A DNA stretch of 64,000 bases from contig JAFUBX010000035.1 in NCBI GenBank assembly GCA_017459985.1, positions 34,169-98,168 on the forward strand. Direction: 5' to 3'. The notes beneath the pieces were generated by a model, which did no database searches, was not told the DNA's origin, and saw nothing but the letters and a program-made list of their open reading frames with translations. This document shows, piece by piece, positions 1 through 64,000 of this stretch. Position 1 is the stretch's first letter; each line of letters begins with the position of its first letter. Origin of the DNA: Parasporobacterium sp. (GTDB lineage Bacteria; Bacillota; Clostridia; Lachnospirales; Lachnospiraceae). A program made the position numbers and the translations under genes.

Positions 1-1200
1 CCCGTCTTCTCCCAGTTCCGCCATGTCGCCCGATTTGTAGGCCAGCTCCGGAAAATCCGGATTGAGTGGATTCTGAATGAAGACTTCCTTTGTCTTCTCC
101 GGATCCTTGTAATACCCGAGGGATAAACAGGTTCCGGTAACATAGATCTCGCCGGTCTCACCGGGTTTGATGGGCTGGCCATTGTCATTCAGGAAAAAGA
201 CGCCTTCGTTTTTGAATGGTTTGCCCAGGGGGAGCCGTTCGTCGGGATCAAAACTCCTGTCGATAATGTAATACAGGCAGTTGCAGGTGATCTCGGTGGG
301 GCCGTATAAATTGACGTACATTGCATCCGGAAGATATTTGATCCAGACGTTCAGCATACTTACCGGCATAACTTCTCCGGAGAAAAAGACCTTTTTCAGG
401 GTGGTCGGGGTGATCAGCTCAAAAATATTAAGCTCGGAGACAATGCACATGGCGGACACAGCCCAGATAATTGTGCTGATTCGTTTGTCATTCATCGTCT
501 GAATGAGCAGCTTTGGCATGATAAAGCAGACCGCCGGAATGATATACACCGTCGCTCCGAGATACAGGGCGGAATAGATGTCCTTCACCGAGACATCGAA
601 ATCAAAGGGTGCCTGATTGCCGAAGATCTCATTGGAATCAAAGTGAAACGTACCACAGAATACCGGAATAAAATCCAGAACCGAACGATGGGAGATCAGC
701 ACGGTTTTGGGAATTCCGGTGGAGCCTGAGGTGGAGAGGGCATATAACGGATCCGTGTCCAGCGCCTCCTCCTGCAGCTGCCTGACCAGGCCCGGGTCCT
801 TCTCCCCCTTCAGCAGTTCGGAATACTCCAGCAGCGGCGCTTTGATTTCCTCTATATAAGGAAGAAACGATTCTTTGCAATTACCCAGCGAAATCACTGC
901 CGCCGGCGATACCTTTCTGAGGATGGTGCCGATCCGTTCCTCCGGCTGCGTGATATCGATCGGAACATAGAAATTTCGTCCCATGGCGATACCCAGGAAG
1001 CAGCAGATGCTCTCCACATTTCGATCAATCAAAACAGCGATCGGTGATTTCACGACAGGAGCGACCTGGCGCAGCTGCGTGCAGATCGTCTCAGCGTTCG
1101 AAAGAAGCTCCCGGTACGTGACCGATTTCTGACTGTCCTCAAATGCAGTTTTCTCAGGAAATAATTCTGCGGAATGATATAAATAATCTATAACTGTCAT
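1..1200 (-). CDS. DltA-like AMP-forming adenylation enzyme, 5' part (C-terminus outside window)
   Basis: Read on the minus strand from ATG at 1200-1198, 400 codons are open to the window edge. The protein is an ANL-superfamily adenylating enzyme, which activates a carboxylic or amino acid as acyl-AMP. Visible core motifs are STSGSTGIPKT (residues 156-166, P-loop-like A3), YGPTE (G300-P-T-E303, A5) and YKSGD near the window edge (A7). The overall look is that of D-alanine:carrier-protein ligase DltA or a stand-alone NRPS adenylation domain. Substrate cannot be decided here because the carrier protein and any dlt-type neighbours lie outside the window. Adenylation fold is secure; the DltA role is inference. 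Confidence 0.85.
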   Translation of the reverse strand, partial: MTVIDYLYHSAELFPEKTAFEDSQKSVTYRELLSNAETICTQLRQVAPVVKSPIAVLIDRNVESICCFLGIAMGRNFYVPIDITQPEERIGTILRKVSPAAVISLGNCKESFLPYIEEIKAPLLEYSELLKGEKDPGLVRQLQEEALDTDPLYALSTSGSTGIPKTVLISHRSVLDFIPVFCGTFHFDSNEIFGNQAPFDFDVSVKDIYSALYLGATVYIIPAVCFIMPKLLIQTMNDKRISTIIWAVSAMCIVSELNIFELITPTTLKKVFFSGEVMPVSMLNVWIKYLPDAMYVNLYGPTEITCNCLYYIIDRSFDPDERLPLGKPFKNEGVFFLNDNGQPIKPGETGEIYVTGTCLSLGYYKDPEKTKEVFIQNPLNPDFPELAYKSGDMAELGEDG

Positions 1201-1509
1201 ATGAATTATAATTACCTTATTTTATGGGTTTTCAGACAAGCCTGATTTTATCATATTTCAGAATATTTGCAATAAGAAGCACTCCGGCGGAAGGTTCCCG
1301 GTGAAGAATCCATTATTTCCGGGGTACGACCTTCCATTTTTTGGAATTTCCATGGAAAAACGGAAGGTACTCTATGGAAAATAAAGCATTTTTACCGGCT
1401 GACCTTCCACCCCGGGCAATCACAGTCATGCGGAAAACGAAAACCTATGATTCCGCATGACATTTTCATCTCCGAAGCAGGGCGGAATAAGAAGCTCGCC
1501 AGCGGTTTT
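1201..1509. other. Non-coding leader region with a nested inverted repeat
   Basis: No credible gene. It carries an imperfect inverted repeat, arms 1329-1341 and 1356-1368 (12 of 13 positions pair; cores ACCTTCC and GGAAGGT), with a smaller TGGAA/TTCCA palindrome between the arms. The ACCTTCC motif recurs near 1404 and its complement near 1302. It could be a regulator site or a leader structure for the divergent minus-strand ligase gene; function unknown. Confidence 0.4.
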
Positions 1510-1729
1510 ACCGCAATGCTGCATTTTTTCGTCAGCCGCCGTCAGAAAACTCACGCAATGCTGCAATTTTTCGTCAACGAGGCTTTCGAAGGGTTCATTT
1601 CTGCCGAAAAGCATACGCAATGCTGCATTTTTTCGGCAAAATCCGGGTCCAGGCGGACTGTCTGCCGAAAATCTCACGCAATGCTGCATTTTTTCGGCAG
1701 CCTCTGTCAAAAACATCGAGCATTGCGGT
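1510..1729. repeat. Modular BOX-like repeat element, copy A
   Basis: Begins ACCGCAATGC (1510-1519) and ends with its exact inverse GCATTGCGGT (1720-1729). Inside are four copies of GCAATGCTGCA (1513, 1555, 1617, 1678), each followed by a T-run and TCGGCA or TCGTCA. Copies 3 and 4 are preceded by CTGCCGAAAA, which pairs with TTTTCGGCAG to form a stem with GCAATGCTGC in the loop. Copies B (16540-16748) and C (42859-43077) share the same architecture; A and C also share the inter-unit sequence, so they are homologous over about 220 bp. No open frame here looks like a protein. Confidence 0.85.
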
Positions 1730-1762
1730 TTATGTTTTTTTGAAAAAACTGTGAATAGGGGA

Positions 1763-1789
1763 TACAAATCTTCTGATTTGTACTATAAT
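1763..1789 (+). promoter_or_regulatory. Promoter with adjoining 8-bp palindromic operator candidate
   Basis: TATAAT at 1784-1789 is the likely -10 box for the secreted protein gene at 1955. Immediately upstream lies a perfect inverted repeat TACAAATC-TTCT-GATTTGTA (1763-1782), covering the region between -35 and -10. No good -35 hexamer is visible, which suits an activator-dependent or repressor-controlled promoter. Inference from sequence only. Confidence 0.5.
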
Positions 1790-1850
1790 ATGCAAATTGA
1801 GTTGCACTCATCTTATTAATTGCACCTTGAAAGCAATTGTGCAGCCAAGA

Positions 1851-1889
1851 GTATCCGTGATCAATAGTTTTTCTATAAATCGCGGATAC
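1851..1889 (+). promoter_or_regulatory. Stem-loop in 5' untranslated leader
   Basis: GTATCCGTGAT (1851-1861) pairs with ATCGCGGATAC (1879-1889): 11 bp with one G-U, and a 17-nt loop. It sits about 65 nt before the start codon at 1955, within the predicted transcript. It may influence stability or translation; no known riboswitch class is recognised. Confidence 0.4.
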
Positions 1890-1954
1890 ATAAAAGATGT
1901 ACTGGTGATTTCGAATCATTGATAAAACGGATACAAGCGCAAGAGGTAAGGTTT

Positions 1955-4900
1955 ATGAGAAGTTGGTTTAAGAAAATAAATGTCATTCTTCTGATCACTG
2001 CAATGACTATGACGATGGCTGCCTCAGCTGTCTGGGCAAATGAGGCGGACCTGTTGGAAGATCAGATACCGGAGACTGTGGAGACGGTTGAGGAAGAGGA
2101 CACGGTCGTAGTAGAAACTGCAGGCGAAGACGAAGATCTGTCTTTGATCGAGGACTCGACAGCAGCCGGAGACGCAGATTTTGAAGAAGATACAGGCATG
2201 TCAGAAGATACGGTCACGGAAGAAACCGTGAGTGTGGAAGAAGATGCTGCCATAGATGACGATGCGATTCTGGAAGAAGAGACGGAAGAGGAGAGTCTTC
2301 CTGAAGACTGTTCAGAAGATGAAAATCTCTCGGAAGATGATTCAGAGAATGAAAGTCTCTCGGAAGATGATTCAGAGAATGAAAGTCTCTCGGAAGATGA
2401 TTCAGAGAATGAAAGTCTCTCGGAAGATGATTCAGAGAATGAAAGTCTCTCGGAAGATGATTCGGAGGATGAAAATCTCTCTGAGGATGATTCGGAGGAA
2501 GAGATCGGGGAAGAGATCAGTGCAGATGAAGCGGACGCTGATTTCGAGGAAGCGGAAGAGGTTCCGGCAGAACGAGTTTCTTCTATAGAAATAGTCGGGG
2601 AGTATGAGCCGATCTTAGACCTGTCTTCGATGCAGGAAGAAATTGCAGATGAAGAAAATGAATCCGCAGACGATCTGGCTGAAGAGCCGGAGGTGGATCC
2701 TGAAAAGGAAATAGAAGTAAATACAGAAGAAAATGCAGAAATGGAATCCTGGGATGAAGCTGTATCTGAGGAACCGGTAGCTGCGGCTGAGGAAATCGTT
2801 GTTGAAGTAGTCGTCGAGAAGCCCGTTGAGAAGGCAACAGAAGCAGCTCCCGAGACACCTGACGAAAAGGCAACAGAAGCTGCTGCTGAGAAGCCCGTCG
2901 AGAAGGAAACAGAAGCAGCTTCCGAGAAGCCTGTTGAGAAAAAGCCGGAGGCAGCCTCCCGGAAGCAAGCTGATAAAAAAGCGGAAAAACCTGCGCAGAA
3001 ATCTGCAGAGAAAACAGTAGAAAAGCCTACTGAGAAAAAAACAGAAGTCACTCCTAAGACAGAAATAGCTCCTAAGACTGAAACAACTCCGAAGATAGAA
3101 GCCGCTCCAGTAAAGGAAGCTTCTGCAGAACCGGTTCCTGTTGAGAGCACAGCTGCCGCCCCCGCAGAAGCCACCGCCCCCGATGAAGCCTCAGCTCCGG
3201 TGGAATCGGCGCCTGTCGAGGTGAGTACGACGGTGATGATCGAATCCGTCGAGGAGTCAGAGGTTGTTGAGATCGCCAATGCGGTGATGATTTCTCCGGA
3301 AACTCCCGATGAGATCCCTCTGGCAAATTCCCCGGAGGAGATGGAAGTTACCGAGATCGTCGGCGAAGTAGCCGATTCCGGCGAGGGATATGTGCCGATG
3401 AAGATGGCTTCGGAGGATCTGCTGAAGGAATATCTCATTCAGGCTGAGGACGATGGTCAGAACGATGCGGATGATTTTGCCGAATCAGAGGAAGAGGCTC
3501 TGTACGCCAGCAATTACAATGGCAGCAAATTGTCTGACATTACACTGGCTGCCTATAATGACCTGAAGGCGATTTCCGCCGATGTGGCAGCAGGAACCCT
3601 GACCAACACATTGTATACCTCCACCATTGACGGGGACGCCCTGTCCCAGTACAAATGGACCGCGGCGGATCTGGGGGTCGAGTCTTTGTTCGGGGATTCC
3701 ACCAGAACCTCCATCAACAAAGCGGCAGCGACCGCAGCCATCGACAGTGTGTACAATCCGGCGCTGGCAGTGAAGTCCCTGATCAGAGATTGCCCCTATG
3801 AACTGTATTGGTTCAGCAACCAGTATTCCATGGAGAAAACCTATGTCCCCGTCGTTTCTTACGACAAAGAACTCGGAGACTATGTGATGACCCTGAAATC
3901 CGTGACCCTGACGATCAACATGAAGGTCTCCAATGATTACGCGGGAACGGACAGCTATTCCACCAGCGCGGACAAAATTGGCGAAGCCAAGAACGCAATG
4001 GTCAACGCGGACAGGATTGTTTCGGATGCAGCGGACAAGACCGACCTGGATAAGCTGGATTATTTCCGGGAGCAGATCTGCAAACTGGTGTCCTACAACA
4101 AAACAGTCACGGTTGACAATTACCCGGGCGGCTACGGAAACCCCTGGCAGCTGATCTATGTATTTGACGGAAATACCCGGACCAATGTGGTGTGCGAAGG
4201 CTATGCCAAGGCCTTCCAGTATCTGTGCGATATGAGCAGTTTCAGTACCCCGGACCTGAAGGTTTACAGCGTTTCCGGTACCTTTGAAACGGAGACGGGA
4301 TCTCCCGGCGGTCATCTGTGGAATATCGTTCATATGGACGGAATCAATTATCTGGTGGACCTTACCAACAGCGACGATTCCACCCCGACCAGAAAGCTGT
4401 ACATGGTTCAGCCGATCAGCGGCGATCTGGACAGCGGCTATGTGTTCCAGACCGATACGACCAATTATACCTATAAATATTACAGCGATACCCGGATGAT
4501 CTATTCTGATGAGGAACTGTCCTTCGATCTTCCGATCAGTCCCTCCGGGGACGTGCCTGCCGATGTGGATCCTCTGGTGGTGTCCAGAGATCTGTATCAG
4601 GGCTTGTACGGCGAGGATGTGCTGCAGCTGCAGCAGCGGCTTTCGGATCTGGGATATGAAGTTGCTGTGGACGGCGATTTTGGCGCCTATACAAAGACTG
4701 TTGTGGAATCTTTCCAGAACGATTACGGTCTGTATGTGGACGGCTGGGTAGGAAGCTATACGATTGAAATGATTAACAAAGCCCTGGCTGACCGTGCCGC
4801 AGGCGTAAGCACCACTCCCTCTTCAGGGTCAGCTTCCGGCAGCACTTCGGGCAGTACCTCCGGCAGCACTTCCGGCGGAAATACTTCGGGATCCGGAACG

Positions 4901-5425
4901 GCCGGTACCGCCTCCGGTTTCAGCCCGATTACCCTCAGCCGGGATCTGTACGTGGGAATGAACGGTTCCGATGTACAGGCCGTGCAGCAGAGGCTGGCGG
5001 ATCTGGGATACGAAATCTTTGTGGACGGCGATTTCGGTAATAATACCAGGACGGCAGTGGAGCAGTTCCAGAGCGACCAGGGCCTTTACGTGGACGGATG
5101 GATCGGTGGTATGACCCTGAATGCCCTGAATACTGCCGGTGGAAATGCCTCCTCCGGCGGTTCCGGAAATACATCCGGAAGCACTTCCGGAAGCACCGGG
5201 TCCGGATCCGGATCGATCACCCTCAGCCGGGATCTGTCCCGCGGAATGAATGGCTCCGATGTGGAGGCAGTCCAGCGCAGGCTCTCCTATCTGGGATATT
5301 CCATCTTCGTGGACGGCGATTTCGGAGCACTGACAGAGCAGGTGGTGCTGGCATTCCAGAGAGCCAACGGCCTGTATGATGACGGCGTGATCGGCAGCAT
5401 GACCCTTGCGGTGCTGAACCGGTAA
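1955..5425 (+). CDS. Secreted transglutaminase-like protein with three C-terminal peptidoglycan-binding repeats
   Basis: A 1156-residue exported protein. Start ATG 1955 is preferred over TTG 1919 because AAGAGGTAAGG precedes it and the signal peptide then begins at the N-terminus (hydrophobic core about 10-25, cleavage near Ala-Asn). Residues 30-480 are low-complexity Glu/Asp/Ser then Pro/Ala/Lys rich, including a 10-residue tandem repeat. A transglutaminase/protease-like core follows with the plausible triad Cys747 (VVCEGYAKAF), His787 (GGHLWN) and Asp802 (LVDLT). Three PG_binding_1 modules (about 873-940, 990-1055, 1088-1155) end the protein, joined by Gly/Ser/Thr linkers. It probably binds cell wall and crosslinks or cleaves an envelope substrate; the exact reaction is unknown. 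No LPXTG or transmembrane C-terminus. Confidence 0.85.
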   Translation: MRSWFKKINVILLITAMTMTMAASAVWANEADLLEDQIPETVETVEEEDTVVVETAGEDEDLSLIEDSTAAGDADFEEDTGMSEDTVTEETVSVEEDAAIDDDAILEEETEEESLPEDCSEDENLSEDDSENESLSEDDSENESLSEDDSENESLSEDDSENESLSEDDSEDENLSEDDSEEEIGEEISADEADADFEEAEEVPAERVSSIEIVGEYEPILDLSSMQEEIADEENESADDLAEEPEVDPEKEIEVNTEENAEMESWDEAVSEEPVAAAEEIVVEVVVEKPVEKATEAAPETPDEKATEAAAEKPVEKETEAASEKPVEKKPEAASRKQADKKAEKPAQKSAEKTVEKPTEKKTEVTPKTEIAPKTETTPKIEAAPVKEASAEPVPVESTAAAPAEATAPDEASAPVESAPVEVSTTVMIESVEESEVVEIANAVMISPETPDEIPLANSPEEMEVTEIVGEVADSGEGYVPMKMASEDLLKEYLIQAEDDGQNDADDFAESEEEALYASNYNGSKLSDITLAAYNDLKAISADVAAGTLTNTLYTSTIDGDALSQYKWTAADLGVESLFGDSTRTSINKAAATAAIDSVYNPALAVKSLIRDCPYELYWFSNQYSMEKTYVPVVSYDKELGDYVMTLKSVTLTINMKVSNDYAGTDSYSTSADKIGEAKNAMVNADRIVSDAADKTDLDKLDYFREQICKLVSYNKTVTVDNYPGGYGNPWQLIYVFDGNTRTNVVCEGYAKAFQYLCDMSSFSTPDLKVYSVSGTFETETGSPGGHLWNIVHMDGINYLVDLTNSDDSTPTRKLYMVQPISGDLDSGYVFQTDTTNYTYKYYSDTRMIYSDEELSFDLPISPSGDVPADVDPLVVSRDLYQGLYGEDVLQLQQRLSDLGYEVAVDGDFGAYTKTVVESFQNDYGLYVDGWVGSYTIEMINKALADRAAGVSTTPSSGSASGSTSGSTSGSTSGGNTSGSGTAGTASGFSPITLSRDLYVGMNGSDVQAVQQRLADLGYEIFVDGDFGNNTRTAVEQFQSDQGLYVDGWIGGMTLNALNTAGGNASSGGSGNTSGSTSGSTGSGSGSITLSRDLSRGMNGSDVEAVQRRLSYLGYSIFVDGDFGALTEQVVLAFQRANGLYDDGVIGSMTLAVLNR
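2311..2490 (+). repeat. 30-bp in-frame tandem repeat in the secreted protein gene
   Basis: Six 30-bp units encode a 10-residue acidic repeat of the SEDDSENESL type. The four central units (2341-2460) are identical base for base; the first and last (2311-2340, 2461-2490) have diverged. Identity at synonymous sites points to recent expansion by slippage or recombination, and the period of 30 keeps the frame when copies are gained or lost. Confidence 0.9.
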
Positions 5426-5491
5426 ACATTAGACAACGAACCGGGCCCGGCCTTTCCTTAGGCGGGTTCCGAAAATGAGGATGAATGAGAT

Positions 5492-6877
5492 ATGGAAAGA
5501 AGACCCATAGTTAGCATTATCATTCCTTTATATAATGTAAAAGAATACATTGAGAAAGCATTTGACAGCATCTGCTCCCAGACCCTGACCAACTGGGAAC
5601 TGTTTCTGGTGGATGACGGATCCACCGACGGTTCGGCAGAGGTCTGCGATATCCTGGCTTCCGACGACAGTCGGGTGCAGGTGATCCATCAGGAAAACCA
5701 GGGGGCTGCAGCTGCCAGAAACGCAGCCATCGGAAAGGCAAACGGCAAATATCTGTATTTCATGGATGCGGATGACTGGGCATCCCCGGATATGCTGTAT
5801 GACATGGTATGTCTTGCGGAAAACTATATCCTGGATGCCTGGGCCGGAGTTCCGGTGGACACCGCCGGGAGGCATTTAGGCGCCATCGGCCGGTTCCGTC
5901 AGAATCCCGCCGATATGACGGCGGATGTTCCGGAGGAGCAGTGTGCCCAGCTGGTGGTGACGGGATTTTATATCGAGACTTATTATACAGAGTCGGACTA
6001 TTTCCTGCAGAAACAGTGTGTGCCGTCCCGGGTGTTCGGGGACAGGAGGGAATTCCGGGAATACGCCCATGAGCTGTTTGACCGCAATCTTCTCTATACC
6101 CCCTGGAACAAGCTGTATCTGGCTTCCTATATCAGGGAGAATCAGATCACCTTCCCGGAAGTTCACTGGGACGATTTCCCCTTCAATCTGCAGGTGATCA
6201 AAAATATCGACCGGGTGACCGTATCCGAGAAGGCCTATTATCATTTTATCCGCAAGCGCACAGATTCCGAGTCGGAAAAATACAACGTGGGCCTGTATGA
6301 AAAGCGGGAAGAGGAGAATCAGTGGCTGCTGGATCTATACGATGAATGGAGGGAGGATCTTCACGGAATTCTTCTGGAAGAAGCGAAGGAGCAGGGGCAG
6401 ATTCCGATGTTCATAGAGCCGGAGGAAACTCAAACCGAAGCTTTGGAACAGGAACGGAACGCAGATCAGTCTGAGTCTGCAGCGGAGCAGACCGCAGATA
6501 CGTCCGGATCTGAGGCGGAGGAAACGGCATTCCTGCCCGCGCTGAATGTGCCCGCAGCGGAGACCTTATATGGCCCAGCCAGGGAGTTTGTCGCCCGCAG
6601 ATATCTGGAACGGATTGTAGGATGTGTGGAAAATGTCACCAACCCCCAGTGCGAACTGTCCAGAAAGGAAAAACGCAGTGAGATCAAACAGATGATCAGC
6701 CAGGAATCTGTGCGGGAAGCGCTGAAGGCCGCAAAGCCCAGGTCCCTGTACATGAAGATGATGCTGGTTCCGATCCGGATGAAATCCACGAGCCTTTCCT
6801 ATATGGAAGGTTCCCTGATCTCCAAAGTGAAGAAGAAAAATGGAAAGCTTTTTGCCAGACTGAAGGCAGGACGCTGA
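5492..6877 (+). CDS. Family 2 glycosyltransferase
   Basis: A 461-residue GT2 (GT-A fold) enzyme transferring a sugar from a nucleotide-sugar donor, probably to an envelope polymer. Seen: N-terminal VSIIIPLYNV, the nucleotide-binding DDGSTDG (41-47) and the metal-binding segment MDADDW (91-96). The catalytic domain covers roughly residues 5-250. An acidic, low-complexity insertion rich in Glu/Ala/Ser occupies about 290-350 and is unusual for the family. The C-terminus is basic. It follows the secreted protein by 66 nt and is convergent with glf, which suggests a surface glycan role. Acceptor and sugar are unknown. Confidence 0.88.
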   Translation: MERRPIVSIIIPLYNVKEYIEKAFDSICSQTLTNWELFLVDDGSTDGSAEVCDILASDDSRVQVIHQENQGAAAARNAAIGKANGKYLYFMDADDWASPDMLYDMVCLAENYILDAWAGVPVDTAGRHLGAIGRFRQNPADMTADVPEEQCAQLVVTGFYIETYYTESDYFLQKQCVPSRVFGDRREFREYAHELFDRNLLYTPWNKLYLASYIRENQITFPEVHWDDFPFNLQVIKNIDRVTVSEKAYYHFIRKRTDSESEKYNVGLYEKREEENQWLLDLYDEWREDLHGILLEEAKEQGQIPMFIEPEETQTEALEQERNADQSESAAEQTADTSGSEAEETAFLPALNVPAAETLYGPAREFVARRYLERIVGCVENVTNPQCELSRKEKRSEIKQMISQESVREALKAAKPRSLYMKMMLVPIRMKSTSLSYMEGSLISKVKKKNGKLFARLKAGR

Positions 6878-6891
6878 CCTGCAGAAGAAAG

Positions 6892-6916
6892 GAGCACCCG
6901 TCAGATTCGGGTGCTC
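6892..6916 (-). terminator. Hairpin between convergent glycosyltransferase and glf
   Basis: GAGCACCCG (6892-6900) pairs exactly with CGGGTGCTC (6908-6916), loop 7 nt. Read on the minus strand it is followed by CTTTCTT, so it best serves as the glf terminator; it overlaps the last codons of glf. On the plus strand no T-run follows. Confidence 0.6.
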
Positions 6917-8199
6917 GCGTCGTTCAGGGCCTTTGCAATGACCTGGTCCATGTCGTAGTATTTGTATTCTCCCAGCCGTCCGCCGAAAATAACATCCGGC
7001 TCTTTATCCGCCAGCGCTTTGTACTGTTGGTATAAAGCTCCGTTCTCCGCGTCATTGACCGGATAATAGGGCTCATCTCCCACCTTCCATTCCGCGGAGT
7101 ATTCCCGGGAAATCACCGTTTTGGGAAGTTCATTGCCGTCCTCATCCTTCCCGAATTCAAAATGCTTGTGCTCGATGATCCGGGTATAGGGAGTTTCTGC
7201 ATCCGTGTAGTTAATTACCGCGTTGCCCTGGTAATTCGGGGTGTCCAGAAGCTCCGTCTCGAAGCGGACAGAACGATACTGCAAAGCTCCCAGCTGATAA
7301 TCGAAATACTGATCCACCGGACCGGTAAATACGACCTTCCGGGAGATCCCGAGTCCGGGATGGACAGCAGCTTCCCCGGAAGTATCCGCAAAGCCGCTGC
7401 TGGCGGATATGTTATCTGCAGATACGCTGCCGGAGACATCGGCATAATCGGCGAGCTTGTCCAGCCGGCCGTTTTCCTTCAGGAATTTCCGCTCTTCCAG
7501 ATAGTCCACGCCGGTGACCACCGGGATATCCCCGATGATATTTTTGATCATTTTTGTATAGCCGCCCACCGGGATCCCCTGGAACAGAGCGTTGAAATAG
7601 TTATTGTCGAAGGTGAACCGCACGGGCAGCCGCTTGATGATAAAGGCGGGAAGATCCGTGCAGGCGCGGCCCCACTGCTTGCCGGTGTAGCCTTTGATCA
7701 GCTTCTCATAGATGTCGGTTCCGATCAGACTGATGGCCTGTTCCTCCAGATTGGAGGGTTCGAACGCCCGGATTTTCTCAGCAGCGGTTTCCTCCGAATC
7801 TTCAGCTGTCACACCGGCAAGAGAGGAGAGGGCTTCCCGTTTCTGGGCGTCGATCTTATCCCGGGCCTCCTGCGGCGTGCAGACGCCCCACATTTTTGTA
7901 AATGTGTTCATATTGAAAGGAAGATTGTACAGTTCCCCGTGGTAATTGGCGACCGGACTGTTGGTATAGCGGTTGAATTCCGCGAACTGATTGATATACG
8001 CCCATACCTCCCGGTCGTTGGTGTGGAAAATATGCGCGCCGTATCTGTGAACATGGATGCCTTCGATCTTTTCCGTATATAAATTGCCGCCGATATGGTC
8101 CCGTTTGTCGATCATGAGGCACCGGAGCCCCTTTTTCTGTGCTTCCCGGGCGAAAACCGCTCCGTAAATGCCGGTTCCGACGATTAAATAATCATACAT
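6901..8199 (-). CDS. glf: UDP-galactopyranose mutase
   Basis: A 432-residue FAD enzyme that isomerises UDP-galactopyranose to UDP-galactofuranose, the precursor of galactofuranose-containing glycans. Seen: N-terminal dinucleotide-binding GTGIYG (8-13) in a Rossmann fold, the family segment RYGAHIFHT, and KQWGRACTDLP in the middle. The family is usually nearer 370-390 residues; the extra length is mainly a Ser/Ala/Gly-rich insertion around residues 245-285, between two otherwise conserved parts. Start ATG 8199-8197 gives an immediate Rossmann strand. It sits convergent with a GT2 glycosyltransferase, consistent with joint use in envelope glycan synthesis. Confidence 0.95.
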   Translation of the reverse strand: MYDYLIVGTGIYGAVFAREAQKKGLRCLMIDKRDHIGGNLYTEKIEGIHVHRYGAHIFHTNDREVWAYINQFAEFNRYTNSPVANYHGELYNLPFNMNTFTKMWGVCTPQEARDKIDAQKREALSSLAGVTAEDSEETAAEKIRAFEPSNLEEQAISLIGTDIYEKLIKGYTGKQWGRACTDLPAFIIKRLPVRFTFDNNYFNALFQGIPVGGYTKMIKNIIGDIPVVTGVDYLEERKFLKENGRLDKLADYADVSGSVSADNISASSGFADTSGEAAVHPGLGISRKVVFTGPVDQYFDYQLGALQYRSVRFETELLDTPNYQGNAVINYTDAETPYTRIIEHKHFEFGKDEDGNELPKTVISREYSAEWKVGDEPYYPVNDAENGALYQQYKALADKEPDVIFGGRLGEYKYYDMDQVIAKALNDASTRI

Positions 8200-8751
8200 C
8201 TTGCTTTCTCCATTTCTGTTATATATAATCTTCGATTGCTGCGGCCACTTCTGCCGTGCCGAAAATCAGGTTTTCACAATGTCTAGTTTACTATAAATGG
8301 GGGAGAGTGTCTATAAACAGCGGAGTTTTCCACATTTTCCACATGTTTTACACAAATATTACAAATATTTTAAAAATTATAAAATTAAAATTTTCGAATT
8401 TCTGTCATATTTGAAGAAATTGTGGCTTTTCTGCGGGGACATCCATGGCCGGGCAGGGTCATAAAAATGTAACAGATTTTAAAATGCGGTTAAAAACAAG
8501 GTCTGCAAATCGCTGTTAAAGGAATAACAATCCCCGTCATTTGACGGCATTTTTGACTCTCCTTATGCAACATGTACACAATATCAAAAAAAGATTGTCA
8601 AAAATTTTGTTAATGATTTATTACGAAATGGGTGTACAAATTGTTACGAAATGTGTTATATTAGGCATACATAAATTCAGGATGTTGGATTACTATGTTT
8701 TCAGATCCATCGAATGAGAATAACTGAGCGTTCAGACACTCAGGAAGAGAA
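8200..8751. promoter_or_regulatory. AT-rich intergenic region with palindrome, direct repeats and extended -10
   Basis: This 552-bp divergent intergenic region has no gene. It holds a perfect palindrome CCGTCATTTGACGG (about 8534-8547), a direct repeat TTACGAAATG at 8621-8630 and 8644-8653 (23-bp spacing, about two helical turns), and a possible promoter TGTACA (8633-8638), 18 bp, then TATATT (8657-8662) with an upstream TG. The repeats flank and overlap that promoter, so they are candidate regulator sites for the NlpC/P60 gene at 8752. No riboswitch consensus recognised. Confidence 0.4.
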
Positions 8752-10392
8752 ATGAGAGAAGATATGAAAAAGAATCAAAAGAAGTCTGCAAAAGGAATGG
8801 CAATCACGACGATCGTAGTTGTTGCATTAGTCGGAATTTCAGTATGTTCGTTGTATTCTTTGGCAAATCAGAAAAATAAAGTTGAGAATCCGGCAGGAAC
8901 CATCGCAGAGACCGAAGGCGCAGCAGCTGCAGTCGGCAAGCTCGTTCAGGCAGAGACTGTTCCGGAAGTCTATCCGGAATATGACTATGAAGCTTATGAA
9001 ACTTATGAAGAAGTCTATGAAGCTCCCGCCGAGATCGTTTCCGTCGATACGGAGATCGTGGTCGTGGACAGCGTCATTGATTTTGCTGCAGCAGAAGAAG
9101 AGCCGGCAGTTGTTGAGGAAGTATTCCAGGAAGCAGCTGTTGTGGAAGAGCCTGTCGCTCTTGCAGTTCTGAACACCGAACCCGTCTTTGTGGAAGAGTA
9201 CGTGGAAGAAGTCTATGAAGAGCCGGTTCCGGAGCTGGTGGTTTATGATGTTCCTGTTACCGAGCTGGTCGTTTATGAAGAACCCCAGGTGGAAGAACCT
9301 GTTTACGAAGAGCCCGAAGAGGAGCCCGTTTATGAAGAAGCTCCTGTGATCGAAGAATCCCCGGTAATCGAAGAGGCCCCGGCTGTCGAAGAACAGCCTG
9401 AGGAAGAGGCCGTTTACGAAGAGATTTCGGAAGAGCCGGTTTACGAAGAAGTTCCGGTGATTGAGGAAGAGCCCGTTTACGAGGAACCTGCTTACGAAGA
9501 GCCTGTTTATGAGGAGCCCGTATACGAAGAACCGGTTTATGAGGAAGTTGTAGAAGAAACTCCGGCAGAAGAAGTTTACGTTGAGGAGCTCCCGGTTGTT
9601 GAGGAAGTTCCGGCTGAACCGGCGGAAGAAGAGATTCCTGCGATTGAGGAGACTTCGGCTGCAGAAGCTCCGGTTGAAGAGACTCCGACCGCAGAAGCTC
9701 CGGCAGAGGAAGAGACTGCAGCTCCCGCCCAGACAGTGACCACTGTCACCGGTGAGGTTTCCGAAGTCAGACAGGATCTGGTGGATCTTGCTGCAAGCCG
9801 CGTAGGCGTTACCCCGTATGTGTGGGCCGGCAGATCACTGGAGACCGGTACGGACTGCTCCGGATTCGTAAACCTGATTTATGACAATTTCGGATACTAT
9901 GCATCTGCAGGTTCTGATGATTATCAGTACAACACCGGAAGCTGGGGAACCCAGATCAGCTATGATGAACTTCTTCCGGGCGATGTGGTTGTCTACTACA
10001 ACGGCGGACACGTTGGCATCTACGGCGGCGAGGACGAGTCCGGCAATGATATCGTGATCCACGATTCCAACGAGATCGACGGCGTTAAGGTTTCCGATAT
10101 GTTCTATTCGACTCCGACCGCTTACGTAAGGATCCTTGATGATGTGGAAGTTGAGAATCCGGTTGATTATTCCAACGTCTACTATGAAGAGGAAGATACC
10201 GACGAGGAGATCTACACCGAAGAAGAAACCTCTTACGAAACCTTTGAAGAAGAGACCTACTTTGCAGGAGCCGATGAGGAGGACGAGGACTCCGAGTCCT
10301 ATACCGGTGACAATGTTTACGAAGAGATCACCTGGGATTCCTGGGATGAGGGAGATTACTCCTGGGGCTATGACGAAGATTACGGCTATTGA
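8752..10392 (+). CDS. Membrane-anchored or secreted NlpC/P60 hydrolase with long Glu/Pro/Tyr-rich spacer
   Basis: A 546-residue protein predicted to cut peptidoglycan stem peptides. An uncleaved signal/anchor helix lies at about residues 16-36. Residues 60-330 form an extended spacer built from degenerate EPVYEEP and EEVPVIEE motifs. The NlpC/P60 domain (about 342-460) has Cys369 (DCSGF), His420 (GGHVGIYGG) and His437 (VIHDSN), the expected catalytic set. The last 80 residues are strongly acidic and aromatic. AGGAAGAGAA lies before ATG 8752; an in-frame ATG at 8764 is an alternative start. The acidic spacer resembles that of the secreted protein at 1955, suggesting both span the wall. It is followed by a clear terminator, so monocistronic. 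Confidence 0.88.
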   Translation: MREDMKKNQKKSAKGMAITTIVVVALVGISVCSLYSLANQKNKVENPAGTIAETEGAAAAVGKLVQAETVPEVYPEYDYEAYETYEEVYEAPAEIVSVDTEIVVVDSVIDFAAAEEEPAVVEEVFQEAAVVEEPVALAVLNTEPVFVEEYVEEVYEEPVPELVVYDVPVTELVVYEEPQVEEPVYEEPEEEPVYEEAPVIEESPVIEEAPAVEEQPEEEAVYEEISEEPVYEEVPVIEEEPVYEEPAYEEPVYEEPVYEEPVYEEVVEETPAEEVYVEELPVVEEVPAEPAEEEIPAIEETSAAEAPVEETPTAEAPAEEETAAPAQTVTTVTGEVSEVRQDLVDLAASRVGVTPYVWAGRSLETGTDCSGFVNLIYDNFGYYASAGSDDYQYNTGSWGTQISYDELLPGDVVVYYNGGHVGIYGGEDESGNDIVIHDSNEIDGVKVSDMFYSTPTAYVRILDDVEVENPVDYSNVYYEEEDTDEEIYTEEETSYETFEEETYFAGADEEDEDSESYTGDNVYEEITWDSWDEGDYSWGYDEDYGY

Positions 10393-10411
10393 TCCATATT
10401 TTATAAAGTCC

Positions 10412-10442
10412 AGAGCTGTCACAAGGTGGCAGCTCTTTTTTA
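10412..10442 (+). terminator. Rho-independent terminator after the NlpC/P60 gene
   Basis: AGAGCTGTCAC (10412-10422) and GTGGCAGCTCT (10426-10436) form an 11-bp stem with one G-U and a 3-nt loop, followed by a run of seven T (10436-10442). Confidence 0.9.
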
Positions 10443-10470
10443 ATGGAGCGTCCAAAAAAGCGGATGCAAG

Positions 10471-10499
10471 TTGACAGAGGAAAGCATATTAAATATAAT
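10471..10499 (+). promoter_or_regulatory. Consensus sigma-70 promoter for purA
   Basis: TTGACA (10471-10476), 17-bp spacer, TATAAT (10494-10499): both hexamers are perfect. The start codon of purA is 60 nt further on. Strong constitutive promoter expected. Confidence 0.9.
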
Positions 10500-10559
10500 T
10501 TCTAAGTTGTAAAGACTTGTTGCCAATATGGAAAACAAACATAGATTGGAGAAATAAAA

Positions 10560-11834
10560 ATGTCAAATTGCGCAATTGTTGGAATCAACTGGGGTGACGA
10601 AGGAAAGGGCCGGATGGTCGATCTGCTGACGCAGGATTATGATGTGGTTGTCCGTTATCAGGGCGGCGGAAATGCCGGTCATACTGTGGAGAATGAATTC
10701 GGCAAGTTTGCTCTGCATCTGCTTCCCTCCGGAATTTTCCGTCCCGGTGTCATGAATATTCTGGGAAACGGAGTCGCCGTAGACCTGGAAAGCCTTTGGG
10801 ATGAAATGACAACGGTCATGGATCAGGGGATTTCCCTGACGCCGGAGAATTTCCGCATCAGTGACAGAGCATCCCTGCTGCTTCCCTGGCACCGGATGCT
10901 GGATGGCCTGGAGGAAGCCAGATTGAAAGACAAAAAATATGGTTCCACAAAGCAGGGGATCGCACCGTTTTATTCCGACAAATATCAGAAGAAAACGATT
11001 CTGGCGGGAGAGCTGTTCTATCCGGAACAGCTGCAGGAACGTCTGGAAGGTCTTTTGGAATGGAAGAACCTGACGCTGACCGGCGTGTACGGTGCAGAAC
11101 CATTTACTATGGATCAGCTGATGGCATGGATCGATGAGTTTGGAGGCAAGCTGAAACCATTTATCTGTGATACCGGTAAATACCTGAGACAAGCCCAGTC
11201 AGACGGAAAACGGATCCTGTTTGAGGCCCAGCTGGGAGCCCTGAGAGATCTGGATTTCGGTATTTATCCATATACAACGTCCTCCAACGCAATTGCAGCT
11301 TACGCACCGGTGGGATCCGGACTGACTTCCGCAAAGATTGATACGGTGGTGGGGGTCGTCAAGGCATATTCCACCTGTGTGGGGGAAGGCCCCTTCGTCT
11401 GTGAAATGTTCGGACCGGAAGCGGATAAGCTCCGGGAAGAGGGTCATGAGTATGGTGCAAAGACCGGGCGTCCCCGTCGTGTCGGCCCGCTGGATATCGT
11501 GGCAACCCGTTACGGCGTGCAGATTCAGGGAGCAACAGACATCGCCCTGACTAAACTGGACGTGTTAAGCTATATGGATCAGATTCCGGTTTGTACCCAC
11601 TACGAACTGAATGGAGAGCAGACGGATGATTTTGTATTTCCGGCAGCACAGGATCTGGCAAAACCGGTGATCGAATACGTTCCCGGCTGGGGAACGGATA
11701 TTTCCGGGATCCGGACCTGGGAGGAACTTCCGGAGAATGCCAGAAACTATGTGCTGATGGTGGAGGAAGCCATTGGCTGCCATATCACCTATGTGTCCGT
11801 CGGCCCGGAGCGGGATGCTTACATTAAGAGATAG
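10560..11834 (+). CDS. purA: Adenylosuccinate synthetase
   Basis: A 424-residue cytoplasmic enzyme joining IMP and aspartate with GTP to make adenylosuccinate, the first committed step to AMP. Seen: the GTP-binding GINWGDEGKG (8-17) with catalytic Asp13, and GGGNAGHTV with catalytic His41. Length matches the family. A TTGGAG ribosome site precedes ATG 10560. purB follows 35 nt downstream, so the two enzymes of IMP-to-AMP conversion are co-transcribed from the perfect promoter upstream; guaA, the GMP branch, comes next. Confidence 0.97.
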   Translation: MSNCAIVGINWGDEGKGRMVDLLTQDYDVVVRYQGGGNAGHTVENEFGKFALHLLPSGIFRPGVMNILGNGVAVDLESLWDEMTTVMDQGISLTPENFRISDRASLLLPWHRMLDGLEEARLKDKKYGSTKQGIAPFYSDKYQKKTILAGELFYPEQLQERLEGLLEWKNLTLTGVYGAEPFTMDQLMAWIDEFGGKLKPFICDTGKYLRQAQSDGKRILFEAQLGALRDLDFGIYPYTTSSNAIAAYAPVGSGLTSAKIDTVVGVVKAYSTCVGEGPFVCEMFGPEADKLREEGHEYGAKTGRPRRVGPLDIVATRYGVQIQGATDIALTKLDVLSYMDQIPVCTHYELNGEQTDDFVFPAAQDLAKPVIEYVPGWGTDISGIRTWEELPENARNYVLMVEEAIGCHITYVSVGPERDAYIKR

Positions 11835-11869
11835 AGCCGCAGACAACCGCGGCGGAATGGAGAAATACT

Positions 11870-13285
11870 ATGACGAACAAATATGAATCCCCCTTATCCT
11901 CCCGATACGCATCCGCGTACATGCTGGATCTGTTTTCGGCGCAGACCCGGATCCGGACCTGGCGGAGGCTGTGGGTGGCGCTGGCAAGGGCAGAGCATAA
12001 CCTGGGGCTTAATATTACAGAAGAGCAGATCAGGGAAATGGAAGCGCACCTGGACGATATCGATTTTGAATGTGCTGCCAGAAGAGAAAAGGAAGTCCGC
12101 CACGATGTCATGGCTCATGTGTATACCTATGGCCAGGCCGCACCGTCGGCAGCCGGCATTATCCATCTGGGGGCGACCAGCTGCTATGTCACCGATAATG
12201 CAGATCTGGTGATCTACAGGGATGGCTTGACCTATCTGCGGGGCGAGCTTCTGAAGGTGATCGCCAATCTGGCGGATTTCGCAGAGAAATACAAATCCCT
12301 TCCGACCCTGGGGTATACCCATTACCAGCCGGCGCAGCTGGTGACCGTCGGCAAACGGGCAACGCTCTGGCTGCAGGATTTTGTGACGGATCTGGAGGAA
12401 CTGGATTTTGTAGTGGAACATCTTCCGTTCCTGGGATGCCGCGGAACCACAGGAACCGAAGCCAGTTTCATGGAACTGTTCGATGGGGATGAGAGTAAGA
12501 TCCGGGAAATGAACCGGCAGATCTGCGAAGAGTTCGGCTTTACGAAGATCTTCCCGGTCTGCGGACAGACCTATCCCAGAAAACTGGACAGCCGTATCCT
12601 GAATGTTCTGAGCAGCATTGCCCAGAGCTGCTACCGCATGGCCAATGATATCCGGTTGCTGCAGCATGACCGGCAGGTGGAAGAACCCTTTGAGAAGAAT
12701 CAGATCGGATCCTCCGCCATGCCCTACAAGAGAAATCCCATGCGTTCGGAGCGGATCTGTTCTCTGTCCAGATATCTGATGGCGGATGCCTCCAATGCGG
12801 CCATGACTGCATCTGTGCAGTGGCTGGAAAGAACTCTGGATGACTCCGCGAACCGGAGAATCTCCCTTCCGGAAGGATTCCTGTGCGCCGATGCCATCCT
12901 TCGGCTGGCCCAGAATGTTTCTGACGGACTGGTTGTCAACGAGAAGATCGTGGAACGTACGGTGAATGAATACCTTCCCTTTATCGCAACGGAAAATATT
13001 ATGATGGAGGGGGTTCGCCGGGGAGGCAATCGCCAGGAACTCCACGAGATCATCCGGGAATGCTCCATGAAGGCCACGGCCAATATGAAAAACGGGCTTC
13101 CCTGCAATCTGCTGTCCCTTCTTGCCGGTGAACCCGCATTTCACATGACGGAGGAAGAACTGACCGCCGCGCTGGATCCCAGCGCTTATATCGGCCGCTG
13201 CCCGGCTCAGGTGGAGGAATTCCTGGCAGAGATAAGGCCGCTGATCAAAGACGTCCGGAAAGATACCGCGGAGATTAACCTGTAA
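11870..13285 (+). CDS. purB: Adenylosuccinate lyase
   Basis: A 471-residue fumarase/aspartase-superfamily enzyme releasing fumarate from adenylosuccinate and from SAICAR in purine synthesis. Seen: the superfamily signature SSAMPYKRNPM starting at Ser281, the flexible loop carrying the catalytic serine, and the earlier TSCYVTDNAD and GYTHYQPAQ segments that supply substrate-binding residues. Length is that of the longer PurB subgroup. A GGAG-type site precedes ATG 11870. It forms an operon with purA (35-nt gap) and probably guaA. Confidence 0.97.
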   Translation: MTNKYESPLSSRYASAYMLDLFSAQTRIRTWRRLWVALARAEHNLGLNITEEQIREMEAHLDDIDFECAARREKEVRHDVMAHVYTYGQAAPSAAGIIHLGATSCYVTDNADLVIYRDGLTYLRGELLKVIANLADFAEKYKSLPTLGYTHYQPAQLVTVGKRATLWLQDFVTDLEELDFVVEHLPFLGCRGTTGTEASFMELFDGDESKIREMNRQICEEFGFTKIFPVCGQTYPRKLDSRILNVLSSIAQSCYRMANDIRLLQHDRQVEEPFEKNQIGSSAMPYKRNPMRSERICSLSRYLMADASNAAMTASVQWLERTLDDSANRRISLPEGFLCADAILRLAQNVSDGLVVNEKIVERTVNEYLPFIATENIMMEGVRRGGNRQELHEIIRECSMKATANMKNGLPCNLLSLLAGEPAFHMTEEELTAALDPSAYIGRCPAQVEEFLAEIRPLIKDVRKDTAEINL

Positions 13286-13286
13286 T

Positions 13287-13380
13287 TAGAAAAAGCTTCC
13301 CAGGTCTTTTATCATCAGAAACAGAGAAAAAGCTGCACAGACCATTAATCATCAGCAGCAGAGAAAAAGCTGCACAGGTA
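13287..13380 (+). repeat. Degenerate 37-bp tandem repeat between purB and guaA
   Basis: CAGAGAAAAAGCTGCACAG occurs at 13322-13340 and 13359-13377, and a more degenerate copy begins at 13287 (AGAAAAAGCTTCCCAG). The intervening sequence ATTAATCATCAGCAG is also partly repeated, giving three units of about 37 bp. No palindrome or T-run is evident, so it does not look like a terminator; it may simply be a local duplication in the purB-guaA spacer. Confidence 0.7.
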
Positions 13381-13439
13381 TTCTGTAATCGGTAATACGA
13401 TGGTCTTCCCTGCAGCGGAGAAATTTGGAAAAAGGATTT

Positions 13440-14972
13440 ATGGAGAAAATATTAGTATTGGATTTCGGCGGCCAATATAATCAGCTGATTGCCCGCCGGG
13501 TCCGGGATCATCATGTATATGCAGAAATCATGCCCTACAATGGGATCACAGTGGAGCAGATCAGGGAAGAAGGATACCGGGGAATCATTTTCACCGGCGG
13601 CCCCAACAGCGTCTATGATAATACGTCGCCCCATTATGATCCGGCGGTACTGGATCTGGGAATTCCGATTCTCGGGATCTGCTATGGCTGCCAGCTGATC
13701 GCTTATATGGCCGGCGGAAGGATTGAAGGGGCCATGGAATCTTCGGAATATGGCATGGTGACCTTGTACAGCGGTCCTTCTGTTCTTTATGACGGAATCC
13801 CGGACGAGAGCATCGTCTGGATGAGTCATACGGATTACGTAAACCGTCTTCCGGAGGATTATACGATCACGGGAACCACAGCCAAATGCCCCTGTGCTTC
13901 CATGGAAAATGCCTCCCGCAATATTTACGGAGTGCAGTTCCATCCGGAGGTGACCCATTCCCAATATGGGAATCAGATCTTGTACAACTTCCTGTATAAG
14001 GTCTGCAAATGCAGCGGCGACTGGAAAATGGAACATTTCATCGACGATACGGTGGAGCAGCTGCGGGAAAAGATCGGAAATAAAGGCGTGGTGCTGGGAC
14101 TTTCCGGCGGGGTTGACTCCTCTGTGGCAGCCGCCCTGTTGTCCAGGGCTGTTGGAAAACAGCTGACCTGCGTGTTTGTGGATCAGGGACTGATGCGCAA
14201 GGATGAGGGAGATTTTGTTGAAAACACCTTTACCCGTCTGTTTGATATGAACTTTGTACGGGTTAATTGCCAGGAAGCGTTTCTGGAGAAACTGAAAGGG
14301 GTCTCAGAACCGGAAGAGAAACGCCGGATCATCGGAACGGAATTTTACAAAGTGTTCTGGGAAGAGGTCCGGGCCCGTTACAGCGGAGGCTATTTTGCCC
14401 AGGGTACGATCTATCCGGACCGTATCGAGAGCGGCAAGGGTGACGCCGCCACCATCAAGACCCATCACAATCAGGTAAAAATGCCGGAGGACATCACCTT
14501 CGACGGCGTCATCGAGCCTCTACAGGACCTGTTCAAGGACGAGGTACGCAAGGTCGGGGAGAAGCTCGGGCTTCCCCGGGATCTGGTCTGGAGGCAGCCC
14601 TTCCCGGGACCGGGCCTCGGTGTCCGTGTAATCGGCGAAGTGACCGCTGAGAGGATCCGGATCCTTCAGGAGGCGGACTGGGTGCTTCGGGATGAAGTGG
14701 CCCGTTCCGGATATGACGAGAAGCTGGCCCAGTTCTTCGCCGTGCTGCCCGGAGTGAAAACAGTAGGCGTCATGGGCGATCACCGGACCTATGAAGAGCT
14801 GATCGCGATCCGCGCCGTGACCACCGACGATTTCATGACCGCTGACTGGGCGAAGATCCCCTATGATCTTCTGGGCCGGATCTCAAACCGGATCATCAAC
14901 GAAGTCGAGCACGTCAACCGGGTCGTTTACGATATCACCCAGAAGCCTCCGGGAACCGTGGAGTGGGAATAG
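13440..14972 (+). CDS. guaA: GMP synthase (glutamine-hydrolysing)
   Basis: A 510-residue two-domain enzyme converting XMP to GMP with glutamine and ATP. The class I glutamine amidotransferase domain (1-195) has nucleophile Cys81 (ICYGCQL), His168 and Glu170 (FHPEVT). The ATP pyrophosphatase domain follows with the PP-loop SGGVDSS (222-228), and the C-terminal dimerisation domain ends with the family-typical KPPGTVEWE. ATG 13440, preceded by AAAGGA, is preferred to TTG 13425, which would add five residues. Downstream there is a strong terminator. Confidence 0.97.
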   Translation: MEKILVLDFGGQYNQLIARRVRDHHVYAEIMPYNGITVEQIREEGYRGIIFTGGPNSVYDNTSPHYDPAVLDLGIPILGICYGCQLIAYMAGGRIEGAMESSEYGMVTLYSGPSVLYDGIPDESIVWMSHTDYVNRLPEDYTITGTTAKCPCASMENASRNIYGVQFHPEVTHSQYGNQILYNFLYKVCKCSGDWKMEHFIDDTVEQLREKIGNKGVVLGLSGGVDSSVAAALLSRAVGKQLTCVFVDQGLMRKDEGDFVENTFTRLFDMNFVRVNCQEAFLEKLKGVSEPEEKRRIIGTEFYKVFWEEVRARYSGGYFAQGTIYPDRIESGKGDAATIKTHHNQVKMPEDITFDGVIEPLQDLFKDEVRKVGEKLGLPRDLVWRQPFPGPGLGVRVIGEVTAERIRILQEADWVLRDEVARSGYDEKLAQFFAVLPGVKTVGVMGDHRTYEELIAIRAVTTDDFMTADWAKIPYDLLGRISNRIINEVEHVNRVVYDITQKPPGTVEWE

Positions 14973-14980
14973 CATTCGAA

Positions 14981-15022
14981 CCCCGCACTCCCTTTGTATT
15001 AAAAGGGCTTGCGGGGATTTTT
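14981..15022 (+). terminator. Rho-independent terminator after guaA
   Basis: Outer stem CCCCGC (14981-14986) with GCGGGG (15011-15016), inner stem CCCTTT with AAAGGG, followed by ATTTTT. It ends the purine cluster just before the next promoter. Confidence 0.88.
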
Positions 15023-15031
15023 ATGCCAGGT

Positions 15032-15081
15032 TTGACTCAAACTATAACATTTGCTATAATAAATATGAAATAAATGTTATA
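15032..15081 (+). promoter_or_regulatory. Promoter with a 10-bp inverted-repeat operator spanning the -10 box
   Basis: TTGACT (15032-15037), 17 bp, TATAAT (15055-15060) is a near-perfect promoter. A perfect inverted repeat TATAACATTT (15043-15052) / AAATGTTATA (15072-15081) brackets the -10 box and reaches the ribosome binding site AAAGGAGG (15081-15088). This is the expected geometry for autorepression by the HTH domain of the gene at 15095. Confidence 0.75.
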
Positions 15082-15094
15082 AAGGAGGACCGCC

Positions 15095-15976
15095 ATGGAA
15101 AGCCTCATTTTCGAAATCAGAAGCCGATTGAATGCCAGCCAGGATGACCTGGCAAAGATGGTCGGTGTCTCCTTCGCAACGGTGAACCGGTGGGAAAATG
15201 GCCATTCCATTCCAAACAAAGCAGCGCAGTTGCGTTTGTATGATGTTTGTAAAACACAGGGGGTCGATTTTGAAGATATTATCTGGAAAAAGATTGGGAA
15301 AACAGTATCCGGTCTGAATGTAGCTTCAGAAAGGTTGATTCTTTATCATGGCTCCAAATCCGGAATCAGGGGGCCAATTGCTCCGATCAGTAGAGAACGC
15401 TGTGACTTTGGCCGTGGTTTCTACATGGGTACGGAACCATATCAGCCTTTAACGTTGATCAGTGACTTTGAGGATTCAAAGTTTTATGTGATCAGTCTGG
15501 ATTTGACGGATCTGCGTGTTCGGAAGGTAAGCCCGGATATCGAATGGGCCCTGCTGGTAGCGTTTAACAGAGGGAAGATGGATGAAGCCAGAGGAACAGC
15601 AATGTATGATCGTTATATGCAGATGGCCAAAGGGTACGATGTGATTGTTGGAAGTATTGCAAACGACCGGATGTTTTATGTGCTGGACAACTTCTTCCTT
15701 GGGAATATCACGGATAAAGCACTTGTGATGAGTTTATCGGCGCTCCAACTGGGACAGCAGTATGTTGCGATCACCGGGAAGGCCTGTAAGCATGTAATTA
15801 TTGAGACAGAAATAGAGTTATCCTATCTGGAACGCATTTTCCTTCGCGATCTTAGTGAATCCAACCGCGTAAACGGCGTCAACCTGGCAAATGATATTTG
15901 CAGGAATTATCGCAGGGAAGGCAAGTTCTTTGATGAGATTCTGAAAGAGGCAGCAGGAGGTGAAAACCGTGGATAG
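15095..15976 (+). CDS. XRE-type HTH fused to a DUF3990 (ADP-ribosyltransferase-like) domain
   Basis: A 293-residue protein. Residues 3-60 form an XRE/Cro-type helix-turn-helix (SQDDLAKMVGVSFATVNRWE). From about 80 onwards it matches the DUF3990 pattern: LYHGS (83-87), DFGRGFY (104-110), FNRG (157-160) and YDVIVGSIANDR (181-192). DUF3990 is thought to be related to ADP-ribosyltransferases (family knowledge, not shown here). The stop overlaps the next gene, implying translational coupling. The most likely reading is a toxin-antitoxin-like or stress module in which the HTH autoregulates the operon. Enzymatic activity is unproven and the domain might instead act as a ligand sensor. Confidence 0.75.
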   Translation: MESLIFEIRSRLNASQDDLAKMVGVSFATVNRWENGHSIPNKAAQLRLYDVCKTQGVDFEDIIWKKIGKTVSGLNVASERLILYHGSKSGIRGPIAPISRERCDFGRGFYMGTEPYQPLTLISDFEDSKFYVISLDLTDLRVRKVSPDIEWALLVAFNRGKMDEARGTAMYDRYMQMAKGYDVIVGSIANDRMFYVLDNFFLGNITDKALVMSLSALQLGQQYVAITGKACKHVIIETEIELSYLERIFLRDLSESNRVNGVNLANDICRNYRREGKFFDEILKEAAGGENRG

Positions 15977-16379
15977 TATTCAATTGAAACTTTGTGATAT
16001 CCAGGGACGCCTATTCGAAAAATCGACTGCCTACGCCAGCGAAAGTTTTATCCGGGATTTCATGAATTCGGAGGTAGCCAGGCATTTGGACTCTCCGTAT
16101 AACAAGTTACAATGGATGGGCGAAGAATACCTCCTGGAAGAACTGAAAGACGAAAAAGAACTGAGCGTGGAAGGTGAAAAGTACAATCCGGATGTTCTGT
16201 ACTGGATCGGATACCTGTACCGCTATTGGGCAAGTTCGCGAGGCGAAAGAAGCAAAAGAATCTATCGGCTGGCACCGGCAAAAACGTTGAAAAGAAATTA
16301 TTTCGCGTTTCATACATTCGATCCTGATGTTGCGATCGATGATTTGATAGAGATAGGCAGACAAAGACAAACAAAATAG
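15969..16379 (+). CDS. Small partner protein of the HTH-DUF3990 gene, family not recognised
   Basis: A 136-residue soluble protein. GTG 15969 is chosen because AGGAGG (15955-15960) lies 8 nt upstream; an earlier in-frame GTG at 15960 would overlap that site. It overlaps the preceding gene by 8 nt, so expression is coupled. Sequence seen: N-terminal helices, a central YNPDVLYWIGYLYRYWAS segment rich in aromatics, then a basic stretch and a C-terminal acidic helix. No catalytic motif is visible. By position and size it is a candidate antitoxin or accessory factor to the DUF3990 protein; that role is inference. Confidence 0.7.
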   Translation: MDSIQLKLCDIQGRLFEKSTAYASESFIRDFMNSEVARHLDSPYNKLQWMGEEYLLEELKDEKELSVEGEKYNPDVLYWIGYLYRYWASSRGERSKRIYRLAPAKTLKRNYFAFHTFDPDVAIDDLIEIGRQRQTK

Positions 16380-16397
16380 ATGGGATGAGGAATACTG

Positions 16398-16508
16398 ATG
16401 ATAAACGAAACAATTCAGCAGCTGTTTGACCGGAAGTCCATCAGGGTTTATCTGGATAAAGATATTCCGGAAAAAGACAAGGCCTTGATCCTGCAGGCTG
16501 CGGTCCAG
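16398..16508 (+). pseudogene. Nitroreductase N-terminal remnant
   Basis: From ATG 16398 the frame encodes INETIQQLFDRKSIRVYLDK and then IPEKDKALILQAAVQ, the start of a nitroreductase-family flavoprotein (the RKSIR segment contributes to FMN binding). After about residue 37 similarity ends, and 32 nt later repeat element B begins; beyond the element no nitroreductase sequence is found. A complete family member has roughly 170-250 residues, so about four fifths is missing. The gene was cut by insertion plus deletion or by recombination at the repeat. It lies 18 nt after the DUF3990 partner gene and may have been in its operon. Confidence 0.75.
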
Positions 16509-16539
16509 ATCCGTCTTTCCCGCAGGAGGAAAACGCTCT

Positions 16540-16748
16540 ACCGCAATGCTGCAGTTTTTCGTCAGGCTCTGCCGAAAATCTCACGCAATGCTGCAGTTTT
16601 TCGGCAGAAGGTCCAGATTTTACCGCAATGCTGCAGTTTTTCGGCAGATTTTACCGCAATGCTGCAACTTTTCGGCAGACTTGCCGAAAATCTCACGCAA
16701 TGCTGCAATTTTTCGGCAGCCCCTGTCGAAAACATCGAGCATTGCGGT
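16540..16748. repeat. Modular BOX-like repeat element, copy B
   Basis: Bounded by ACCGCAATGC (16540-16549) and GCATTGCGGT (16739-16748). It contains five GCAATGCTGCA units (16543, 16585, 16625, 16656, 16697). Units 2 and 5 carry the full stem with TGCCGAAAA upstream and TTTTTCGGCAG downstream; units 3 and 4 begin like the element's left end (TTTACCGCAATGC). Copy B differs from A and C in unit number and order but has the same 3' module (CTGTC, AAAACATCGAGC). It occupies the site where the nitroreductase remnant breaks off. Confidence 0.85.
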
Positions 16749-16811
16749 AACCGACCGGAATGCGGGACTGCTAGGCAAAAAAATATCAATTCCTTTGCAA
16801 GATGCGGTTTT

Positions 16812-16845
16812 ATTGTATAATACAATCACCTGATTGTGGTATAAT
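16812..16845 (+). promoter_or_regulatory. Extended -10 promoter with two overlapping palindromes
   Basis: TATAAT at 16840-16845 with TG one base upstream (16837-16838) is an extended -10. Upstream lie the perfect palindromes ATTGTATAATACAAT (16812-16826) and CAATCACCTGATTG (16823-16836), overlapping by four bases; the first contains another TATAAT. Probably the regulated start of the permease-kinase transcript at 17025. Confidence 0.55.
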
Positions 16846-16852
16846 GCTGACT

Positions 16853-16924
16853 GTGGACGTGCGGGAAAGTATGCGGATCCGCAAGAGACGTGGACGCGCG
16901 GGAAAGACTGCAAATCCGGAGGAA
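16853..16924 (+). repeat. Imperfect 37-bp direct repeat in the leader of the permease-kinase gene
   Basis: GTGGACGTGCGGGAAAG (16853-16869) recurs as GTGGACGCGCGGGAAAG (16890-16906), and ATCCG follows both at a similar distance. The rest of the leader to 17024 is purine-rich with no recognisable gene; a small basic open frame there has no supporting ribosome site. Confidence 0.55.
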
Positions 16925-17024
16925 AAACCGCAGAGCGTTACGCAAAAGATGCAAAAGATCCGAAGGATGCGAAAGATACAGAGACACAGCAGTGAACGTG
17001 AGGGATTGAAGGAGCAGGGCAGGA

Positions 17025-19862
17025 ATGTCTGAGTCAGGACAGCAGCAGAGCATGCCCGGAAGTGATTCCGGGAAAACCGGATACGGATTTCACCGGTATT
17101 ACGGGACCGTCGATGTCTGGGCGGTCGCATTTGGCTGCATCGTCGGATGGGGCGCTTTTGTCATGCCGGGAACCACGTTTCTGCCGGTCGCTGGTCCCAT
17201 CGGAACCTTGATCGCCATGGCCATCAGCGTCGCCATTATGCTGGTGATCGGAAGCAACTATTCCTTCCTGATGATCCACCGGCCGGGAACCGGCGGCGTA
17301 TATTCTTATACGAAAGAAGCCTTTGGCAGGGACCATGCCTTCTTATGCTCCTGGTTTCTGTGTCTGTCCTATCTGACCATTGTGTTCCTGAATGCGACGG
17401 CACTGTTCATTGTCGTCAGGACCATGGCAGGAAATATGCTGCAGGTAGGCTATCACTATAACATCGCGGGAGAAGAGATCTATCTGCCGGAAGTGGCCGT
17501 TTCCGTTGGAGCGCTGGCGCTGATCGGCCTCCTGTTCATCAAGGCCAAGGCAATTCTGCAGAAGCTCCATACTTTCCTGGCTATCATACTGCTGCTGGGC
17601 ACAGTTCTGATCGCGGTGATCTGTATTCCTCATCTTTCCGCGGAAGTATTTACCCATGCCTTCGGGATCCGGGGGTTTCATGGGGCATATGCCATCTTCA
17701 GCATCGTCCTTCTGGCTCCCTGGGCCTTTGTGGGATTTGATGTGATCTCCATGGAGACCTCCCATTTTAAATTCCGTATCAGCAAAGCAAAATGGATCAT
17801 TGTACTTTCGATCCTGTTCAGCGGCCTTGTATACACCGTGATGACCTTTGTCAGCATTTCTGCGATTCCGGACGGATATGCTTCCTGGGCGGATTATCTG
17901 AATCAGATCGGAAATATCAGTACGGTAGCTTCAGTACCCAGCTTCTTCGCGGCCCGTCAGATCATGGGGCCGGCGGGACTGGTGATTATGGGGATCACGG
18001 CGCTGGCGGCGATCCTGACCGGCATGATCGGAGCATACCGGGCAACCACCCGGGTGCTGTCCACCATGGCGGAAGACAATATTTTATCTGACAAATTTCT
18101 GAATACCAGTCACAGCATCGTCTTTATCATGGGGATCTCCATCGTGATTTCCTTCCTGGGACGCAATGCCCTGGACTGGTTTGTAGAGCTTACCTCCTTC
18201 GGAGCCATCGTCGGATTTGGTTACACCTCCGCCGCGGCATGGAAGATGGCCAGAACCGAGAATAACCGGCGTACCCTGCTGACGGGAATCATCGGAACGG
18301 TGATCTCCTGCGCGTTCGCAGTCGTGCAGCTGATTCCGAGACTGACTGCCATGGAAACCATGGGCGCTTCCTCCTTTCTCGTTCTGTCTTTGTGGTGCCT
18401 GCTGGGATTTTTGTTCTATTGGCGGACCGTCAGAAACAGCGCGCTTTCCCAGTACAGTGCCATTTCCACTTCCGGAGCGGTGCTGTTTACATTGCTTTTG
18501 TACTCCAGTCTGATGTGGATCGCCAGGCGGCTGTCCCAGGCGCAGGGACCGGAGGAGATCCGGCAGATCCTGATGCGGGAAGGCATTATTCTTCTGATCG
18601 TTATATTTATCGGCCTTCTGGGGATGCTTTATATCCAGAATCTGGTGCGTCGCAAGCACGAGGTTCTGGAACGGGAAAGGATACGGGCGGTGGAGAGCAG
18701 TCTGGCCAAGAGCCAGTTCCTCTTTAATATGTCCCATGATATCCGGACTCCCATGAATGCCATCATCGGGTATGCCAATATCGCCAGACAGGAAAATACG
18801 TCTCCGGTAATCGGAGAATATCTGTCCAAGATCGATACCTCCAGTCAGCATCTGCTGTCGCTGATCAATGATATTCTGGAAATGAGCCGTATCGAGAGCG
18901 GGATCATGGAACTGGAGTTTGCTCCGGAGGATCTGTGCCGGATCATTGTAGAAATCAGGGATCTGTTCTCGGAACAGATGAAGTCCAAAGATCTGGATTT
19001 CAGTATTCACACTTCCCAGATCCGCCACCGGTACGTCTGGTGCGACCGGAACAATCTGAACCGGGTGTTTCTGAATATCATCAGCAACGCCTACAAATTT
19101 ACCCCGGCAGGAGGGACCATCAGTGCATCAGTCTGGGAGATCAGCAGTCCGGAAGAGGGAATGGGATCCTATGAGATCCGGATCCGGGACAGCGGTATCG
19201 GAATGTCCCGGGAGTTCTCGGAGAAAATGTTCCACGCATTTGAACGGGAACGGACCTCCACCGTCAGCAAAACGGAAGGGACCGGTCTGGGACTTGCCAT
19301 CACGAAGAGCATTATCGATCTGATGGGAGGCACCATCGAGGTGATCACCTCCCCCGGTGCGGGAACGGAATTCATCATCCGGGTAAACTTCCGGCTGGCC
19401 TCCGAAGAAGAAGTGGAAGCGGCGAAGAAGAAGACACCCGGAGCGGAACCCGGACAGATCGATTATTCCACTGTAAGACTTCTGGTGGTGGAGGATAATG
19501 AGATCAACCGGGAGATTGCCCTGATGATCCTGTCCCAGGAGGGATTTCAGCTGGAAACGGCGGAAAACGGTCAGGAGGCGCTGGATCTGGTACGGGCCTC
19601 GCAGGCCGGATATTACGACCTGGTCCTGATGGATATCCAGATGCCGGTGATGGACGGATACAGCGCCACACGGGCGATCCGGGCACTGGAGGATCCGGCC
19701 CTGGCTTCGGTTCCCATCGTAGCCATGACAGCCAATGCATTTAAAGAAGACGAGGATGCCGCCCGGGAGGCAGGGATGCAGGGACATATTGCCAAACCGC
19801 TGGACGTACATAAAATGATGACGGTGATATCGGAAGTTTTGACAAATCACAGAAAGGCCTGA
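17025..19862 (+). CDS. Amino acid permease-histidine kinase-receiver fusion
   Basis: A 945-residue membrane protein. Residues 25-530 are an APC-superfamily permease: about 12 hydrophobic segments, starting with DVWAVAFGCIVGWGAFVMPG, which carries the Gly-rich TM1 break of the family. A final helix (about 520-545) leads into a cytoplasmic kinase: H-box FNMSHDIRTPMN with His571, N-box NRVFLNIISNAYKF, G-boxes DSGIGMS and GTGLGLAITKSI. A receiver domain ends the protein, with phospho-acceptor Asp870 (LVLMDIQMPVMDG) and a C-terminal Lys (IAKP). Such transporter-kinase fusions (compare CbrA, a different permease family) are thought to sense transported solute. The next gene starts 6 nt later with its own receiver domain, a likely output partner. 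Confidence 0.9.
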   Translation: MSESGQQQSMPGSDSGKTGYGFHRYYGTVDVWAVAFGCIVGWGAFVMPGTTFLPVAGPIGTLIAMAISVAIMLVIGSNYSFLMIHRPGTGGVYSYTKEAFGRDHAFLCSWFLCLSYLTIVFLNATALFIVVRTMAGNMLQVGYHYNIAGEEIYLPEVAVSVGALALIGLLFIKAKAILQKLHTFLAIILLLGTVLIAVICIPHLSAEVFTHAFGIRGFHGAYAIFSIVLLAPWAFVGFDVISMETSHFKFRISKAKWIIVLSILFSGLVYTVMTFVSISAIPDGYASWADYLNQIGNISTVASVPSFFAARQIMGPAGLVIMGITALAAILTGMIGAYRATTRVLSTMAEDNILSDKFLNTSHSIVFIMGISIVISFLGRNALDWFVELTSFGAIVGFGYTSAAAWKMARTENNRRTLLTGIIGTVISCAFAVVQLIPRLTAMETMGASSFLVLSLWCLLGFLFYWRTVRNSALSQYSAISTSGAVLFTLLLYSSLMWIARRLSQAQGPEEIRQILMREGIILLIVIFIGLLGMLYIQNLVRRKHEVLERERIRAVESSLAKSQFLFNMSHDIRTPMNAIIGYANIARQENTSPVIGEYLSKIDTSSQHLLSLINDILEMSRIESGIMELEFAPEDLCRIIVEIRDLFSEQMKSKDLDFSIHTSQIRHRYVWCDRNNLNRVFLNIISNAYKFTPAGGTISASVWEISSPEEGMGSYEIRIRDSGIGMSREFSEKMFHAFERERTSTVSKTEGTGLGLAITKSIIDLMGGTIEVITSPGAGTEFIIRVNFRLASEEEVEAAKKKTPGAEPGQIDYSTVRLLVVEDNEINREIALMILSQEGFQLETAENGQEALDLVRASQAGYYDLVLMDIQMPVMDGYSATRAIRALEDPALASVPIVAMTANAFKEDEDAAREAGMQGHIAKPLDVHKMMTVISEVLTNHRKA

Positions 19863-19868
19863 ATATCG

Positions 19869-22800
19869 ATGCTGAAAAGTCATGAAAAATTTCACTCCGC
19901 AAACGGAAAACGCAGGATCCTGATCGTAGATGATGAAGCCATCAACCGGGAGATCCTGGGAATGTATCTGCAGGACGATTATGAGATCCTTTACGCCGGG
20001 GACGGAAACGAGGCGATGACGTTGATCCGGGAGAACCGGGATACCCTGTCCCTGATGCTTCTGGATATCCTGATGCCGGTTATGTCCGGCATGGAAGTGC
20101 TGAAGGCGCTGAAGGATGACCCGGAATTATCCAAGATTCCAGTGATCATCCTGACCGCGGACCAGGAAGCCGAAGTGGAATGCCTGTCCCTGGGCGCGGC
20201 GGATTTTATCCCCAAGCCGTATCCGAACGTGGATGTGGTCCGGGCCCGGATCACAAGGACCATCGAGCTTTCGGAGGACCGGGATATCATCCAGTCCACA
20301 GAGAGGGACGTTCTGACCGGCGTATACAACAAGGAATATTTCTATCGCTACGCTCAGCAGTACGATCAGTACCATAAGGATGTTCCCATGGACGCGGTCC
20401 TTGTGGATGTCAATCATTTCCATATGATCAATGAACGGTACGGCAAAGCTTACGGGGACGAGGTGCTTCGCCGGATCGGAGAACGGGTCGGAGAGATTAT
20501 CCACAAAGATGACGGGATCGTATGCCGCAGGGAAGCAGATACATTTATGATCTACTGTCCCCACAGGGAGGATTACAGGGAGATCCTTGACTCAGCCGCG
20601 GAGGGACTAGCGGGGGATGAATCCGCCGGCAACCGCATCCGGCTGCGGATGGGGATCTATTCCGAGGTGGACAAAACCATCGACATCGAGCGGCGTTTCG
20701 ACCGTGCCAAGATGGCGGCGGATTCGGTGAAGGGCAGCTTTACCCGCACTATCGCATATTATGACAATCAGCTGCATGACAGGGAGCTGTATTCGGAGCA
20801 GCTGATCGAGGATTTCTACAAGGCCATCGAAGAAAAGCAGTTCGTGGTTTATTATCAGCCCAAATATAATATTACGGGGGAGGTTCCGTTCCTGTCCAGT
20901 GCGGAGGCGCTGGTCCGCTGGAATCATCCGACTCTGGGCATGATCAGCCCGGGAGTATTCATTCCCCTGTTTGAAGAGAATGGTCTGATCCAGGATCTGG
21001 ACAATTATGTATGGCGGGAGGCCTGCCGGCAGATCCGGGAATGGATCGACCGGCTAGAGCAGTACGTTCCGGTATCGGTCAATGTTTCCCGCATTGATCT
21101 GTATGATCCGGGACTGCTGAATAAATTCCAGGATCTGATCCGGGAGTACGGTCTGTCCTACCGGGATATTCTGCTGGAGGTCACCGAGTCTGCCTATACC
21201 CAGGATGCGGAACAGATGGTGGATGTGGTCGGGAAGCTGAGAAAACTGGGCTTCCAGATCGAAATGGATGATTTCGGTACAGGGTATTCCTCTCTGAATA
21301 TGGTGTCCACGCTGCCCTTTGACGTAATGAAACTGGATATGCAGTTTATGAAGAGCGCCTTCAAGGAGGGAGGCGATACCCGGATGCTGGAGCTGATCCT
21401 GGATATCGCGGATTATCTGGATGTGCCGGTGGTTGCGGAGGGCGTGGAAACTGAGGACCAGTTAAATGCCCTGAAGACCATGGGGTGTGATCTGGTGCAG
21501 GGGTTCTATTTCTCCAGGCCGGTGCCGGCGGAAGAATTCGAAGTCTTCCTGGAACAGAGAAAGGCTGCGGACAAGGCACTTTCCGAAGAAGCTATTATGT
21601 CTGCCGAGGAGGCGGAGGCACAGACGGAGGAGAAGGCTCTTGCCGAAAGTCTGGAAAATGATTCCGGAGCGATAGACACGGCGATGCCGGAAATGGAAGA
21701 GACCAAAACGGCGTCTGCCGGCGGCTCTGAAGATCCGGAGAAACAGGAAAATCCCGCTGCGAAGGATCCGTCCGTGAAAGGCCGCAGATCCGGTCTGCAT
21801 CTGCGGACGGCAACCTTCTTCTTTGTGGCAATCGCTGTGGTTGCCGCCGCAGCGCTTTTTATCACGGATATCTCCGTTACCCGTGGATTTCAGCGGATGA
21901 AAAATGCCAGCGACCGGCATCTTGCGGCCCAGCTGGCAGCTTCGGATATGGAGTCGGGATCGGATTATCTGACTGACCGGGTCCGCTGCTTCGTGGTGAC
22001 CGGGGAACTGGAATATCTGAAGGACTTTTTTGAGGAAGTAGATGTCACCAAACGAAGGGATCATGCCCTGGAGGATCTGGAGACTCTGACGGAGAACAGC
22101 AATCAAAGCGCCTTTGCCAGCATGAATGCGGCGCTGGATCTGTCCAATGAACTGGTGGAGATCGAATATCTTGCCATGAGGCTGAAGCTGGAAACCGGTG
22201 ATTATGATATGTCCCAGGTACCGGAGGAGATTTCCTCCATTTCCCTGTCAAAGGAGGATCTGGCCCTCAGCAGGGAGGAGATCAACGAGAAGGCCCAGAA
22301 TCTGGTCTTCGACAATAATTACATGCATTATAAAGACCGGATCCGGGAAAACGTCAACCAGTGCACCCAGGCACTGATCCGGTCCTCCAGCCAGGAACTG
22401 GAGGAGGCTTCCTCCAAAATGGCGCTTCTGGTGGGGATCCAGACGATCATGACGATTGTATTCCTGCTGATTATTCTGGCTCTGGTGATCTTCATCAACG
22501 AGCTGATCCGGAAGCCCCTGACCCATATGGTGGATCTGATGCGGGCGGGCAAGACCATTCCGCCCACCGGCGCAGAGGAACTGCAGTTCGTTACCAGGAC
22601 CTATAATACGATCCTGAATGAAAATAAAGTGGCCAATGAGAAACTGAAACACGAGGCATCCCATGATGCGCTGACGGGCCTTCTGAACCGGGGCGCCTAT
22701 GATCTGCTGATGCAGACGGTGGATACCAGCCACATTGCGCTGATCATTGTGGACGTGGACTATTTCAAATCGGTCAATGACACCTACGGCCATGCGGTGG

Positions 22801-23120
22801 GCGACCGGGTGCTGAAGCGGGTGGCGGAGATCCTGCGGCACAGTTTCCGGTCTGTGGATATCATCTGCCGGATCGGCGGAGATGAATTTGTTGTGATCAT
22901 GACCCGTGTGAACAGTTCCATGGGGCAGTTGGTAATCAATAAGATCAGCCAGGCCAACGATCTTCTGCAGCATCCGAAGGATGATCTGCCGCCGGTCAGC
23001 CTGAGTGTCGGCGTGGCATTTTCGGATCGGTCCGATCCCCAGGGTGACATTTTCAAGGATGCGGATACCGCCCTGTACCGGGTCAAGGAAGCCGGACGGA
23101 ACGGCTGCGAAATTTACTGA
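19869..23120 (+). CDS. REC-degenerate GGDEF-EAL-transmembrane-GGDEF cyclic di-GMP protein
   Basis: A 1083-residue protein that appears to be two c-di-GMP proteins joined. Domains: receiver (15-135; phospho-acceptor Asp66 in LLDILMP); GGDEF-like domain (165-300) whose active-site motif is degenerate (READT, 221-225), so probably inactive; EAL phosphodiesterase (315-560) with E346-A-L348 and DDFGTGYSS, likely active; an acidic Ala/Glu-rich linker (560-640); TM1 (about 645-668); an extracytoplasmic helical domain; TM2 (about 848-872); and a C-terminal GGDEF with intact G1003-G-D-E-F1007, likely an active diguanylate cyclase. Synthesis and breakdown thus reside in one chain, possibly switched by phosphorylation from the upstream kinase fusion, 6 nt away. 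Activities are inferred from motifs. Confidence 0.9.
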
Positions 23121-23144
23121 GTTTCATGAAAAAGGAGAGAAAGA

Positions 23145-23906
23145 ATGCCGGAACAATTTGATGCCGTAAAGGCAAGGGATACATTGGTGGAAAGGATCCG
23201 GGAGCTCGCTTTGCGGCAGGGATTCAAAAAGGTGGTCATCGGAATCTCCGGAGGGAAGGATTCCACGGTCAGTGCTGCACTGTGCGCCCGGGCTCTCGGA
23301 AAGGAGAATGTCTACGGCGTCCTGCTGCCGGACGGGGAGCAGAAGGATATTGCGGACAGCCGGGAGGTCTGCAGGTGCCTGGGGATCCGTTACAAGGTGG
23401 TCAATATCGGGCAGATGCATGCAAGCCTTACAAAGGAAGCTTCCCGGGAGGATTCAGACGGCCAGTTCAATGTTCCCTTCCATAAAGAAAGTGATGTTAA
23501 TGTGGGCCCCAGGCTGCGGATGACGACCCTTCGCTATATCGCCCAGGCGATCGGAGCCCGGCTGGTTGGAACCGGCAATCTTTCGGAAGCGACGGTGGGA
23601 TACTGCACCAAGGACGGGGATACGTCCTGCGATTTTGCGCTGCTGGGAAGTCTTACCAGCCTGGAGGTGGTGGCCGTGGGGCTGACTATGGAGGAGCTTC
23701 CGAAGGAACTGGTACAGAAGACCCCGACGGACGGTCTGTCCGGCATGAGCGATGAAGAGAAGATGGGGCTTTCCTATCAGGATATCCACAAATACATCCG
23801 CCTGGGAAGCTGCGGGGATCCGGCCATTGATGAGAAGATCCGCGCCAGGGAACAGGCAAATATGCATAAGCGGCACATGCCGCTGCTGCTGTCGGCATTT
23901 GAGTGA
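23145..23906 (+). CDS. nadE: NH3-dependent NAD+ synthetase
   Basis: A 253-residue cytoplasmic enzyme amidating nicotinate adenine dinucleotide to NAD+ with ATP and ammonia. Seen: PP-loop SGGKDS (35-40) and the downstream GTGNLSEATVGYCTK region typical of NadE. There is no N-terminal glutaminase (nitrilase) domain, so it needs free ammonia. A clear AAAGGAGAG site precedes ATG 23145. It begins an NAD cluster with the nadD-like gene and pncB, which together convert nicotinate to NAD+. Confidence 0.95.
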   Translation: MPEQFDAVKARDTLVERIRELALRQGFKKVVIGISGGKDSTVSAALCARALGKENVYGVLLPDGEQKDIADSREVCRCLGIRYKVVNIGQMHASLTKEASREDSDGQFNVPFHKESDVNVGPRLRMTTLRYIAQAIGARLVGTGNLSEATVGYCTKDGDTSCDFALLGSLTSLEVVAVGLTMEELPKELVQKTPTDGLSGMSDEEKMGLSYQDIHKYIRLGSCGDPAIDEKIRAREQANMHKRHMPLLLSAFE

Positions 23907-23943
23907 TCGGCAGTTAAGTTGTTGGCATTTTAGGAGAAGAGAA

Positions 23944-24546
23944 GTGAAAAAGATCCTGACCTTTTGCGGCGCATTTAATCCCCCCACCCTGGCCCATATT
24001 CATCTGGCAAAGAAAGCCATGGATGAGACCGGCCGGGAAGGTGTCGTCTTCGTCCCTTCCAAGATGTCCTATATTTCGGAAGAACAGAAGAAAAATTACG
24101 CCTACACTGATGAGCAGCGCCTTCAGATGCTGCAGACGATCAGCCTTCATCAGAGCTGGATGGAGGTCAGCGACTGGGAGATCCGCAGGGAGCAGCAGCC
24201 CCGGACTTATGAGACCTTGTGCTGCCTGCGGGATCAGGGAATGGATCCAGCTCTTCTGTGCGGATTCGACAAACTGGCGGAAATGGAATATGCCTGGAAA
24301 TTTGTGGACCGGATCCTCACGGAATTCGGCATTGTCTGCCTGGAACGAAACGGACAGGATGTGGAGAAATTCCTCAGGGAGACGCCCTTTTTCCACCCGT
24401 ACCTGGACAGGGTCCGGGTGGTGAAGACGGAATCCGTGTATCAGGAGATCTCGTCCTCCCAGGCCCGGGAGATCCTGCTGCAGATCCGGCAGCTGAGGGA
24501 GGCCCTTCGCAGCATGGTGCCGGAGGAGATTGTGGAACTTTTATGA
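23944..24546 (+). CDS. nadD: NadD-like nicotinate-nucleotide adenylyltransferase
   Basis: A 200-residue nucleotidyltransferase of the HxGH superfamily, probably adenylating nicotinate mononucleotide. Seen: N-terminal CGAFNPPTLAHIHLAK, the variant of the GxFxPxHxGH nucleotide motif, and ISSSQAREIL near residue 165, matching the ISSTxIR motif. The start is GTG 23944, preceded by TTTTAGGAG. It lies between nadE and pncB, whose products perform the next and previous steps, which supports the assignment. The AH in place of GH in the signature makes this a divergent member, so another nucleotide substrate is possible. Confidence 0.8.
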   Translation: MKKILTFCGAFNPPTLAHIHLAKKAMDETGREGVVFVPSKMSYISEEQKKNYAYTDEQRLQMLQTISLHQSWMEVSDWEIRREQQPRTYETLCCLRDQGMDPALLCGFDKLAEMEYAWKFVDRILTEFGIVCLERNGQDVEKFLRETPFFHPYLDRVRVVKTESVYQEISSSQAREILLQIRQLREALRSMVPEEIVELL

Positions 24547-24644
24547 AGTGCGACCGGCCGGCTGCCGGGATGCCGGAACCGCTTATGAAGCGCGGGCGGC
24601 GCGGGTAATACGAAATACATATTACAGAACAGGAGAGAACGGAT

Positions 24645-25844
24645 ATGAAACTAGATCCTATCGTTGTTTCATTATTGGATACGGATCTGTATAAATTCAA
24701 TATGGATCAGGTGATCTTTCACAAGCATACGGACCTTTGCGGCGAGTACTATTTTAAGTGCCGGAATGAGGGGATCGTATTTACCGAAGAGATGTTTCAG
24801 GAAATCAATGAGCAGATCGATTATCTGTGTACATTGCGATTCCGGAAGGACGAGCTGGATTATCTGAATTCCATCCGGTTCATTAAGCGGGACTATGTGG
24901 AATTCCTGCGGCTCTGGCATCCCCTGCGGGATTATGTTTTCACCAATCTGACAGAGGATGGCAAACTGGAGATCGTCGTCAGCGGCCCGCTGTTTTCGGC
25001 AATGCAGTTTGAGATCTATCTGCTGGAAATCGTGAACGAAGTGTATTTCCGGATGCAGTATGATTACGATGTGCTGATCGGTTCCGCGGACGCGAAGCTG
25101 AATGACAAGATCCGGGCATTTCAGGAAGGGATCTATACCTTCAAGTTTGCGGAATTCGGATGCCGCCGGCGTCTGTCCCGGGAATGGGAGGACATCGTGG
25201 TCCGGCGATTCGCCTCGGAGACGAATAACTGTGTCGGCACCTCCAATGTATATCTGGCGAAGAAATACAACCTGACGCCCATCGGCACCTATGCCCATGA
25301 ATTTGTCCAGATGTACCAGGGAATCGATGAGATCCCGCTGGCCTATACCAACCATTATGCCCTGGATGACTGGTACAATGAGTATGAGGGCGATAACGGA
25401 ACGGCTTTGTCCGATACGATCACAACAGATCTGTTCCTGCTGGATTTCAACCGGGCTATGGTGAACAACTTCACCGGCGTGCGGCACGACAGCGGGGATC
25501 CGTATGAGTGGGGCGACAAGATTATCAGTCATTATAAAAAATACGGTGTGGATCCCCTGACCAAACAGCTTCTGTTCAGTGACAGCCTGAATTTTGACAA
25601 GGCCCAGAGCCTGTATGATTATTTTCACGACCGGGCAAAGGTCTCCTTCGGGATCGGAACCTTCTGCTCCAATGATACCTGCGAGCAGCCTCTGAATATC
25701 GTGATCAAGCTGCAGACTGTGAATGGAAAGGCCGTGGCCAAGCTGTCGGATGCGCCGGACAAGGCCATGTGCATTGACAGCACGTATCTGGATTATCTGA
25801 AACGGTCCATCGCCTTCCGCCTTCACCGGGAGTCGGAAAAATAA
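24645..25844 (+). CDS. pncB: Nicotinate phosphoribosyltransferase
   Basis: A 399-residue enzyme making nicotinate mononucleotide from nicotinate and PRPP with ATP. Seen: N-terminal LLDTDLYKFNMDQV, the IGTYAHEF motif with His218 at the position of the phosphorylated histidine of the family, and the PRPP-site segment GVRHDSGDPYEW. The length fits the PncB subgroup. CAGGAGAG precedes ATG 24645. With the nadD-like gene and nadE upstream it completes a Preiss-Handler salvage pathway, all on one strand and apparently one operon. Confidence 0.96.
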   Translation: MKLDPIVVSLLDTDLYKFNMDQVIFHKHTDLCGEYYFKCRNEGIVFTEEMFQEINEQIDYLCTLRFRKDELDYLNSIRFIKRDYVEFLRLWHPLRDYVFTNLTEDGKLEIVVSGPLFSAMQFEIYLLEIVNEVYFRMQYDYDVLIGSADAKLNDKIRAFQEGIYTFKFAEFGCRRRLSREWEDIVVRRFASETNNCVGTSNVYLAKKYNLTPIGTYAHEFVQMYQGIDEIPLAYTNHYALDDWYNEYEGDNGTALSDTITTDLFLLDFNRAMVNNFTGVRHDSGDPYEWGDKIISHYKKYGVDPLTKQLLFSDSLNFDKAQSLYDYFHDRAKVSFGIGTFCSNDTCEQPLNIVIKLQTVNGKAVAKLSDAPDKAMCIDSTYLDYLKRSIAFRLHRESEK

Positions 25845-25905
25845 GGCGCAGGAAGCAACGCCCCTATGGATCCGGACGGATCTGAAAATAGACGGAGGCA
25901 TTTAT

Positions 25906-27000
25906 ATGCTGCATGAATTTGACCTGAAACAGCTGGTCATTCCTTTAAGAGACTGGTATCTGCAACATGCACGGATCCTGCCCTGGCGGCAGGATCCTTC
26001 GCCTTATCATGTGTGGATCTCGGAGATTATGCTGCAGCAGACCCGGGTGGAGGCAGTCAAACGCTACTACGAGCGGTTTCTTTCCGCGCTTCCGGATGTG
26101 GCAGACCTCGCCCGGTGCGGGGAGGATACGTATCTGAAGCTGTGGGAAGGGCTTGGCTATTACAGCCGGGTGCGGAATCTGCATGAAGCGGCGATCCAGA
26201 TCATGGACACTTATCAGGGACGGATTCCGGATGAATATGAAGAATTACTGAAACTAAAGGGGATCGGCCACTATACAGCCGGTGCCATCGCCTCGATCGC
26301 CTACGGAAAGCCGGTTCCGGCGGTGGACGGCAATGTGTTCCGGATCCTGACACGGGTCAGCGGGGACGACACGGATATTACGAAGCAGTCGTTCCGCACT
26401 CTGGTGGAGGAGCGGCTGAGGGAACTGATGCAGGAGGTCTGCCCGGATGTGGTCGCGCCTGCCATCTGGAATCAGGCTTTGATGGAGCTGGGGGCACTTG
26501 TCTGCGTCCCGAACGGGGAACCCCATTGCGATGTCTGCCCCTGGAAGGAAATGTGCCTGGCCAGAAGGGAAGGGCGGATCGCGCAGCTTCCCTGCAGGAA
26601 AAAACCGAAGGAACGCAGGATTGAGGAACGCACCGTGCTGCTGATCCGGGACGGGAGCCAGGTGGCGCTTCACAAACGGCCTGCGAAGGGACTTCTGGCC
26701 GGACTCTATGAATTTCCCAATAAAGAAGGGCATCTGACAGAATCCCAGGTGATTTCCCTGGTGCGGGGTATGGGATATTCGCCACTGCGGATCCGCAGAC
26801 TTTCGGATTCCAGACATATCTTCTCCCATGTGGAATGGCAAATGATCGCCTATCACATTCTGGTGGAAGAGGAGGCCTTCGCTATGCCGGAGCAGAAGGA
26901 ACGTGCCGCCGCAGAGCAGCTGATCTTTACAGATGCCGCCGCCCAGAAAGCGCATTACGCCCTGCCGTCCGCCTTCTCCGCCTATAAAGAGGATATCTGA
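25906..27000 (+). CDS. mutY: A/G-specific adenine DNA glycosylase
   Basis: A 364-residue base-excision repair enzyme removing adenine mispaired with 8-oxoguanine. Seen: LPWRQDPSPYHVWISEIMLQ and QTRVEAV near the N-terminus (catalytic Glu region), the helix-hairpin-helix LKGIGHYTAGAIASIAYG, the following VDGNVFRIL with the catalytic Asp, and an iron-sulfur cluster pattern C-x7-C-x2-C-x5-C (CVPNGEPHCDVCPWKEMC). The C-terminal part is the NUDIX-like domain that recognises 8-oxoG. It follows pncB by 61 nt; no functional link with NAD synthesis is implied. Confidence 0.96.
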   Translation: MLHEFDLKQLVIPLRDWYLQHARILPWRQDPSPYHVWISEIMLQQTRVEAVKRYYERFLSALPDVADLARCGEDTYLKLWEGLGYYSRVRNLHEAAIQIMDTYQGRIPDEYEELLKLKGIGHYTAGAIASIAYGKPVPAVDGNVFRILTRVSGDDTDITKQSFRTLVEERLRELMQEVCPDVVAPAIWNQALMELGALVCVPNGEPHCDVCPWKEMCLARREGRIAQLPCRKKPKERRIEERTVLLIRDGSQVALHKRPAKGLLAGLYEFPNKEGHLTESQVISLVRGMGYSPLRIRRLSDSRHIFSHVEWQMIAYHILVEEEAFAMPEQKERAAAEQLIFTDAAAQKAHYALPSAFSAYKEDI

Positions 27001-27041
27001 CCGCTCTGCGTGTCGGGACGGCGGAGTAATTCACGGACAGA

Positions 27042-27070
27042 TTGACAAGCCGTGAAACATCTGCTAAATT
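27042..27070 (+). promoter_or_regulatory. Sigma-70 promoter downstream of mutY
   Basis: TTGACA (27042-27047), 17 bp, TAAATT (27065-27070). About 60 nt further is an AAAAAGG/CCTTTTT stem (27132-27138 and 27149-27155), which might be an attenuator. Confidence 0.6.
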
Positions 27071-27128
27071 ACAACCGCTGATATATCAGTATCTGAAATT
27101 ACCACATCAAAAAAGATTTTCCAGCTGG

Positions 27129-27278
27129 ATGAAAAAGGGATTGTTATGCCTTTTTCACCGGCTTTTTTGTCGTCCCATGCGCGAAGAAGCCTTGCAGATA
27201 GAAAGTAAACTAAGACAGGTCTTCGGGGGGGAGACGGAAAGCAATCCTTTCGGAGGCCGGAAAGAGAGGCTTTTATGA
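27129..27278 (+). CDS. Possible small basic protein, coupled to the next gene
   Basis: ATG 27129 opens a 49-codon frame (MKKGLLCLFHRLFCRP...) whose TGA overlaps the ATG of the next gene by 4 nt, the ATGA arrangement of coupled genes. Against it, no convincing ribosome site precedes the ATG and a possible hairpin lies within its first codons. Not recognised; could be a leader frame or chance. Confidence 0.3.
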   Translation: MKKGLLCLFHRLFCRPMREEALQIESKLRQVFGGETESNPFGGRKERLL

Positions 27279-27655
27279 AGGATGTTACAAAGATTGTTCT
27301 GGGTCAGTCCCGGGAGTTCGGACGCAGACCGAACCTCAACTACAGCCGGGTGGATATCGATGTGCTGAAGGTCAAACGGATCTTTCATCTGCTGAAGAGA
27401 AATACGCTGGAAATAATAGTCGTTGCGGGGGATCATCTGATCGTGCGGGCCGACTGCAGCATTACCCGGGCACTTCGGCTGACCCGCCTGTTCGGAAGAG
27501 AGTTCTTCCTGGAAATTCATTATACAAGGGACGGGTCTGGCATTATACTGGAGCTGACAGGGGCGGCGCCGGCAATACCGGAAAGACCGGAGGGGGAAGA
27601 GCAGCCCTTCTTCCGGACATTACGGCAGCTGACCGGGGACTGCCGCCCTGCATAG
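27275..27655 (+). CDS. Hypothetical protein, 126 residues
   Basis: Not recognised. A soluble, basic protein with alternating hydrophobic strands (LEIIVVAGDHLIVRADC, FFLEIHYT) that suggest a small beta-rich domain; no transmembrane helix and no catalytic motif. GAGAGG lies 6 nt before ATG 27275. It lies between mutY and yvcK, downstream of the 27042 promoter, and ends about 20 nt before another promoter, so it seems to be transcribed alone or with the possible small frame before it. Confidence 0.55.
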   Translation: MKDVTKIVLGQSREFGRRPNLNYSRVDIDVLKVKRIFHLLKRNTLEIIVVAGDHLIVRADCSITRALRLTRLFGREFFLEIHYTRDGSGIILELTGAAPAIPERPEGEEQPFFRTLRQLTGDCRPA

Positions 27656-27674
27656 TAAGGAACGGATTCAGTAC

Positions 27675-27703
27675 TTGACTGTTTCCGGGAAAACCAGTAA
27701 TAA
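27675..27703 (+). promoter_or_regulatory. Putative promoter for yvcK
   Basis: TTGACT (27675-27680), 17 bp, TAATAA (27698-27703), about 110 nt before the yvcK start codon. Nothing else recognisable lies between 27704 and 27810. Confidence 0.5.
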
Positions 27704-27810
27704 TAAAGAAAACAGTAAAAGAAACGGCGGCAGAATCTGCGGATGACCGGCATGGTCAGACTACAGAAGAAGAGCTGTTCTTCAAAGGATCAGACGAAAG
27801 AGCCAAGATC

Positions 27811-28770
27811 ATGAAAAAGATAATCGTATTTGGCGGGGGGACCGGGCTGTCCTGTCTCCTGTCAGGATTGAAATTATTTCCGGTGGAGGTGACCACCGTG
27901 ATCGCTGTCAGTGACAATGGCAGCAGCACCGGCGTGCTCAAAGAAGAATACGGCATTCCGGCGGTGGGAGATGTAGGCAAAGTGCTCCTGTCCATGGCCA
28001 ACGTGGATGAGGATTTTATCAATCTGCTGAGTTACCGGTTCCACAAAGAGGGGACGTCCCTGGACAACCACCCCGTGAGAAATATCCTGCTGACGGCGCT
28101 GATCGATCTGAAGGGAAATCTCACGGAGGCCACCCGGTATATGTGCAGGCTCCTGCAGATCCGCGGCGAAGTGCTGCCCCTGACAGAGGAGAAGGTGGAG
28201 CTGGTGGGCAAAGGCTACCTCACCGACGAGGAATTCTACGGACAGGTGGATATCAGCAAGAATGTCCGCTACATTTCCTCCCTCTCCTATGACCATGATA
28301 TCCATATCGGAGAAGAGATCCGAAGCAAGATTTCCCAGGCGGACCTGATTATTTTCAGTCCGGGAAGCCTTTATACCAGCATTCTGCCGCATCTGATCGT
28401 GAAGGATATCGTGGACGCCATGAATGACGCGAAAGCGCCGATCATGTATGTCTCCAATCTGGTGAGCCAGCCGGGGGAGACGGATCAGTACAATGTCAGC
28501 GATCATCTGGTGATCCTCAACAAATGCCTCGGCAGCCGGAAGGTGGATGTGGTGGTCAGCAACAATGCCCGGATCGACGAAGAGATTATTCGGAAATACC
28601 TGGAGACCGAGAAGAAAACTCTGGTCCGGCTGGACAGGGAACAGGTGGAAAAACAGGGAGCGCAGATCATTGAAGACGATATTTTCAGCATTGAAGAGGG
28701 CAAGATCCGGCACAATGCCCTGAAGACCGCTTTTCTGATTTTTTCATATCTGATGAAGTCGGAGTATTGA
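27811..28770 (+). CDS. yvcK: YvcK/CofD-like gluconeogenesis factor
   Basis: A 319-residue cytoplasmic protein of the YvcK family, related to 2-phospho-L-lactate transferase CofD. In other Firmicutes it is needed for normal cell shape and growth on gluconeogenic carbon sources, and binds UDP-sugars (family knowledge). Seen: FGGGTGLSCLLSGLK at the N-terminus, AVSDNGSSTG, and DNHPVRNILL. Length matches. The usual neighbours rapZ and whiA are absent here; instead glmM follows after 73 nt, which fits the known tie between YvcK and UDP-GlcNAc metabolism. Confidence 0.92.
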   Translation: MKKIIVFGGGTGLSCLLSGLKLFPVEVTTVIAVSDNGSSTGVLKEEYGIPAVGDVGKVLLSMANVDEDFINLLSYRFHKEGTSLDNHPVRNILLTALIDLKGNLTEATRYMCRLLQIRGEVLPLTEEKVELVGKGYLTDEEFYGQVDISKNVRYISSLSYDHDIHIGEEIRSKISQADLIIFSPGSLYTSILPHLIVKDIVDAMNDAKAPIMYVSNLVSQPGETDQYNVSDHLVILNKCLGSRKVDVVVSNNARIDEEIIRKYLETEKKTLVRLDREQVEKQGAQIIEDDIFSIEEGKIRHNALKTAFLIFSYLMKSEY

Positions 28771-28843
28771 ATTTGATCAGATAATCGATTAAAATAAATT
28801 GAATTTTTTATTCGAATTTTATCAGTAAGGAGATGAAAACCAA

Positions 28844-30211
28844 ATGGGCAAATATTTTGGAACAGACGGTTTCAGAGGTAAAGCCGGAGAAGTGCTGACT
28901 GCAGAGCATGCATTCAAGACCGGCAGATATCTGGGATATTATTTTGGGAAAAATCACTCCGGCGAGGGAAGAGCCAGGATCGTGATCGGCAAGGATACCA
29001 GAAGATCTTCCTATATGTTTGAGCATGCACTGGCAGCCGGCATCACCGCTTCCGGCGCTGATGCATACATGATCCATGTCACCACCACTCCCTGTATCAG
29101 CTATATTACCAATGATGAGAAATTTGACTGCGGCGTCATGATCTCCGCCAGCCATAACCCGTATTTTGATAACGGCATCAAGCTGCTGAACGCAGAGGGC
29201 GAGAAGATGGATGACGCCCTGCAGGATGCCATCGAGGATTATATTGACGGAAAGATCCCGGAGATCCCGTATGCCACCGGCGATGCAGTAGGCAAGGTGG
29301 AGGATTTCTATTTTGGCCGGAACCGCTATATCGGATATCTGACCAATCTGGCAGAGAAATCCCTGGAGAACTGCAAGGTCGGCATCGACTGCGCAAATGG
29401 CAGCACCTGGATGATCGGCCGCGCCGTATTTGACGCTCTGGGAGCCAAGCCGAAGGTCATCAACAACAACCCCAACGGCCTCAACATCAACTTCAATGCC
29501 GGCTCCACCCACATTGAGGGACTGCAGCAGTTTGTGAAAGAGAACATGCTGGATGTCGGATTCGCATTTGACGGCGACGGCGACAGATGCCTGGCCGTGG
29601 ATGAGAACGGCGATGTGGTGAACGGCGACAAGATCATGTACATCTGCGGAAAATACATGAAGGAAAAGGGCACCCTGAAGGACGACACTATCGTGACCAC
29701 CATTATGTCCAACTTCGGCCTTTACAAGGCACTGGACAACAATGAGATCCGGTACGAAAAGACCAAAGTCGGCGACCGCTATGTCTATGAATGCATGAAG
29801 GAAAAGGGATTCTCCCTGGGCGGCGAGCAGTCCGGACATATCATTTTCCGCGACCATGCCCATACCGGCGACGGCATGGTGACCGCCATCATGCTGATGA
29901 ACGTCATGATCAAGACCCAGCTGCCTCTGTCGATCCTGGCCAAGGGCTGCGATATGTATCCGCAGGTTCTGAAAAATGTGGTCGTGGATGACAAGGAAGC
30001 AACTCTGGAGGATCCGAAGGTGAAGGAAGCCTGCGATGACTGCACCGCAAGACTGGGCAACAATGGCCGTGTGCTGTTAAGAGCCAGCGGAACCGAGCCG
30101 GTGCTCCGGGTCATGGCAGAGGCCGGATCCAATGCGGAGGCTGAGGAAAATGTCGACCGGATCATCGGTGCCATGGCTGCATCGGGACATCTGATCGAGG
30201 TCAGAAAATAA
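28844..30211 (+). CDS. glmM: Phosphoglucosamine mutase
   Basis: A 455-residue alpha-D-phosphohexomutase interconverting glucosamine-6- and -1-phosphate on the route to UDP-GlcNAc and peptidoglycan. Seen: GTDGFRGKAG at the N-terminus, phosphoserine loop ISASHNP with Ser103, metal-binding DGDGDR, and the C-terminal phosphate-binding RASGTEPVLRVM. AAGGAGATG precedes ATG 28844. The next gene, a hexapeptide acyltransferase, starts 17 nt downstream, so the two are co-transcribed. Confidence 0.96.
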   Translation: MGKYFGTDGFRGKAGEVLTAEHAFKTGRYLGYYFGKNHSGEGRARIVIGKDTRRSSYMFEHALAAGITASGADAYMIHVTTTPCISYITNDEKFDCGVMISASHNPYFDNGIKLLNAEGEKMDDALQDAIEDYIDGKIPEIPYATGDAVGKVEDFYFGRNRYIGYLTNLAEKSLENCKVGIDCANGSTWMIGRAVFDALGAKPKVINNNPNGLNINFNAGSTHIEGLQQFVKENMLDVGFAFDGDGDRCLAVDENGDVVNGDKIMYICGKYMKEKGTLKDDTIVTTIMSNFGLYKALDNNEIRYEKTKVGDRYVYECMKEKGFSLGGEQSGHIIFRDHAHTGDGMVTAIMLMNVMIKTQLPLSILAKGCDMYPQVLKNVVVDDKEATLEDPKVKEACDDCTARLGNNGRVLLRASGTEPVLRVMAEAGSNAEAEENVDRIIGAMAASGHLIEVRK

Positions 30212-30228
30212 ATAAGGCAGGTAATATT

Positions 30229-30897
30229 ATGTCAGTAAAAATCGTGGATTTATATGATCTGGATCATACTCTGGCCGCAGACTATCTGCGTCAGTTCGAG
30301 TATCCCTGGGAGGCGCTGGCCGGGATCAAGGACCTGATTCTGGAGATCGGAAAGACCCTTCCGGAGGACGAGTATGACCATCCGGCAGAGGACGTCTGGA
30401 TCGCAAAGGATGCCAATCTTTATAATAAGACGGCCTATATCGGCGGCCCCTGCATCATCGGTCACCGCACTGAGGTCCGGCCGTCCGCATTTATCCGGGG
30501 ATCCGCCCTGGTGGGAAATGACTGCGTTGTGGGCAATTCCACCGAGCTTAAGAATGTGATCCTGTTTGATAACGTGCAGGTTCCCCATTACAATTATGTG
30601 GGAGATTCCATTCTGGGATATAAGGCCCACATGGGCGCCGGCTCAATCACCTCCAATGTGAAGAGTGACAAGAAGAATGTCATCGTGAAGGACGCTGCAG
30701 AAGAATATGTCACCGGACGCAAGAAATTCGGCGCTATGCTGGGCGACCGGGTAGAGGTCGGCTGCAACAGTGTCCTGAATCCCGGCTCCGTGATCGGCCG
30801 TGATTCCAATATTTATCCCACCTCCTGCGTCAGGGGGGTTGTTCCGGAGAATCACATCTGGAAGGATAAGGGAGACGTCGTCGCAAAGACATGCTAA
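30229..30897 (+). CDS. Left-handed beta-helix (hexapeptide repeat) acyltransferase-like protein
   Basis: A 222-residue protein resembling the C-terminal beta-helix half of GlmU but without the uridyltransferase domain. Hexapeptide turns run from about residue 60 to 205 (AYIGGPCIIGHRTEV, FIRGSALVGNDCVVGNSTEL). The LGYKAHMGAGSITSNVKSDK segment resembles the acetyl-CoA/active-site loop of GlmU. It likely acetylates an amino sugar, or is a regulatory nucleotide-sugar binding relative. Placement 17 nt after glmM, whose product is the GlmU acetylation substrate, supports the amino sugar idea. Its stop overlaps the next start by 7 nt. Confidence 0.75.
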   Translation: MSVKIVDLYDLDHTLAADYLRQFEYPWEALAGIKDLILEIGKTLPEDEYDHPAEDVWIAKDANLYNKTAYIGGPCIIGHRTEVRPSAFIRGSALVGNDCVVGNSTELKNVILFDNVQVPHYNYVGDSILGYKAHMGAGSITSNVKSDKKNVIVKDAAEEYVTGRKKFGAMLGDRVEVGCNSVLNPGSVIGRDSNIYPTSCVRGVVPENHIWKDKGDVVAKTC

Positions 30898-32630
30898 TTA
30901 CCGTATTCCGCTTATTGGCGTTTGCAGTTTCCAGCCTCGGGTCCTGGGAACTGCTGCGCCGGAAAACCAGGGTCCATCTGTATTTCCTGCCCAGCCTGAC
31001 GGTCGCGATTCAGGTGACCGTTCTGTTTCTGGCAGGATTATTGAATCTGCTTCCGGAGATGACGGTGCTTTTATTTGCCGCCGGGATCGCCGGATTTGTG
31101 TACAGCGTGATCCGGGACAGAGGAATCGGATTCCTGAAACAGTATCTGAATGTCGGATATCTCTTTCTGGCATTTCTCGCAGTGGTGCTGCTGATCTTTA
31201 TCCAGGGGAAGCAGTTTATTCATTATGATAATTTTTCCCATTGGGCGCTGGTGGTCCGGCAGATGTTTGCCGCCGACCGGTATCCGAATTTTGCCGATGC
31301 CATCATCGAATTCAAGGATTATCCTCTGGGAAGCGCCACCTACATTTACTATTTTGCAAAGATCGTCAGCGGAAGCGAGTCGGTGCAGATGTATGCGCAG
31401 ATCTACATGATGCTGACCTGCTTTGTACCGCTGTTCCTTTTCGTTAAGAAGAACAGGGCGGCAGCCTTCCTGGCGGTCCTGGCCGCGGCCAATTTTATTC
31501 TTGTCTATAACATTTCCGTCACCAATCTTCTTGTGGATACCCTGCTGCCGCTGCAGGCCATGTGCAGCTTCGTCTATGCCTACTGCTACGGGCACCGGAT
31601 CACGCAGAGAAGGGAGTTCTGGCTGCTGACCTTCTACCTGGTGCAGCTTTTGCAGATCAAGAATTCCGGCATGTTCCTGGCGGCGTTCCTGATCCTGTGG
31701 CTGCTGGCGAATATCCGGAAGGACAGGTACCGGATCACAAGGCTGTGGGTGATGGCCCTTCCCTGGGTTTCTGTGCTGCTCTGGAAGAGGCACTGCAGCT
31801 ACGTATTTGCCGACGCCGGGATCTCCAAACATGCAGTATCGGCAGAGTATTACTCCATCGTGTTCAGCGCCAAGACCCCGGAGGAGATGCGCTCGATCAG
31901 TGCTGCGCTGGCAAAGTTTTCCTTTACCTGGCCGGATGTGTGGATGGTTTTCGGATTTGTGATGCTGGTGGGGATTCTTGTCTTTCTGTTTGCGAAGAAG
32001 GACCGGATGACCTATGTGAAGGTGGCCCTGATCAGCGTGATCATCTATCTGATCTATCAGGCCGGCCTTCTGGCCATGTATCTGTTCTCCATGCCGGGAA
32101 ATGAGGCCTCTTATCTGGCGGAGATCGAACGGTATACGAAAACGATCCTGATCGTGATCGTCTATCTGGTCATGATCATGGCACTCCGTCTGATCTCTTC
32201 GGAAGAGATCCGGACGGGTCCGATGATTGCGTCCACCGTACTGGTGGCTGCTGCATTATTCGGGATCCTGTACGGATCCACGGGTAAGATCAAACTGGTG
32301 GTGGAGTATTCAGATAATCCGGAGGAGCGCAACTGGATCGAATCGGCCATGGAGGAGTACGACGTGCCCTACGGCGCCAGTTATCTGATCCTGCCGAAGC
32401 AGGAGGACGGGGCGTATTCCTATTATCTGGGAATGTATATCTTCCAGTCTCCCTGGGTCAATGAAGTCTATGTGGATGAGCCGGAGGATCTCGATGATGT
32501 GCCGTTCCAGTATATCTTTGTATTTGACGAGGGAAATGAGATCGTCGAAGAATGGGTGAAGGAGCATTACCCGGATCAGGCCGGAAATAAGGTCATCAAG
32601 CAGTACGCCCTGATCGAAGCAGCCCGGTAA
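30891..32630 (+). CDS. Polytopic membrane protein, GT-C-like
   Basis: A 579-residue integral membrane protein with around 11-12 hydrophobic segments and a soluble C-terminal tail of about 110 residues. ATG 30891 overlaps the preceding gene, so translation is coupled. A conserved-looking loop after TM4 (HYDNFSHWALVVRQM) and the overall layout resemble GT-C lipid-sugar glycosyltransferases or wall-polymer membrane proteins, but no diagnostic motif is certain. Together with glmM and the acyltransferase it may act in envelope glycan synthesis. It converges on the SGNH gene with only 2 nt between stops. Confidence 0.65.
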   Translation: MLITVFRLLAFAVSSLGSWELLRRKTRVHLYFLPSLTVAIQVTVLFLAGLLNLLPEMTVLLFAAGIAGFVYSVIRDRGIGFLKQYLNVGYLFLAFLAVVLLIFIQGKQFIHYDNFSHWALVVRQMFAADRYPNFADAIIEFKDYPLGSATYIYYFAKIVSGSESVQMYAQIYMMLTCFVPLFLFVKKNRAAAFLAVLAAANFILVYNISVTNLLVDTLLPLQAMCSFVYAYCYGHRITQRREFWLLTFYLVQLLQIKNSGMFLAAFLILWLLANIRKDRYRITRLWVMALPWVSVLLWKRHCSYVFADAGISKHAVSAEYYSIVFSAKTPEEMRSISAALAKFSFTWPDVWMVFGFVMLVGILVFLFAKKDRMTYVKVALISVIIYLIYQAGLLAMYLFSMPGNEASYLAEIERYTKTILIVIVYLVMIMALRLISSEEIRTGPMIASTVLVAAALFGILYGSTGKIKLVVEYSDNPEERNWIESAMEEYDVPYGASYLILPKQEDGAYSYYLGMYIFQSPWVNEVYVDEPEDLDDVPFQYIFVFDEGNEIVEEWVKEHYPDQAGNKVIKQYALIEAAR

Positions 32631-32632
32631 AT

Positions 32633-33667
32633 TTACTGAAACTGGGCGTAATAGGAGTGTTCCTTGGCCTCCTCGTAAGAATCATAGAACCGATAGGGGT
32701 AAGGGGTTCCGGCTTTTCTGCAGTTTACGAGTTCTGCCACCATAGCACTGAAAACAGCGGCTCCGTCCGCATTCAGATGTTCGAAATCCCGGAAGCAGGT
32801 CGCATCCGGATAATAATCAGAACGATTTTCCAGAAGATTAAAATCATAATAGGGAACATCCGTTTCCTCTGCCAGACCGGTCATGACACCGTGGAATTTG
32901 TCCCATCCGCTGAAAGTCCAGTTGGACTGAGCGGAGACCGGGAAGGTGATGATCATGAGATCCACTCCGTACTCTTTGCAGAGCCGGATGATTTCCCGGA
33001 TCATTTCCGGTGCGGCATCGTCAAAATCCAGGTCCGTCTCCCAGATATCCCGGATAGCGGCGATGTCTTTGGGATCCTCCGTGAGTGTGGAGTAGTACTG
33101 GGGTTCGTATCCGTGCCGGCGGAAAATCTCCTCATAGGTCCCGTCGAAAACGGTTCCCCAGGATTTCACACCGGAATTCAGCACCTCCGCAAAGGCGGTG
33201 TCATATTCATCCTCCCAGAAGGAAAATCTCCGGAAGGTCGTGCCGATCTTGGCAAACAGTCCGTTGACCTTGGTGAGGTAGACTTCCTTCAGAGTGTCGT
33301 TGTCCCGGACCAGGGAGGTGTTGGAGGCGTCCAGAATCACCAGATCCGGGACATCTTTTGCCAGAAATGCTTTCAGCATTTCATATTTTCCTGCATAGTC
33401 ACAGCGCTCAGAAGCCAGGATACAGGTATTCATGCCGGTGTCCCTGGTAAGGACTTCACTGTCCGCTCCCCACATGGATTCGGAGGCGCCCAGAACCACC
33501 AGATCAAACTGATTTCCGGCAGAGTAGATCCTTCCGTAGGGGCGGAACACAATGGCAGCGATCGCCAAAACGAACACCACGAACAGGATCACAGCAGCGG
33601 CCACCCGGACCCAGGTCCTGGAAAAGACCCCTTTCTTTTCGGTTGTATTAGAATCAGAACTGTGCAT
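32633..33667 (-). CDS. DltD/SGNH-like membrane-anchored esterase or acyl-transfer partner
   Basis: A 344-residue protein with one N-terminal transmembrane helix (about 20-42) and an extracytoplasmic SGNH-hydrolase-like domain. Seen: LGASESMWGAD with candidate nucleophile Ser62, and DFEHLNADG with Asp294/His297 as the DxxH dyad. Start ATG 33667 is preferred to 33682 because GGAG lies 9 nt upstream; it overlaps the MBOAT gene by 14 nt, so the two are coupled. The pair matches the known MBOAT plus SGNH arrangement (DltB/DltD, AlgI/AlgJ or AlgX), in which the SGNH protein finishes transfer of an acyl group to an extracellular polymer. Confidence 0.82.
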   Translation of the reverse strand: MHSSDSNTTEKKGVFSRTWVRVAAAVILFVVFVLAIAAIVFRPYGRIYSAGNQFDLVVLGASESMWGADSEVLTRDTGMNTCILASERCDYAGKYEMLKAFLAKDVPDLVILDASNTSLVRDNDTLKEVYLTKVNGLFAKIGTTFRRFSFWEDEYDTAFAEVLNSGVKSWGTVFDGTYEEIFRRHGYEPQYYSTLTEDPKDIAAIRDIWETDLDFDDAAPEMIREIIRLCKEYGVDLMIITFPVSAQSNWTFSGWDKFHGVMTGLAEETDVPYYDFNLLENRSDYYPDATCFRDFEHLNADGAAVFSAMVAELVNCRKAGTPYPYRFYDSYEEAKEHSYYAQFQ

Positions 33668-35243
33668 ACAGGAACGCTCCATTCAGTCCGTCTGCCCTTG
33701 CGCCGAAAAGGATCGCAATGACAAAGAACAGTGCTAAGATGAATACCCGGAGGATCATCGGCCATTTGTTAAAGGCTTCCCGGACCGGTTTTCTTCTTTC
33801 GATCAGGCTGAAGATAAACAGGATCACGGTGAATATCAGGATCACGGCAAAATTCAGATAATCGTCCACAAAGGGGAGAAGCTCCGCAAAGGTATGGGGA
33901 ATGATGGAAGCGCCCCGTACCACCTGAGCCCACAGGTTGAGGCCGGCGCGCAGGCCCCCGACCTCCGGAAGAATCTTGATGAAGGAGATCAGGACGAAGG
34001 TCCGTAAGACCTGAAATGCCCGCCAGCCGCCGGAGGTTTCCCGGATGTGGAAGAACTGCCGCATACGGGCGTAAACAGGCTCCAGCCATAATGTGGCGAT
34101 GACGAACATGCCGTTTACAAGGCCCCAGATAATATAGCCCCAGTTTGCGCCGTGCCACAGACCGGTGGTGAACCATACCACGATCAGGGCGATGGTCGCC
34201 GGCATGTCCTTGGCAAATTTGTCGCCCAGGGCCTTCTGGCCTTTCTTGCCGATGGAGGTGGCGAAACGGGAAAAGCCCACGGGGTAGTAAATATAATTCT
34301 TGAACCAGGCACCGAGGGTGATGTGCCATCTGCGCCAGTATTCGGAAATGGATTTGGAGAAATAGGGACGCTCAAAGTTCTCCGCCAGCTCAATTCCCAG
34401 GATCTGGCAGAGCCCGCACATCATATCCATATAACCGGAGAAGTCGGCGTAAATTTGTAATGCGTAAAACAGAATCGCGATGAATGTGGAAATGCCGGAG
34501 TATTCCGGGTAGGAGGCGAAAAGCGCCTGGCTGTATTTTCCGGAAATGCTGGCAATCACCAGTTTCTTCACAAGACCCCAGAGAAACCGCTGCACACCCC
34601 AGGAAAAGTTTTTGTAATCGAAGGGATGTTCCGCATAGAGCTGGCCGGACAGCTGCCGGTAATCGCTGATGGGGCCCTGGGTGATCTGGGGGAAGAAACT
34701 CACGAAGAGCAGCATCTTCAGATAATTGGTCTGGGCAGGGGCTTTCTCCCAGTAGACATCCAGGAGATATCCCATGGAAGTAAAGGTATAAAACGAAATC
34801 CCCAGAGGAACCAGCAGGTACAGGAATCCGATCTCGCCGGAGCCGGCGGCTCTCAGGATATGGTTGACCTGCTGAATGATAAAGTTGGCGTATTTAAAAA
34901 CACAGAGGATCCCGAAGTTAATGCAAAGCGTTACGATCAGGATGGCTTTTCTCTGATTGACACTGCGTGCTTTGTAGGCTTTCCGTTCTTCCCGGGGAAG
35001 CGTGTTTTTATTTTCCTTCAGGAACGAGTTGCAGCTGACGGTCAGATGATCGATCCACCGCGCCGCTGCATAGGTCGAAGCAGAGGTGATCAGAATGAAG
35101 AAGGAATTCTTCACCCCTGCCAGAGCATAGAATGCCATGCTGGCAGCCAGCAGAACAATCCATTGCACCTTCTTCGGCACAACAAAATATACGATAATAA
35201 AAAGGATCGCAAACGCAAAAAAGCGGAATGTTGTCAGGTTCAT
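33654..35243 (-). CDS. MBOAT-family O-acyltransferase
   Basis: A 529-residue polytopic membrane protein of the AlgI/DltB/PatA type that moves acyl groups (often acetyl) across the membrane to extracellular polysaccharide. Seen: multiple hydrophobic segments, the family segment RRWHITLGAWFKNYIYYPVG, and the catalytic histidine His364 in GLWHGANWGYIIWG. It is the upstream member of a coupled pair with the SGNH protein. It is divergent from the LCP gene at 35446. The substrate polymer is unknown; peptidoglycan, teichoic acid or exopolysaccharide are all possible. Confidence 0.93.
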   Translation of the reverse strand: MNLTTFRFFAFAILFIIVYFVVPKKVQWIVLLAASMAFYALAGVKNSFFILITSASTYAAARWIDHLTVSCNSFLKENKNTLPREERKAYKARSVNQRKAILIVTLCINFGILCVFKYANFIIQQVNHILRAAGSGEIGFLYLLVPLGISFYTFTSMGYLLDVYWEKAPAQTNYLKMLLFVSFFPQITQGPISDYRQLSGQLYAEHPFDYKNFSWGVQRFLWGLVKKLVIASISGKYSQALFASYPEYSGISTFIAILFYALQIYADFSGYMDMMCGLCQILGIELAENFERPYFSKSISEYWRRWHITLGAWFKNYIYYPVGFSRFATSIGKKGQKALGDKFAKDMPATIALIVVWFTTGLWHGANWGYIIWGLVNGMFVIATLWLEPVYARMRQFFHIRETSGGWRAFQVLRTFVLISFIKILPEVGGLRAGLNLWAQVVRGASIIPHTFAELLPFVDDYLNFAVILIFTVILFIFSLIERRKPVREAFNKWPMILRVFILALFFVIAILFGARADGLNGAFLYAQF

Positions 35244-35331
35244 AACAAATATCTAAAAACAGTTCAATAATGAAGCTTTCGTAAATAAATATTATAAGGC
35301 AGGATCCGGAATCTGTCCAACCTTTTTCGCA

Positions 35332-35369
35332 GGCACAGCATTTCTTATCGGGCACAGCGTTTCTTATCG
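35332..35369. repeat. 19-bp tandem duplication
   Basis: GGCACAGCATTTCTTATCG (35332-35350) is followed directly by GGCACAGCGTTTCTTATCG (35351-35369), 18 of 19 identical. It lies in the divergent spacer between the MBOAT and LCP genes and might be a regulator site pair, spaced just under two helical turns. Confidence 0.7.
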
Positions 35370-35391
35370 GCAGGTTTGCGTGAATTCTCTG

Positions 35392-35419
35392 ATGACAGAA
35401 GCCCGGATGATGATATAAT
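35392..35419 (+). promoter_or_regulatory. Promoter for the LCP gene
   Basis: ATGACA (35392-35397), 16-bp spacer, TATAAT (35414-35419) with an upstream TG (extended -10). It lies 27 nt before the start codon. Confidence 0.65.
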
Positions 35420-35445
35420 GGAAACAAAAATCTAAGGGTTTCTAT

Positions 35446-36321
35446 ATGAGAAGAATTATCAGAAAAGGCACGGCGGTATGTCTGGCCCTGCAAATCATTC
35501 TGGCTGCGTTAGTTTTTTCGCAGTTGTACTTCACAGCCGTGACCTTCGCCGGGGAGCAGAACCCGGCGGCATTGAAAGGACATAATTTTGTGCTCTTCGG
35601 TCTCAGCGGGAACAATTCCGGGGATGACAACCGGAGTGACACGATTATGATCGTTACTATTGATCCGGAAGGCAGGCAGATCAAACTGACCTCCATTCTG
35701 CGGGATACCAAGGCGGCGATCGAAGGTCACGAGCCCCAGAAGATCAATGCCGCCTACAAATATGGCGGAGCAGAGCTGGCGCTGGATACACTGAACAGAA
35801 ATTTCGGTTTGGCGCTGAAGGATTATATCACGGTGGATTTTGCCACATTGGAGCAGATTGTGGATATCCTGGATGGGATCGAACTGGAGTTGACCGCTGA
35901 AGAAGCCGCGATCATCAACGAATATGCGGACGAAGAAGTCTCTGAAGGCTGGAATCTGCTGAATGGTGAACAGGCCCTTCTGTACAGCCGGATCCGCAAA
36001 ATCGATTCTGACAGCATCCGGGTACAAAGGCAGCAGAGAGTGATCCAGGAGATCCTTGCAAAGCTGAAAGACAGCGGGTTCCTGAAATGGCTGCGCTGCG
36101 CCCTTAAAATCATCGAGACCTGCGAGATCTCGATCCCCCTGCGGGAGATTCTGCAGGTGATCCGCCTCCCGTTTTCGGAATACACGCTGGTCAATAACGT
36201 GATCCCGGATCCTGCATTTGAATCAGAAGTGGAAACGATGATCGATGAACATGGCGAGTGGGTCTGGGTCTATGATCTGAAGAAAGCCGGGGAACGGATC
36301 GTGGATATTATTAACAACTGA
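35446..36321 (+). CDS. LytR-CpsA-Psr family protein (short form)
   Basis: A 291-residue protein with one N-terminal transmembrane helix (about 9-30) and an extracellular LCP domain. LCP proteins attach polyprenyl-linked glycopolymers such as teichoic acid or capsule to peptidoglycan (family knowledge). Seen: RSDTIMIVTIDPEGRQIKL, SILRDT (conserved Arg), KINAAYKYGG and a late GEQALLYSRIRKIDSDSIRVQR block whose arginines bind pyrophosphate. The start is ATG 35446. It is a paralogue of the longer LCP gene at 54580. Downstream lies a long structured non-coding region. Confidence 0.92.
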   Translation: MRRIIRKGTAVCLALQIILAALVFSQLYFTAVTFAGEQNPAALKGHNFVLFGLSGNNSGDDNRSDTIMIVTIDPEGRQIKLTSILRDTKAAIEGHEPQKINAAYKYGGAELALDTLNRNFGLALKDYITVDFATLEQIVDILDGIELELTAEEAAIINEYADEEVSEGWNLLNGEQALLYSRIRKIDSDSIRVQRQQRVIQEILAKLKDSGFLKWLRCALKIIETCEISIPLREILQVIRLPFSEYTLVNNVIPDPAFESEVETMIDEHGEWVWVYDLKKAGERIVDIINN

Positions 36322-36373
36322 TTCGGAGGCAGTGCGGCATTCATTCTGGAAGGTAAATTCAGAAAAAGCGGTG

Positions 36374-36771
36374 CTTCTGTATCTTGGGTGGGTAGATAAT
36401 CATCAATAATTGTGATCCTCTTGATACCAGCAGCAACTACTTCCTGCCAAGTTCATTCCAGTGTTCAGCTGGCAAGGATAATTTCCTCTATAACAGAAAG
36501 TAGCTGTTTTGAGGATATTAAATATCCTCAAACGGAGGATTCTGGAAAAATGAGACAGCTGACAATATCCTTAGATCCGGGGTCTTGGATATCTGAGGAT
36601 GTTTTATATCCTCAATCGGGGCAAGCTGGTATTTTGAGGATATCCAGCGATATCTCAACTTTTTGAATTTTCATATAGAGGATATTCACTATCCTCAAAT
36701 GACATGTTTGGCTCATATAAGATATCAACAACGGTTACAGAATATGGAATCACCCACCCAAGATGCAGAAG
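36374..36771. repeat. 398-bp segment with 20-bp terminal inverted repeats and internal palindromes
   Basis: CTTCTGTATCTTGGGTGGGT (36374-36393) is matched by ACCCACCCAAGATGCAGAAG (36752-36771), 19 of 20 positions as inverted repeat. Inside are palindromes sharing one core: arms TTTGAGGATAT (36508-36518) and ATATCCTCAAA (36522-36532); TGAGGAT and ATCCTCA (36594-36614); TTGAGGATATC and GATATCTCAA (36634-36658); GAGGATA and TATCCTC (36678-36696). No transposase or other gene is present and no target-site duplication is obvious. It fits a MITE-like element or a multi-hairpin RNA; neither is proven. Confidence 0.7.
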
Positions 36772-36790
36772 ACTCGAAAGCTCCGGCACA

Positions 36791-37129
36791 TGCATCTTCC
36801 ACAGCGAATTCCGGATTTGAGATGCAAGTTAAATGTTCTCAAAATGGCACTTCCACTGTATGCGTAGCAGATTTTGTTCTCATATTCCGGTTTTTCTGTA
36901 GAAGATGCAGTAGGGAGTCTGCCGCTAAATCAATCGGTGTACAAGAGCGTTTGCAGCCCTGATGATGTTCACAGCCACGGTTTTCCTGTATTGTCTACAA
37001 TATGAAAACCTGCCCGCAAGGTACAAAAAGTATAAGTATTTCTCATAAAACGCCTCTGAAACGTCGCCTCCGTGAGAAATGAACTCATATCTGCCAATAA
37101 AGCACGCCTTGAAACAAAGGCTTTGTGCT
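36791..37129. other. Cluster of further stem-loops upstream of sortase B
   Basis: Four more inverted repeats follow: 36791-36804 with 36896-36909 (13 of 14; TGCATCTTC/GAAGATGCA core); 36979-36985 with 37004-37010 enclosing TATTGT/ACAATA (a 13-bp two-part stem); ATTTCTCA (37038-37045) with TGAGAAAT (37073-37080); and AGCACGCCTT (37101-37110) with AAGGC-TTT-GTGCT (37117-37129). No protein-coding frame is credible between 36322 and 37178. A structured leader or non-coding RNA before the sortase gene is possible. Confidence 0.5.
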
Positions 37130-37178
37130 GATACACTCAGCTGTAACGGGTGGTGCATAGAAAGAAAGCGCAGCGGTC

Positions 37179-38291
37179 ATGAAGAAGAAAAAGATTTCAG
37201 GAAAAGCGAAGACAGCAATCATTATTCTCCTGGTTCTGGCAGTGGGCCTGCTCGGATTCAGTATTTATAAGCTGGTCGGAATTAATCAGTCCTATAAGGA
37301 AGCGGATAATTTCTATGATCAGATTGAGCAGGCGGTGAAGAACGGCGGGAATAAAACGTCAAAGGAAGCCGCTGCTGTGCCGCCTGCACCTGAAGTGCCA
37401 TCGGAAAACTCTCTAGCAGAGGCGGAAAGTGTCCCACCGAAAACGCCGGAAGAAGCGAAGCCGGAAGCAGCTTCGGAGCCGGAACAGACAGAGGATGCAG
37501 AAGTGCCGGAACAGCCAGAGGATGCGGAAGCGACGGCCGGGAAGCGTACCACCCTCATCCCCCGGGTGGAAAATGATTATTGGAAAAACCATGAACCGAT
37601 GCGGCTGACTCCGGAGAACAAACCACAGACTGCGTTCCGGAATTTTCGTTATGCTTCCATGTCCTGGGACTATGAAGCCCTGCTGGATCTGTGTGAAGAC
37701 AGTGTCGGCTGGATTTATCAGGAAGATACCCTGTCCTATCCGGTGGTCCAGGCTGATGATAACAACAAATATCTTCGTCATATGCTGAATGGTCAGTACA
37801 ATATTGCCGGAACCCTGTTCGTGGATTACCGGTTTGACCAGGCAGGGCTGAATGGATTGTTTTCCACTATCTATGGCCATAATATGGACGACAAATCCAT
37901 GTTCGGCAGCATTACCGCCTATAAAAACAAAGACTATTATGACAAACATCCGGAGTTTGAAATCTATGTGGGCAACGCCATGTATGCCTATGAGGTCTAT
38001 GCGGCTTTCCAGGTGGAGATCGCCAATGATCTCTTTACGTATTATAATGTCACCGGCGATGAGCTGATGGAAATGAAACAGGAAATCGACCGTCTGCGTC
38101 CCTATAAAACAAATGCTCCGGAAATCACCCCGCGGTCCCATGTGGTCATGCTGATCACCTGTATTGATTATCCGAGAGACTATGATTATCGGTATGTGGT
38201 AATCCTTGTCCGTAAACAAAGGCTCCTGGATCCGGAATCAGAGCCCCTTCTTGAGGGAACTGCGCTGCCGGACGAAGCCGTAGAATCATAG
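37179..38291 (+). CDS. srtB: Class B sortase
   Basis: A 370-residue transpeptidase that anchors secreted proteins or pilins to cell wall. One N-terminal transmembrane helix (about 10-30) is followed by a Glu/Pro/Ala-rich spacer (50-120) and the sortase domain (155-355). Catalytic residues: His234 (YGHNMDD), Cys328 (LITCIDYP) and Arg338 (DYRYVV). The long acidic spacer is unusual for the class. ATG 37179 follows a weak GAAAGCGCAGCG region. No protein in the window has an evident C-terminal sorting signal, so the substrate must lie elsewhere. The gene is preceded by the structured region 36374-37129. Confidence 0.93.
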   Translation: MKKKKISGKAKTAIIILLVLAVGLLGFSIYKLVGINQSYKEADNFYDQIEQAVKNGGNKTSKEAAAVPPAPEVPSENSLAEAESVPPKTPEEAKPEAASEPEQTEDAEVPEQPEDAEATAGKRTTLIPRVENDYWKNHEPMRLTPENKPQTAFRNFRYASMSWDYEALLDLCEDSVGWIYQEDTLSYPVVQADDNNKYLRHMLNGQYNIAGTLFVDYRFDQAGLNGLFSTIYGHNMDDKSMFGSITAYKNKDYYDKHPEFEIYVGNAMYAYEVYAAFQVEIANDLFTYYNVTGDELMEMKQEIDRLRPYKTNAPEITPRSHVVMLITCIDYPRDYDYRYVVILVRKQRLLDPESEPLLEGTALPDEAVES

Positions 38292-38311
38292 ATTTCAAAG
38301 GTATAGGCAAT

Positions 38312-38382
38312 TCATATATCCAAATATATGATTTATATATTTGCCCGATTTACCTGAACATGATATCATTCTGCATGTTCAG
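38312..38382 (+). promoter_or_regulatory. Two inverted repeats in the leader of the ABC transporter binding protein
   Basis: TCATATAT-CCAA-ATATATGA (38312-38331) is an AT-rich palindrome that may be an operator or the end of the sortase transcript. CTGAACATG (38354-38362) pairs with CATGTTCAG (38374-38382), a perfect 9-bp stem ending 4 nt before the AGGAGG site of the gene at 38404. It could be a repressor site or a translation-modulating hairpin. Confidence 0.5.
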
Positions 38383-38403
38383 AAACAGGAGGAAACGTCA
38401 GAC

Positions 38404-39279
38404 ATGAAAAACATTTTAAAGAAAATCGCAGCAACAGGACTGGCTGCAGTGACAGCCATCGGAATTATCGGCGCCGGAACGGCCCTTGCATCGGAAGACG
38501 CAGACACACTTTACAGAAGCGTTGACGAGATCATAGAGAGCGGCACCATCAACATCGGTGTATTTTCCGACAAATCTCCGTTCGGATATGTGGATGAATA
38601 CGGCGAGTATCAGGGATATGATGTCTATTTTGCACAGAGAATCGGTGAAGATCTGGGCGTTGAGATCAATTATGTATCCACCGAGGCGGCCAACCGGATC
38701 GAATATCTGCAGACCGGAAAGGTGGATATCATCCTTGCAAACTTTACCGTCACACCGGAGCGGGCGGAAGAAGTGGATTTCGCTCTTCCTTACATGAATG
38801 TGGCTCTGGGCGTGGTTTCTCATGATGACAATGTGATCACGGATCTGTCCCAGGTGGAAGAAGGACAGCAGATCATCGTGATTTCCGGAACCACAGCAGA
38901 GACTTATCTGGTCAAGAACAATCCGGAGATCCAACTTCAGAAATTTGATACCTATGCAGCCGCCAAGAGCGCATTTGAGAACGGAACCGGCGTCGCATGG
39001 GCCAATGACAACACCGAAGTCATCGCATTCGCCATCGAGAACGAAGGCTATACCGTAGGCATTGATTCTCTGGGAAGCGCTGACACAATCGCCCCGGCAG
39101 TGACCAAGGGCAACGACTCTCTCCTTAGCTGGCTGAATGATGAAATCGTATCCCTCGGAGAAGAAAATTTCTTCCACGCTGATTATGAAGCAACCCTGGC
39201 AGATACCTACGGACTTGATTATGAAGACACCCTTGTGGTGGAAGGCGGTGTAATCGCAGCTGCTGAAGAAGCAGAATAA
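38404..39279 (+). CDS. Amino acid ABC transporter substrate-binding protein (family 3)
   Basis: A 291-residue exported binding protein for a polar amino acid. Start ATG 38404 is set by AGGAGG 11 nt upstream; longer in-frame starts lack a site. The signal peptide (1-32) ends ALA-SED and has no Cys, so there is no lipobox. The mature part shows the SBP_bac_3 pattern: INIGVFSDKSPFGYVDEYGEYQG near the start, LQTGKVDIILANFTVTPERA, and FALPYM. It is followed by an intercistronic hairpin and then two permeases and an ATPase, a full importer. Ligand unknown. Confidence 0.9.
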   Translation: MKNILKKIAATGLAAVTAIGIIGAGTALASEDADTLYRSVDEIIESGTINIGVFSDKSPFGYVDEYGEYQGYDVYFAQRIGEDLGVEINYVSTEAANRIEYLQTGKVDIILANFTVTPERAEEVDFALPYMNVALGVVSHDDNVITDLSQVEEGQQIIVISGTTAETYLVKNNPEIQLQKFDTYAAAKSAFENGTGVAWANDNTEVIAFAIENEGYTVGIDSLGSADTIAPAVTKGNDSLLSWLNDEIVSLGEENFFHADYEATLADTYGLDYEDTLVVEGGVIAAAEEAE

Positions 39280-39334
39280 GAGGGATAACCTCATTCGGAT
39301 CAGAACCATTGTAGTTTCCATAGGGAACCTCCGC

Positions 39335-39364
39335 GTATCCTCAGGCTTAAAATCCTGAGGATAC
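39335..39364 (+). terminator. Intercistronic stem-loop after the binding protein gene
   Basis: GTATCCTCAGG (39335-39345) and CCTGAGGATAC (39354-39364) form a perfect 11-bp stem with an 8-nt loop, without a strong T-run. Such hairpins after binding-protein genes often stabilise the upstream mRNA and give excess binding protein over permease; here a separate promoter for the permeases follows. Confidence 0.6.
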
Positions 39365-39469
39365 CTTATGTTCCGGGATTGCCTGCCGGGCAGATCAAAG
39401 GAACGGATTAAAGGATCGGTTTAACCGGATCAAAATTTCAAGAATTCTCTATGTGAAGTGAAAATCTTA

Positions 39470-39478
39470 TGATATAAT
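39470..39478 (+). promoter_or_regulatory. Extended -10 promoter for the permease genes
   Basis: TG-A-TATAAT (39470-39478) with no clear -35; about 90 nt before ATG 39567. It would let permeases and ATPase be transcribed separately from the binding protein. Confidence 0.5.
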
Positions 39479-39566
39479 AATCCGGCATGTCCGGCGGTGA
39501 AGACTGCAAAGGACGAAGAAACCGCTGTCTGTGGAAGGACGCGGATGCCTGAATCGGAGGAATCGG

Positions 39567-40226
39567 ATGAACTGGGAAGTGATACAATCATATCTTCCTT
39601 TATATGAAAAGGCCGCCCTGCTGACCCTGAAGATCGGCTGGCTGGGGATTGCCTTTTCTATTATACTGGGATTTGTGTGTGCCATTATCCGTCATTATAA
39701 GATTCCGGTTCTGCACCGTATCGTGGGGATCTATATTGAGCTGTTCCGGAATACGCCGCTTCTGATTCAGCTGTTTTTCCTGTATTTCGGATTGCCGAAA
39801 ATCGGAATCGCGATCGACGCTGAGTTCTGCGGCGTGCTGGGGCTGGCGCTGCTGGGCGGAGCCTATATGGCGGAAAGCTTCCGAAGCGGTCTGGAGTCCA
39901 TTGAGCCGATCCAGACGGAAAGCGCCCTGAGCCTCGGGATGAGCCGGACCCAGACGATCTGGCATGTGATCCTGCCGCAGGCGATCTCCTCCAGTGTTCC
40001 GGCATTTGTGGCAAATATTGTTTTCCTGCTGAAGGAGACCAGCGTGTTTTCCGCCATCAGCCTGATGGACCTGATGTTCACCGCCAAGGATCTGATCGGT
40101 CTGTATTCCAAGACCATCGAATGCCTGGCTATGCTGGTGATATTTTACCTGATTATTTTGCTGCCCGTGTCCATCGTCGGCAGTATTGTAGAGAAAAAAC
40201 TGCGGTTTGCCGGATTCGGAGAGTGA
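39567..40226 (+). CDS. Amino acid ABC transporter permease 1
   Basis: A 219-residue polytopic permease of the His/Glu/Gln/Arg/opine family (HisM/GlnP type). ATG 39567 is chosen because GGAGG lies 6 nt upstream. Seen: about five hydrophobic segments, FRNTPLLIQLFFLYFGLP, and the cytoplasmic EAA loop ESALSLGMSRTQTIWHVILP that docks with the ATPase. It forms a heterodimer with the following permease (102-nt gap), energised by the ATPase at 41007. Confidence 0.93.
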   Translation: MNWEVIQSYLPLYEKAALLTLKIGWLGIAFSIILGFVCAIIRHYKIPVLHRIVGIYIELFRNTPLLIQLFFLYFGLPKIGIAIDAEFCGVLGLALLGGAYMAESFRSGLESIEPIQTESALSLGMSRTQTIWHVILPQAISSSVPAFVANIVFLLKETSVFSAISLMDLMFTAKDLIGLYSKTIECLAMLVIFYLIILLPVSIVGSIVEKKLRFAGFGE

Positions 40227-40328
40227 CCGCATCCGCTGAAAAGGCTTTGGCGAGCGGCTGTGACCGCAGAGCAGCCGGGGCCAGAGAACGGCCGTATCCG
40301 CCCAAAGACGGAGAAAGGATAATTGAGA

Positions 40329-41003
40329 ATGACTTCCCTGGGACTGGACGTACTCTTTAAGGGAATCAATATGCAGAGATTGCTGGCGGGCCTGTGGGTT
40401 TCCCTCAGGATCAGCCTGATCGCCATTGCCATCAGTATTTTTCTGGGGCTGGTCGTCGGCTGGCTGATGACACGGAAAAACATCGTGATCAAAGCCATTA
40501 CCCGGGTCTATCTGGAGATTGTGCGGATCATGCCCCAGATGGTGCTGCTGTTTATCGTGTTTTTCGGAACCACCCGGCTGTTCGGATGGAACATTGACGC
40601 AGAGGTGTCCTCGGTGATCGTGTTCAGTTTCTGGGGCGTCGCGGAAATGTCCGACCTGGTCCGCAGCTCCCTGATCAGCATTCCGAAGCATCAGTATGAA
40701 AGCGCCTATGCCCTGGGTATGAGTGAAGTGCAGACCTATCTCAGCGTGATCATTCCCCAGACCTTCCGGCGTCTGGTACCTCTGGCAATTAACCTGATTA
40801 CCCGTATGATCAAAACCACCAGTCTTGTCATGATGATCGGCGTGGTGGAGGTGCTGAAGGTGGGGCAGCAGATCATTGAGGCAAACCGGAAATCCTCTCC
40901 CAATGCGGCCTTTGGCGTGTATCTGACGGTGTTTATTCTGTATTTCATTGTGTGCTGGCCGATCAGCATGTTCTCAAAAAAACTGGAAAAGAAGTGGAGC
41001 TGA
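40329..41003 (+). CDS. Amino acid ABC transporter permease 2
   Basis: A 224-residue paralogue of the preceding permease, same family. ATG 40329 with AAAGGA upstream is preferred to TTG 40323. Seen: EIVRIMPQMVLLFIVFFG near the first third and the EAA loop ESAYALGMSEVQTYLSVIIP. It ends 3 nt before the ATPase start, so the two are tightly coupled. Two different permeases of this kind make the heterodimeric channel of a polar amino acid importer. Confidence 0.93.
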   Translation: MTSLGLDVLFKGINMQRLLAGLWVSLRISLIAIAISIFLGLVVGWLMTRKNIVIKAITRVYLEIVRIMPQMVLLFIVFFGTTRLFGWNIDAEVSSVIVFSFWGVAEMSDLVRSSLISIPKHQYESAYALGMSEVQTYLSVIIPQTFRRLVPLAINLITRMIKTTSLVMMIGVVEVLKVGQQIIEANRKSSPNAAFGVYLTVFILYFIVCWPISMFSKKLEKKWS

Positions 41004-41006
41004 CCG

Positions 41007-41765
41007 ATGTCTGAAGTCCTGATCAAAATCGATAATATTCTGAAAAAATATGATGACAACGTGGTGCTGGACGGACTGTCTCTGGATATCCATGAGGGCG
41101 AAGTCGTGGTGGTTGTAGGGCCGTCCGGCTGCGGAAAGAGCACGCTTCTGAGGTGCATCAATGCACTGGAACCGATCCAGGGCGGGATGATTACATTCCG
41201 CGGGGAGAAGATCGACGGCCGGTCCAAAACCATTACGGCCCTCCGCCAGAAGATTGGTATGGTGTTCCAGAGCTATGAGCTGTTTCCCCATAAGACGATT
41301 CTTGATAATATCATCCTTGCTCCCATGAAAGTGCAGAAACGTTCCAGAGCGGATGCGAGAAAGGAAGCAGAGGAGCTGCTGGACCGGGTCGGACTGCTGG
41401 ATAAGAAGGACAGTTTTCCCCGGCAGCTTTCCGGCGGACAGAAACAGAGGGTAGCCATTGTCCGGGCACTGTGCATGCATCCGGATGTACTTCTGTTTGA
41501 TGAGGTGACGGCAGCCCTGGATCCGGAAATGGTCCGGGAGGTTCTGGACGTGATCTTGTCCCTGGCGAAACAGTGGAAAACTATGGTGATCGTGACCCAT
41601 GAGATGTCCTTCGCGAGGGCAGTGGCGGACCGGATCATTTTTATCGATCAGGGTAAAATCGTGGAGGAGGGGACCCCTTCCGAATTTTTTGACCATCCGA
41701 AGACAGAGCGGGCACAGGCATTTCTCCAGACCTTCACCTTTGATAAAGTGGAAAAAGAAGCGTAA
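41007..41765 (+). CDS. Amino acid ABC transporter ATP-binding protein
   Basis: A 252-residue ATPase of the GlnQ/HisP group. Seen: Walker [11 protein letters not shown]-loop [11 protein letters not shown], signature [15 protein letters not shown], Walker [14 protein letters not shown] and the switch histidine in VTHEM. All motifs are intact. It is the last gene of the transporter (binding protein, two permeases, ATPase) and is followed by a new promoter at 41786. Confidence 0.96.
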
Positions 41766-41785
41766 GAAAGATTTCCGGAAAGCGG

Positions 41786-41822
41786 TTGACACGATTCGAT
41801 AGATTGTGTACAATCTAATTGT
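41786..41822 (+). promoter_or_regulatory. Consensus promoter with overlapping OhrR/MarR-type operator
   Basis: TTGACA (41786-41791), 17 bp, TACAAT (41809-41814). Two palindromes overlap the -10: AGATTG-TGTA-CAATCT (41801-41816) and ACAAT-CTA-ATTGT (41810-41822). The latter resembles the OhrR operator pattern TACAATT/AATTGTA. The operon includes an OhrR-like regulator at 42347, so autoregulation is likely. Confidence 0.7.
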
Positions 41823-41964
41823 GAAAAATAAAACTGTGGTATGAAAGCGCGGCAGGTCAGGCGCCGCGACAAAAGAAGTATCAGGGATATATATCATGCG
41901 GGAGCCGGCAGGAAAAATTTTGCAGGACCTGGCAGTAATTATTAAGAAAACCGGAGGCATCTAA

Positions 41965-42252
41965 ATGTATCATTTTGATTATGTAACCGAAAATACCTGT
42001 TCCCAGATCATCAGTATGGATCTGGATGGCAATATTGTGAAGAATGTTCGGTTTCTGGGAGGGTGTCCCGGGAATCTGAAGGCAATCTCCACACTGGTGG
42101 ATGGGTGGACCGTGGAGCAGATCGAGGAGAAACTGCAGGGAATTACCTGCGGCAGAAAACCTACCTCCTGCGGGGACCAGCTGGCCAGAGCGGTCAGAAC
42201 CGCCTATGAAGCGCAGCAGCGCGAGCAGGCCCAGTCGTTCGGGGAACGCTGA
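41965..42252 (+). CDS. TSCPD-domain protein (TIGR03905-like)
   Basis: A 95-residue protein of unknown function. Seen: FDYVTENTCSQIISMDLDG, GGCPGNLKAIS, and the naming motif near the C-terminus in the form TSCGDQLARA. The four cysteines (in TCSQ, GGCPG, ITCG, TSCG) may bind metal. The TSCPD domain also occurs in some B12-dependent ribonucleotide reductases (family knowledge). CCGGAGG precedes ATG 41965, with a leader of about 140 nt from the promoter. It shares a transcript with the OhrR-like regulator. Confidence 0.82.
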   Translation: MYHFDYVTENTCSQIISMDLDGNIVKNVRFLGGCPGNLKAISTLVDGWTVEQIEEKLQGITCGRKPTSCGDQLARAVRTAYEAQQREQAQSFGER

Positions 42253-42346
42253 CGGGCCATTAAGATGTCTGGAGTTCACGGTAACAGATGACAATCCCGG
42301 AACGAAGATTTATTCAATCAGAATCATTGACTCAGGCAGGTGAAAA

Positions 42347-42778
42347 ATGTCCGAACAATTTGATCCGTTACAATTAAAAAATCAGATCTGCTTTCCGCTG
42401 TATGCGTGTTCCAAAGAAGTGGTCCGAAGATATAAACCCTATCTGGATGAGCTGGATCTTACCTATACCCAGTATATTGCCATGATGGTGCTGTGGGAAC
42501 ATAAAGAGATCACAGTGAAGGAGATCGGCGAATATCTGTACCTGGATTCCGGTACGCTGACACCAGTGCTGAAAACACTGGAGAAAAAGGGCCTTCTCAC
42601 GCGGAAACGCTCGGAAGAGGATGAGCGGGTCCTGAAAGTCAGCATTACGAAGAAGGGGATGGAGCTGAAAGAAGAAGCAAAAGACATTCCCCTGAAGCTG
42701 GGGGCCTGTATCCGGCTGACCCCTGAAGAAGCCCGGGAACTGTATACACTGCTTTATAAAGTTCTGGGAAACTTCTGA
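42347..42778 (+). CDS. OhrR-like MarR-family regulator
   Basis: A 143-residue winged-helix repressor. Seen: N-terminal NQICFPLYACSKEV with Cys15 at the place of the peroxide-sensing cysteine of OhrR, LDELDLTYTQYIAMMVLWE, the recognition region YLDSGTLTPVLKTLE and the wing RKRSEEDERVLKVSIT. In OhrR systems oxidation of this cysteine by organic hydroperoxides releases DNA (family knowledge). No ohr peroxidase gene is adjacent; the partner gene encodes a Cys-rich TSCPD protein. An OhrR-type site overlaps the operon promoter. Confidence 0.88.
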   Translation: MSEQFDPLQLKNQICFPLYACSKEVVRRYKPYLDELDLTYTQYIAMMVLWEHKEITVKEIGEYLYLDSGTLTPVLKTLEKKGLLTRKRSEEDERVLKVSITKKGMELKEEAKDIPLKLGACIRLTPEEARELYTLLYKVLGNF

Positions 42779-42858
42779 AGTCCGGCAGCCTTGTATCCGC
42801 TTTTTTCCGCTGCTGATTTCAGCCATCGCTGCTAACAAGGTCCGATCAGGCGGAGTTT

Positions 42859-43077
42859 ACCGCAATGCTGCATTTTTTCGGCAGCCACTGTCGAAAATCT
42901 CACGCAATGCTGCAATTTTTCGTCAATGAGGCTTTCAGAGGGCCATTTCTGCCAAAAATCTCACGCAATGCTGCATTTTTTCGTCAAAATCCGGGTCCTG
43001 GAGGACTGTCTGCCGAAAATCTCACGCAATGCTGCAATTTTTCGTCAGCCTCTGTCAAAAACGTCGTGCATTGCGGT
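42859..43077. repeat. Modular BOX-like repeat element, copy C
   Basis: Bounded by ACCGCAATGC (42859-42868) and GCATTGCGGT (43068-43077). It contains four GCAATGCTGCA units (42862, 42904, 42965, 43026). Unit order and the sequences between units (GAGGCTTTC, AAAATCCGGGTCC, GGACTGTCTGCC) match copy A closely over the whole 219 bp, so A and C share a recent common source. Confidence 0.85.
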
Positions 43078-43450
43078 ATGGCCAACGTCCGGGCCGGACC
43101 ATCTATGAAATTATTGGAAAATCCTATCCCTGTTTCCTTAAAAATGACAGGGATAGAAAATGACGATTATTTTCCGGATGGTCCAAATAGCATGATGGAA
43201 GCAAGCAGGGATGAAGCCGCCGGCAACCTTGGTTTTGCTGCCCCTCCGCCGCACCCCCCTTCAGACGCCGGCCTTCACTGGATTTTAATAATTTATAAAA
43301 AATACACAAGAACACTTGTAAATCTTCCGAAATTCTATCGAAAACTTCCAAAATTATTTACGACAACCGGGGATTATAGTATAAATGAACTGTAATTTTA
43401 TTTTCATATTGGGACCGGACTGCGCTGCAGCCGGTCAGAAGGGAGAATGT
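43078..43450. other. Non-coding region upstream of the secreted protein
   Basis: No gene found. It contains an AAAATGACAGGGATAG segment after a near-complementary CTATCCCTGTTTCC (about 43124-43156, possible hairpin), and TATAGT at 43375-43380 as a possible -10 box with no clear -35. Transcription of the gene at 43451 probably begins near 43387. Confidence 0.35.
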
Positions 43451-46072
43451 ATGAAAAGAATCATTGCAGTAATTTTGGCTGTGGTATTCTGCTCGACAAT
43501 GCTGACCTTTACAGCATTTGCAGGATGGGAAGCAGCTGCTGCGGATGCTCCGGAAGCACCGGAAGCTATCGCAGAAGCACCGGAAGCACCGGGAGATTCG
43601 GAAGGAGATTCCGGATCAGGCGGCGGTATGGGTCTTCAGACGGAGGAATTCGAGATCACGGCGAACGGCGTGACCGGAATTGCTCATTATGAAGATCTTG
43701 AGAGCAATTCTGAAATGAGATCCTTCGTGATCACATTTGACGGACAGGACTACACCGGCAAGATTGACAAGGGTGTCTGGACTGCAGATGATCCGGCAGG
43801 TGAAGAAGTGATCAAGGCATTCCAGGAAGCGCATGAGTCTGATCCGAGCTTTATGGGCGCGCCTCCTTCAGGAGACTCCGCGGAAGGCGAATCTCCGGAA
43901 GGCGAATCCCCTGAGGGTGAGTCACCGGCAGAAGCAGCTCCGGCAGAAGGCGAATCTCCGGAAGATGCAGCTCCGGCAGAAGGCGAATCTCCGGAAGATG
44001 CAGCTCCGGCAGAAGGGGAGTCCGCAGAAGGTGAATCCGAAGGCGAGTCTGCAGGCAGCTCCGGAAGCTCCGGCGGATCCGAATCTCCGATGCAGGAGAC
44101 GATCCTGACAGACGGTGCGGAAGAAGTTTATGAAAATATTGACTGGGCCGGCGAAGGCGGATTCCTGGCATTGCTGGGAGCAACGGCATATGTCGGCGGT
44201 GACGAGGACAATTATGAAGTCGGCGGTCTTCTGGTACCGGTATCTGAGAAATACTTCGATGCCAGCGCCGTGGAATTTGACGGCGGTGTCAACTCTGTGT
44301 TCACAGGAACCCAGGATGCAACCGGCGGCGGAGCCACCTTCAATGTAACCGGAGAAGGATCTGCATTGTATGTCAACAATGCTTATATCTCCTCCCAGGG
44401 ATCTCAGACAGCAGCTATGTACACCGATGAGAACAACAACAAAGTCGTTGTGAAAGATTCTTATCTGGAGTCCTACGGCAGTGTCCCGGGATATGAGGAT
44501 GTGACAGATTTCATTGCGCTTCAGGGTCTGTTATCCTGGGGTCATACCAGAACCAATCTGTCCCAGGGCGTAACCTCTACCTACTATTACAACAGCGCCG
44601 TAATTGCTGACGGCTGGGCAGCTATGTCCACCGACGGCGCAACCGGACTGGGTGTCAACTTTGTTGCAGTCAACTCTTATGCAGAGACCGCAGACGGCGG
44701 TTATGCAATCTACTCTGACCACGAGTGCCGCGACTATGTCTTCGGTACCTCACTGGTCGGTGCTGAGTATGGCGCCATCATCGCAGCCGGCGGCGAGCTG
44801 TATCTGCTGGACGGCGATGCTGTGGATCTTGCAGCCACCGAACTGAATGGCTGGAGACAGGCCTTTATGGATGCACATCCGGACAAGAATCTGATGGATA
44901 CTTCATATCAGGATTTCGCGGCCGAACATCCGGTGGTAGCTCTGGAAGAGTATGACGGTGAGGAAATGGAAGTCGGCCGTACGACCATCGTCGGCGGACG
45001 GAACTGCGTGCTGATGCATAAGCCGGATGAAGCTCACGAAGGAACACCGGCAGCAAACCAGAACGTTCTTTATGCGGAAGGTACCGATTTTATCGTGGAT
45101 GCGGAATTGTTCAATCTGGACGATATGCCGGAAGGCTGGTATACACCGGCAGACGTCACCTCCTCGGCATCCTTCTTTAACGATGATACGCTGAATTATG
45201 TGAAATTCACCTCCGGTCCGGCTATCCTGATGAGAAGCTGCTCCAACATCGTTTATCTGGATGATGTGACCTTTACCAGCAACTATGCAGACGTTGATTT
45301 CGGCCAGGCTGACACCTTCATCATGGCAGTGATCAACAGCGACGGCAATGCAAACCTGATCCCCGACGGCGACGTGGCAAGCCCGATGGATATCACCGTT
45401 GCAAACTCTGAGATCCAGGGCAATATCTGCGACGCGGATTATCAGAGAGAAATGCTGATCAGGCTGGATGCAACCACGCTGGACGGCAGCATTGCATGGC
45501 TCGGCGTGGATGACTGGAATGCAATCTGGGGAGCAGACGGCGTTCTGGGAACCGGCGCATATGCTTACGACGAGTCCTACGAGACCATCTGGGGACCGGT
45601 AGTTACTCTGGCAAATGGCTCCGTATGGAATGTGACAGAGGAAAGTTTTGTCAAGGCCCTTGACGTGGATGAGACTTCTGTCGTAAACGGCATTATTGAG
45701 GAAACCGACAACGGCTTCATCGTAAAACCGCTGGAGGGCGAAGCAGCAGAGGCTCCGGCAGAGGAAGAAGCAGCAGAGGCTCCGGCAGAGGACGAAGCAG
45801 CAGAAGCTCCGGCAACAGCCGAAGGAGATATTTCCGAAGAAGCTTATCATGCTTATCTGAAGGAGTTCGTGGATGCGGTTCCGGCAGTCAGCGACGAGCA
45901 TTTCGAAGAGTTTTGTGCTCTGATTGATGCATCTGATTACACCACAATGCCTGCAGATATGATGTTCAACGATCAGTGGTGGGGCTATGCTGCCATGACC
46001 TATGATGAGTTTGTGGCAGCCGGCGGTGTCTATGAGATCCCGGCATTTGATCCGAACCTGACCGCAGACTGA
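43451..46072 (+). CDS. Large secreted protein with Glu/Ala/Pro repeats, beta-helix-like
   Basis: An 873-residue exported protein. ATG 43451 with GGGAGA upstream gives a typical signal peptide (core 4-20, cleavage after TAFA). Residues 25-50 and 120-205 are low-complexity (APAEGESPED repeats, including two identical 33-bp units at 43946-44011). Residues 215-775 contain regularly spaced short hydrophobic strands with Asn/Gly/Asp turns (ALYVNNAYISS, ILMRSCSNIVYLDDVTF), suggesting a right-handed beta-helix as in adhesins or polysaccharide-active proteins. A second repeat (AEAPAEE) at about 780-805 precedes a C-terminal helical domain. No sorting signal, no catalytic motif recognised. Function unknown. 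Confidence 0.75.
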   Translation: MKRIIAVILAVVFCSTMLTFTAFAGWEAAAADAPEAPEAIAEAPEAPGDSEGDSGSGGGMGLQTEEFEITANGVTGIAHYEDLESNSEMRSFVITFDGQDYTGKIDKGVWTADDPAGEEVIKAFQEAHESDPSFMGAPPSGDSAEGESPEGESPEGESPAEAAPAEGESPEDAAPAEGESPEDAAPAEGESAEGESEGESAGSSGSSGGSESPMQETILTDGAEEVYENIDWAGEGGFLALLGATAYVGGDEDNYEVGGLLVPVSEKYFDASAVEFDGGVNSVFTGTQDATGGGATFNVTGEGSALYVNNAYISSQGSQTAAMYTDENNNKVVVKDSYLESYGSVPGYEDVTDFIALQGLLSWGHTRTNLSQGVTSTYYYNSAVIADGWAAMSTDGATGLGVNFVAVNSYAETADGGYAIYSDHECRDYVFGTSLVGAEYGAIIAAGGELYLLDGDAVDLAATELNGWRQAFMDAHPDKNLMDTSYQDFAAEHPVVALEEYDGEEMEVGRTTIVGGRNCVLMHKPDEAHEGTPAANQNVLYAEGTDFIVDAELFNLDDMPEGWYTPADVTSSASFFNDDTLNYVKFTSGPAILMRSCSNIVYLDDVTFTSNYADVDFGQADTFIMAVINSDGNANLIPDGDVASPMDITVANSEIQGNICDADYQREMLIRLDATTLDGSIAWLGVDDWNAIWGADGVLGTGAYAYDESYETIWGPVVTLANGSVWNVTEESFVKALDVDETSVVNGIIEETDNGFIVKPLEGEAAEAPAEEEAAEAPAEDEAAEAPATAEGDISEEAYHAYLKEFVDAVPAVSDEHFEEFCALIDASDYTTMPADMMFNDQWWGYAAMTYDEFVAAGGVYEIPAFDPNLTAD

Positions 46073-46126
46073 TCCCTTATCTGACTCAGGGTCAGCAGAA
46101 TCAGAAACAGTTATAATGAAAGAAGA

Positions 46127-46153
46127 CGGGGTCTGCCAAGGCGGCGGACCCCG
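46127..46153 (+). terminator. GC-rich hairpin after the secreted protein gene
   Basis: CGGGGTCTGCC (46127-46137) pairs with GGCGGACCCCG (46143-46153), 11 bp with one G-U and a 5-nt loop. The following sequence is only moderately T-rich. Confidence 0.55.
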
Positions 46154-46203
46154 CCTTCCGTTTCCGGCAGAAAAAGCTCTTTTCGATAAAATGAAAAAAG
46201 TGA

Positions 46204-46232
46204 TTGCATTTTTTCGGGAAGTGTACCATAAT
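46204..46232 (+). promoter_or_regulatory. Promoter for tRNA-Pro
   Basis: TTGCAT (46204-46209), 17 bp, CATAAT (46227-46232), 13 nt before the tRNA 5' end. Confidence 0.65.
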
Positions 46233-46245
46233 ACTAACTGTCCTT

Positions 46246-46320
46246 CGGGGTGTGGCTCAGTTTGGCTAGAGCGTTCGGCTGGGGGCCGAGAGGTCGCAGG
46301 TTCGAATCCTGTCACCCCGA
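46246..46320 (+). tRNA. tRNA-Pro (anticodon GGG)
   Basis: A 75-nt cloverleaf. The acceptor CGGGGTG pairs with CACCCCG, with discriminator A; D-arm GCTC/GAGC; anticodon stem TTCGG/CCGAG with loop CTGGGGG, giving anticodon GGG (reads CCC); T-arm GCAGG/CCTGT around TTCGAAT. The 3' CCA is not encoded. It has its own promoter and terminator. Confidence 0.95.
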
Positions 46321-46348
46321 CTGATCCGGAAAACAGATGGATCCGGGA

Positions 46349-46377
46349 ACCAGGTGCTTAGAAAGTACCTGGTTTTT
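46349..46377 (+). terminator. Rho-independent terminator after tRNA-Pro
   Basis: AACCAGGT (46349-46356) pairs with ACCTGGTT (46367-46374), followed directly by more T residues (six in total from 46373). Confidence 0.85.
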
Positions 46378-46380
46378 TAA

Positions 46381-46613
46381 TGCCGGAGATCATTTCCGGA
46401 TTGTATGAAAAAATGACTAAAAAAAGAAGAGAAAATCCCCGTTACTTTTTTGACAATGCCTATATCTTATTGACAGATTATGTGGTATAAATTTAATCAG
46501 GTTATTTTGGGCTCAATGAAGGAACGGCGCATCCGGAAGCAGAATCGCGTTTCCGGGAACCGAAATCCGGCAGAGAGCAGATCTCAATACATGACATGCA
46601 AAAGGAGGCTAAC
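46381..46613. promoter_or_regulatory. Leader of the oxaloacetate decarboxylase operon
   Basis: Two TTGACA hexamers (46450-46455 and 46470-46475) lie upstream of an extended -10, TG-G-TATAAA (46483-46491), but neither is at the ideal 17-bp spacing, so the promoter assignment is uncertain. The rest to 46613 shows no gene; AAAGGAGG at 46601-46608 is the ribosome site of the first gene. Confidence 0.4.
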
Positions 46614-46910
46614 ATGGATTATTCCAATTTGTTTGTTTGTCTGATGGGAATATGCACGGTGTTTATCGGCCTGATCTGTATTATTGTTCTGGTCACCATC
46701 ATGAGCGGTATTATCAGAAAGACAGACAGAACCGGAAAGAAAGAGACCGCTGCCGCGGCAGCTCCTTCGCAGCAGGCAGTTCCTGCCAATGCGGGAGCCG
46801 GCACGATCACCCCTCAGCTTGCAGCAGCAGTTTCCGCAGTGATCGCGGAAGAGATGGGAACCGATGCCGCCGGCATCAGGATTGTGTCATTTAAGAAAGT
46901 GAATGCTTAA
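46614..46910 (+). CDS. oadG: OadG-like gamma subunit of Na+-pumping decarboxylase
   Basis: A 98-residue small membrane protein. ATG 46614 is set by AAAGGAGG 5 nt upstream, discarding two earlier ATGs. One N-terminal transmembrane helix (about 8-30), a Lys/Thr-rich linker, an Ala/Pro stretch and a C-terminal amphipathic segment (ITPQLAAAVSAVIAEEMG) are as in OadG/MmdD subunits, which hold the decarboxylase complex together. It is the first gene of a four-gene operon with the biotin carrier, beta and alpha subunits. Confidence 0.85.
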   Translation: MDYSNLFVCLMGICTVFIGLICIIVLVTIMSGIIRKTDRTGKKETAAAAAPSQQAVPANAGAGTITPQLAAAVSAVIAEEMGTDAAGIRIVSFKKVNA

Positions 46911-46933
46911 CAGTAAAGATTCGGGAGGGGAAA

Positions 46934-47269
46934 ATGAAAAAGTACAGAGTGAATGTAAACGGAACCGTATATGAAGTAGAAGTGGAAGAGATCAGCGGCG
47001 CAGCACCGGCAGCACCGGCCGCCGCACCTGCTCCGGCCGCCGCGCCGGCCGGCCCCGGAGAGCAGATCCTGGCGCCGATGCCGGGCAATATCCTGGATGT
47101 TCGGGTTGCAGCCGGAGACACCGTGACTGCCGGTCAGGTTCTGATGATCCTGGAAGCAATGAAGATGGAAAATGAGATCATGTGTCCGAGAAACGGACGG
47201 ATCGCATCGGTCCATGTCAGAAAGGGCGATTCTGTAGAACCTGATACATTATTATGCGTGATCGAATAA
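46934..47269 (+). CDS. Biotin carrier protein of the decarboxylase
   Basis: A 111-residue biotin carboxyl carrier. Seen: a short N-terminal beta segment, an Ala/Pro-rich flexible hinge (about 23-44), then the biotinyl domain ending CVIE, with the biotinylation motif EAMKMEN. It carries CO2 from the carboxyltransferase (48565 gene) to the membrane beta subunit. In many oxaloacetate decarboxylases this domain is the C-terminus of OadA; here it is a separate chain, as in methylmalonyl-CoA and glutaconyl-CoA decarboxylases. Confidence 0.95.
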   Translation: MKKYRVNVNGTVYEVEVEEISGAAPAAPAAAPAPAAAPAGPGEQILAPMPGNILDVRVAAGDTVTAGQVLMILEAMKMENEIMCPRNGRIASVHVRKGDSVEPDTLLCVIE

Positions 47270-47284
47270 ACGGAGGGATTCTAT

Positions 47285-48547
47285 ATGCAAGCGATTGTTA
47301 ATTTCTGTCAGCAGACGGGATTCTTCCAGTTTTTCCAGGGAGGCAACTGGAAATGCGCGGTCATGATCGTGATCGCCTGCGTTCTGCTGTTTCTTGGTAT
47401 CGTCAAAAAGTTTGAACCGCTGCTTCTGGTTCCGATCGCTGTCGGCATGCTGGTGACCAATCTTCCGGGAGCGTCCATGTTCCACGAGATTTTCTTCGCC
47501 GGCGGACATGTGCACTGGGATCTGTTCGGAGGAGCTCCGGTGACCGCGGAGTTTATTTCGGAAATGCAGGCGCTGGGAGTCTCGGATGCGGTGCTTTCCA
47601 GTGTTGCGGTGGGACAGACCCTGTCCCCGGGACTGATCGATATTCTTTATCTGGGAATCAAACTGGGCATTTATCCCTGTCTGATCTTCATGGGAGTCGG
47701 CGCCATGACGGACTTTGGTCCGCTGATCGCCAATCCGAAGTCCCTGCTTCTGGGCGCGGCTGCACAGCTGGGAATCTTTATCACCTTCCTGGGATGCCGT
47801 CTGAGCGGATTGTTTACCGGACGTGAGGCAGCCTCCGTCGGAATCATCGGAGGTGCGGACGGACCGACGGCCATCTTTGTCACGGCCATGCTGGCGCCGG
47901 CTCTGCTGGGCCCCATTGCCGTTTCCGCCTATTCCTATATGGCACTGGTGCCGGTGATCCAGCCTCCGATCATGAAACTCCTGACCACAGAGAAGGAACG
48001 TAAGATCGTGATGCGTCCGCTGCGTCAGGTCAGCAAGACGGAAAAGATCATATTCCCCATCGTAGTAACCATTTTTGTAGCACTTCTGGTGCCCTCCGCA
48101 GCGCCGCTGATCGCGTGCCTGATGTTCGGTAATCTTCTGAAGGAATGCGGCGTAACAGAGCGTCTGAGCAAGACCGCCCAGAACGAATTGATGAATATTG
48201 TAACGATCTTCCTGGGAGTATCCGTCGGAGCTACCGCCACCGGAGCCACCTTCCTCAATCCGAAGACCCTCATGATCCTGGCTATGGGTATCGTGGCATT
48301 TTCCTTTGGTACGGCAGGCGGCGTGCTTCTGGCCAAGTTTATGAATCTGTTCCTGAAAGAGAAGATCAACCCGCTGATCGGTTCCGCCGGTGTATCCGCT
48401 GTTCCGATGGCAGCCCGTGTCAGCCAGAAGGTCGGACAGCAGTATAATCCCGGCAACTTCCTGCTGATGCATGCCATGGGACCGAATGTCGCCGGAGTGA
48501 TCGGCTCGGCAATTGCGGCCGGTGTGCTGATCTCACTGTTCGGCTGA
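47285..48547 (+). CDS. oadB: Na+-translocating decarboxylase beta subunit
   Basis: A 420-residue integral membrane protein that decarboxylates carboxybiotin and exports Na+. Seen: many hydrophobic segments, the conserved [20 protein letters not shown] with the functional Asp, and [14 protein letters not shown]. Length matches OadB/MmdB/GcdB. It lies 15 nt after the biotin carrier and 17 nt before the alpha subunit. This makes the complex a primary sodium pump. Confidence 0.96.
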
Positions 48548-48564
48548 TAAAGGAGGAGGACTTC

Positions 48565-50112
48565 ATGAAGTTTTTATCTGAGAAACCATTACTGATCACG
48601 GATACCATCCTGAGGGATGCGCATCAGTCCCAGGCAGCCACCCGTATGACCATTGAGGACATGCTGCCGGCGCTGGAACTTCTGGACAGTATCGGATACT
48701 ATTCCCTGGAATGCTGGGGCGGAGCGACCTTTGACGCCTGCATGCGTTTCCTGAATGAAGATCCCTGGGAGAGACTGCGGACGATCCGCAAACATGTCAA
48801 AAACACCAAACTGCAGATGCTGTTCCGGGGACAGAATATCCTGGGCTACAAGCATTATGCGGACGATGTGGTGGATCTGTTCTGCGCCAAATCCATCGAA
48901 AACGGCATCGATATCATCCGGATCTTTGATGCGCTGAACGATGTCCGGAATCTGGAGCAGGCGATTAAGTCCACGAAAAAATACGGCGGACAGGTGGAAG
49001 CCGCCATGTCTTATACGATTTCTCCGATCCATAATGAGGAGTATTTTGTTAATCTGGCAAAGGATCTGGAGCAGATGGGGGCGGATACGATCTGCATCAA
49101 GGATATGGCCAATCTGCTTCTGCCGGATGCCTGCTATTCTCTGGTCAAGGCTCTGAAGGAGAATGTGGGCGTTCCGATCCACCTGCATACCCATAACACA
49201 ACGGGTACCGGCGACATGGTCAATCTGATGGCCGCCTTTGCAGGGGTGGATATTGTGGATACCGCGTTATCTCCTCTGGCAAACGGCACCAGCCAGCCCG
49301 CCACTGAATCCTTGGTCGCTACCCTGAAGGGAACGGAGCGGGATACCGGTCTGGATCTGGATAAGATGTCTGAGGCAGCCGCCCATTTCCGTACCGTGGC
49401 AGTCAGGCTGGAAGAAGCCGGGATCCTGAATTCCAAGGTTCTGAGAGTGGATACCAATACTCTGAGATATCAGGTGCCGGGCGGTATGCTGTCCAACCTG
49501 ATCAATCAGCTGAAGGAAGCCCGGAAAGAAGACAAGTATTATGATGTGCTGGCGGAGATCCCCAGAGTCCGGAAGGATTTTGGTTACCCGCCGCTGGTGA
49601 CGCCGACCTCCCAGATCGTCGGAACCCAGGCTGTCATGAACGTAATTCTCGGCAAATACAAGAATTTCCCGAAGGAATCCAGAGCTCTGCTGAAGGGTGA
49701 GTACGGCCGGCTTCCGGGAGAAGTCAGCGCGGCGGTCCGGGCCAGTGCGGGGATCAGTGAAGACGATGTGATCACCTGCAGGCCGGCGGATCTGCTGGAG
49801 CCGGAGCTGGATAAATATCGGGAAGAGTACGCTTCCGTTGCCAAAAATGATGAGGATATCTTAAGTCTCGCGCTGTTCCCGCAGGTGGCTCCGAAGTTTC
49901 TTGCATACCGGGACGGGGACCATAAGGAACCTGTGTCTGCATCGGTACAGGGCAGCGGTACATCGGCCTCAGCCGGTGCTTCCGGATCGGCAGCTTCTGC
50001 TTCTCCGGCACAAAGCTTTGCGCCTTCCGGATCAGCCGGGAATGCTTCTTCCAACAGCCATATTGCTGCGGACGGAGCCCGGGAACTGTACGTGGAATTT
50101 CCGGGAATCTGA
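48565..50112 (+). CDS. oadA: Oxaloacetate decarboxylase alpha (carboxyltransferase) subunit
   Basis: A 515-residue carboxyltransferase of the OadA/PycB family: moves the carboxyl from oxaloacetate to biotin, giving pyruvate. Seen: TDTILRDAHQSQAATRM with the metal-binding Asp, LECWGGATFDACMRFL, LFRGQNILGYKHYADDVV, the active-site Lys region CIKDMANLL and metal-binding HLHTHNTTG. The C-terminus (about 455-515) is an Ala/Ser/Gly hinge that stops at ELYVEFPGI where a biotinyl domain would begin, so the biotin domain has been lost or moved to the separate gene at 46934. AAAGGAGGAGG precedes ATG 48565. Confidence 0.93.
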   Translation: MKFLSEKPLLITDTILRDAHQSQAATRMTIEDMLPALELLDSIGYYSLECWGGATFDACMRFLNEDPWERLRTIRKHVKNTKLQMLFRGQNILGYKHYADDVVDLFCAKSIENGIDIIRIFDALNDVRNLEQAIKSTKKYGGQVEAAMSYTISPIHNEEYFVNLAKDLEQMGADTICIKDMANLLLPDACYSLVKALKENVGVPIHLHTHNTTGTGDMVNLMAAFAGVDIVDTALSPLANGTSQPATESLVATLKGTERDTGLDLDKMSEAAAHFRTVAVRLEEAGILNSKVLRVDTNTLRYQVPGGMLSNLINQLKEARKEDKYYDVLAEIPRVRKDFGYPPLVTPTSQIVGTQAVMNVILGKYKNFPKESRALLKGEYGRLPGEVSAAVRASAGISEDDVITCRPADLLEPELDKYREEYASVAKNDEDILSLALFPQVAPKFLAYRDGDHKEPVSASVQGSGTSASAGASGSAASASPAQSFAPSGSAGNASSNSHIAADGARELYVEFPGI

Positions 50113-50125
50113 CTGAGGTAGCTGT

Positions 50126-50797
50126 ATGACAGATTCAGATAGAACAATTTGTTTCATGCTGGGAAAATGGCAGACACTCCCGGTTTATTCCAAAACGGAT
50201 TTCGGGGTTTATCTGGGAGACGCACAGCACAAGGTCCTGCTTCCCGGGAAACAGGTCCCCGAAGGGACCGTTCCCGGAGATGAGATCGAGGTGTTTCTGT
50301 ACAGGGATTCCAGCGACCGCTTGATCGCGACAGTCCATAATCCGCTCATTACGATCGGCGAAGTCCGGCCTTTGAAGGTGAAGCAGATCACAAAGATCGG
50401 AGCTTTTCTGGACTGGGGACTGGAGAAGGATCTGTTTCTCCCGTTCCGGCAGCAGACCGGGAAACTGGAGGAAGGATTCTGGTACCCGGTGGCATTGTAT
50501 GTCGATAAAAGCGACCGTCTTGCGGCCACGATGTGGATCGATCCGTATCTTCCGGGGGCCGATGCCGACGAAAAGAAAAAGGCAAAATCCATAATAAAAC
50601 TCCAGGCGGATTCCGAGAATGTGTATACCATTCTTCGCAGAAAAGGAGGCCGTCTGGAGTATAATGACAAAGCGGATCCTTCCCGGATCGAGTCTGACTT
50701 CGGCATGAGCAAAAATGCATTTAAGAGGGCAGTGGGCGTGCTGTACAAAGCCCGAAGGATCCTCATCAGCGAAGATTCGATCGAGATACTATCCTGA
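50126..50797 (+). CDS. CvfB-like S1-domain RNA-binding protein
   Basis: A 223-residue protein of the CvfB/YitL type, shorter than the usual form of around 280-300. Seen: LPVYSKTDFGVYLGD, an S1-like beta-barrel (about 75-125; VKQITKIGAFLDWGLEKDLFLP) and a C-terminal winged-helix segment (FGMSKNAFKRAVGVLYKARRI). The role in this organism is unknown; CvfB affects virulence gene expression in staphylococci (family knowledge). It begins 13 nt after oadA and ends back-to-back with a second S1 protein gene on the other strand. Confidence 0.85.
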   Translation: MTDSDRTICFMLGKWQTLPVYSKTDFGVYLGDAQHKVLLPGKQVPEGTVPGDEIEVFLYRDSSDRLIATVHNPLITIGEVRPLKVKQITKIGAFLDWGLEKDLFLPFRQQTGKLEEGFWYPVALYVDKSDRLAATMWIDPYLPGADADEKKKAKSIIKLQADSENVYTILRRKGGRLEYNDKADPSRIESDFGMSKNAFKRAVGVLYKARRILISEDSIEILS

Positions 50798-51814
50798 TTA
50801 TTTCAGAAAATCTTTTAACAGATCTGCAAAGGGGTTGTTCGGGACATACTCGCTTCTGTATTCCCGGGCTTCCTCTTCGGTCTCCTGTTCTTTTGCTTCC
50901 TGAACCGCCTTCATGGACAGGCTGACTTTCCCGTTTTCAATCTTCCGGATCATGACGGAAACCGTCTGTCCGGTTCTCAATACGGCCTTGGGATGGGCGA
51001 TCCTTGTATCGCTGATCTCGGAAATATGAAGCAGGCCGGAGATTCCGTCTCCCAGGTCAACAAACGCGCCGTAGTTCTGAAGTGATTCCACCGTCCCCTG
51101 CACAATGCTGCCAACCTGCAGGCGGCTGATGCTGGCTTCCTGCTGTTCCATATAGGCCTGGGTTGCCAGCTCTTTTGCAGAGAGGATCAGCTTCTGACGT
51201 TCTTCGTCCACTTCGAATACCTGGACGGACAGCTTTCTGCCCAGATAAGGTGAAGTATCCTCCACGTATTTCACATCCAGCTTGGAAGCCGGGATGAATC
51301 CCCGGATTCCTTCTACATACATAATGGCTCCGGCGCGGACCGTTTCGGAAACAGTCCCGGTGATCACCGTCTTTTCTTCCTTCATGCGTTTTAAGATATC
51401 CCAGGAATATTCGGTCTCTGCCGCTTTTTTGGAGAGCAGGATGTTGCCTTTTCCGTCATCCACGGATTTGACGATTGCCTGGAACCGGTCGCCGATCTGC
51501 ACATCGGTCATGATATTAAATGACGGATCTGCGCTCATTTCCTCAACCGGAACTCTGCCGGTGGCATAATAGCTGAGATCCAGGATCACGCCGTGCTCAT
51601 TAAAGGCGATCACTTCCCCTTCCATCACATCTCCTTCGTGGATCTTGCGAAGGGAAGACTCCAGCTCCCTGGAGTAATCCTCCATGGATTCCACAACCTC
51701 CGGTTCTTCCGGTACAGCAGGTGCCTCCGGTGCGGCGGGTGTCTCCGGAACCTCTATTTCCGGAACCGGCTGTCCATTGATCTCCTGGGTTTCATTCTTT
51801 AAATTCTCGTTCAT
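50798..51814 (-). CDS. S1 RNA-binding protein (ribosomal protein S1-like), three S1 domains
   Basis: A 338-residue protein. ATG 51814-51812 follows AGGAG; the longer upstream frame is without a site. After a Pro/Glu/Val-rich N-terminus (about 10-45) come three S1 barrels (about 57-125, 143-210, 230-300), the last the most canonical: GSIVQGTVESLQNYGAFVDL and GLLHISEISD. Proteins of this type in Clostridia take the place of full-length ribosomal protein S1 or act as translation/RNA-decay factors. It is convergent with the CvfB-like gene with no gap. Exact role uncertain. Confidence 0.87.
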   Translation of the reverse strand: MNENLKNETQEINGQPVPEIEVPETPAAPEAPAVPEEPEVVESMEDYSRELESSLRKIHEGDVMEGEVIAFNEHGVILDLSYYATGRVPVEEMSADPSFNIMTDVQIGDRFQAIVKSVDDGKGNILLSKKAAETEYSWDILKRMKEEKTVITGTVSETVRAGAIMYVEGIRGFIPASKLDVKYVEDTSPYLGRKLSVQVFEVDEERQKLILSAKELATQAYMEQQEASISRLQVGSIVQGTVESLQNYGAFVDLGDGISGLLHISEISDTRIAHPKAVLRTGQTVSVMIRKIENGKVSLSMKAVQEAKEQETEEEAREYRSEYVPNNPFADLLKDFLK

Positions 51815-51899
51815 CTTTTTCTCCTGTCTGGTATTTTTAGCCAGTATATTGCTTTTTTTGCATTTCAGCAAGACTTCATCTTTTGGTACAGCCAGCCTG

Positions 51900-53222
51900 T
51901 TACAGCAGCCGGTAGTTTCCGGATTCATCGATCCGGAGGTCAGTGCTGTAGAAAGCAGACATGGCGTTGATCATACAGAGGGTATCCCGGATGCCGGTGG
52001 TTTCGTAAGGGGAATGCATGGCAAGCTGCGGGCAGCCGATGTCTGCGCAGGGGATCGATACATGGGAAGCGGAAATGTTGCCCAGCGTAGATCCTCCCGG
52101 AACATCGGAATGGTTGACATAGGTTTGCACCGGAATCTCCGCTTTTTCGCAGATGGACCGGAAGATCGCTGCGGAAACCGCGTCTGTGGTGTATTTCTGA
52201 TTGGCGTTAAATTTGATCACAACACCGCCGTTCAGAGAAGGCCGGTGAACGGGATCTGCCTTCTCGGGATGTGCGGGATGAATGGCATGGCTGTTGTCTG
52301 CAGAGAGCATAAAGCTGGACGCCAGCCGGCTCAGGTGCTCCTCGGATGAATTTCCCAGACAGGCACTGATCCGGGAGAGAGTATCCTGCAGAAATGTGGA
52401 ATCCGCTCCCTGCTTTGTTTCGCTGCCCACCTCTTCATTATCAAAAATACAGCAGACACTGATCGACCCGGGATCGTTGGCACGCTTTTTCATGACCGCC
52501 TGCAGGGAAGCATAGGCACATTGCAGGTCATCCAGCCTGGGACTTGAGACAAACTCCCGGTTTGCACCCCAGACAGAATAAGGCGTCCGGACATATAAGA
52601 ACAGGTCATTTCCAAGGACCTCGTCCGGAGTAATGCCGGCGGCCTCTGTCATGATCTCCATAAACCGTCCGGAAGCCGTTTCATCTCCGAATACAGGCAG
52701 CAGATCCGTCTGTACCGAGGCAGTAGCAGTCTCATTGGCTTTCCGGTTCATATGGATGGCCAGGCTGGGGATCAGGACCAGGTCCCTGCCGGAATCCGTC
52801 AGCACTTCCCGGAATGTTCCGTCCTGCCGGACGATCAGCCGGCCGGCGATTCCGAGAGGACGGTCAAACCAGGGGCCGTAGAGCATGCCGCCGTATTTTT
52901 CCACATTTAATTCCACATACTGTCCGGATTTGCTGATCTCCGGATCTTCTTTGATCTTAAATGTCGGGGAATCGCAGTGAGAAGCAATGATCTGAAACCC
53001 GCCGGAAGGGGTCTCCGGAATATCAAAGGCGATCAGGGATGATCCGCTGCGGATCACATAATACCGCTCTCCCGGAGTCAGGTGCCAGGAAGTATGTTCA
53101 TAAAGACGCCGGAATCCCGTGGATTCCAGAAGTTCTCCCGCCCGCCGGATAACATGAAAGCAGCTGGGAGCGGACCGGATAAATTCGCAGAGTTCCACCG
53201 AGGAAGATTCAAATTCGTTCAT
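51900..53222 (-). CDS. M18-family aminopeptidase
   Basis: A 440-residue zinc aminopeptidase of the aspartyl aminopeptidase family, removing N-terminal (often acidic) residues in the cytoplasm. ATG 53222-53220 is chosen because GGAAAGGA lies just upstream; the longer frame adds 22 unconvincing residues. Seen: metal ligands His82 and Asp84 (ASHCDSPT), LDDLQCAYASLQA, catalytic FDNEEVGS, and HAIHPAHPEK near residue 320. Length fits the family. It precedes the S1 gene by 85 nt on the same strand. Confidence 0.92.
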   Translation of the reverse strand: MNEFESSSVELCEFIRSAPSCFHVIRRAGELLESTGFRRLYEHTSWHLTPGERYYVIRSGSSLIAFDIPETPSGGFQIIASHCDSPTFKIKEDPEISKSGQYVELNVEKYGGMLYGPWFDRPLGIAGRLIVRQDGTFREVLTDSGRDLVLIPSLAIHMNRKANETATASVQTDLLPVFGDETASGRFMEIMTEAAGITPDEVLGNDLFLYVRTPYSVWGANREFVSSPRLDDLQCAYASLQAVMKKRANDPGSISVCCIFDNEEVGSETKQGADSTFLQDTLSRISACLGNSSEEHLSRLASSFMLSADNSHAIHPAHPEKADPVHRPSLNGGVVIKFNANQKYTTDAVSAAIFRSICEKAEIPVQTYVNHSDVPGGSTLGNISASHVSIPCADIGCPQLAMHSPYETTGIRDTLCMINAMSAFYSTDLRIDESGNYRLL

Positions 53223-53346
53223 TTGTTGTATTCCTTTCCTGATATCGGGGATCGCCGAAAACGGATGCCCCGGATCATATGTGTTCAAAAGAAAACACGA
53301 TGAATGTATTATATTCCCCTGTCCGCAAAATGCAATCCGTCACGCG

Positions 53347-53375
53347 TTGAAAGAACAGGACTGAAATGATAAGAT
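53347..53375 (+). promoter_or_regulatory. Promoter for the acyltransferase gene
   Basis: TTGAAA (53347-53352), 17 bp, TAAGAT (53370-53375). Its position favours ATG 53402 over ATG 53366 as the start of the following gene. Confidence 0.5.
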
Positions 53376-53401
53376 ACAGGAGTGAAGAGGACAGAACACA
53401 G

Positions 53402-54430
53402 ATGAAACAGCAGAAACGGATCGATTATCTGAAAGCATTTGCCATCATATTGGTGGTCTTTTATCATGCGCTGTTTCAGCTGAAACTGAGCTATTCCAGC
53501 ATGCCGTACCTGTGTCTGACGATCACGCTGGAGGCAGTGCATGTACCGCTGTTTCTTCTGATTGCCGGATATCTGTGTCACCGGCAGCCGATCCGAACAT
53601 TTTATTATAAGAAATTCCGGAGGATCCTGATCCCATTCCTGTTCATGTCCGTTCTGAAACTGATCTTCAACAATCTGCTGTCAACGGAGTATCTGCATGG
53701 AGAAGGGATCGGTGCACAGCTGTTCGATGCCTTTCTGTGCGGCGGACTGTACTGGTTCTGCTACTGTCTGCTGATCCTGTTCGCGGCGGCGCCGCTTTTG
53801 TGGAACCGGAAAGCGCTGAAATGGATCCTTCTGGTGATCCTGATCGGAGGAAACTGGTATCTCGGAGCCCGAAGCATACAGCTGACCAGTATCCTGCAGA
53901 TCCGCAACGTGATCCATTACAGCCCTTATTTTCTCCTGGGAATGCTGCTCTCAGAGCACAGGATCTTCAGACCGCCCGGAACAAAGGAGCCGGCGGACCC
54001 GGCTGCGGGGCGGACTGCAAAATGGTCCGCCGCCAAGTCGATGATCCTGACGGCTGCGCTGCTGGTGGGAATGGTGTGCGGGTATCTTCGTTTCTCTCTG
54101 GATGTGGGGGAGGTCTATCCGGTGGATCTGCTGATCGGCCTATCCGTCATGTACCTTCTGTACGCCATAACCCATCTGATCCCCGGCGGAAAAATGGCCG
54201 GAGCCATTCTGGGAAGCCTGGGAAAATATTCCTATCAGATCATGCTGCTGGATCCCTTTCTCCGGGTGCTCTTCAGCCGGATCCTGAGCAGGTATCTGCC
54301 CGTCGGGATCATATCATTGTTTCTTCTCACGGTTCTGGATCTGCTGTTCTGCTGCCTGATCAGTCTGGCGGTTTCTAAGATTCCGGTGTTAAGGGTACTT
54401 CTGGGGGTGGATCAGGTCCGGAGGGGCTGA
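53402..54430 (+). CDS. Acyltransferase family 3 membrane protein
   Basis: A 342-residue polytopic membrane protein of the Acyl_transf_3 family, which O-acetylates extracellular glycans or peptidoglycan, or modifies lipids. Seen: N-terminal RIDYLKAFAIILVVFYHAL with catalytic His22 and about ten hydrophobic segments. There is no extracytoplasmic SGNH domain as in OatA. The frame could begin at ATG 53366, but the predicted promoter overlaps that region. With the MBOAT pair it is the second acylation system in the window. Substrate unknown. Confidence 0.85.
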   Translation: MKQQKRIDYLKAFAIILVVFYHALFQLKLSYSSMPYLCLTITLEAVHVPLFLLIAGYLCHRQPIRTFYYKKFRRILIPFLFMSVLKLIFNNLLSTEYLHGEGIGAQLFDAFLCGGLYWFCYCLLILFAAAPLLWNRKALKWILLVILIGGNWYLGARSIQLTSILQIRNVIHYSPYFLLGMLLSEHRIFRPPGTKEPADPAAGRTAKWSAAKSMILTAALLVGMVCGYLRFSLDVGEVYPVDLLIGLSVMYLLYAITHLIPGGKMAGAILGSLGKYSYQIMLLDPFLRVLFSRILSRYLPVGIISLFLLTVLDLLFCCLISLAVSKIPVLRVLLGVDQVRRG

Positions 54431-54579
54431 CAGCAGGCAGATTCCTTCCGTTACTAATTGACGGTGGGAATCAAACTTGCTAAACTATATGCTGTCTTTT
54501 CAGAAGAAATGACTCGAATGAGAACTTTAATCGTGAATGAGATCAGGAAAAAGAAGATACGTAAGGATAGAATCAATCT

Positions 54580-56328
54580 ATGAGCAGCAGAACACCAAAA
54601 AGAATCAGCAACGAGGAACCCCATAAAAAACTGGATCCCCGGGAAGTAAAGTACCGGGCCCGGGATTCCCAGCGGACCTCCTCCTATGAATCCCAGTATG
54701 AGTATCAGAATGATTCCCAGTATCAAACCCGGGAAATGTATCGGGATGACCGGGAGATCGAGGAAGATATCTCCTATTCGGATCATTATGATGATGTCAG
54801 AGCCTATTCCCGGAAAAAGTCCGGACCCTCGACGGGCCGGAAGGTGATCGGAAAGATCCTGTTATATCTGCAGCTGGCGGCATCAGTTGTTGTGTTTATC
54901 CTGCTGCTGAGATTCCAGATCCTGAGCGCGAAAAAGCTCCTTGTGATCGGCGGCGCACTGCTGGTGATCTGGCTGATCATTTTTATTTCCCAGCGGAAGA
55001 AATTCAATAAGATCCAGGCGGCGGGCATGGTGATCTCCATCCTGCTCAGTATTGTTCTGGTGGTGGGATCCTTGTATCTGGTCCGCACGAACCAGATGCT
55101 GAAGCAGGTAACCTCGGGCAAGAGCTATGACATCAGCCTATATGACGTCGTTGTCCGGACGGAGGATGCGGCTCAGGCCATTGAGGATACCGGCGGATAC
55201 CGGTTCGCGATTCAGCCCAATTTCCGGCAGGCGGATCTGCAGTCTGTGATCAGTCAGCTGGAGGAGGAACTGGGAGGAGAGATCCAGATCGTAGAAGTTG
55301 ATTCCGTGATCGGTGAGGCGGAAGCGCTGATGGCGGGAGATGTGGAGGCTGCCATCTATAACGACGTATTCAACGCCACGATCCTGGAGCAGTATGAAGA
55401 TTACGAATCCTACGCCCGGGTGCTGAAGACCTATACCGTCAGAACCGAGGCGGAAACCGTTCAGGCTGTGGATGTGGATGTCAGCAGCGACGCCTTCCTG
55501 ATCCTGATCAGCGGTAATGACTCCGAGGGAGAAGTCTCTCTGACCGGCCGGTCCGATGTGGACATTGTGGCAGGCATCAACACCACCAGCAAGGAGGTTC
55601 TTCTGATCACGATCCCCAGGGATTATTATGTGGAGTTCCCGGGGATTACGGCAGCAGGCTCCCGGGACAAGCTGACCCATGCGGGCATCTATGGTATGGA
55701 AGCCCTGATCTCGACCGTGGAGAATCTCATCGGCTACAAGATCAACTATTACGTAAGACTCAATTTCTCCTCCATGATGAACATCGTGGACGCCATGGGC
55801 GGGGTTACGATCTATAATGAGCAGGATTTTATCTCCCACGGCGGGATCCATTTCCCGGAGGGAATGCTGGATCTCAACGGAGACTACGCCCTGCATTATG
55901 TCAGGGAGCGGTATGCCTTTGAGGACGGAGATTTTGCAAGGGGCCGCAACCAGATTAAGGTGATCCAGGCCATGATGGACAAGCTGGTTTCCGTCAATAC
56001 CCTGGCTAATTACAACAATCTGATGACGGCCATTTCCGAGTCCCTGGCGACCAACATTCCTACAGAAGATCTGATGAAGATCGTTAATATCCAGCTGAAT
56101 GAGAATCCCCAGTGGCATGTGGTCAGCTACCAGATGCTCGGAGCCATCATGTTCCAGCCCTGCCAGTCGGCGAACGGGGCTTTCCTGTCTGTGGATATGC
56201 CCTATAAAGAGGCGGTGGATAATGTTTCCGTACTGCTGGGACAGCTTTATGGAGGCGAGGTGCTTTCGGAGGATCTGCAGCTGTCAGACAACGGACTGCT
56301 GACCTACATCACCCAGCCCGTGGGGTGA
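54580..56328 (+). CDS. LytR-CpsA-Psr family protein (long form)
   Basis: A 582-residue membrane protein. A polar, charged N-terminal cytoplasmic region (1-85, with EYQNDSQYQTREMYRDDR) is followed by three hydrophobic helices (about 88-110, 122-142, 148-170), then an extracellular part. A segment of about 190-300 resembles a periplasmic accessory domain; the LCP catalytic domain covers about 315-485: ITIPRDYYVEF, LTHAGIYGMEALISTVENL, MGGVTIYNE, and HYVRERYAFEDGDFARGRNQ with phosphate-binding arginines. Expected role: transfer of glycopolymers from undecaprenyl pyrophosphate to peptidoglycan. A single gene; paralogue of the LCP gene at 35446. Confidence 0.92.
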   Translation: MSSRTPKRISNEEPHKKLDPREVKYRARDSQRTSSYESQYEYQNDSQYQTREMYRDDREIEEDISYSDHYDDVRAYSRKKSGPSTGRKVIGKILLYLQLAASVVVFILLLRFQILSAKKLLVIGGALLVIWLIIFISQRKKFNKIQAAGMVISILLSIVLVVGSLYLVRTNQMLKQVTSGKSYDISLYDVVVRTEDAAQAIEDTGGYRFAIQPNFRQADLQSVISQLEEELGGEIQIVEVDSVIGEAEALMAGDVEAAIYNDVFNATILEQYEDYESYARVLKTYTVRTEAETVQAVDVDVSSDAFLILISGNDSEGEVSLTGRSDVDIVAGINTTSKEVLLITIPRDYYVEFPGITAAGSRDKLTHAGIYGMEALISTVENLIGYKINYYVRLNFSSMMNIVDAMGGVTIYNEQDFISHGGIHFPEGMLDLNGDYALHYVRERYAFEDGDFARGRNQIKVIQAMMDKLVSVNTLANYNNLMTAISESLATNIPTEDLMKIVNIQLNENPQWHVVSYQMLGAIMFQPCQSANGAFLSVDMPYKEAVDNVSVLLGQLYGGEVLSEDLQLSDNGLLTYITQPVG

Positions 56329-56365
56329 TCAGAATCCAATTCCCATCTTGAATATTGCAAACCTT

Positions 56366-56405
56366 AAGGCCAAGTGATACACTTTGAAAGGTAACACTTG
56401 GCCTT
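56366..56405 (+). promoter_or_regulatory. Strong stem-loop before upp
   Basis: AAGGCCAAGTG (56366-56376) and CACTTGGCCTT (56395-56405) make a perfect 11-bp stem with an 18-nt loop, followed by TATCG and then the ribosome site AAGGAGGAG (56411-56419). It could be the terminator of the LCP transcript or an attenuator of upp; the T-run is short. Confidence 0.6.
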
Positions 56406-56424
56406 TATCGAAGGAGGAGTTTTT

Positions 56425-57045
56425 ATGCTGACAGTTCTTAACCATTCCCTTATCAAACATAAGATCAGTATCATGAGAAACAAGGATACTTCCACTTATA
56501 TTTTCAAACAGAACCTGGACGAGATTGCCAAATTAATGGCATATGAAGTGACCAGGGACATTCCCATCAAAGAAAAAACCATCGAGACCCCGATCTGCCA
56601 GACCGTGGGCTACGAAGTGGATCAGCCGCTGGTTCTGGTGCCAATCCTGCGGGCAGGCATCGGTCTGGTGGACGGTTTCCGGGATATCATTCCGACGGCT
56701 AAGATCGGCCATATCGGTATGTACCGTGATGAAAAGACCCTGGAGCCCATCGAGTACTATGCAAGGTTCCCGAAATGCATGCCGGAGTCCATCGTGATCG
56801 TGACCGATCCGATGCTGGCAACCGGAGGAAGCGCTTCCGCAGCCATTACCAACATCAAGAAGCGGGGCGCCAAAAAGATTCTCCTGGTCTGCCTGGTGGG
56901 AGCCCCGGAGGGCGTGGAACGGATCCAGAAGGATCATCCGGATGTGGATATTACTCTGGCAGCTTTGGATGAAGGTCTGAATGAGAGGGGATACATCGTT
57001 CCCGGCCTTGGAGATGCGGGAGACAGACTGTTCGGCACAGACTGA
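56425..57045 (+). CDS. upp: Uracil phosphoribosyltransferase
   Basis: A 206-residue salvage enzyme making UMP from uracil and PRPP. ATG 56425 with AAGGAGGAG upstream is preferred to an earlier in-frame ATG at 56398 that lies in the stem-loop. Seen: the PRPP-binding motif [31 protein letters not shown] and the C-terminal [17 protein letters not shown] uracil-binding end. Length matches. It is followed 50 nt later by a metallo-beta-lactamase-fold gene. Confidence 0.97.
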
Positions 57046-57095
57046 GAACAGCCGGTACATAAAACCAGTAGGAAAAAACAGGAAGGAGCGCAGGT

Positions 57096-57686
57096 ATGGC
57101 GGAAATCTTATATCAGGGACATGCCAGTTTCCGGATCATCACGAACAGTAAGCTGGTGATCTATGTGGATCCCTTCGCGGGAGAAGGCTATGATATCCCG
57201 GCGGATGTTCTCTGTGTGACCCACAGGCATCCGGATCATTATGTACCGGAGCTGGTTCCCATGAAACCGGACTGCACAGTGATCACCAACGAAGAGGCCT
57301 TCACAGACGGAGAGTACAACACCTGGGAGATCAATGATCTCGTGATCGAAGCGGTACCTGCCTACAACAGCCATCACCCGAAGGGCACCGGCGTCGGATA
57401 TATCATGCAGTTTGACGGAAGAACCGTGTATTTTCCGGGAGATACCTCCATCACGGAGGAAATGAAGGAATACACAGACCGCCATATCGATCTGATGTTT
57501 GTTCCCTGCGACGGGACCTATACCATGACGCTGGAAGAGGCGAAGGAATGCTCCTTCCTGGTAAATGCGGATTTTACGGTCCCCATCCATACCAGCGTGG
57601 AGAAGCCCTTCGATATGGAGGTCGCCAGAGCCTATGAGGGAAAGGAAAAGTTTATCGTAAGGCCGGGTGAGAATATTTATACATGA
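57096..57686 (+). CDS. Metallo-beta-lactamase-fold metal-dependent hydrolase (UlaG-like)
   Basis: A 196-residue cytoplasmic protein. Seen: N-terminal YQGHASFRI, IYVDPFAG, metal-binding THRHPDHY (His43, His45, Asp47, His48), and YFPGDTS with a further metal ligand. This small single-domain form belongs to the UlaG/YtkL-like group; substrate unknown. GGAAGGAG precedes ATG 57096. Its stop overlaps the dgt start (ATGA), so it is translated together with the replication genes downstream. Confidence 0.85.
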   Translation: MAEILYQGHASFRIITNSKLVIYVDPFAGEGYDIPADVLCVTHRHPDHYVPELVPMKPDCTVITNEEAFTDGEYNTWEINDLVIEAVPAYNSHHPKGTGVGYIMQFDGRTVYFPGDTSITEEMKEYTDRHIDLMFVPCDGTYTMTLEEAKECSFLVNADFTVPIHTSVEKPFDMEVARAYEGKEKFIVRPGENIYT

Positions 57687-58684
57687 CGATCAGAGAAGAA
57701 CGGGAAGAATTTGAAGCCAGGATACTGAGCCCTTATGCAGTGGCAGCAAGGGATTCGAAAGGCAGGGAAGAGGACATCGAACCCTGCCCTTTAAGAACCT
57801 GCTTTCAGCGGGACCGGGACCGGATCATTCACAGCAAATCCTTCCGGCGGTTGAAACACAAGACCCAGGTATTCCTTGCGCCGGCGGGAGATCATTACCG
57901 GACCCGTCTGACCCATACGCTGGAGGTTTCCCAGATCGCCAGAACCATTTCGAGGGCGCTGTGGCTCAATGAAGATCTGACGGAGGCCATCGCCCTGGGG
58001 CATGATCTGGGCCATACCCCCTTCGGACATGCCGGAGAACGGGCTCTCAATACCAAATGCCCCTTCAAGCACAACATTCAGAGCCTGCGGGTCGTGGAAA
58101 AGATCGAGAACGAAGGAAAGGGACTGAATCTGACCTGGGAGGTCCGGGACGGGATCGTAAACCACAGCATGTCCCGGAAAGCCGCTACACTGGAGGGCCG
58201 GGTGGTGCGCCTTGCGGACAAGATCGCCTATATCAATCATGACATGGATGATGCCATGCGGGCCGGACTGCTGAAGGAGGAGGATGTGCCGGAGAAGATC
58301 CGGAAGATCCTGGGACAGACCCGGAAGGAACGGCTGGATTACATGATCAAGGATATCGTGGCCAATTCCAGGGACCGGGATGACATTCTCATGTCGGAGC
58401 CGGCCTATGAAGGATTTCTGGAGCTGCAGAAATTCATGTTTGAAAATCTGTATTATGATTCCGAGTGCAAGGCAGAGGAGGGAAAGGCCCATACCATGCT
58501 GATCTCCCTGTTTGATTATTATATGGAGCACCAGGAGAAGGTGCCGTCGGAATATCTCGGCCTGATGGAGAAATACGGTCAGTCCCTGGAACGGACGGTC
58601 TGCGATTATATTTCCTGCATGACGGATTATTACTCTGTTGCAATGTTTAATGAGCTGTTTGTGCCGGAATTCTGGAGAAGATAA
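57683..58684 (+). CDS. dgt: dGTPase-like HD-domain triphosphohydrolase
   Basis: A 333-residue HD-superfamily enzyme that removes triphosphate from dGTP or other dNTPs. Seen: RDRDRIIHSKSFRRLKHKTQ at the start, then H...HD ligands in RLTHTLEVSQIAR and LGHDLGHTPFGHAGE. The arrangement directly ahead of dnaG is common in Clostridia. It starts within the stop of the MBL gene and its own stop shares a base with the dnaG start, so the three genes are tightly coupled. Confidence 0.93.
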   Translation: MTIREEREEFEARILSPYAVAARDSKGREEDIEPCPLRTCFQRDRDRIIHSKSFRRLKHKTQVFLAPAGDHYRTRLTHTLEVSQIARTISRALWLNEDLTEAIALGHDLGHTPFGHAGERALNTKCPFKHNIQSLRVVEKIENEGKGLNLTWEVRDGIVNHSMSRKAATLEGRVVRLADKIAYINHDMDDAMRAGLLKEEDVPEKIRKILGQTRKERLDYMIKDIVANSRDRDDILMSEPAYEGFLELQKFMFENLYYDSECKAEEGKAHTMLISLFDYYMEHQEKVPSEYLGLMEKYGQSLERTVCDYISCMTDYYSVAMFNELFVPEFWRR

Positions 58685-60444
58685 TGCTGTATCCGCAGGA
58701 GATCATCGAGCAGGTCATCGAGGCCAATAATATTGTGGATGTCATATCCGGATATGTTAAGCTGACCAAAAAAGGGTCAACTTATTTTGGATTATGCCCT
58801 TTTCATAATGAAAAGACCCCGTCCTTTTCCGTCACAGACAACGGGGACAAGCGGATGTATTACTGCTTTGGCTGCCACGCGGGGGGCAGTGTGATCACCT
58901 TCCTGATGAAGTATGAGAACTATTCCTATAAGGAAGCGGTCAAGGTGCTGGCGGACCGGGCGGGGATCGCTCTTCCCCAGCCGGTGTATTCCCGGGAGGA
59001 GACGGAGAAGAACCGCAAAAAGGAACAGATCCTCTCTGTTTACAAGGATGCCGCGTATTATTATTACTATCTTCTGAAATCCCAGCGGGGGCAGATGGCG
59101 TACCAGTATCTTCAGAAACGGCAGCTGAGCGAGAAAACGATCCGGGACTTCGGGCTGGGCTATTCTGACAAATACAGAGATGACCTGTACCGATACGTGA
59201 AATCCAAAGGCTATACAGACGAGATCCTGAAGGAAACCGGACTGTTTGCGATCCGGGAACGAGGCGTTTACGATTATTTCTACAACCGGGTCATGTTTCC
59301 CATCATGGATACCCGGAACCGGGTGATCGCCTTCGGAGGCCGGGTCATGGGGGACGGGCAGCCAAAATACCTGAATTCCCCGGAATCCCCGGTCTTTGAG
59401 AAACGAAAGACCCTCTACGGACTGCATATCGCCAGACGGCACAAGGGATCGGAACTGATCCTCTGCGAAGGCTACATGGATGTGATCTCCCTGCATCAGG
59501 CGGGATTTTCCAATGCGGTGGCGTCTCTGGGGACCGCCCTGACGGCTTCCCATGCAGCCGTGCTGAAAAAATACACCTCGAAGGTGGTCCTTTCCTATGA
59601 TTCCGACAGCGCGGGGAAAAACGCAGCGCTGCGGGCGATTCCGATCCTGCGGGACGCCGGCCTTCAGACCCGGGTGATCGACCTTGCGCCTTATAAAGAC
59701 CCGGATGAGCTGATCAAGGCGGAGGGCAGCAGCTCCTACGAAGAACGGCTTCAGAAGGCCAGAAACGGATTTCTGTTTGAGATTGATATGCTGAGCGGCT
59801 CCTATGATCTGAAGGATCCCCAGGGGCAGACGGATTTTTATAATGAAACCGCAAAGCGGATCAGCCGGTTCTCCGATGAGATCGAGCGGGAAAACTACCT
59901 GAAGAGTATCAGCCGTCAGTTTCATCTGGACTATCAGCTGCTGAAGGACCGGACTTTATGGCTGGCCCTTCACCGGGAGGGTTCGGACAGTTATGAACCG
60001 GTTCCGGAAATGAGACGGCCGGTCCGGAAGGAACTGCAGGCAGGAGCCGCCGAAAGCCAGAAAATGCTGCTTTCTTATCTGGCGGATCATCCGTCCTTCT
60101 ATCACCGGATCGAACATGTGCTGGAGGCAAAGGATTTTGTTTCGGAACCCTATGCTTCCTCGGCCCGGATCCTGTTTGAACAGCTCCGCCGGGGGAAGGT
60201 AAGCATTTCCGCCATTATCGGATCCTTTGATGAGGAAGAGATGCAGGAGGAGGCCGCCGGGATCTTCAGTCCGTCAGATGCCGAACCGGAGGCCGGGGAG
60301 CTTCAGCGGCTTTTAAACGACTGTGTTATCCGGATCAAACGGAATTCCCTTTCCCGTCAGCTGGAGGAGGAGACGGATCTTACCCGGGTCCTGCAGCTGA
60401 AGAAGGAGCAGGAACAGTTCACACATCTGGATCTGTTTGCCTGA
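58684..60444 (+). CDS. dnaG: DNA primase
   Basis: A 586-residue primase synthesising RNA primers at the replication fork. Seen: CHC2-type zinc finger Cys38, His41, Cys61, Cys64; the RNA polymerase basic region FGLGYSDKYRDDLYRYV; TOPRIM motif LILCEGYMDVISLHQ and the metal-binding SYDSDSAGKNAALRA; C-terminal DnaB-interacting region. Length is normal. It begins on the last base of dgt. In many Firmicutes rpoD follows dnaG directly, but here the next gene is trmK, 28 nt on. Confidence 0.97.
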   Translation: MLYPQEIIEQVIEANNIVDVISGYVKLTKKGSTYFGLCPFHNEKTPSFSVTDNGDKRMYYCFGCHAGGSVITFLMKYENYSYKEAVKVLADRAGIALPQPVYSREETEKNRKKEQILSVYKDAAYYYYYLLKSQRGQMAYQYLQKRQLSEKTIRDFGLGYSDKYRDDLYRYVKSKGYTDEILKETGLFAIRERGVYDYFYNRVMFPIMDTRNRVIAFGGRVMGDGQPKYLNSPESPVFEKRKTLYGLHIARRHKGSELILCEGYMDVISLHQAGFSNAVASLGTALTASHAAVLKKYTSKVVLSYDSDSAGKNAALRAIPILRDAGLQTRVIDLAPYKDPDELIKAEGSSSYEERLQKARNGFLFEIDMLSGSYDLKDPQGQTDFYNETAKRISRFSDEIERENYLKSISRQFHLDYQLLKDRTLWLALHREGSDSYEPVPEMRRPVRKELQAGAAESQKMLLSYLADHPSFYHRIEHVLEAKDFVSEPYASSARILFEQLRRGKVSISAIIGSFDEEEMQEEAAGIFSPSDAEPEAGELQRLLNDCVIRIKRNSLSRQLEEETDLTRVLQLKKEQEQFTHLDLFA

Positions 60445-60472
60445 TTTACGGCGGCAGTCCCAAAGGAGCAGT

Positions 60473-60958
60473 ATGTCCATTTCTTATCGGTTAAAATATA
60501 TCGCCGGTCTGGTGACCGCCGGATCCCGGATCGCTGATATCGGCACAGACCATGGGTATGTGCCGGTTTTTCTGCTGCGGGAAGGGATCGCGTCCCATGC
60601 CATCGCGGTGGATATCAGTGAGGGATCTTTACAGAAAGCCCGGGAGCTGGCGGAACGTGCCGGCCTTCAGGACCGGATGGAATGCCGGCTGGCGGATGGT
60701 CTTTCCGGCGTTCTTCCCGGGGAAGCGGACTGTATCATCATCAGCGGAATGGGCGGGATCCTGATGCGGAAGATTCTGGACGCCGGGCTGGAAACTGTCT
60801 TAAGCAGCCGGGAAGTCATCCTGTCTCCCCACCGCAATCCGGAGCTGATCCTGGAATTTCTGGAAATACATGGATTTACGCTGGTCCGGGACGAGATCAT
60901 CACAGATAAAAAGAGAAGCTACCGGGTGTTCAAAGGCTGCCGGTTACCGGAGGATTGA
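60473..60958 (+). CDS. trmK: tRNA (adenine-22-N1)-methyltransferase, short form
   Basis: A 161-residue SAM-dependent methyltransferase matching the N-terminal catalytic domain of TrmK, which methylates A22 of tRNAs. ATG 60473 with AAAGGAG upstream is chosen. Seen: SAM motif I IADIGTDHGYVP, AVDISEGSLQKARELAE, and IISGMGGILMRKIL. The B. subtilis protein is around 235-240 residues with a C-terminal coiled-coil; here the frame ends just after the SRxY-like KKRSYRVFKG segment, so that part is missing. No downstream fragment of it is seen, so this is either a natural short version or a truncated gene. Confidence 0.85.
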   Translation: MSISYRLKYIAGLVTAGSRIADIGTDHGYVPVFLLREGIASHAIAVDISEGSLQKARELAERAGLQDRMECRLADGLSGVLPGEADCIIISGMGGILMRKILDAGLETVLSSREVILSPHRNPELILEFLEIHGFTLVRDEIITDKKRSYRVFKGCRLPED

Positions 60959-61041
60959 TGGCTGCCCCGGGATAAGGCGGATCCGGTCTCTCACAATATT
61001 TTCACAGGACGATAAATCACTGAAAAAAGGACAATGCCGGG

Positions 61042-61060
61042 GCGGAAAAATCCGCTTTCT
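61042..61060 (+). terminator. Weak terminator after trmK
   Basis: GCGGA (61042-61046) and TCCGC (61051-61055), 4-nt A loop, followed by TTTCTT. Short stem, so uncertain. Confidence 0.4.
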
Positions 61061-61096
61061 TAGGTATAAATTCCGATAGAGTTTTTCGGGCGGTTA

Positions 61097-61105
61097 TGAT
61101 ATACT
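61097..61105 (+). promoter_or_regulatory. Extended -10 promoter for ppdK
   Basis: TG-A-TATACT (61097-61105) without a clear -35, 54 nt before the start codon, followed by AAAAAGGAGG as the ribosome site. Confidence 0.5.
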
Positions 61106-61159
61106 GCGTGACGGTGTAAAAGATAAAAATAATGAAACCGCAAAAAGGAGGAAAACACA

Positions 61160-63799
61160 ATGGGAAAGAAATTCTGCTACCTGTTTTCAGAGGGTAATGC
61201 ATCGATGCGTGCACTGCTCGGCGGAAAAGGTGCCAATCTTGCGGAAATGACAAATATCGGACTTCCGGTGCCGCAGGGCTTTACGATCACTACCGAAGCC
61301 TGTACACAGTACTATGACGACGGCCGGATCATCAATGATGAGATCATGGCTGAGATCATGGAATATGTGGAGAAGATGGAAGTCATCAACGGGAAAAAAT
61401 TCGGAGATCTGAACAATCCGTTACTGGTTTCCGTCCGTTCCGGCGCCAGAGCATCCATGCCCGGTATGATGGATACCATCCTGAATCTCGGATTAAATGA
61501 CGAAGTTGTTGCATCCATGATCAAGGGCAATCCGGATCCGAAATTTGAACGTTTTGTTTATGATTCTTACCGCCGGTTCATCCAGATGTTCTCAGACGTC
61601 GTTATGGAAGTCGGCAAGAAATATTTCGAGCAGCTGATCGATAAGATGAAAGAAGAAAAGGGCGTGGTCTATGATGTGGATCTGACCGCCGCTGATCTGA
61701 AGGAACTGGCTGCTCAGTTCAAGGAGGAATACAAAAAGCAGATCGGGGAAGATTTCCCGTCAGATCCGAAGGTGCAGCTGTATGAGGCTGTCCGCGCGGT
61801 ATTCCGCTCCTGGGACAACCCGAGAGCCAATGTGTACAGACGTGACAATGATATCCCCTATTCCTGGGGCACCGCCGTCAACGTCATGCCCATGGTATTC
61901 GGTAATCTGAACAACAATTCCGGTACCGGCGTTGCATTTACCAGAGATCCCGCAACGGGAGACAAGCACCTGATGGGTGAGTTCCTTGTCAATGCCCAGG
62001 GCGAGGACGTGGTCGCCGGCGTCAGAACTCCGATGCCCATCGCCCAGATGGAAGAGAAGTTCCCGGAGGCTTATGCCGATTTCATCAAGGTCTGCGATGT
62101 GCTTGAGAAGCATTATCGTGATATGCAGGATATGGAATTTACCGTGGAGAACGGCAAGCTCTATATGCTGCAGTGCCGCAGCGGCAAGAGAACTGCCCAG
62201 GCGGCTCTGAAGATCGCCTGCGACCTGGTGGATGAGGGCATGAAGACCAAGGAAGAAGCAGTCCTCATGATCGATCCGAGAAATCTTGACACCCTGCTTC
62301 ATCCGCAGTTTGACGCAGCAGTCCTTAAGAAATCCCAGGCCATTGCCAAGGGCCTCGGAGCTTCTCCGGGCGCAGCCTGCGGCAAGGTGGTATTTACTGC
62401 CGACGATGCCGAGAGCTGGGCAGAGCGGGGAGAGAAGGTCATCCTTGTCAGACTGGAGACCTCTCCGGAAGACATTACCGGTATGAAGGCTGCGGAGGGC
62501 ATCCTGACCGCAAGAGGCGGTATGACCAGCCATGCAGCCGTGGTTGCCCGCGGTATGGGCAAGTGCTGCGTATCCGGCTGCGGCGATATCGTGATGGATG
62601 AGGAAGCTGGCAAATTCAACATCGGCGAGCAGGAATTCCATCAGGGAGATGTGATCTCCATCGACGGCTCCACCGGCAACATCTATGCGGGTGAGATCCC
62701 GACTGTGGACGCCTCCATCGCCGGAGAATTCGGCCGGATCATGCAGTGGGCAGATGAGTTCCGCAAACTGAAAGTCCGTACCAATGCGGATACCCCGGCA
62801 GATGCCAGAAAGGCAAGAGAACTCGGAGCAGAGGGAATCGGCCTGTGCCGTACCGAGCATATGTTCTTTGAGCCGGACAGAATCGCGGCATTCCGTGAGA
62901 TGATCTGCGCAGACACTGCGGAAGAAAGAGAAAAAGCACTGGACAAGATCGAGCCGTACCAGCAGGATGACTTCGAGAAGCTTTTCGAGGCACTGGAAGG
63001 CTATCCGGTCACCATCCGTTTCCTGGATCCGCCGCTTCATGAGTTCGTTCCGACAGAAGAAGAGGATATCAAGGCGCTTGCTGCAGCCCAGGGCAAATCC
63101 GTTGAGAAGGTCAAGGCTGTCATCGATTCCCTGAAGGAATTCAACCCGATGATGGGACACAGAGGATGCCGTCTGGCCGTGACCTATCCGGAAATCGCAA
63201 AGATGCAGACCAGAGCCATCATCCGCGCAGCCATCAATGTGGCTAAGAGGAACCCGGGCCATACCATGATTCCGGAACTGATGATCCCGCTGACCTGCGA
63301 CAGCAAGGAATACAACTTCGTCCGCAAGATCGTCGTGGAGACCGCAGATGCGGAGATCGCCGCATCCGGCATCCATATCGATTATCTGGTCGGAACCATG
63401 ATCGAGATCCCGAGAGCTGCTCTGACCGCAGATGAGATCGCTCCGACGGCAGACTTCTTCTGCTTCGGTACCAACGATCTGACCCAGATGACCTTCGGTT
63501 TCAGCCGTGACGACTCCGGAAAGTTCATGGATGCTTATTATGACAATAAGATCCTGGAGAACGATCCCTTCGCAAGACTGGACAGAAGCGGTGTCGGCAA
63601 GCTCATGAAGATGACCATTGACTCCAGCAAACCGGTGAACCCGAAGCTGCATTACGGAATCTGCGGCGAGCACGGCGGAGATCCGACCTCTGTAGAGTTC
63701 TGCAATGAGATCGGCCTCAACTATGTCTCCTGCTCCCCGTTCCGGGTTCCGATTGCAAGACTGGCAGCAGCTCAGGCCGCCATCAGCCAGAAGAACTGA
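61160..63799 (+). CDS. ppdK: Pyruvate, phosphate dikinase
   Basis: An 879-residue three-domain enzyme interconverting pyruvate, ATP and phosphate with PEP, AMP and pyrophosphate. Seen: N-terminal ATP-grasp part (GGKGANLAEMTNIGLPVPQG), swivelling phosphohistidine domain with GGMTSHAAVVARGMGK (His458), and the C-terminal PEP/pyruvate barrel with the catalytic Cys835 in YGICGEHGGDP. Length is standard. In anaerobic Firmicutes it often runs in glycolysis or gluconeogenesis with PPi; together with the oxaloacetate decarboxylase operon it places two pyruvate-node enzymes in the window. Monocistronic: promoter upstream, terminator downstream. Confidence 0.98.
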   Translation: MGKKFCYLFSEGNASMRALLGGKGANLAEMTNIGLPVPQGFTITTEACTQYYDDGRIINDEIMAEIMEYVEKMEVINGKKFGDLNNPLLVSVRSGARASMPGMMDTILNLGLNDEVVASMIKGNPDPKFERFVYDSYRRFIQMFSDVVMEVGKKYFEQLIDKMKEEKGVVYDVDLTAADLKELAAQFKEEYKKQIGEDFPSDPKVQLYEAVRAVFRSWDNPRANVYRRDNDIPYSWGTAVNVMPMVFGNLNNNSGTGVAFTRDPATGDKHLMGEFLVNAQGEDVVAGVRTPMPIAQMEEKFPEAYADFIKVCDVLEKHYRDMQDMEFTVENGKLYMLQCRSGKRTAQAALKIACDLVDEGMKTKEEAVLMIDPRNLDTLLHPQFDAAVLKKSQAIAKGLGASPGAACGKVVFTADDAESWAERGEKVILVRLETSPEDITGMKAAEGILTARGGMTSHAAVVARGMGKCCVSGCGDIVMDEEAGKFNIGEQEFHQGDVISIDGSTGNIYAGEIPTVDASIAGEFGRIMQWADEFRKLKVRTNADTPADARKARELGAEGIGLCRTEHMFFEPDRIAAFREMICADTAEEREKALDKIEPYQQDDFEKLFEALEGYPVTIRFLDPPLHEFVPTEEEDIKALAAAQGKSVEKVKAVIDSLKEFNPMMGHRGCRLAVTYPEIAKMQTRAIIRAAINVAKRNPGHTMIPELMIPLTCDSKEYNFVRKIVVETADAEIAASGIHIDYLVGTMIEIPRAALTADEIAPTADFFCFGTNDLTQMTFGFSRDDSGKFMDAYYDNKILENDPFARLDRSGVGKLMKMTIDSSKPVNPKLHYGICGEHGGDPTSVEFCNEIGLNYVSCSPFRVPIARLAAAQAAISQKN

Positions 63800-63848
63800 G
63801 ATGTGTGAACTTGTTGAGTCGTAACCCCCGCCCCGCGGAAATTCGATT

Positions 63849-63902
63849 TTAGATTTCCTCCCACGGCCGCCACGGCTCCAAGCCCACAAGCCCATAGAGA
63901 AT
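63849..63902 (-). pseudogene. Possible 3' remnant similar to the end of the next minus-strand gene
   Basis: Read on the minus strand, GLEPWRPWEEI-stop ends at 63849-63851. It resembles the HEPWQPWKAY-stop terminus at 63965-64000: the nucleotide block CCACGGCCGCCACGGCTC (63861-63878) recurs as CCACGGCTGCCACGGCTC (63977-63994). The frame is open upstream only as far as the terminator region, so it looks like a duplicated gene end. Weak evidence. Confidence 0.3.
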
Positions 63903-63946
63903 GACCTCTGAGGTTGGATTAATTCCGACCTCCGGGGTCTTTTTTT
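63903..63946 (+). terminator. Rho-independent terminator after ppdK
   Basis: GACCTCTGAGGT (63903-63914) pairs with ACCTCCGGGGTC (63928-63939) with one mismatch and one G-U, followed by seven T (63940-63946). Confidence 0.85.
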
Positions 63947-63964
63947 GTCCTCATTTTCAGTGTT

Positions 63965-64000
63965 TTAATACGCCTTCCACGGCTGCCACGGCTCATGCCA
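63965..64000 (-). CDS. Probable 3' end of a minus-strand gene entering from the right
   Basis: The last 36 nt give WHEPWQPWKAY followed by TAA on the minus strand. Too short to identify. The Trp/Pro-rich tail and its similarity to the sequence at 63849-63880 are the only reasons to list it. Confidence 0.3.
   Translation of the reverse strand, partial: WHEPWQPWKAY

What the first reader, a model, noticed from the sequence alone, without database searches (positions are those of the whole stretch)
15095..16379. Candidate toxin-antitoxin-like pair: HTH-DUF3990 with a coupled unknown partner
The first protein joins an XRE DNA-binding domain to a DUF3990 domain, a family thought to be ADP-ribosyltransferase-like, with LYHGS, DFGRGFY and YDVIVGSIANDR motifs. 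The second, 136-residue protein starts inside the first gene's stop and is of no family I recognise. The pair has its own strong promoter and operator and is followed by a broken gene. Fusion of the DNA-binding function to the putative toxin rather than to the antitoxin is unusual, and the small partner may be a new antitoxin type.
Basis: partly seen in the sequence, partly recalled or inferred. Interest (0 to 1): 0.75.

Follow-up and report, generated by a model that had tools for sequence, protein, structure and literature searches.

The report
Self-repressing ADP-ribosyltransferase toxin-antitoxin-like pair
A gut or rumen bacterium carries a two-gene switch, most likely a poison enzyme that holds its own off-switch for DNA plus a small antidote protein, belonging to a large and little-studied family that appears to hop between unrelated bacteria.

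Summary
Window 15095-15976 encodes a 293-aa HTH-DUF3990 protein (A); 15969-16379 a coupled 136-aa partner (B). The partner is not without family: its C-terminal half is DUF3791-like (19 of 19 B proteins scanned) and its N-terminal half resembles the third gene of DUF3791|DUF3990|C modules. PADLOC models of unpublished candidates (PDC-M42, PDC-M13) already hit both genes, so the kind is listed though untested. Added here: (i) a footprint of two operator sites over the -10 box and start; (ii) in 397 Lachnospiraceae genomes 33 of 33 uncut A loci have B directly behind them, while six complete or nearly complete B genes lack an intact A, four with A remnants, as expected if A is toxic; (iii) H85, Y110 and Q222 in 58 of 58 DUF3990 proteins; (iv) a sister clade carries the HTH on the partner; (v) 87.5% DNA identity of A between Succinimonas and an Erysipelotrichaceae MAG. 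Best reading: an autorepressed ADP-ribosyltransferase toxin-antitoxin module, perhaps anti-phage.

The parts
15032..15060 (+). sigma-70-type promoter TTGACT-N17-TATAAT of the pair
   Evidence: 11 of 12 consensus matches; -35 and -10 conserved in 17 aligned upstream regions, mean majority fraction 0.78 and 0.94 versus 0.40 just upstream
15043..15058 (.). operator site O1 (imperfect palindrome TATAACATTTGCTATA overlapping the -10 box)
   Evidence: phylogenetic footprint, majority fraction 0.84; the TATAACA...TGTTATA pair occurs at one place in the genome
15073..15081 (.). operator half-site O2 AATGTTATA between -10 box and ribosome-binding site
   Evidence: phylogenetic footprint, majority fraction 0.95 versus 0.51 and 0.50 in the flanking stretches
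15095..15976 (+). gene A: 293-aa HTH-DUF3990 protein, presumed ADP-ribosyltransferase toxin and autorepressor
   Evidence: Pfam HTH_3 4.8e-8 and DUF3990 3e-28; H85, Y110, Q222 in 58 of 58 proteins examined
15116..15217 (+). HTH (XRE type) domain, A residues 8-41
15335..15796 (+). DUF3990 domain, A residues 81-234, with H85, Y110, Q222
15797..15973 (+). C-terminal extension of A (residues 235-293), absent from the short DUF3990 proteins in alignment A6
   Evidence: alignment A6; part of this tail is what the A remnants keep
15969..16379 (+). gene B: 136-aa partner, presumed antitoxin (longer GTG start at 15960 possible)
   Evidence: start aligned across homologues; PADLOC PDC-M42B 9.3e-10
16044..16160 (+). 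N-terminal half of B resembling the third gene (C) of DUF3791|DUF3990|C modules
   Evidence: profile of 8 C proteins hits at 20.7 bits, best of 900 shuffled sequences 7.9; hhalign E 3e-5, probability 73%
16254..16355 (+). DUF3791-like C-terminal half of B
   Evidence: PF12668 in 19 of 19 B proteins at E<=1, best 4.9e-7; window copy 3.6e-4 and below the curated cut-off
16398..16817 (+). ORF behind the pair: nitroreductase-like start run into a repeat (16528-16750); neighbour, not part of the module
   Evidence: weak hits, repeats

Best explanation
An autoregulated toxin-antitoxin module whose toxin is a putative ADP-ribosyltransferase. Gene A joins an XRE-type HTH to a DUF3990 domain with an H85-Y110-Q222 triad; gene B, started inside A's stop codon, is a fusion of two small modules (C-like and DUF3791-like) that binds and silences A. 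The A-B complex, through A's HTH, sits on O1 and O2 over the -10 box and start region and represses its own promoter. When B is lost, by proteolysis or during phage attack, A would use NAD+ to modify an essential target and stop growth. Shown by sequence: gene anatomy, conserved operator, pairing, one-sided decay, invariant residues, closely similar copies in different phyla. Inferred: binding, repression, NAD+ use, toxicity, trigger and role in defence.
For: In 397 Lachnospiraceae genomes, 33 of 33 A loci that cover >=200 of 290 positions and are not cut by a contig end have B starting within 122 bases of A's matched end (paired by eye; two rows of G478 are cut, one of them followed by B). 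Six complete or nearly complete B genes lack an intact A (G098, G152, G537, G547, G604, G479:C19); four keep an A remnant: the tail in G098 and G152 and, read by eye, in G547, and in G537 a 106-residue ORF that has lost the middle of A in frame, Y110 and Q222 included; G152 also keeps the O1 sequence. H85, Y110, Q222 in 58 of 58; HY-[E,D,Q] is the triad given for the anti-phage ART CmdT (PMC11618068, passages). DUF3990 lies in Pfam's ART clan (PMC7955679, passage) and forms the C-terminal end of a Serratia Rhs protein (PMC4524185, passage). Operator footprint. A and B distance matrices of 16 loci correlate, r 0.944, 0 of 5000 permutations as high. HTH on the partner in the sister clade. Cross-phylum similarity.
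Against: Complete or nearly complete solitary B genes without a clear A remnant exist: G604, G479:C19, and L005, L010, L016. A broken A without B exists (G121). The six-to-zero asymmetry is small (0.5^6 = 0.016 if losses were independent and equally likely), A was searched at a stricter threshold than B, and several of the B genes counted are themselves rows of the profile used (A8). The window-type operator is not in all relatives: exact in 7 of 15 full-A loci, and not seen upstream of L022, L076 or the distant HTH-type loci printed. The correlation of A and B distances would also arise from plain joint inheritance. PADLOC candidates are untested. No evidence of toxicity. The immediate window neighbours (guaA, a permease-kinase gene) are not defence genes.
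Confidence: 0.65

Rival explanations
1. B is not only a neutraliser but an activator or folding partner: A is inert alone, B (or one half of it) is needed to fold or dock it, and release of one half triggers activity, as in tripartite CmdTAC, where CmdT needs CmdA.
For: The arrangements I read keep two small modules (C and DUF3791) besides DUF3990, as separate genes or fused, and one fuses DUF3791 to the toxin (L100). CmdT alone did not accumulate and was not toxic; CmdT with CmdA was (PMC11618068, passages).
Against: B genes kept after loss of the A core fit a neutraliser more simply. In L036 no C gene was found right behind DUF3990.
Confidence: 0.15
2. A dedicated anti-phage abortive-infection system (PADLOC PDC-M42/M13 type) in which the HTH or B senses the phage, rather than a plain toxin-antitoxin pair.
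For: PADLOC models hit both genes; four of the 14 loci whose neighbours I listed have a PADLOC-hit neighbour: L006 PDC-S05, L007 retron RT piece and SoFic, L008 AbiE, L018 HEC-01; PDC-M13 is counted 3324 times in a rumen survey (PMC13356809, passage).
Against: Neighbours were picked by eye and there is no background control; the window copy's immediate neighbours are not defence genes; PDC models are unpublished candidates (PMC11811056, passages). Compatible with the best explanation rather than exclusive.
Confidence: 0.12
3. A transcription regulator that senses NAD+ or ADP-ribose through a DUF3990 ligand domain, with B as co-regulator; not a toxin.
For: HTH at the N-terminus and a conserved operator, as in ligand-gated repressors.
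Against: The operator pair occurs at one place in the genome (exact matches with a 15-30 base gap only), so no other target was found; H85, Y110 and Q222 are invariant; relatives lack the HTH or carry it on the partner; DUF3990 also ends a T6SS Rhs protein.
Confidence: 0.08

Closest known systems
PADLOC PDC-M42 (candidate, unpublished)
   Same: DUF3990 gene followed by a partner; A hits PDC-M42A (1.1e-9) and B hits PDC-M42B (9.3e-10) over residues 12-128 of a 138-position model
   Different: The A model fits the sister clade far better (L099 1.8e-40), where the HTH is on the partner; the B model fits the window B somewhat better (9.3e-10 versus 1.1e-7 for L099's partner). In the window the HTH is on the DUF3990 protein
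PADLOC PDC-M13: DUF3791 | DUF3990 | C three-gene module
   Same: same DUF3990 domain (PDC-M13B 3.5e-18); the two small genes correspond to the two halves of B; a copy with a frameshifted DUF3990 lies in the same genome (L002)
   Different: three genes, no HTH, short DUF3990 without the C-terminal extension
CmdTAC (mRNA ADP-ribosyltransferase toxin-antitoxin-chaperone)
   Same: HY-[E,D,Q]-type triad, toxin with small partners, ART chemistry presumed
   Different: no SecB-like chaperone gene seen here; relation by sequence not tested; no HTH mentioned in the passages seen
DarTG (recalled)
   Same: ART toxin with a cognate antitoxin
   Different: DarG carries a macrodomain (recalled); Pfam finds none in B
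Classical type II pairs with XRE antitoxins (HigBA, HipBA; recalled)
   Same: two-gene operon, palindromic operator over the promoter
   Different: there the HTH is on the antitoxin; here it is on the presumed toxin

Membership tests
DUF3990 (PF13151) | score above the curated cut-off over the whole domain | tested here: met
   98.8 bits versus 32.2, profile 1-150 of 152
ADP-ribosyltransferase superfamily | conserved H, Y and E/D/Q catalytic positions | tested here: met
   H85, Y110, Q222 in 58 of 58; that Q222 is the third catalytic position is judged by motif, not structure
ADP-ribosyltransferase superfamily | ART fold with NAD-binding cleft | not testable with these tools
   structure prediction switched off; no solved relative by sequence
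DUF3791 (PF12668) | score above the curated cut-off | tested here: not met
   window B 20.9 bits versus cut-off 25; 19 of 19 B proteins hit at E<=1, best 4.9e-7: related, not filed as a member
Type II toxin-antitoxin system | two-gene operon with consistent pairing | tested here: met
   33 of 33 uncut A loci have B
Type II toxin-antitoxin system | autoregulation through an operator at the promoter | tested here: inconclusive
   operator footprint present; binding not shown
Type II toxin-antitoxin system | toxin inhibits growth and partner protein neutralises it by binding | not testable with these tools
   needs expression experiments
PADLOC PDC-M42 | adjacent genes hitting PDC-M42A and PDC-M42B | tested here: met
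   1.1e-9 and 9.3e-10; PADLOC's own system thresholds were not applied
CmdTAC | SecB-like chaperone gene in the operon | tested here: not met
   the ORF close behind B gives weak nitroreductase hits and no SecB hit

The most novel reading that the evidence does not exclude
The toxin itself is the repressor. Because the HTH sits on the toxin here and on the partner in the sister clade, free toxin rather than free antitoxin reports the state of the complex at the promoter, and anything that pulls A off its operator, such as phage DNA or a phage repressor, would at once free toxin and de-repress the operon: a toxin-antitoxin circuit with inverted conditional regulation. The two halves of B would act as separate locks.
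Probability: 0.2. Interest if true: 0.7.

Novelty: new variant of a known kind. Interest (0 to 1): 0.5.

Why it matters
DUF3990 modules are common and, as far as I could find, untested: DUF3990 is in 113 of 200 sampled Lachnospiraceae genomes, PDC-M13 is counted 3324 times in a rumen survey (PMC13356809, passage), yet full-text searches of the open library found four papers with DUF3990, one with DUF3791 and one with the Pfam accessions, and the passages I saw do not test such a module (PMC7955679, PMC4524185, PMC12165300, PMC13391275; PMC10763514 seen in the listing only). Most papers of subscription journals, and bioRxiv preprints, are outside that library. The arrangements collected here show which parts travel together and give one compact pair, with a mapped operator and named candidate catalytic residues, on which toxicity, neutralisation and the role of a toxin-borne DNA-binding domain can be tested.

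Tried and rejected
Second copy of B in the genome (C44): rejected; contig C44 is 99.98% identical to window 15885-21604 and is a near-duplicate contig, not a second locus.

Mobile carriage on plasmids or phages: two plasmid records and two phage records matched A, all weak and partial, and one viral contig at 30% identity over residues 81-222; no evidence that the pair rides on these.

Empty site: the nearest genus relative by guaA (85% identical) has unrelated genes behind guaA and carries its own distant pair elsewhere, so no insertion boundary could be drawn.

Structured RNA: no Rfam match at gathering threshold in 14900-17100. Solved relatives by sequence: for A only HTH-type and chance-level hits, none for the DUF3990 profile, chance-level for a short DUF3990; none for B, chance-level for its profile.

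The 156-aa partner of L042, L043, L046 and L050 as a DUF3791-C fusion in reverse order: not supported by profile comparison (against B) nor, for L042, by Pfam; left open.

My own small DUF3791 profile (6 sequences) did not clearly match B: best 9.9 bits (L087; window 1.2) against a best shuffled score of 8.9, hhalign E 0.032 and 0.0015. The DUF3791 link rests on the Pfam model. For the C profile 7 of 18 B rows beat the best shuffle and 11 do not.

A first count of 50 proteins for the catalytic residues contained 12 that a script had picked by an H/Y motif pattern; the eight loci that this pattern had dropped were added back and keep H85, Y110 and Q222; G106, called invariant, varies in five of those eight.

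Two literature searches on toxins with DNA-binding domains returned nothing, so how unusual that fusion is in print was not established.

Full report
What is there. The window (from a 3.53-Mb draft genome, 131 contigs) encodes at 15095-15976 a 293-residue protein A with an XRE-type HTH (residues 8-41) and a DUF3990 domain (81-234), and at 15969-16379 a 136-residue protein B whose GTG start lies inside the end of A. GC content falls from 0.51-0.60 over guaA to 0.43-0.46 over the pair and returns to 0.51-0.57 beyond 17000. The pair sits between guaA and a weakly nitroreductase-like ORF start that runs into a repeat.

What B is. B has no full-length Pfam or NCBIfam family, but its C-terminal half hits DUF3791 in 19 of 19 B proteins scanned (best 4.9e-7; the window copy is below the curated cut-off). 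Its N-terminal half matches a profile of eight third-gene proteins (C) from DUF3990 modules at 20.7 bits, where 900 shuffled sequences reach at most 7.9; 7 of 18 B rows beat that, the 11 more distant ones do not; hhalign gives E 3e-5, probability 73%. One C protein itself weakly resembles DUF3791 (L035, E 0.0071; two others scanned do not), as does the C profile (hhalign E 0.0005, probability 32%), so B may be two related small domains in tandem. A three-gene cousin with a frameshifted DUF3990 lies elsewhere in the same genome (L002).

What A is. DUF3990 belongs to Pfam's ART clan (PMC7955679, passage). In 50 distinct DUF3990 proteins H85, D104, G106, G108, Y110, W151, R159, D182 and Q222 are invariant. 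Twelve of the 50 had been picked by an H/Y motif; adding the eight loci that this motif had dropped leaves all but G106 invariant in 58 of 58 (G106 in 53). The H...GxGFY...Q pattern agrees with the HY-[E,D,Q] triad described for CmdT (PMC11618068, passages). One relative, L100, also hits ART-PolyVal below its cut-off (1.5e-4). The fold could not be tested.

Regulation. Aligning the 83 bases up to the start codon of A from 17 loci shows conservation of the -35 box, of O1 over the -10 box, and of O2 before the ribosome-binding site (majority fractions 0.78, 0.84, 0.95), against 0.40, 0.51 and 0.50 in the stretches around them. L022 was left out of that alignment; its upstream region lacks the motif. 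The exact TATAACA...TGTTATA pair is in 7 of the 15 full-A loci and at one place in the own genome. More distant HTH-type members show other palindrome-like repeats in front of A (for instance around AACTTGTTTG in L078, L082 and L084; by eye), as if operator and HTH diverged together. Autorepression by A's HTH is the likely arrangement, inferred, not shown.

Pairing and decay. In 397 Lachnospiraceae genomes 35 have an A match at E<=1e-30, in 37 rows. Two rows are fragments of broken A (G067 with a broken B; G121 without B) and two (G478) are cut by contig ends, one of them followed by B; the other 33 all have B. Of the 43 best B rows (E up to 1.9e-39), ten have no such A: C44 is the near-duplicate contig, G096 and G083 have another DUF3990 in front, G582 is at a contig end, and six are complete or nearly complete B genes without intact A. 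Four of these six keep an A remnant: the tail in G098, G152 and (by eye) G547, and in G537 an ORF of 106 residues that has lost the middle of A in frame; G152 keeps the O1 sequence as well. Weaker B rows were not sorted in full; of those fetched, L091, L092 and L135 are partial B genes without A. Of the 24 loci found with B as query (blind to A-only loci), 15 have a full A; L005, L010 and L016 have a complete B and no clear A remnant, L004 and L021 a broken B, L026 and L027 a fragment, and L020 and L025 begin at a contig end. This one-sided decay fits a harmful A and a harmless or useful B.

Arrangements. DUF3990 occurs as DUF3791|DUF3990|C (L035, L037, L038, L041, L101), DUF3791-DUF3990|C (L100), DUF3990|B without HTH (L074, L081, L085, L086, L087, L090), HTH-DUF3990|B (window type), and DUF3990|B-HTH (L099 and L122-L134: 13 of 13 fetched for their partner length have that gene order, and the window HTH profile finds the HTH in 11 of 13). 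L136 has a partner-like gene in front of DUF3990. The HTH thus appears on either partner; whether it moved or was captured twice was not tested.

Spread. B (profile A2, E<=0.001) is in 25 of 200 Lachnospiraceae genomes, 2 of 14 of the genus including the window's own and 1 of 249 genomes of the phylum sample, the window's own, yet also in records labelled Succinimonas and Succinivibrionaceae (Gammaproteobacteria), Coriobacteriaceae and Erysipelotrichaceae. The A genes of Succinimonas amylolytica DSM 2873 and an Erysipelotrichaceae MAG share 87.5% of bases. A and B distances correlate at r 0.944 over 16 loci. Transfer as a unit is the natural reading, though most of these records are MAGs, where misbinning is possible.

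Defence. PADLOC models PDC-M42A/B and PDC-M13 hit the pair. PDC names are described as unpublished candidates (PMC11811056, passages). I listed neighbours for 14 loci, scanned ten hand-picked neighbour proteins with Pfam and seven of them with PADLOC; loci L006, L007, L008 and L018 have PADLOC-hit neighbours. Without a background control this is suggestive only.

Verdict. An intact-looking member of a widespread, listed but untested family; a variant with the repressor domain on the presumed toxin.

Noticed in passing
L002:1216-2217 (own genome, contig C127): A three-gene DUF3791|DUF3990|C module whose DUF3990 gene is frameshifted, in the same genome as the window.
   Followed up: partly
window 16528-16750, also 1506-1729 and 42849-43078: A dispersed repeat family (unit about 38 bases with CGCAATGCTGCAGTTTTTCGGCAG as core) interrupts the ORF behind the pair and recurs at two more places in the window.
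   Followed up: no
G000 contig C44 (L031): A 5720-base contig 99.98% identical to window 15885-21604: near-duplicate contig in the assembly.
   Followed up: yes
window 17025-19862: A 945-residue protein that seems to join an amino-acid-permease-like membrane part to a hybrid histidine kinase with receiver domain (read by eye from the translation).
   Followed up: no
L042, L043, L046, L050: DUF3990 followed by a conserved 155-156-residue partner; no Pfam hit for the one scanned (L042); a further partner type.
   Followed up: partly
L007:90-1984: The pair starts 145 bases behind an ORF that matches the C-terminal part of a retron reverse transcriptase (RT_II-A, 6.2e-27) and is followed by a SoFic-like gene.
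   Followed up: no
L078, L082, L084 and L079, L080, upstream of A: Distant HTH-DUF3990 genes carry their own, different palindrome-like repeats upstream (seen by eye): possible co-divergence of operator and HTH.
   Followed up: no
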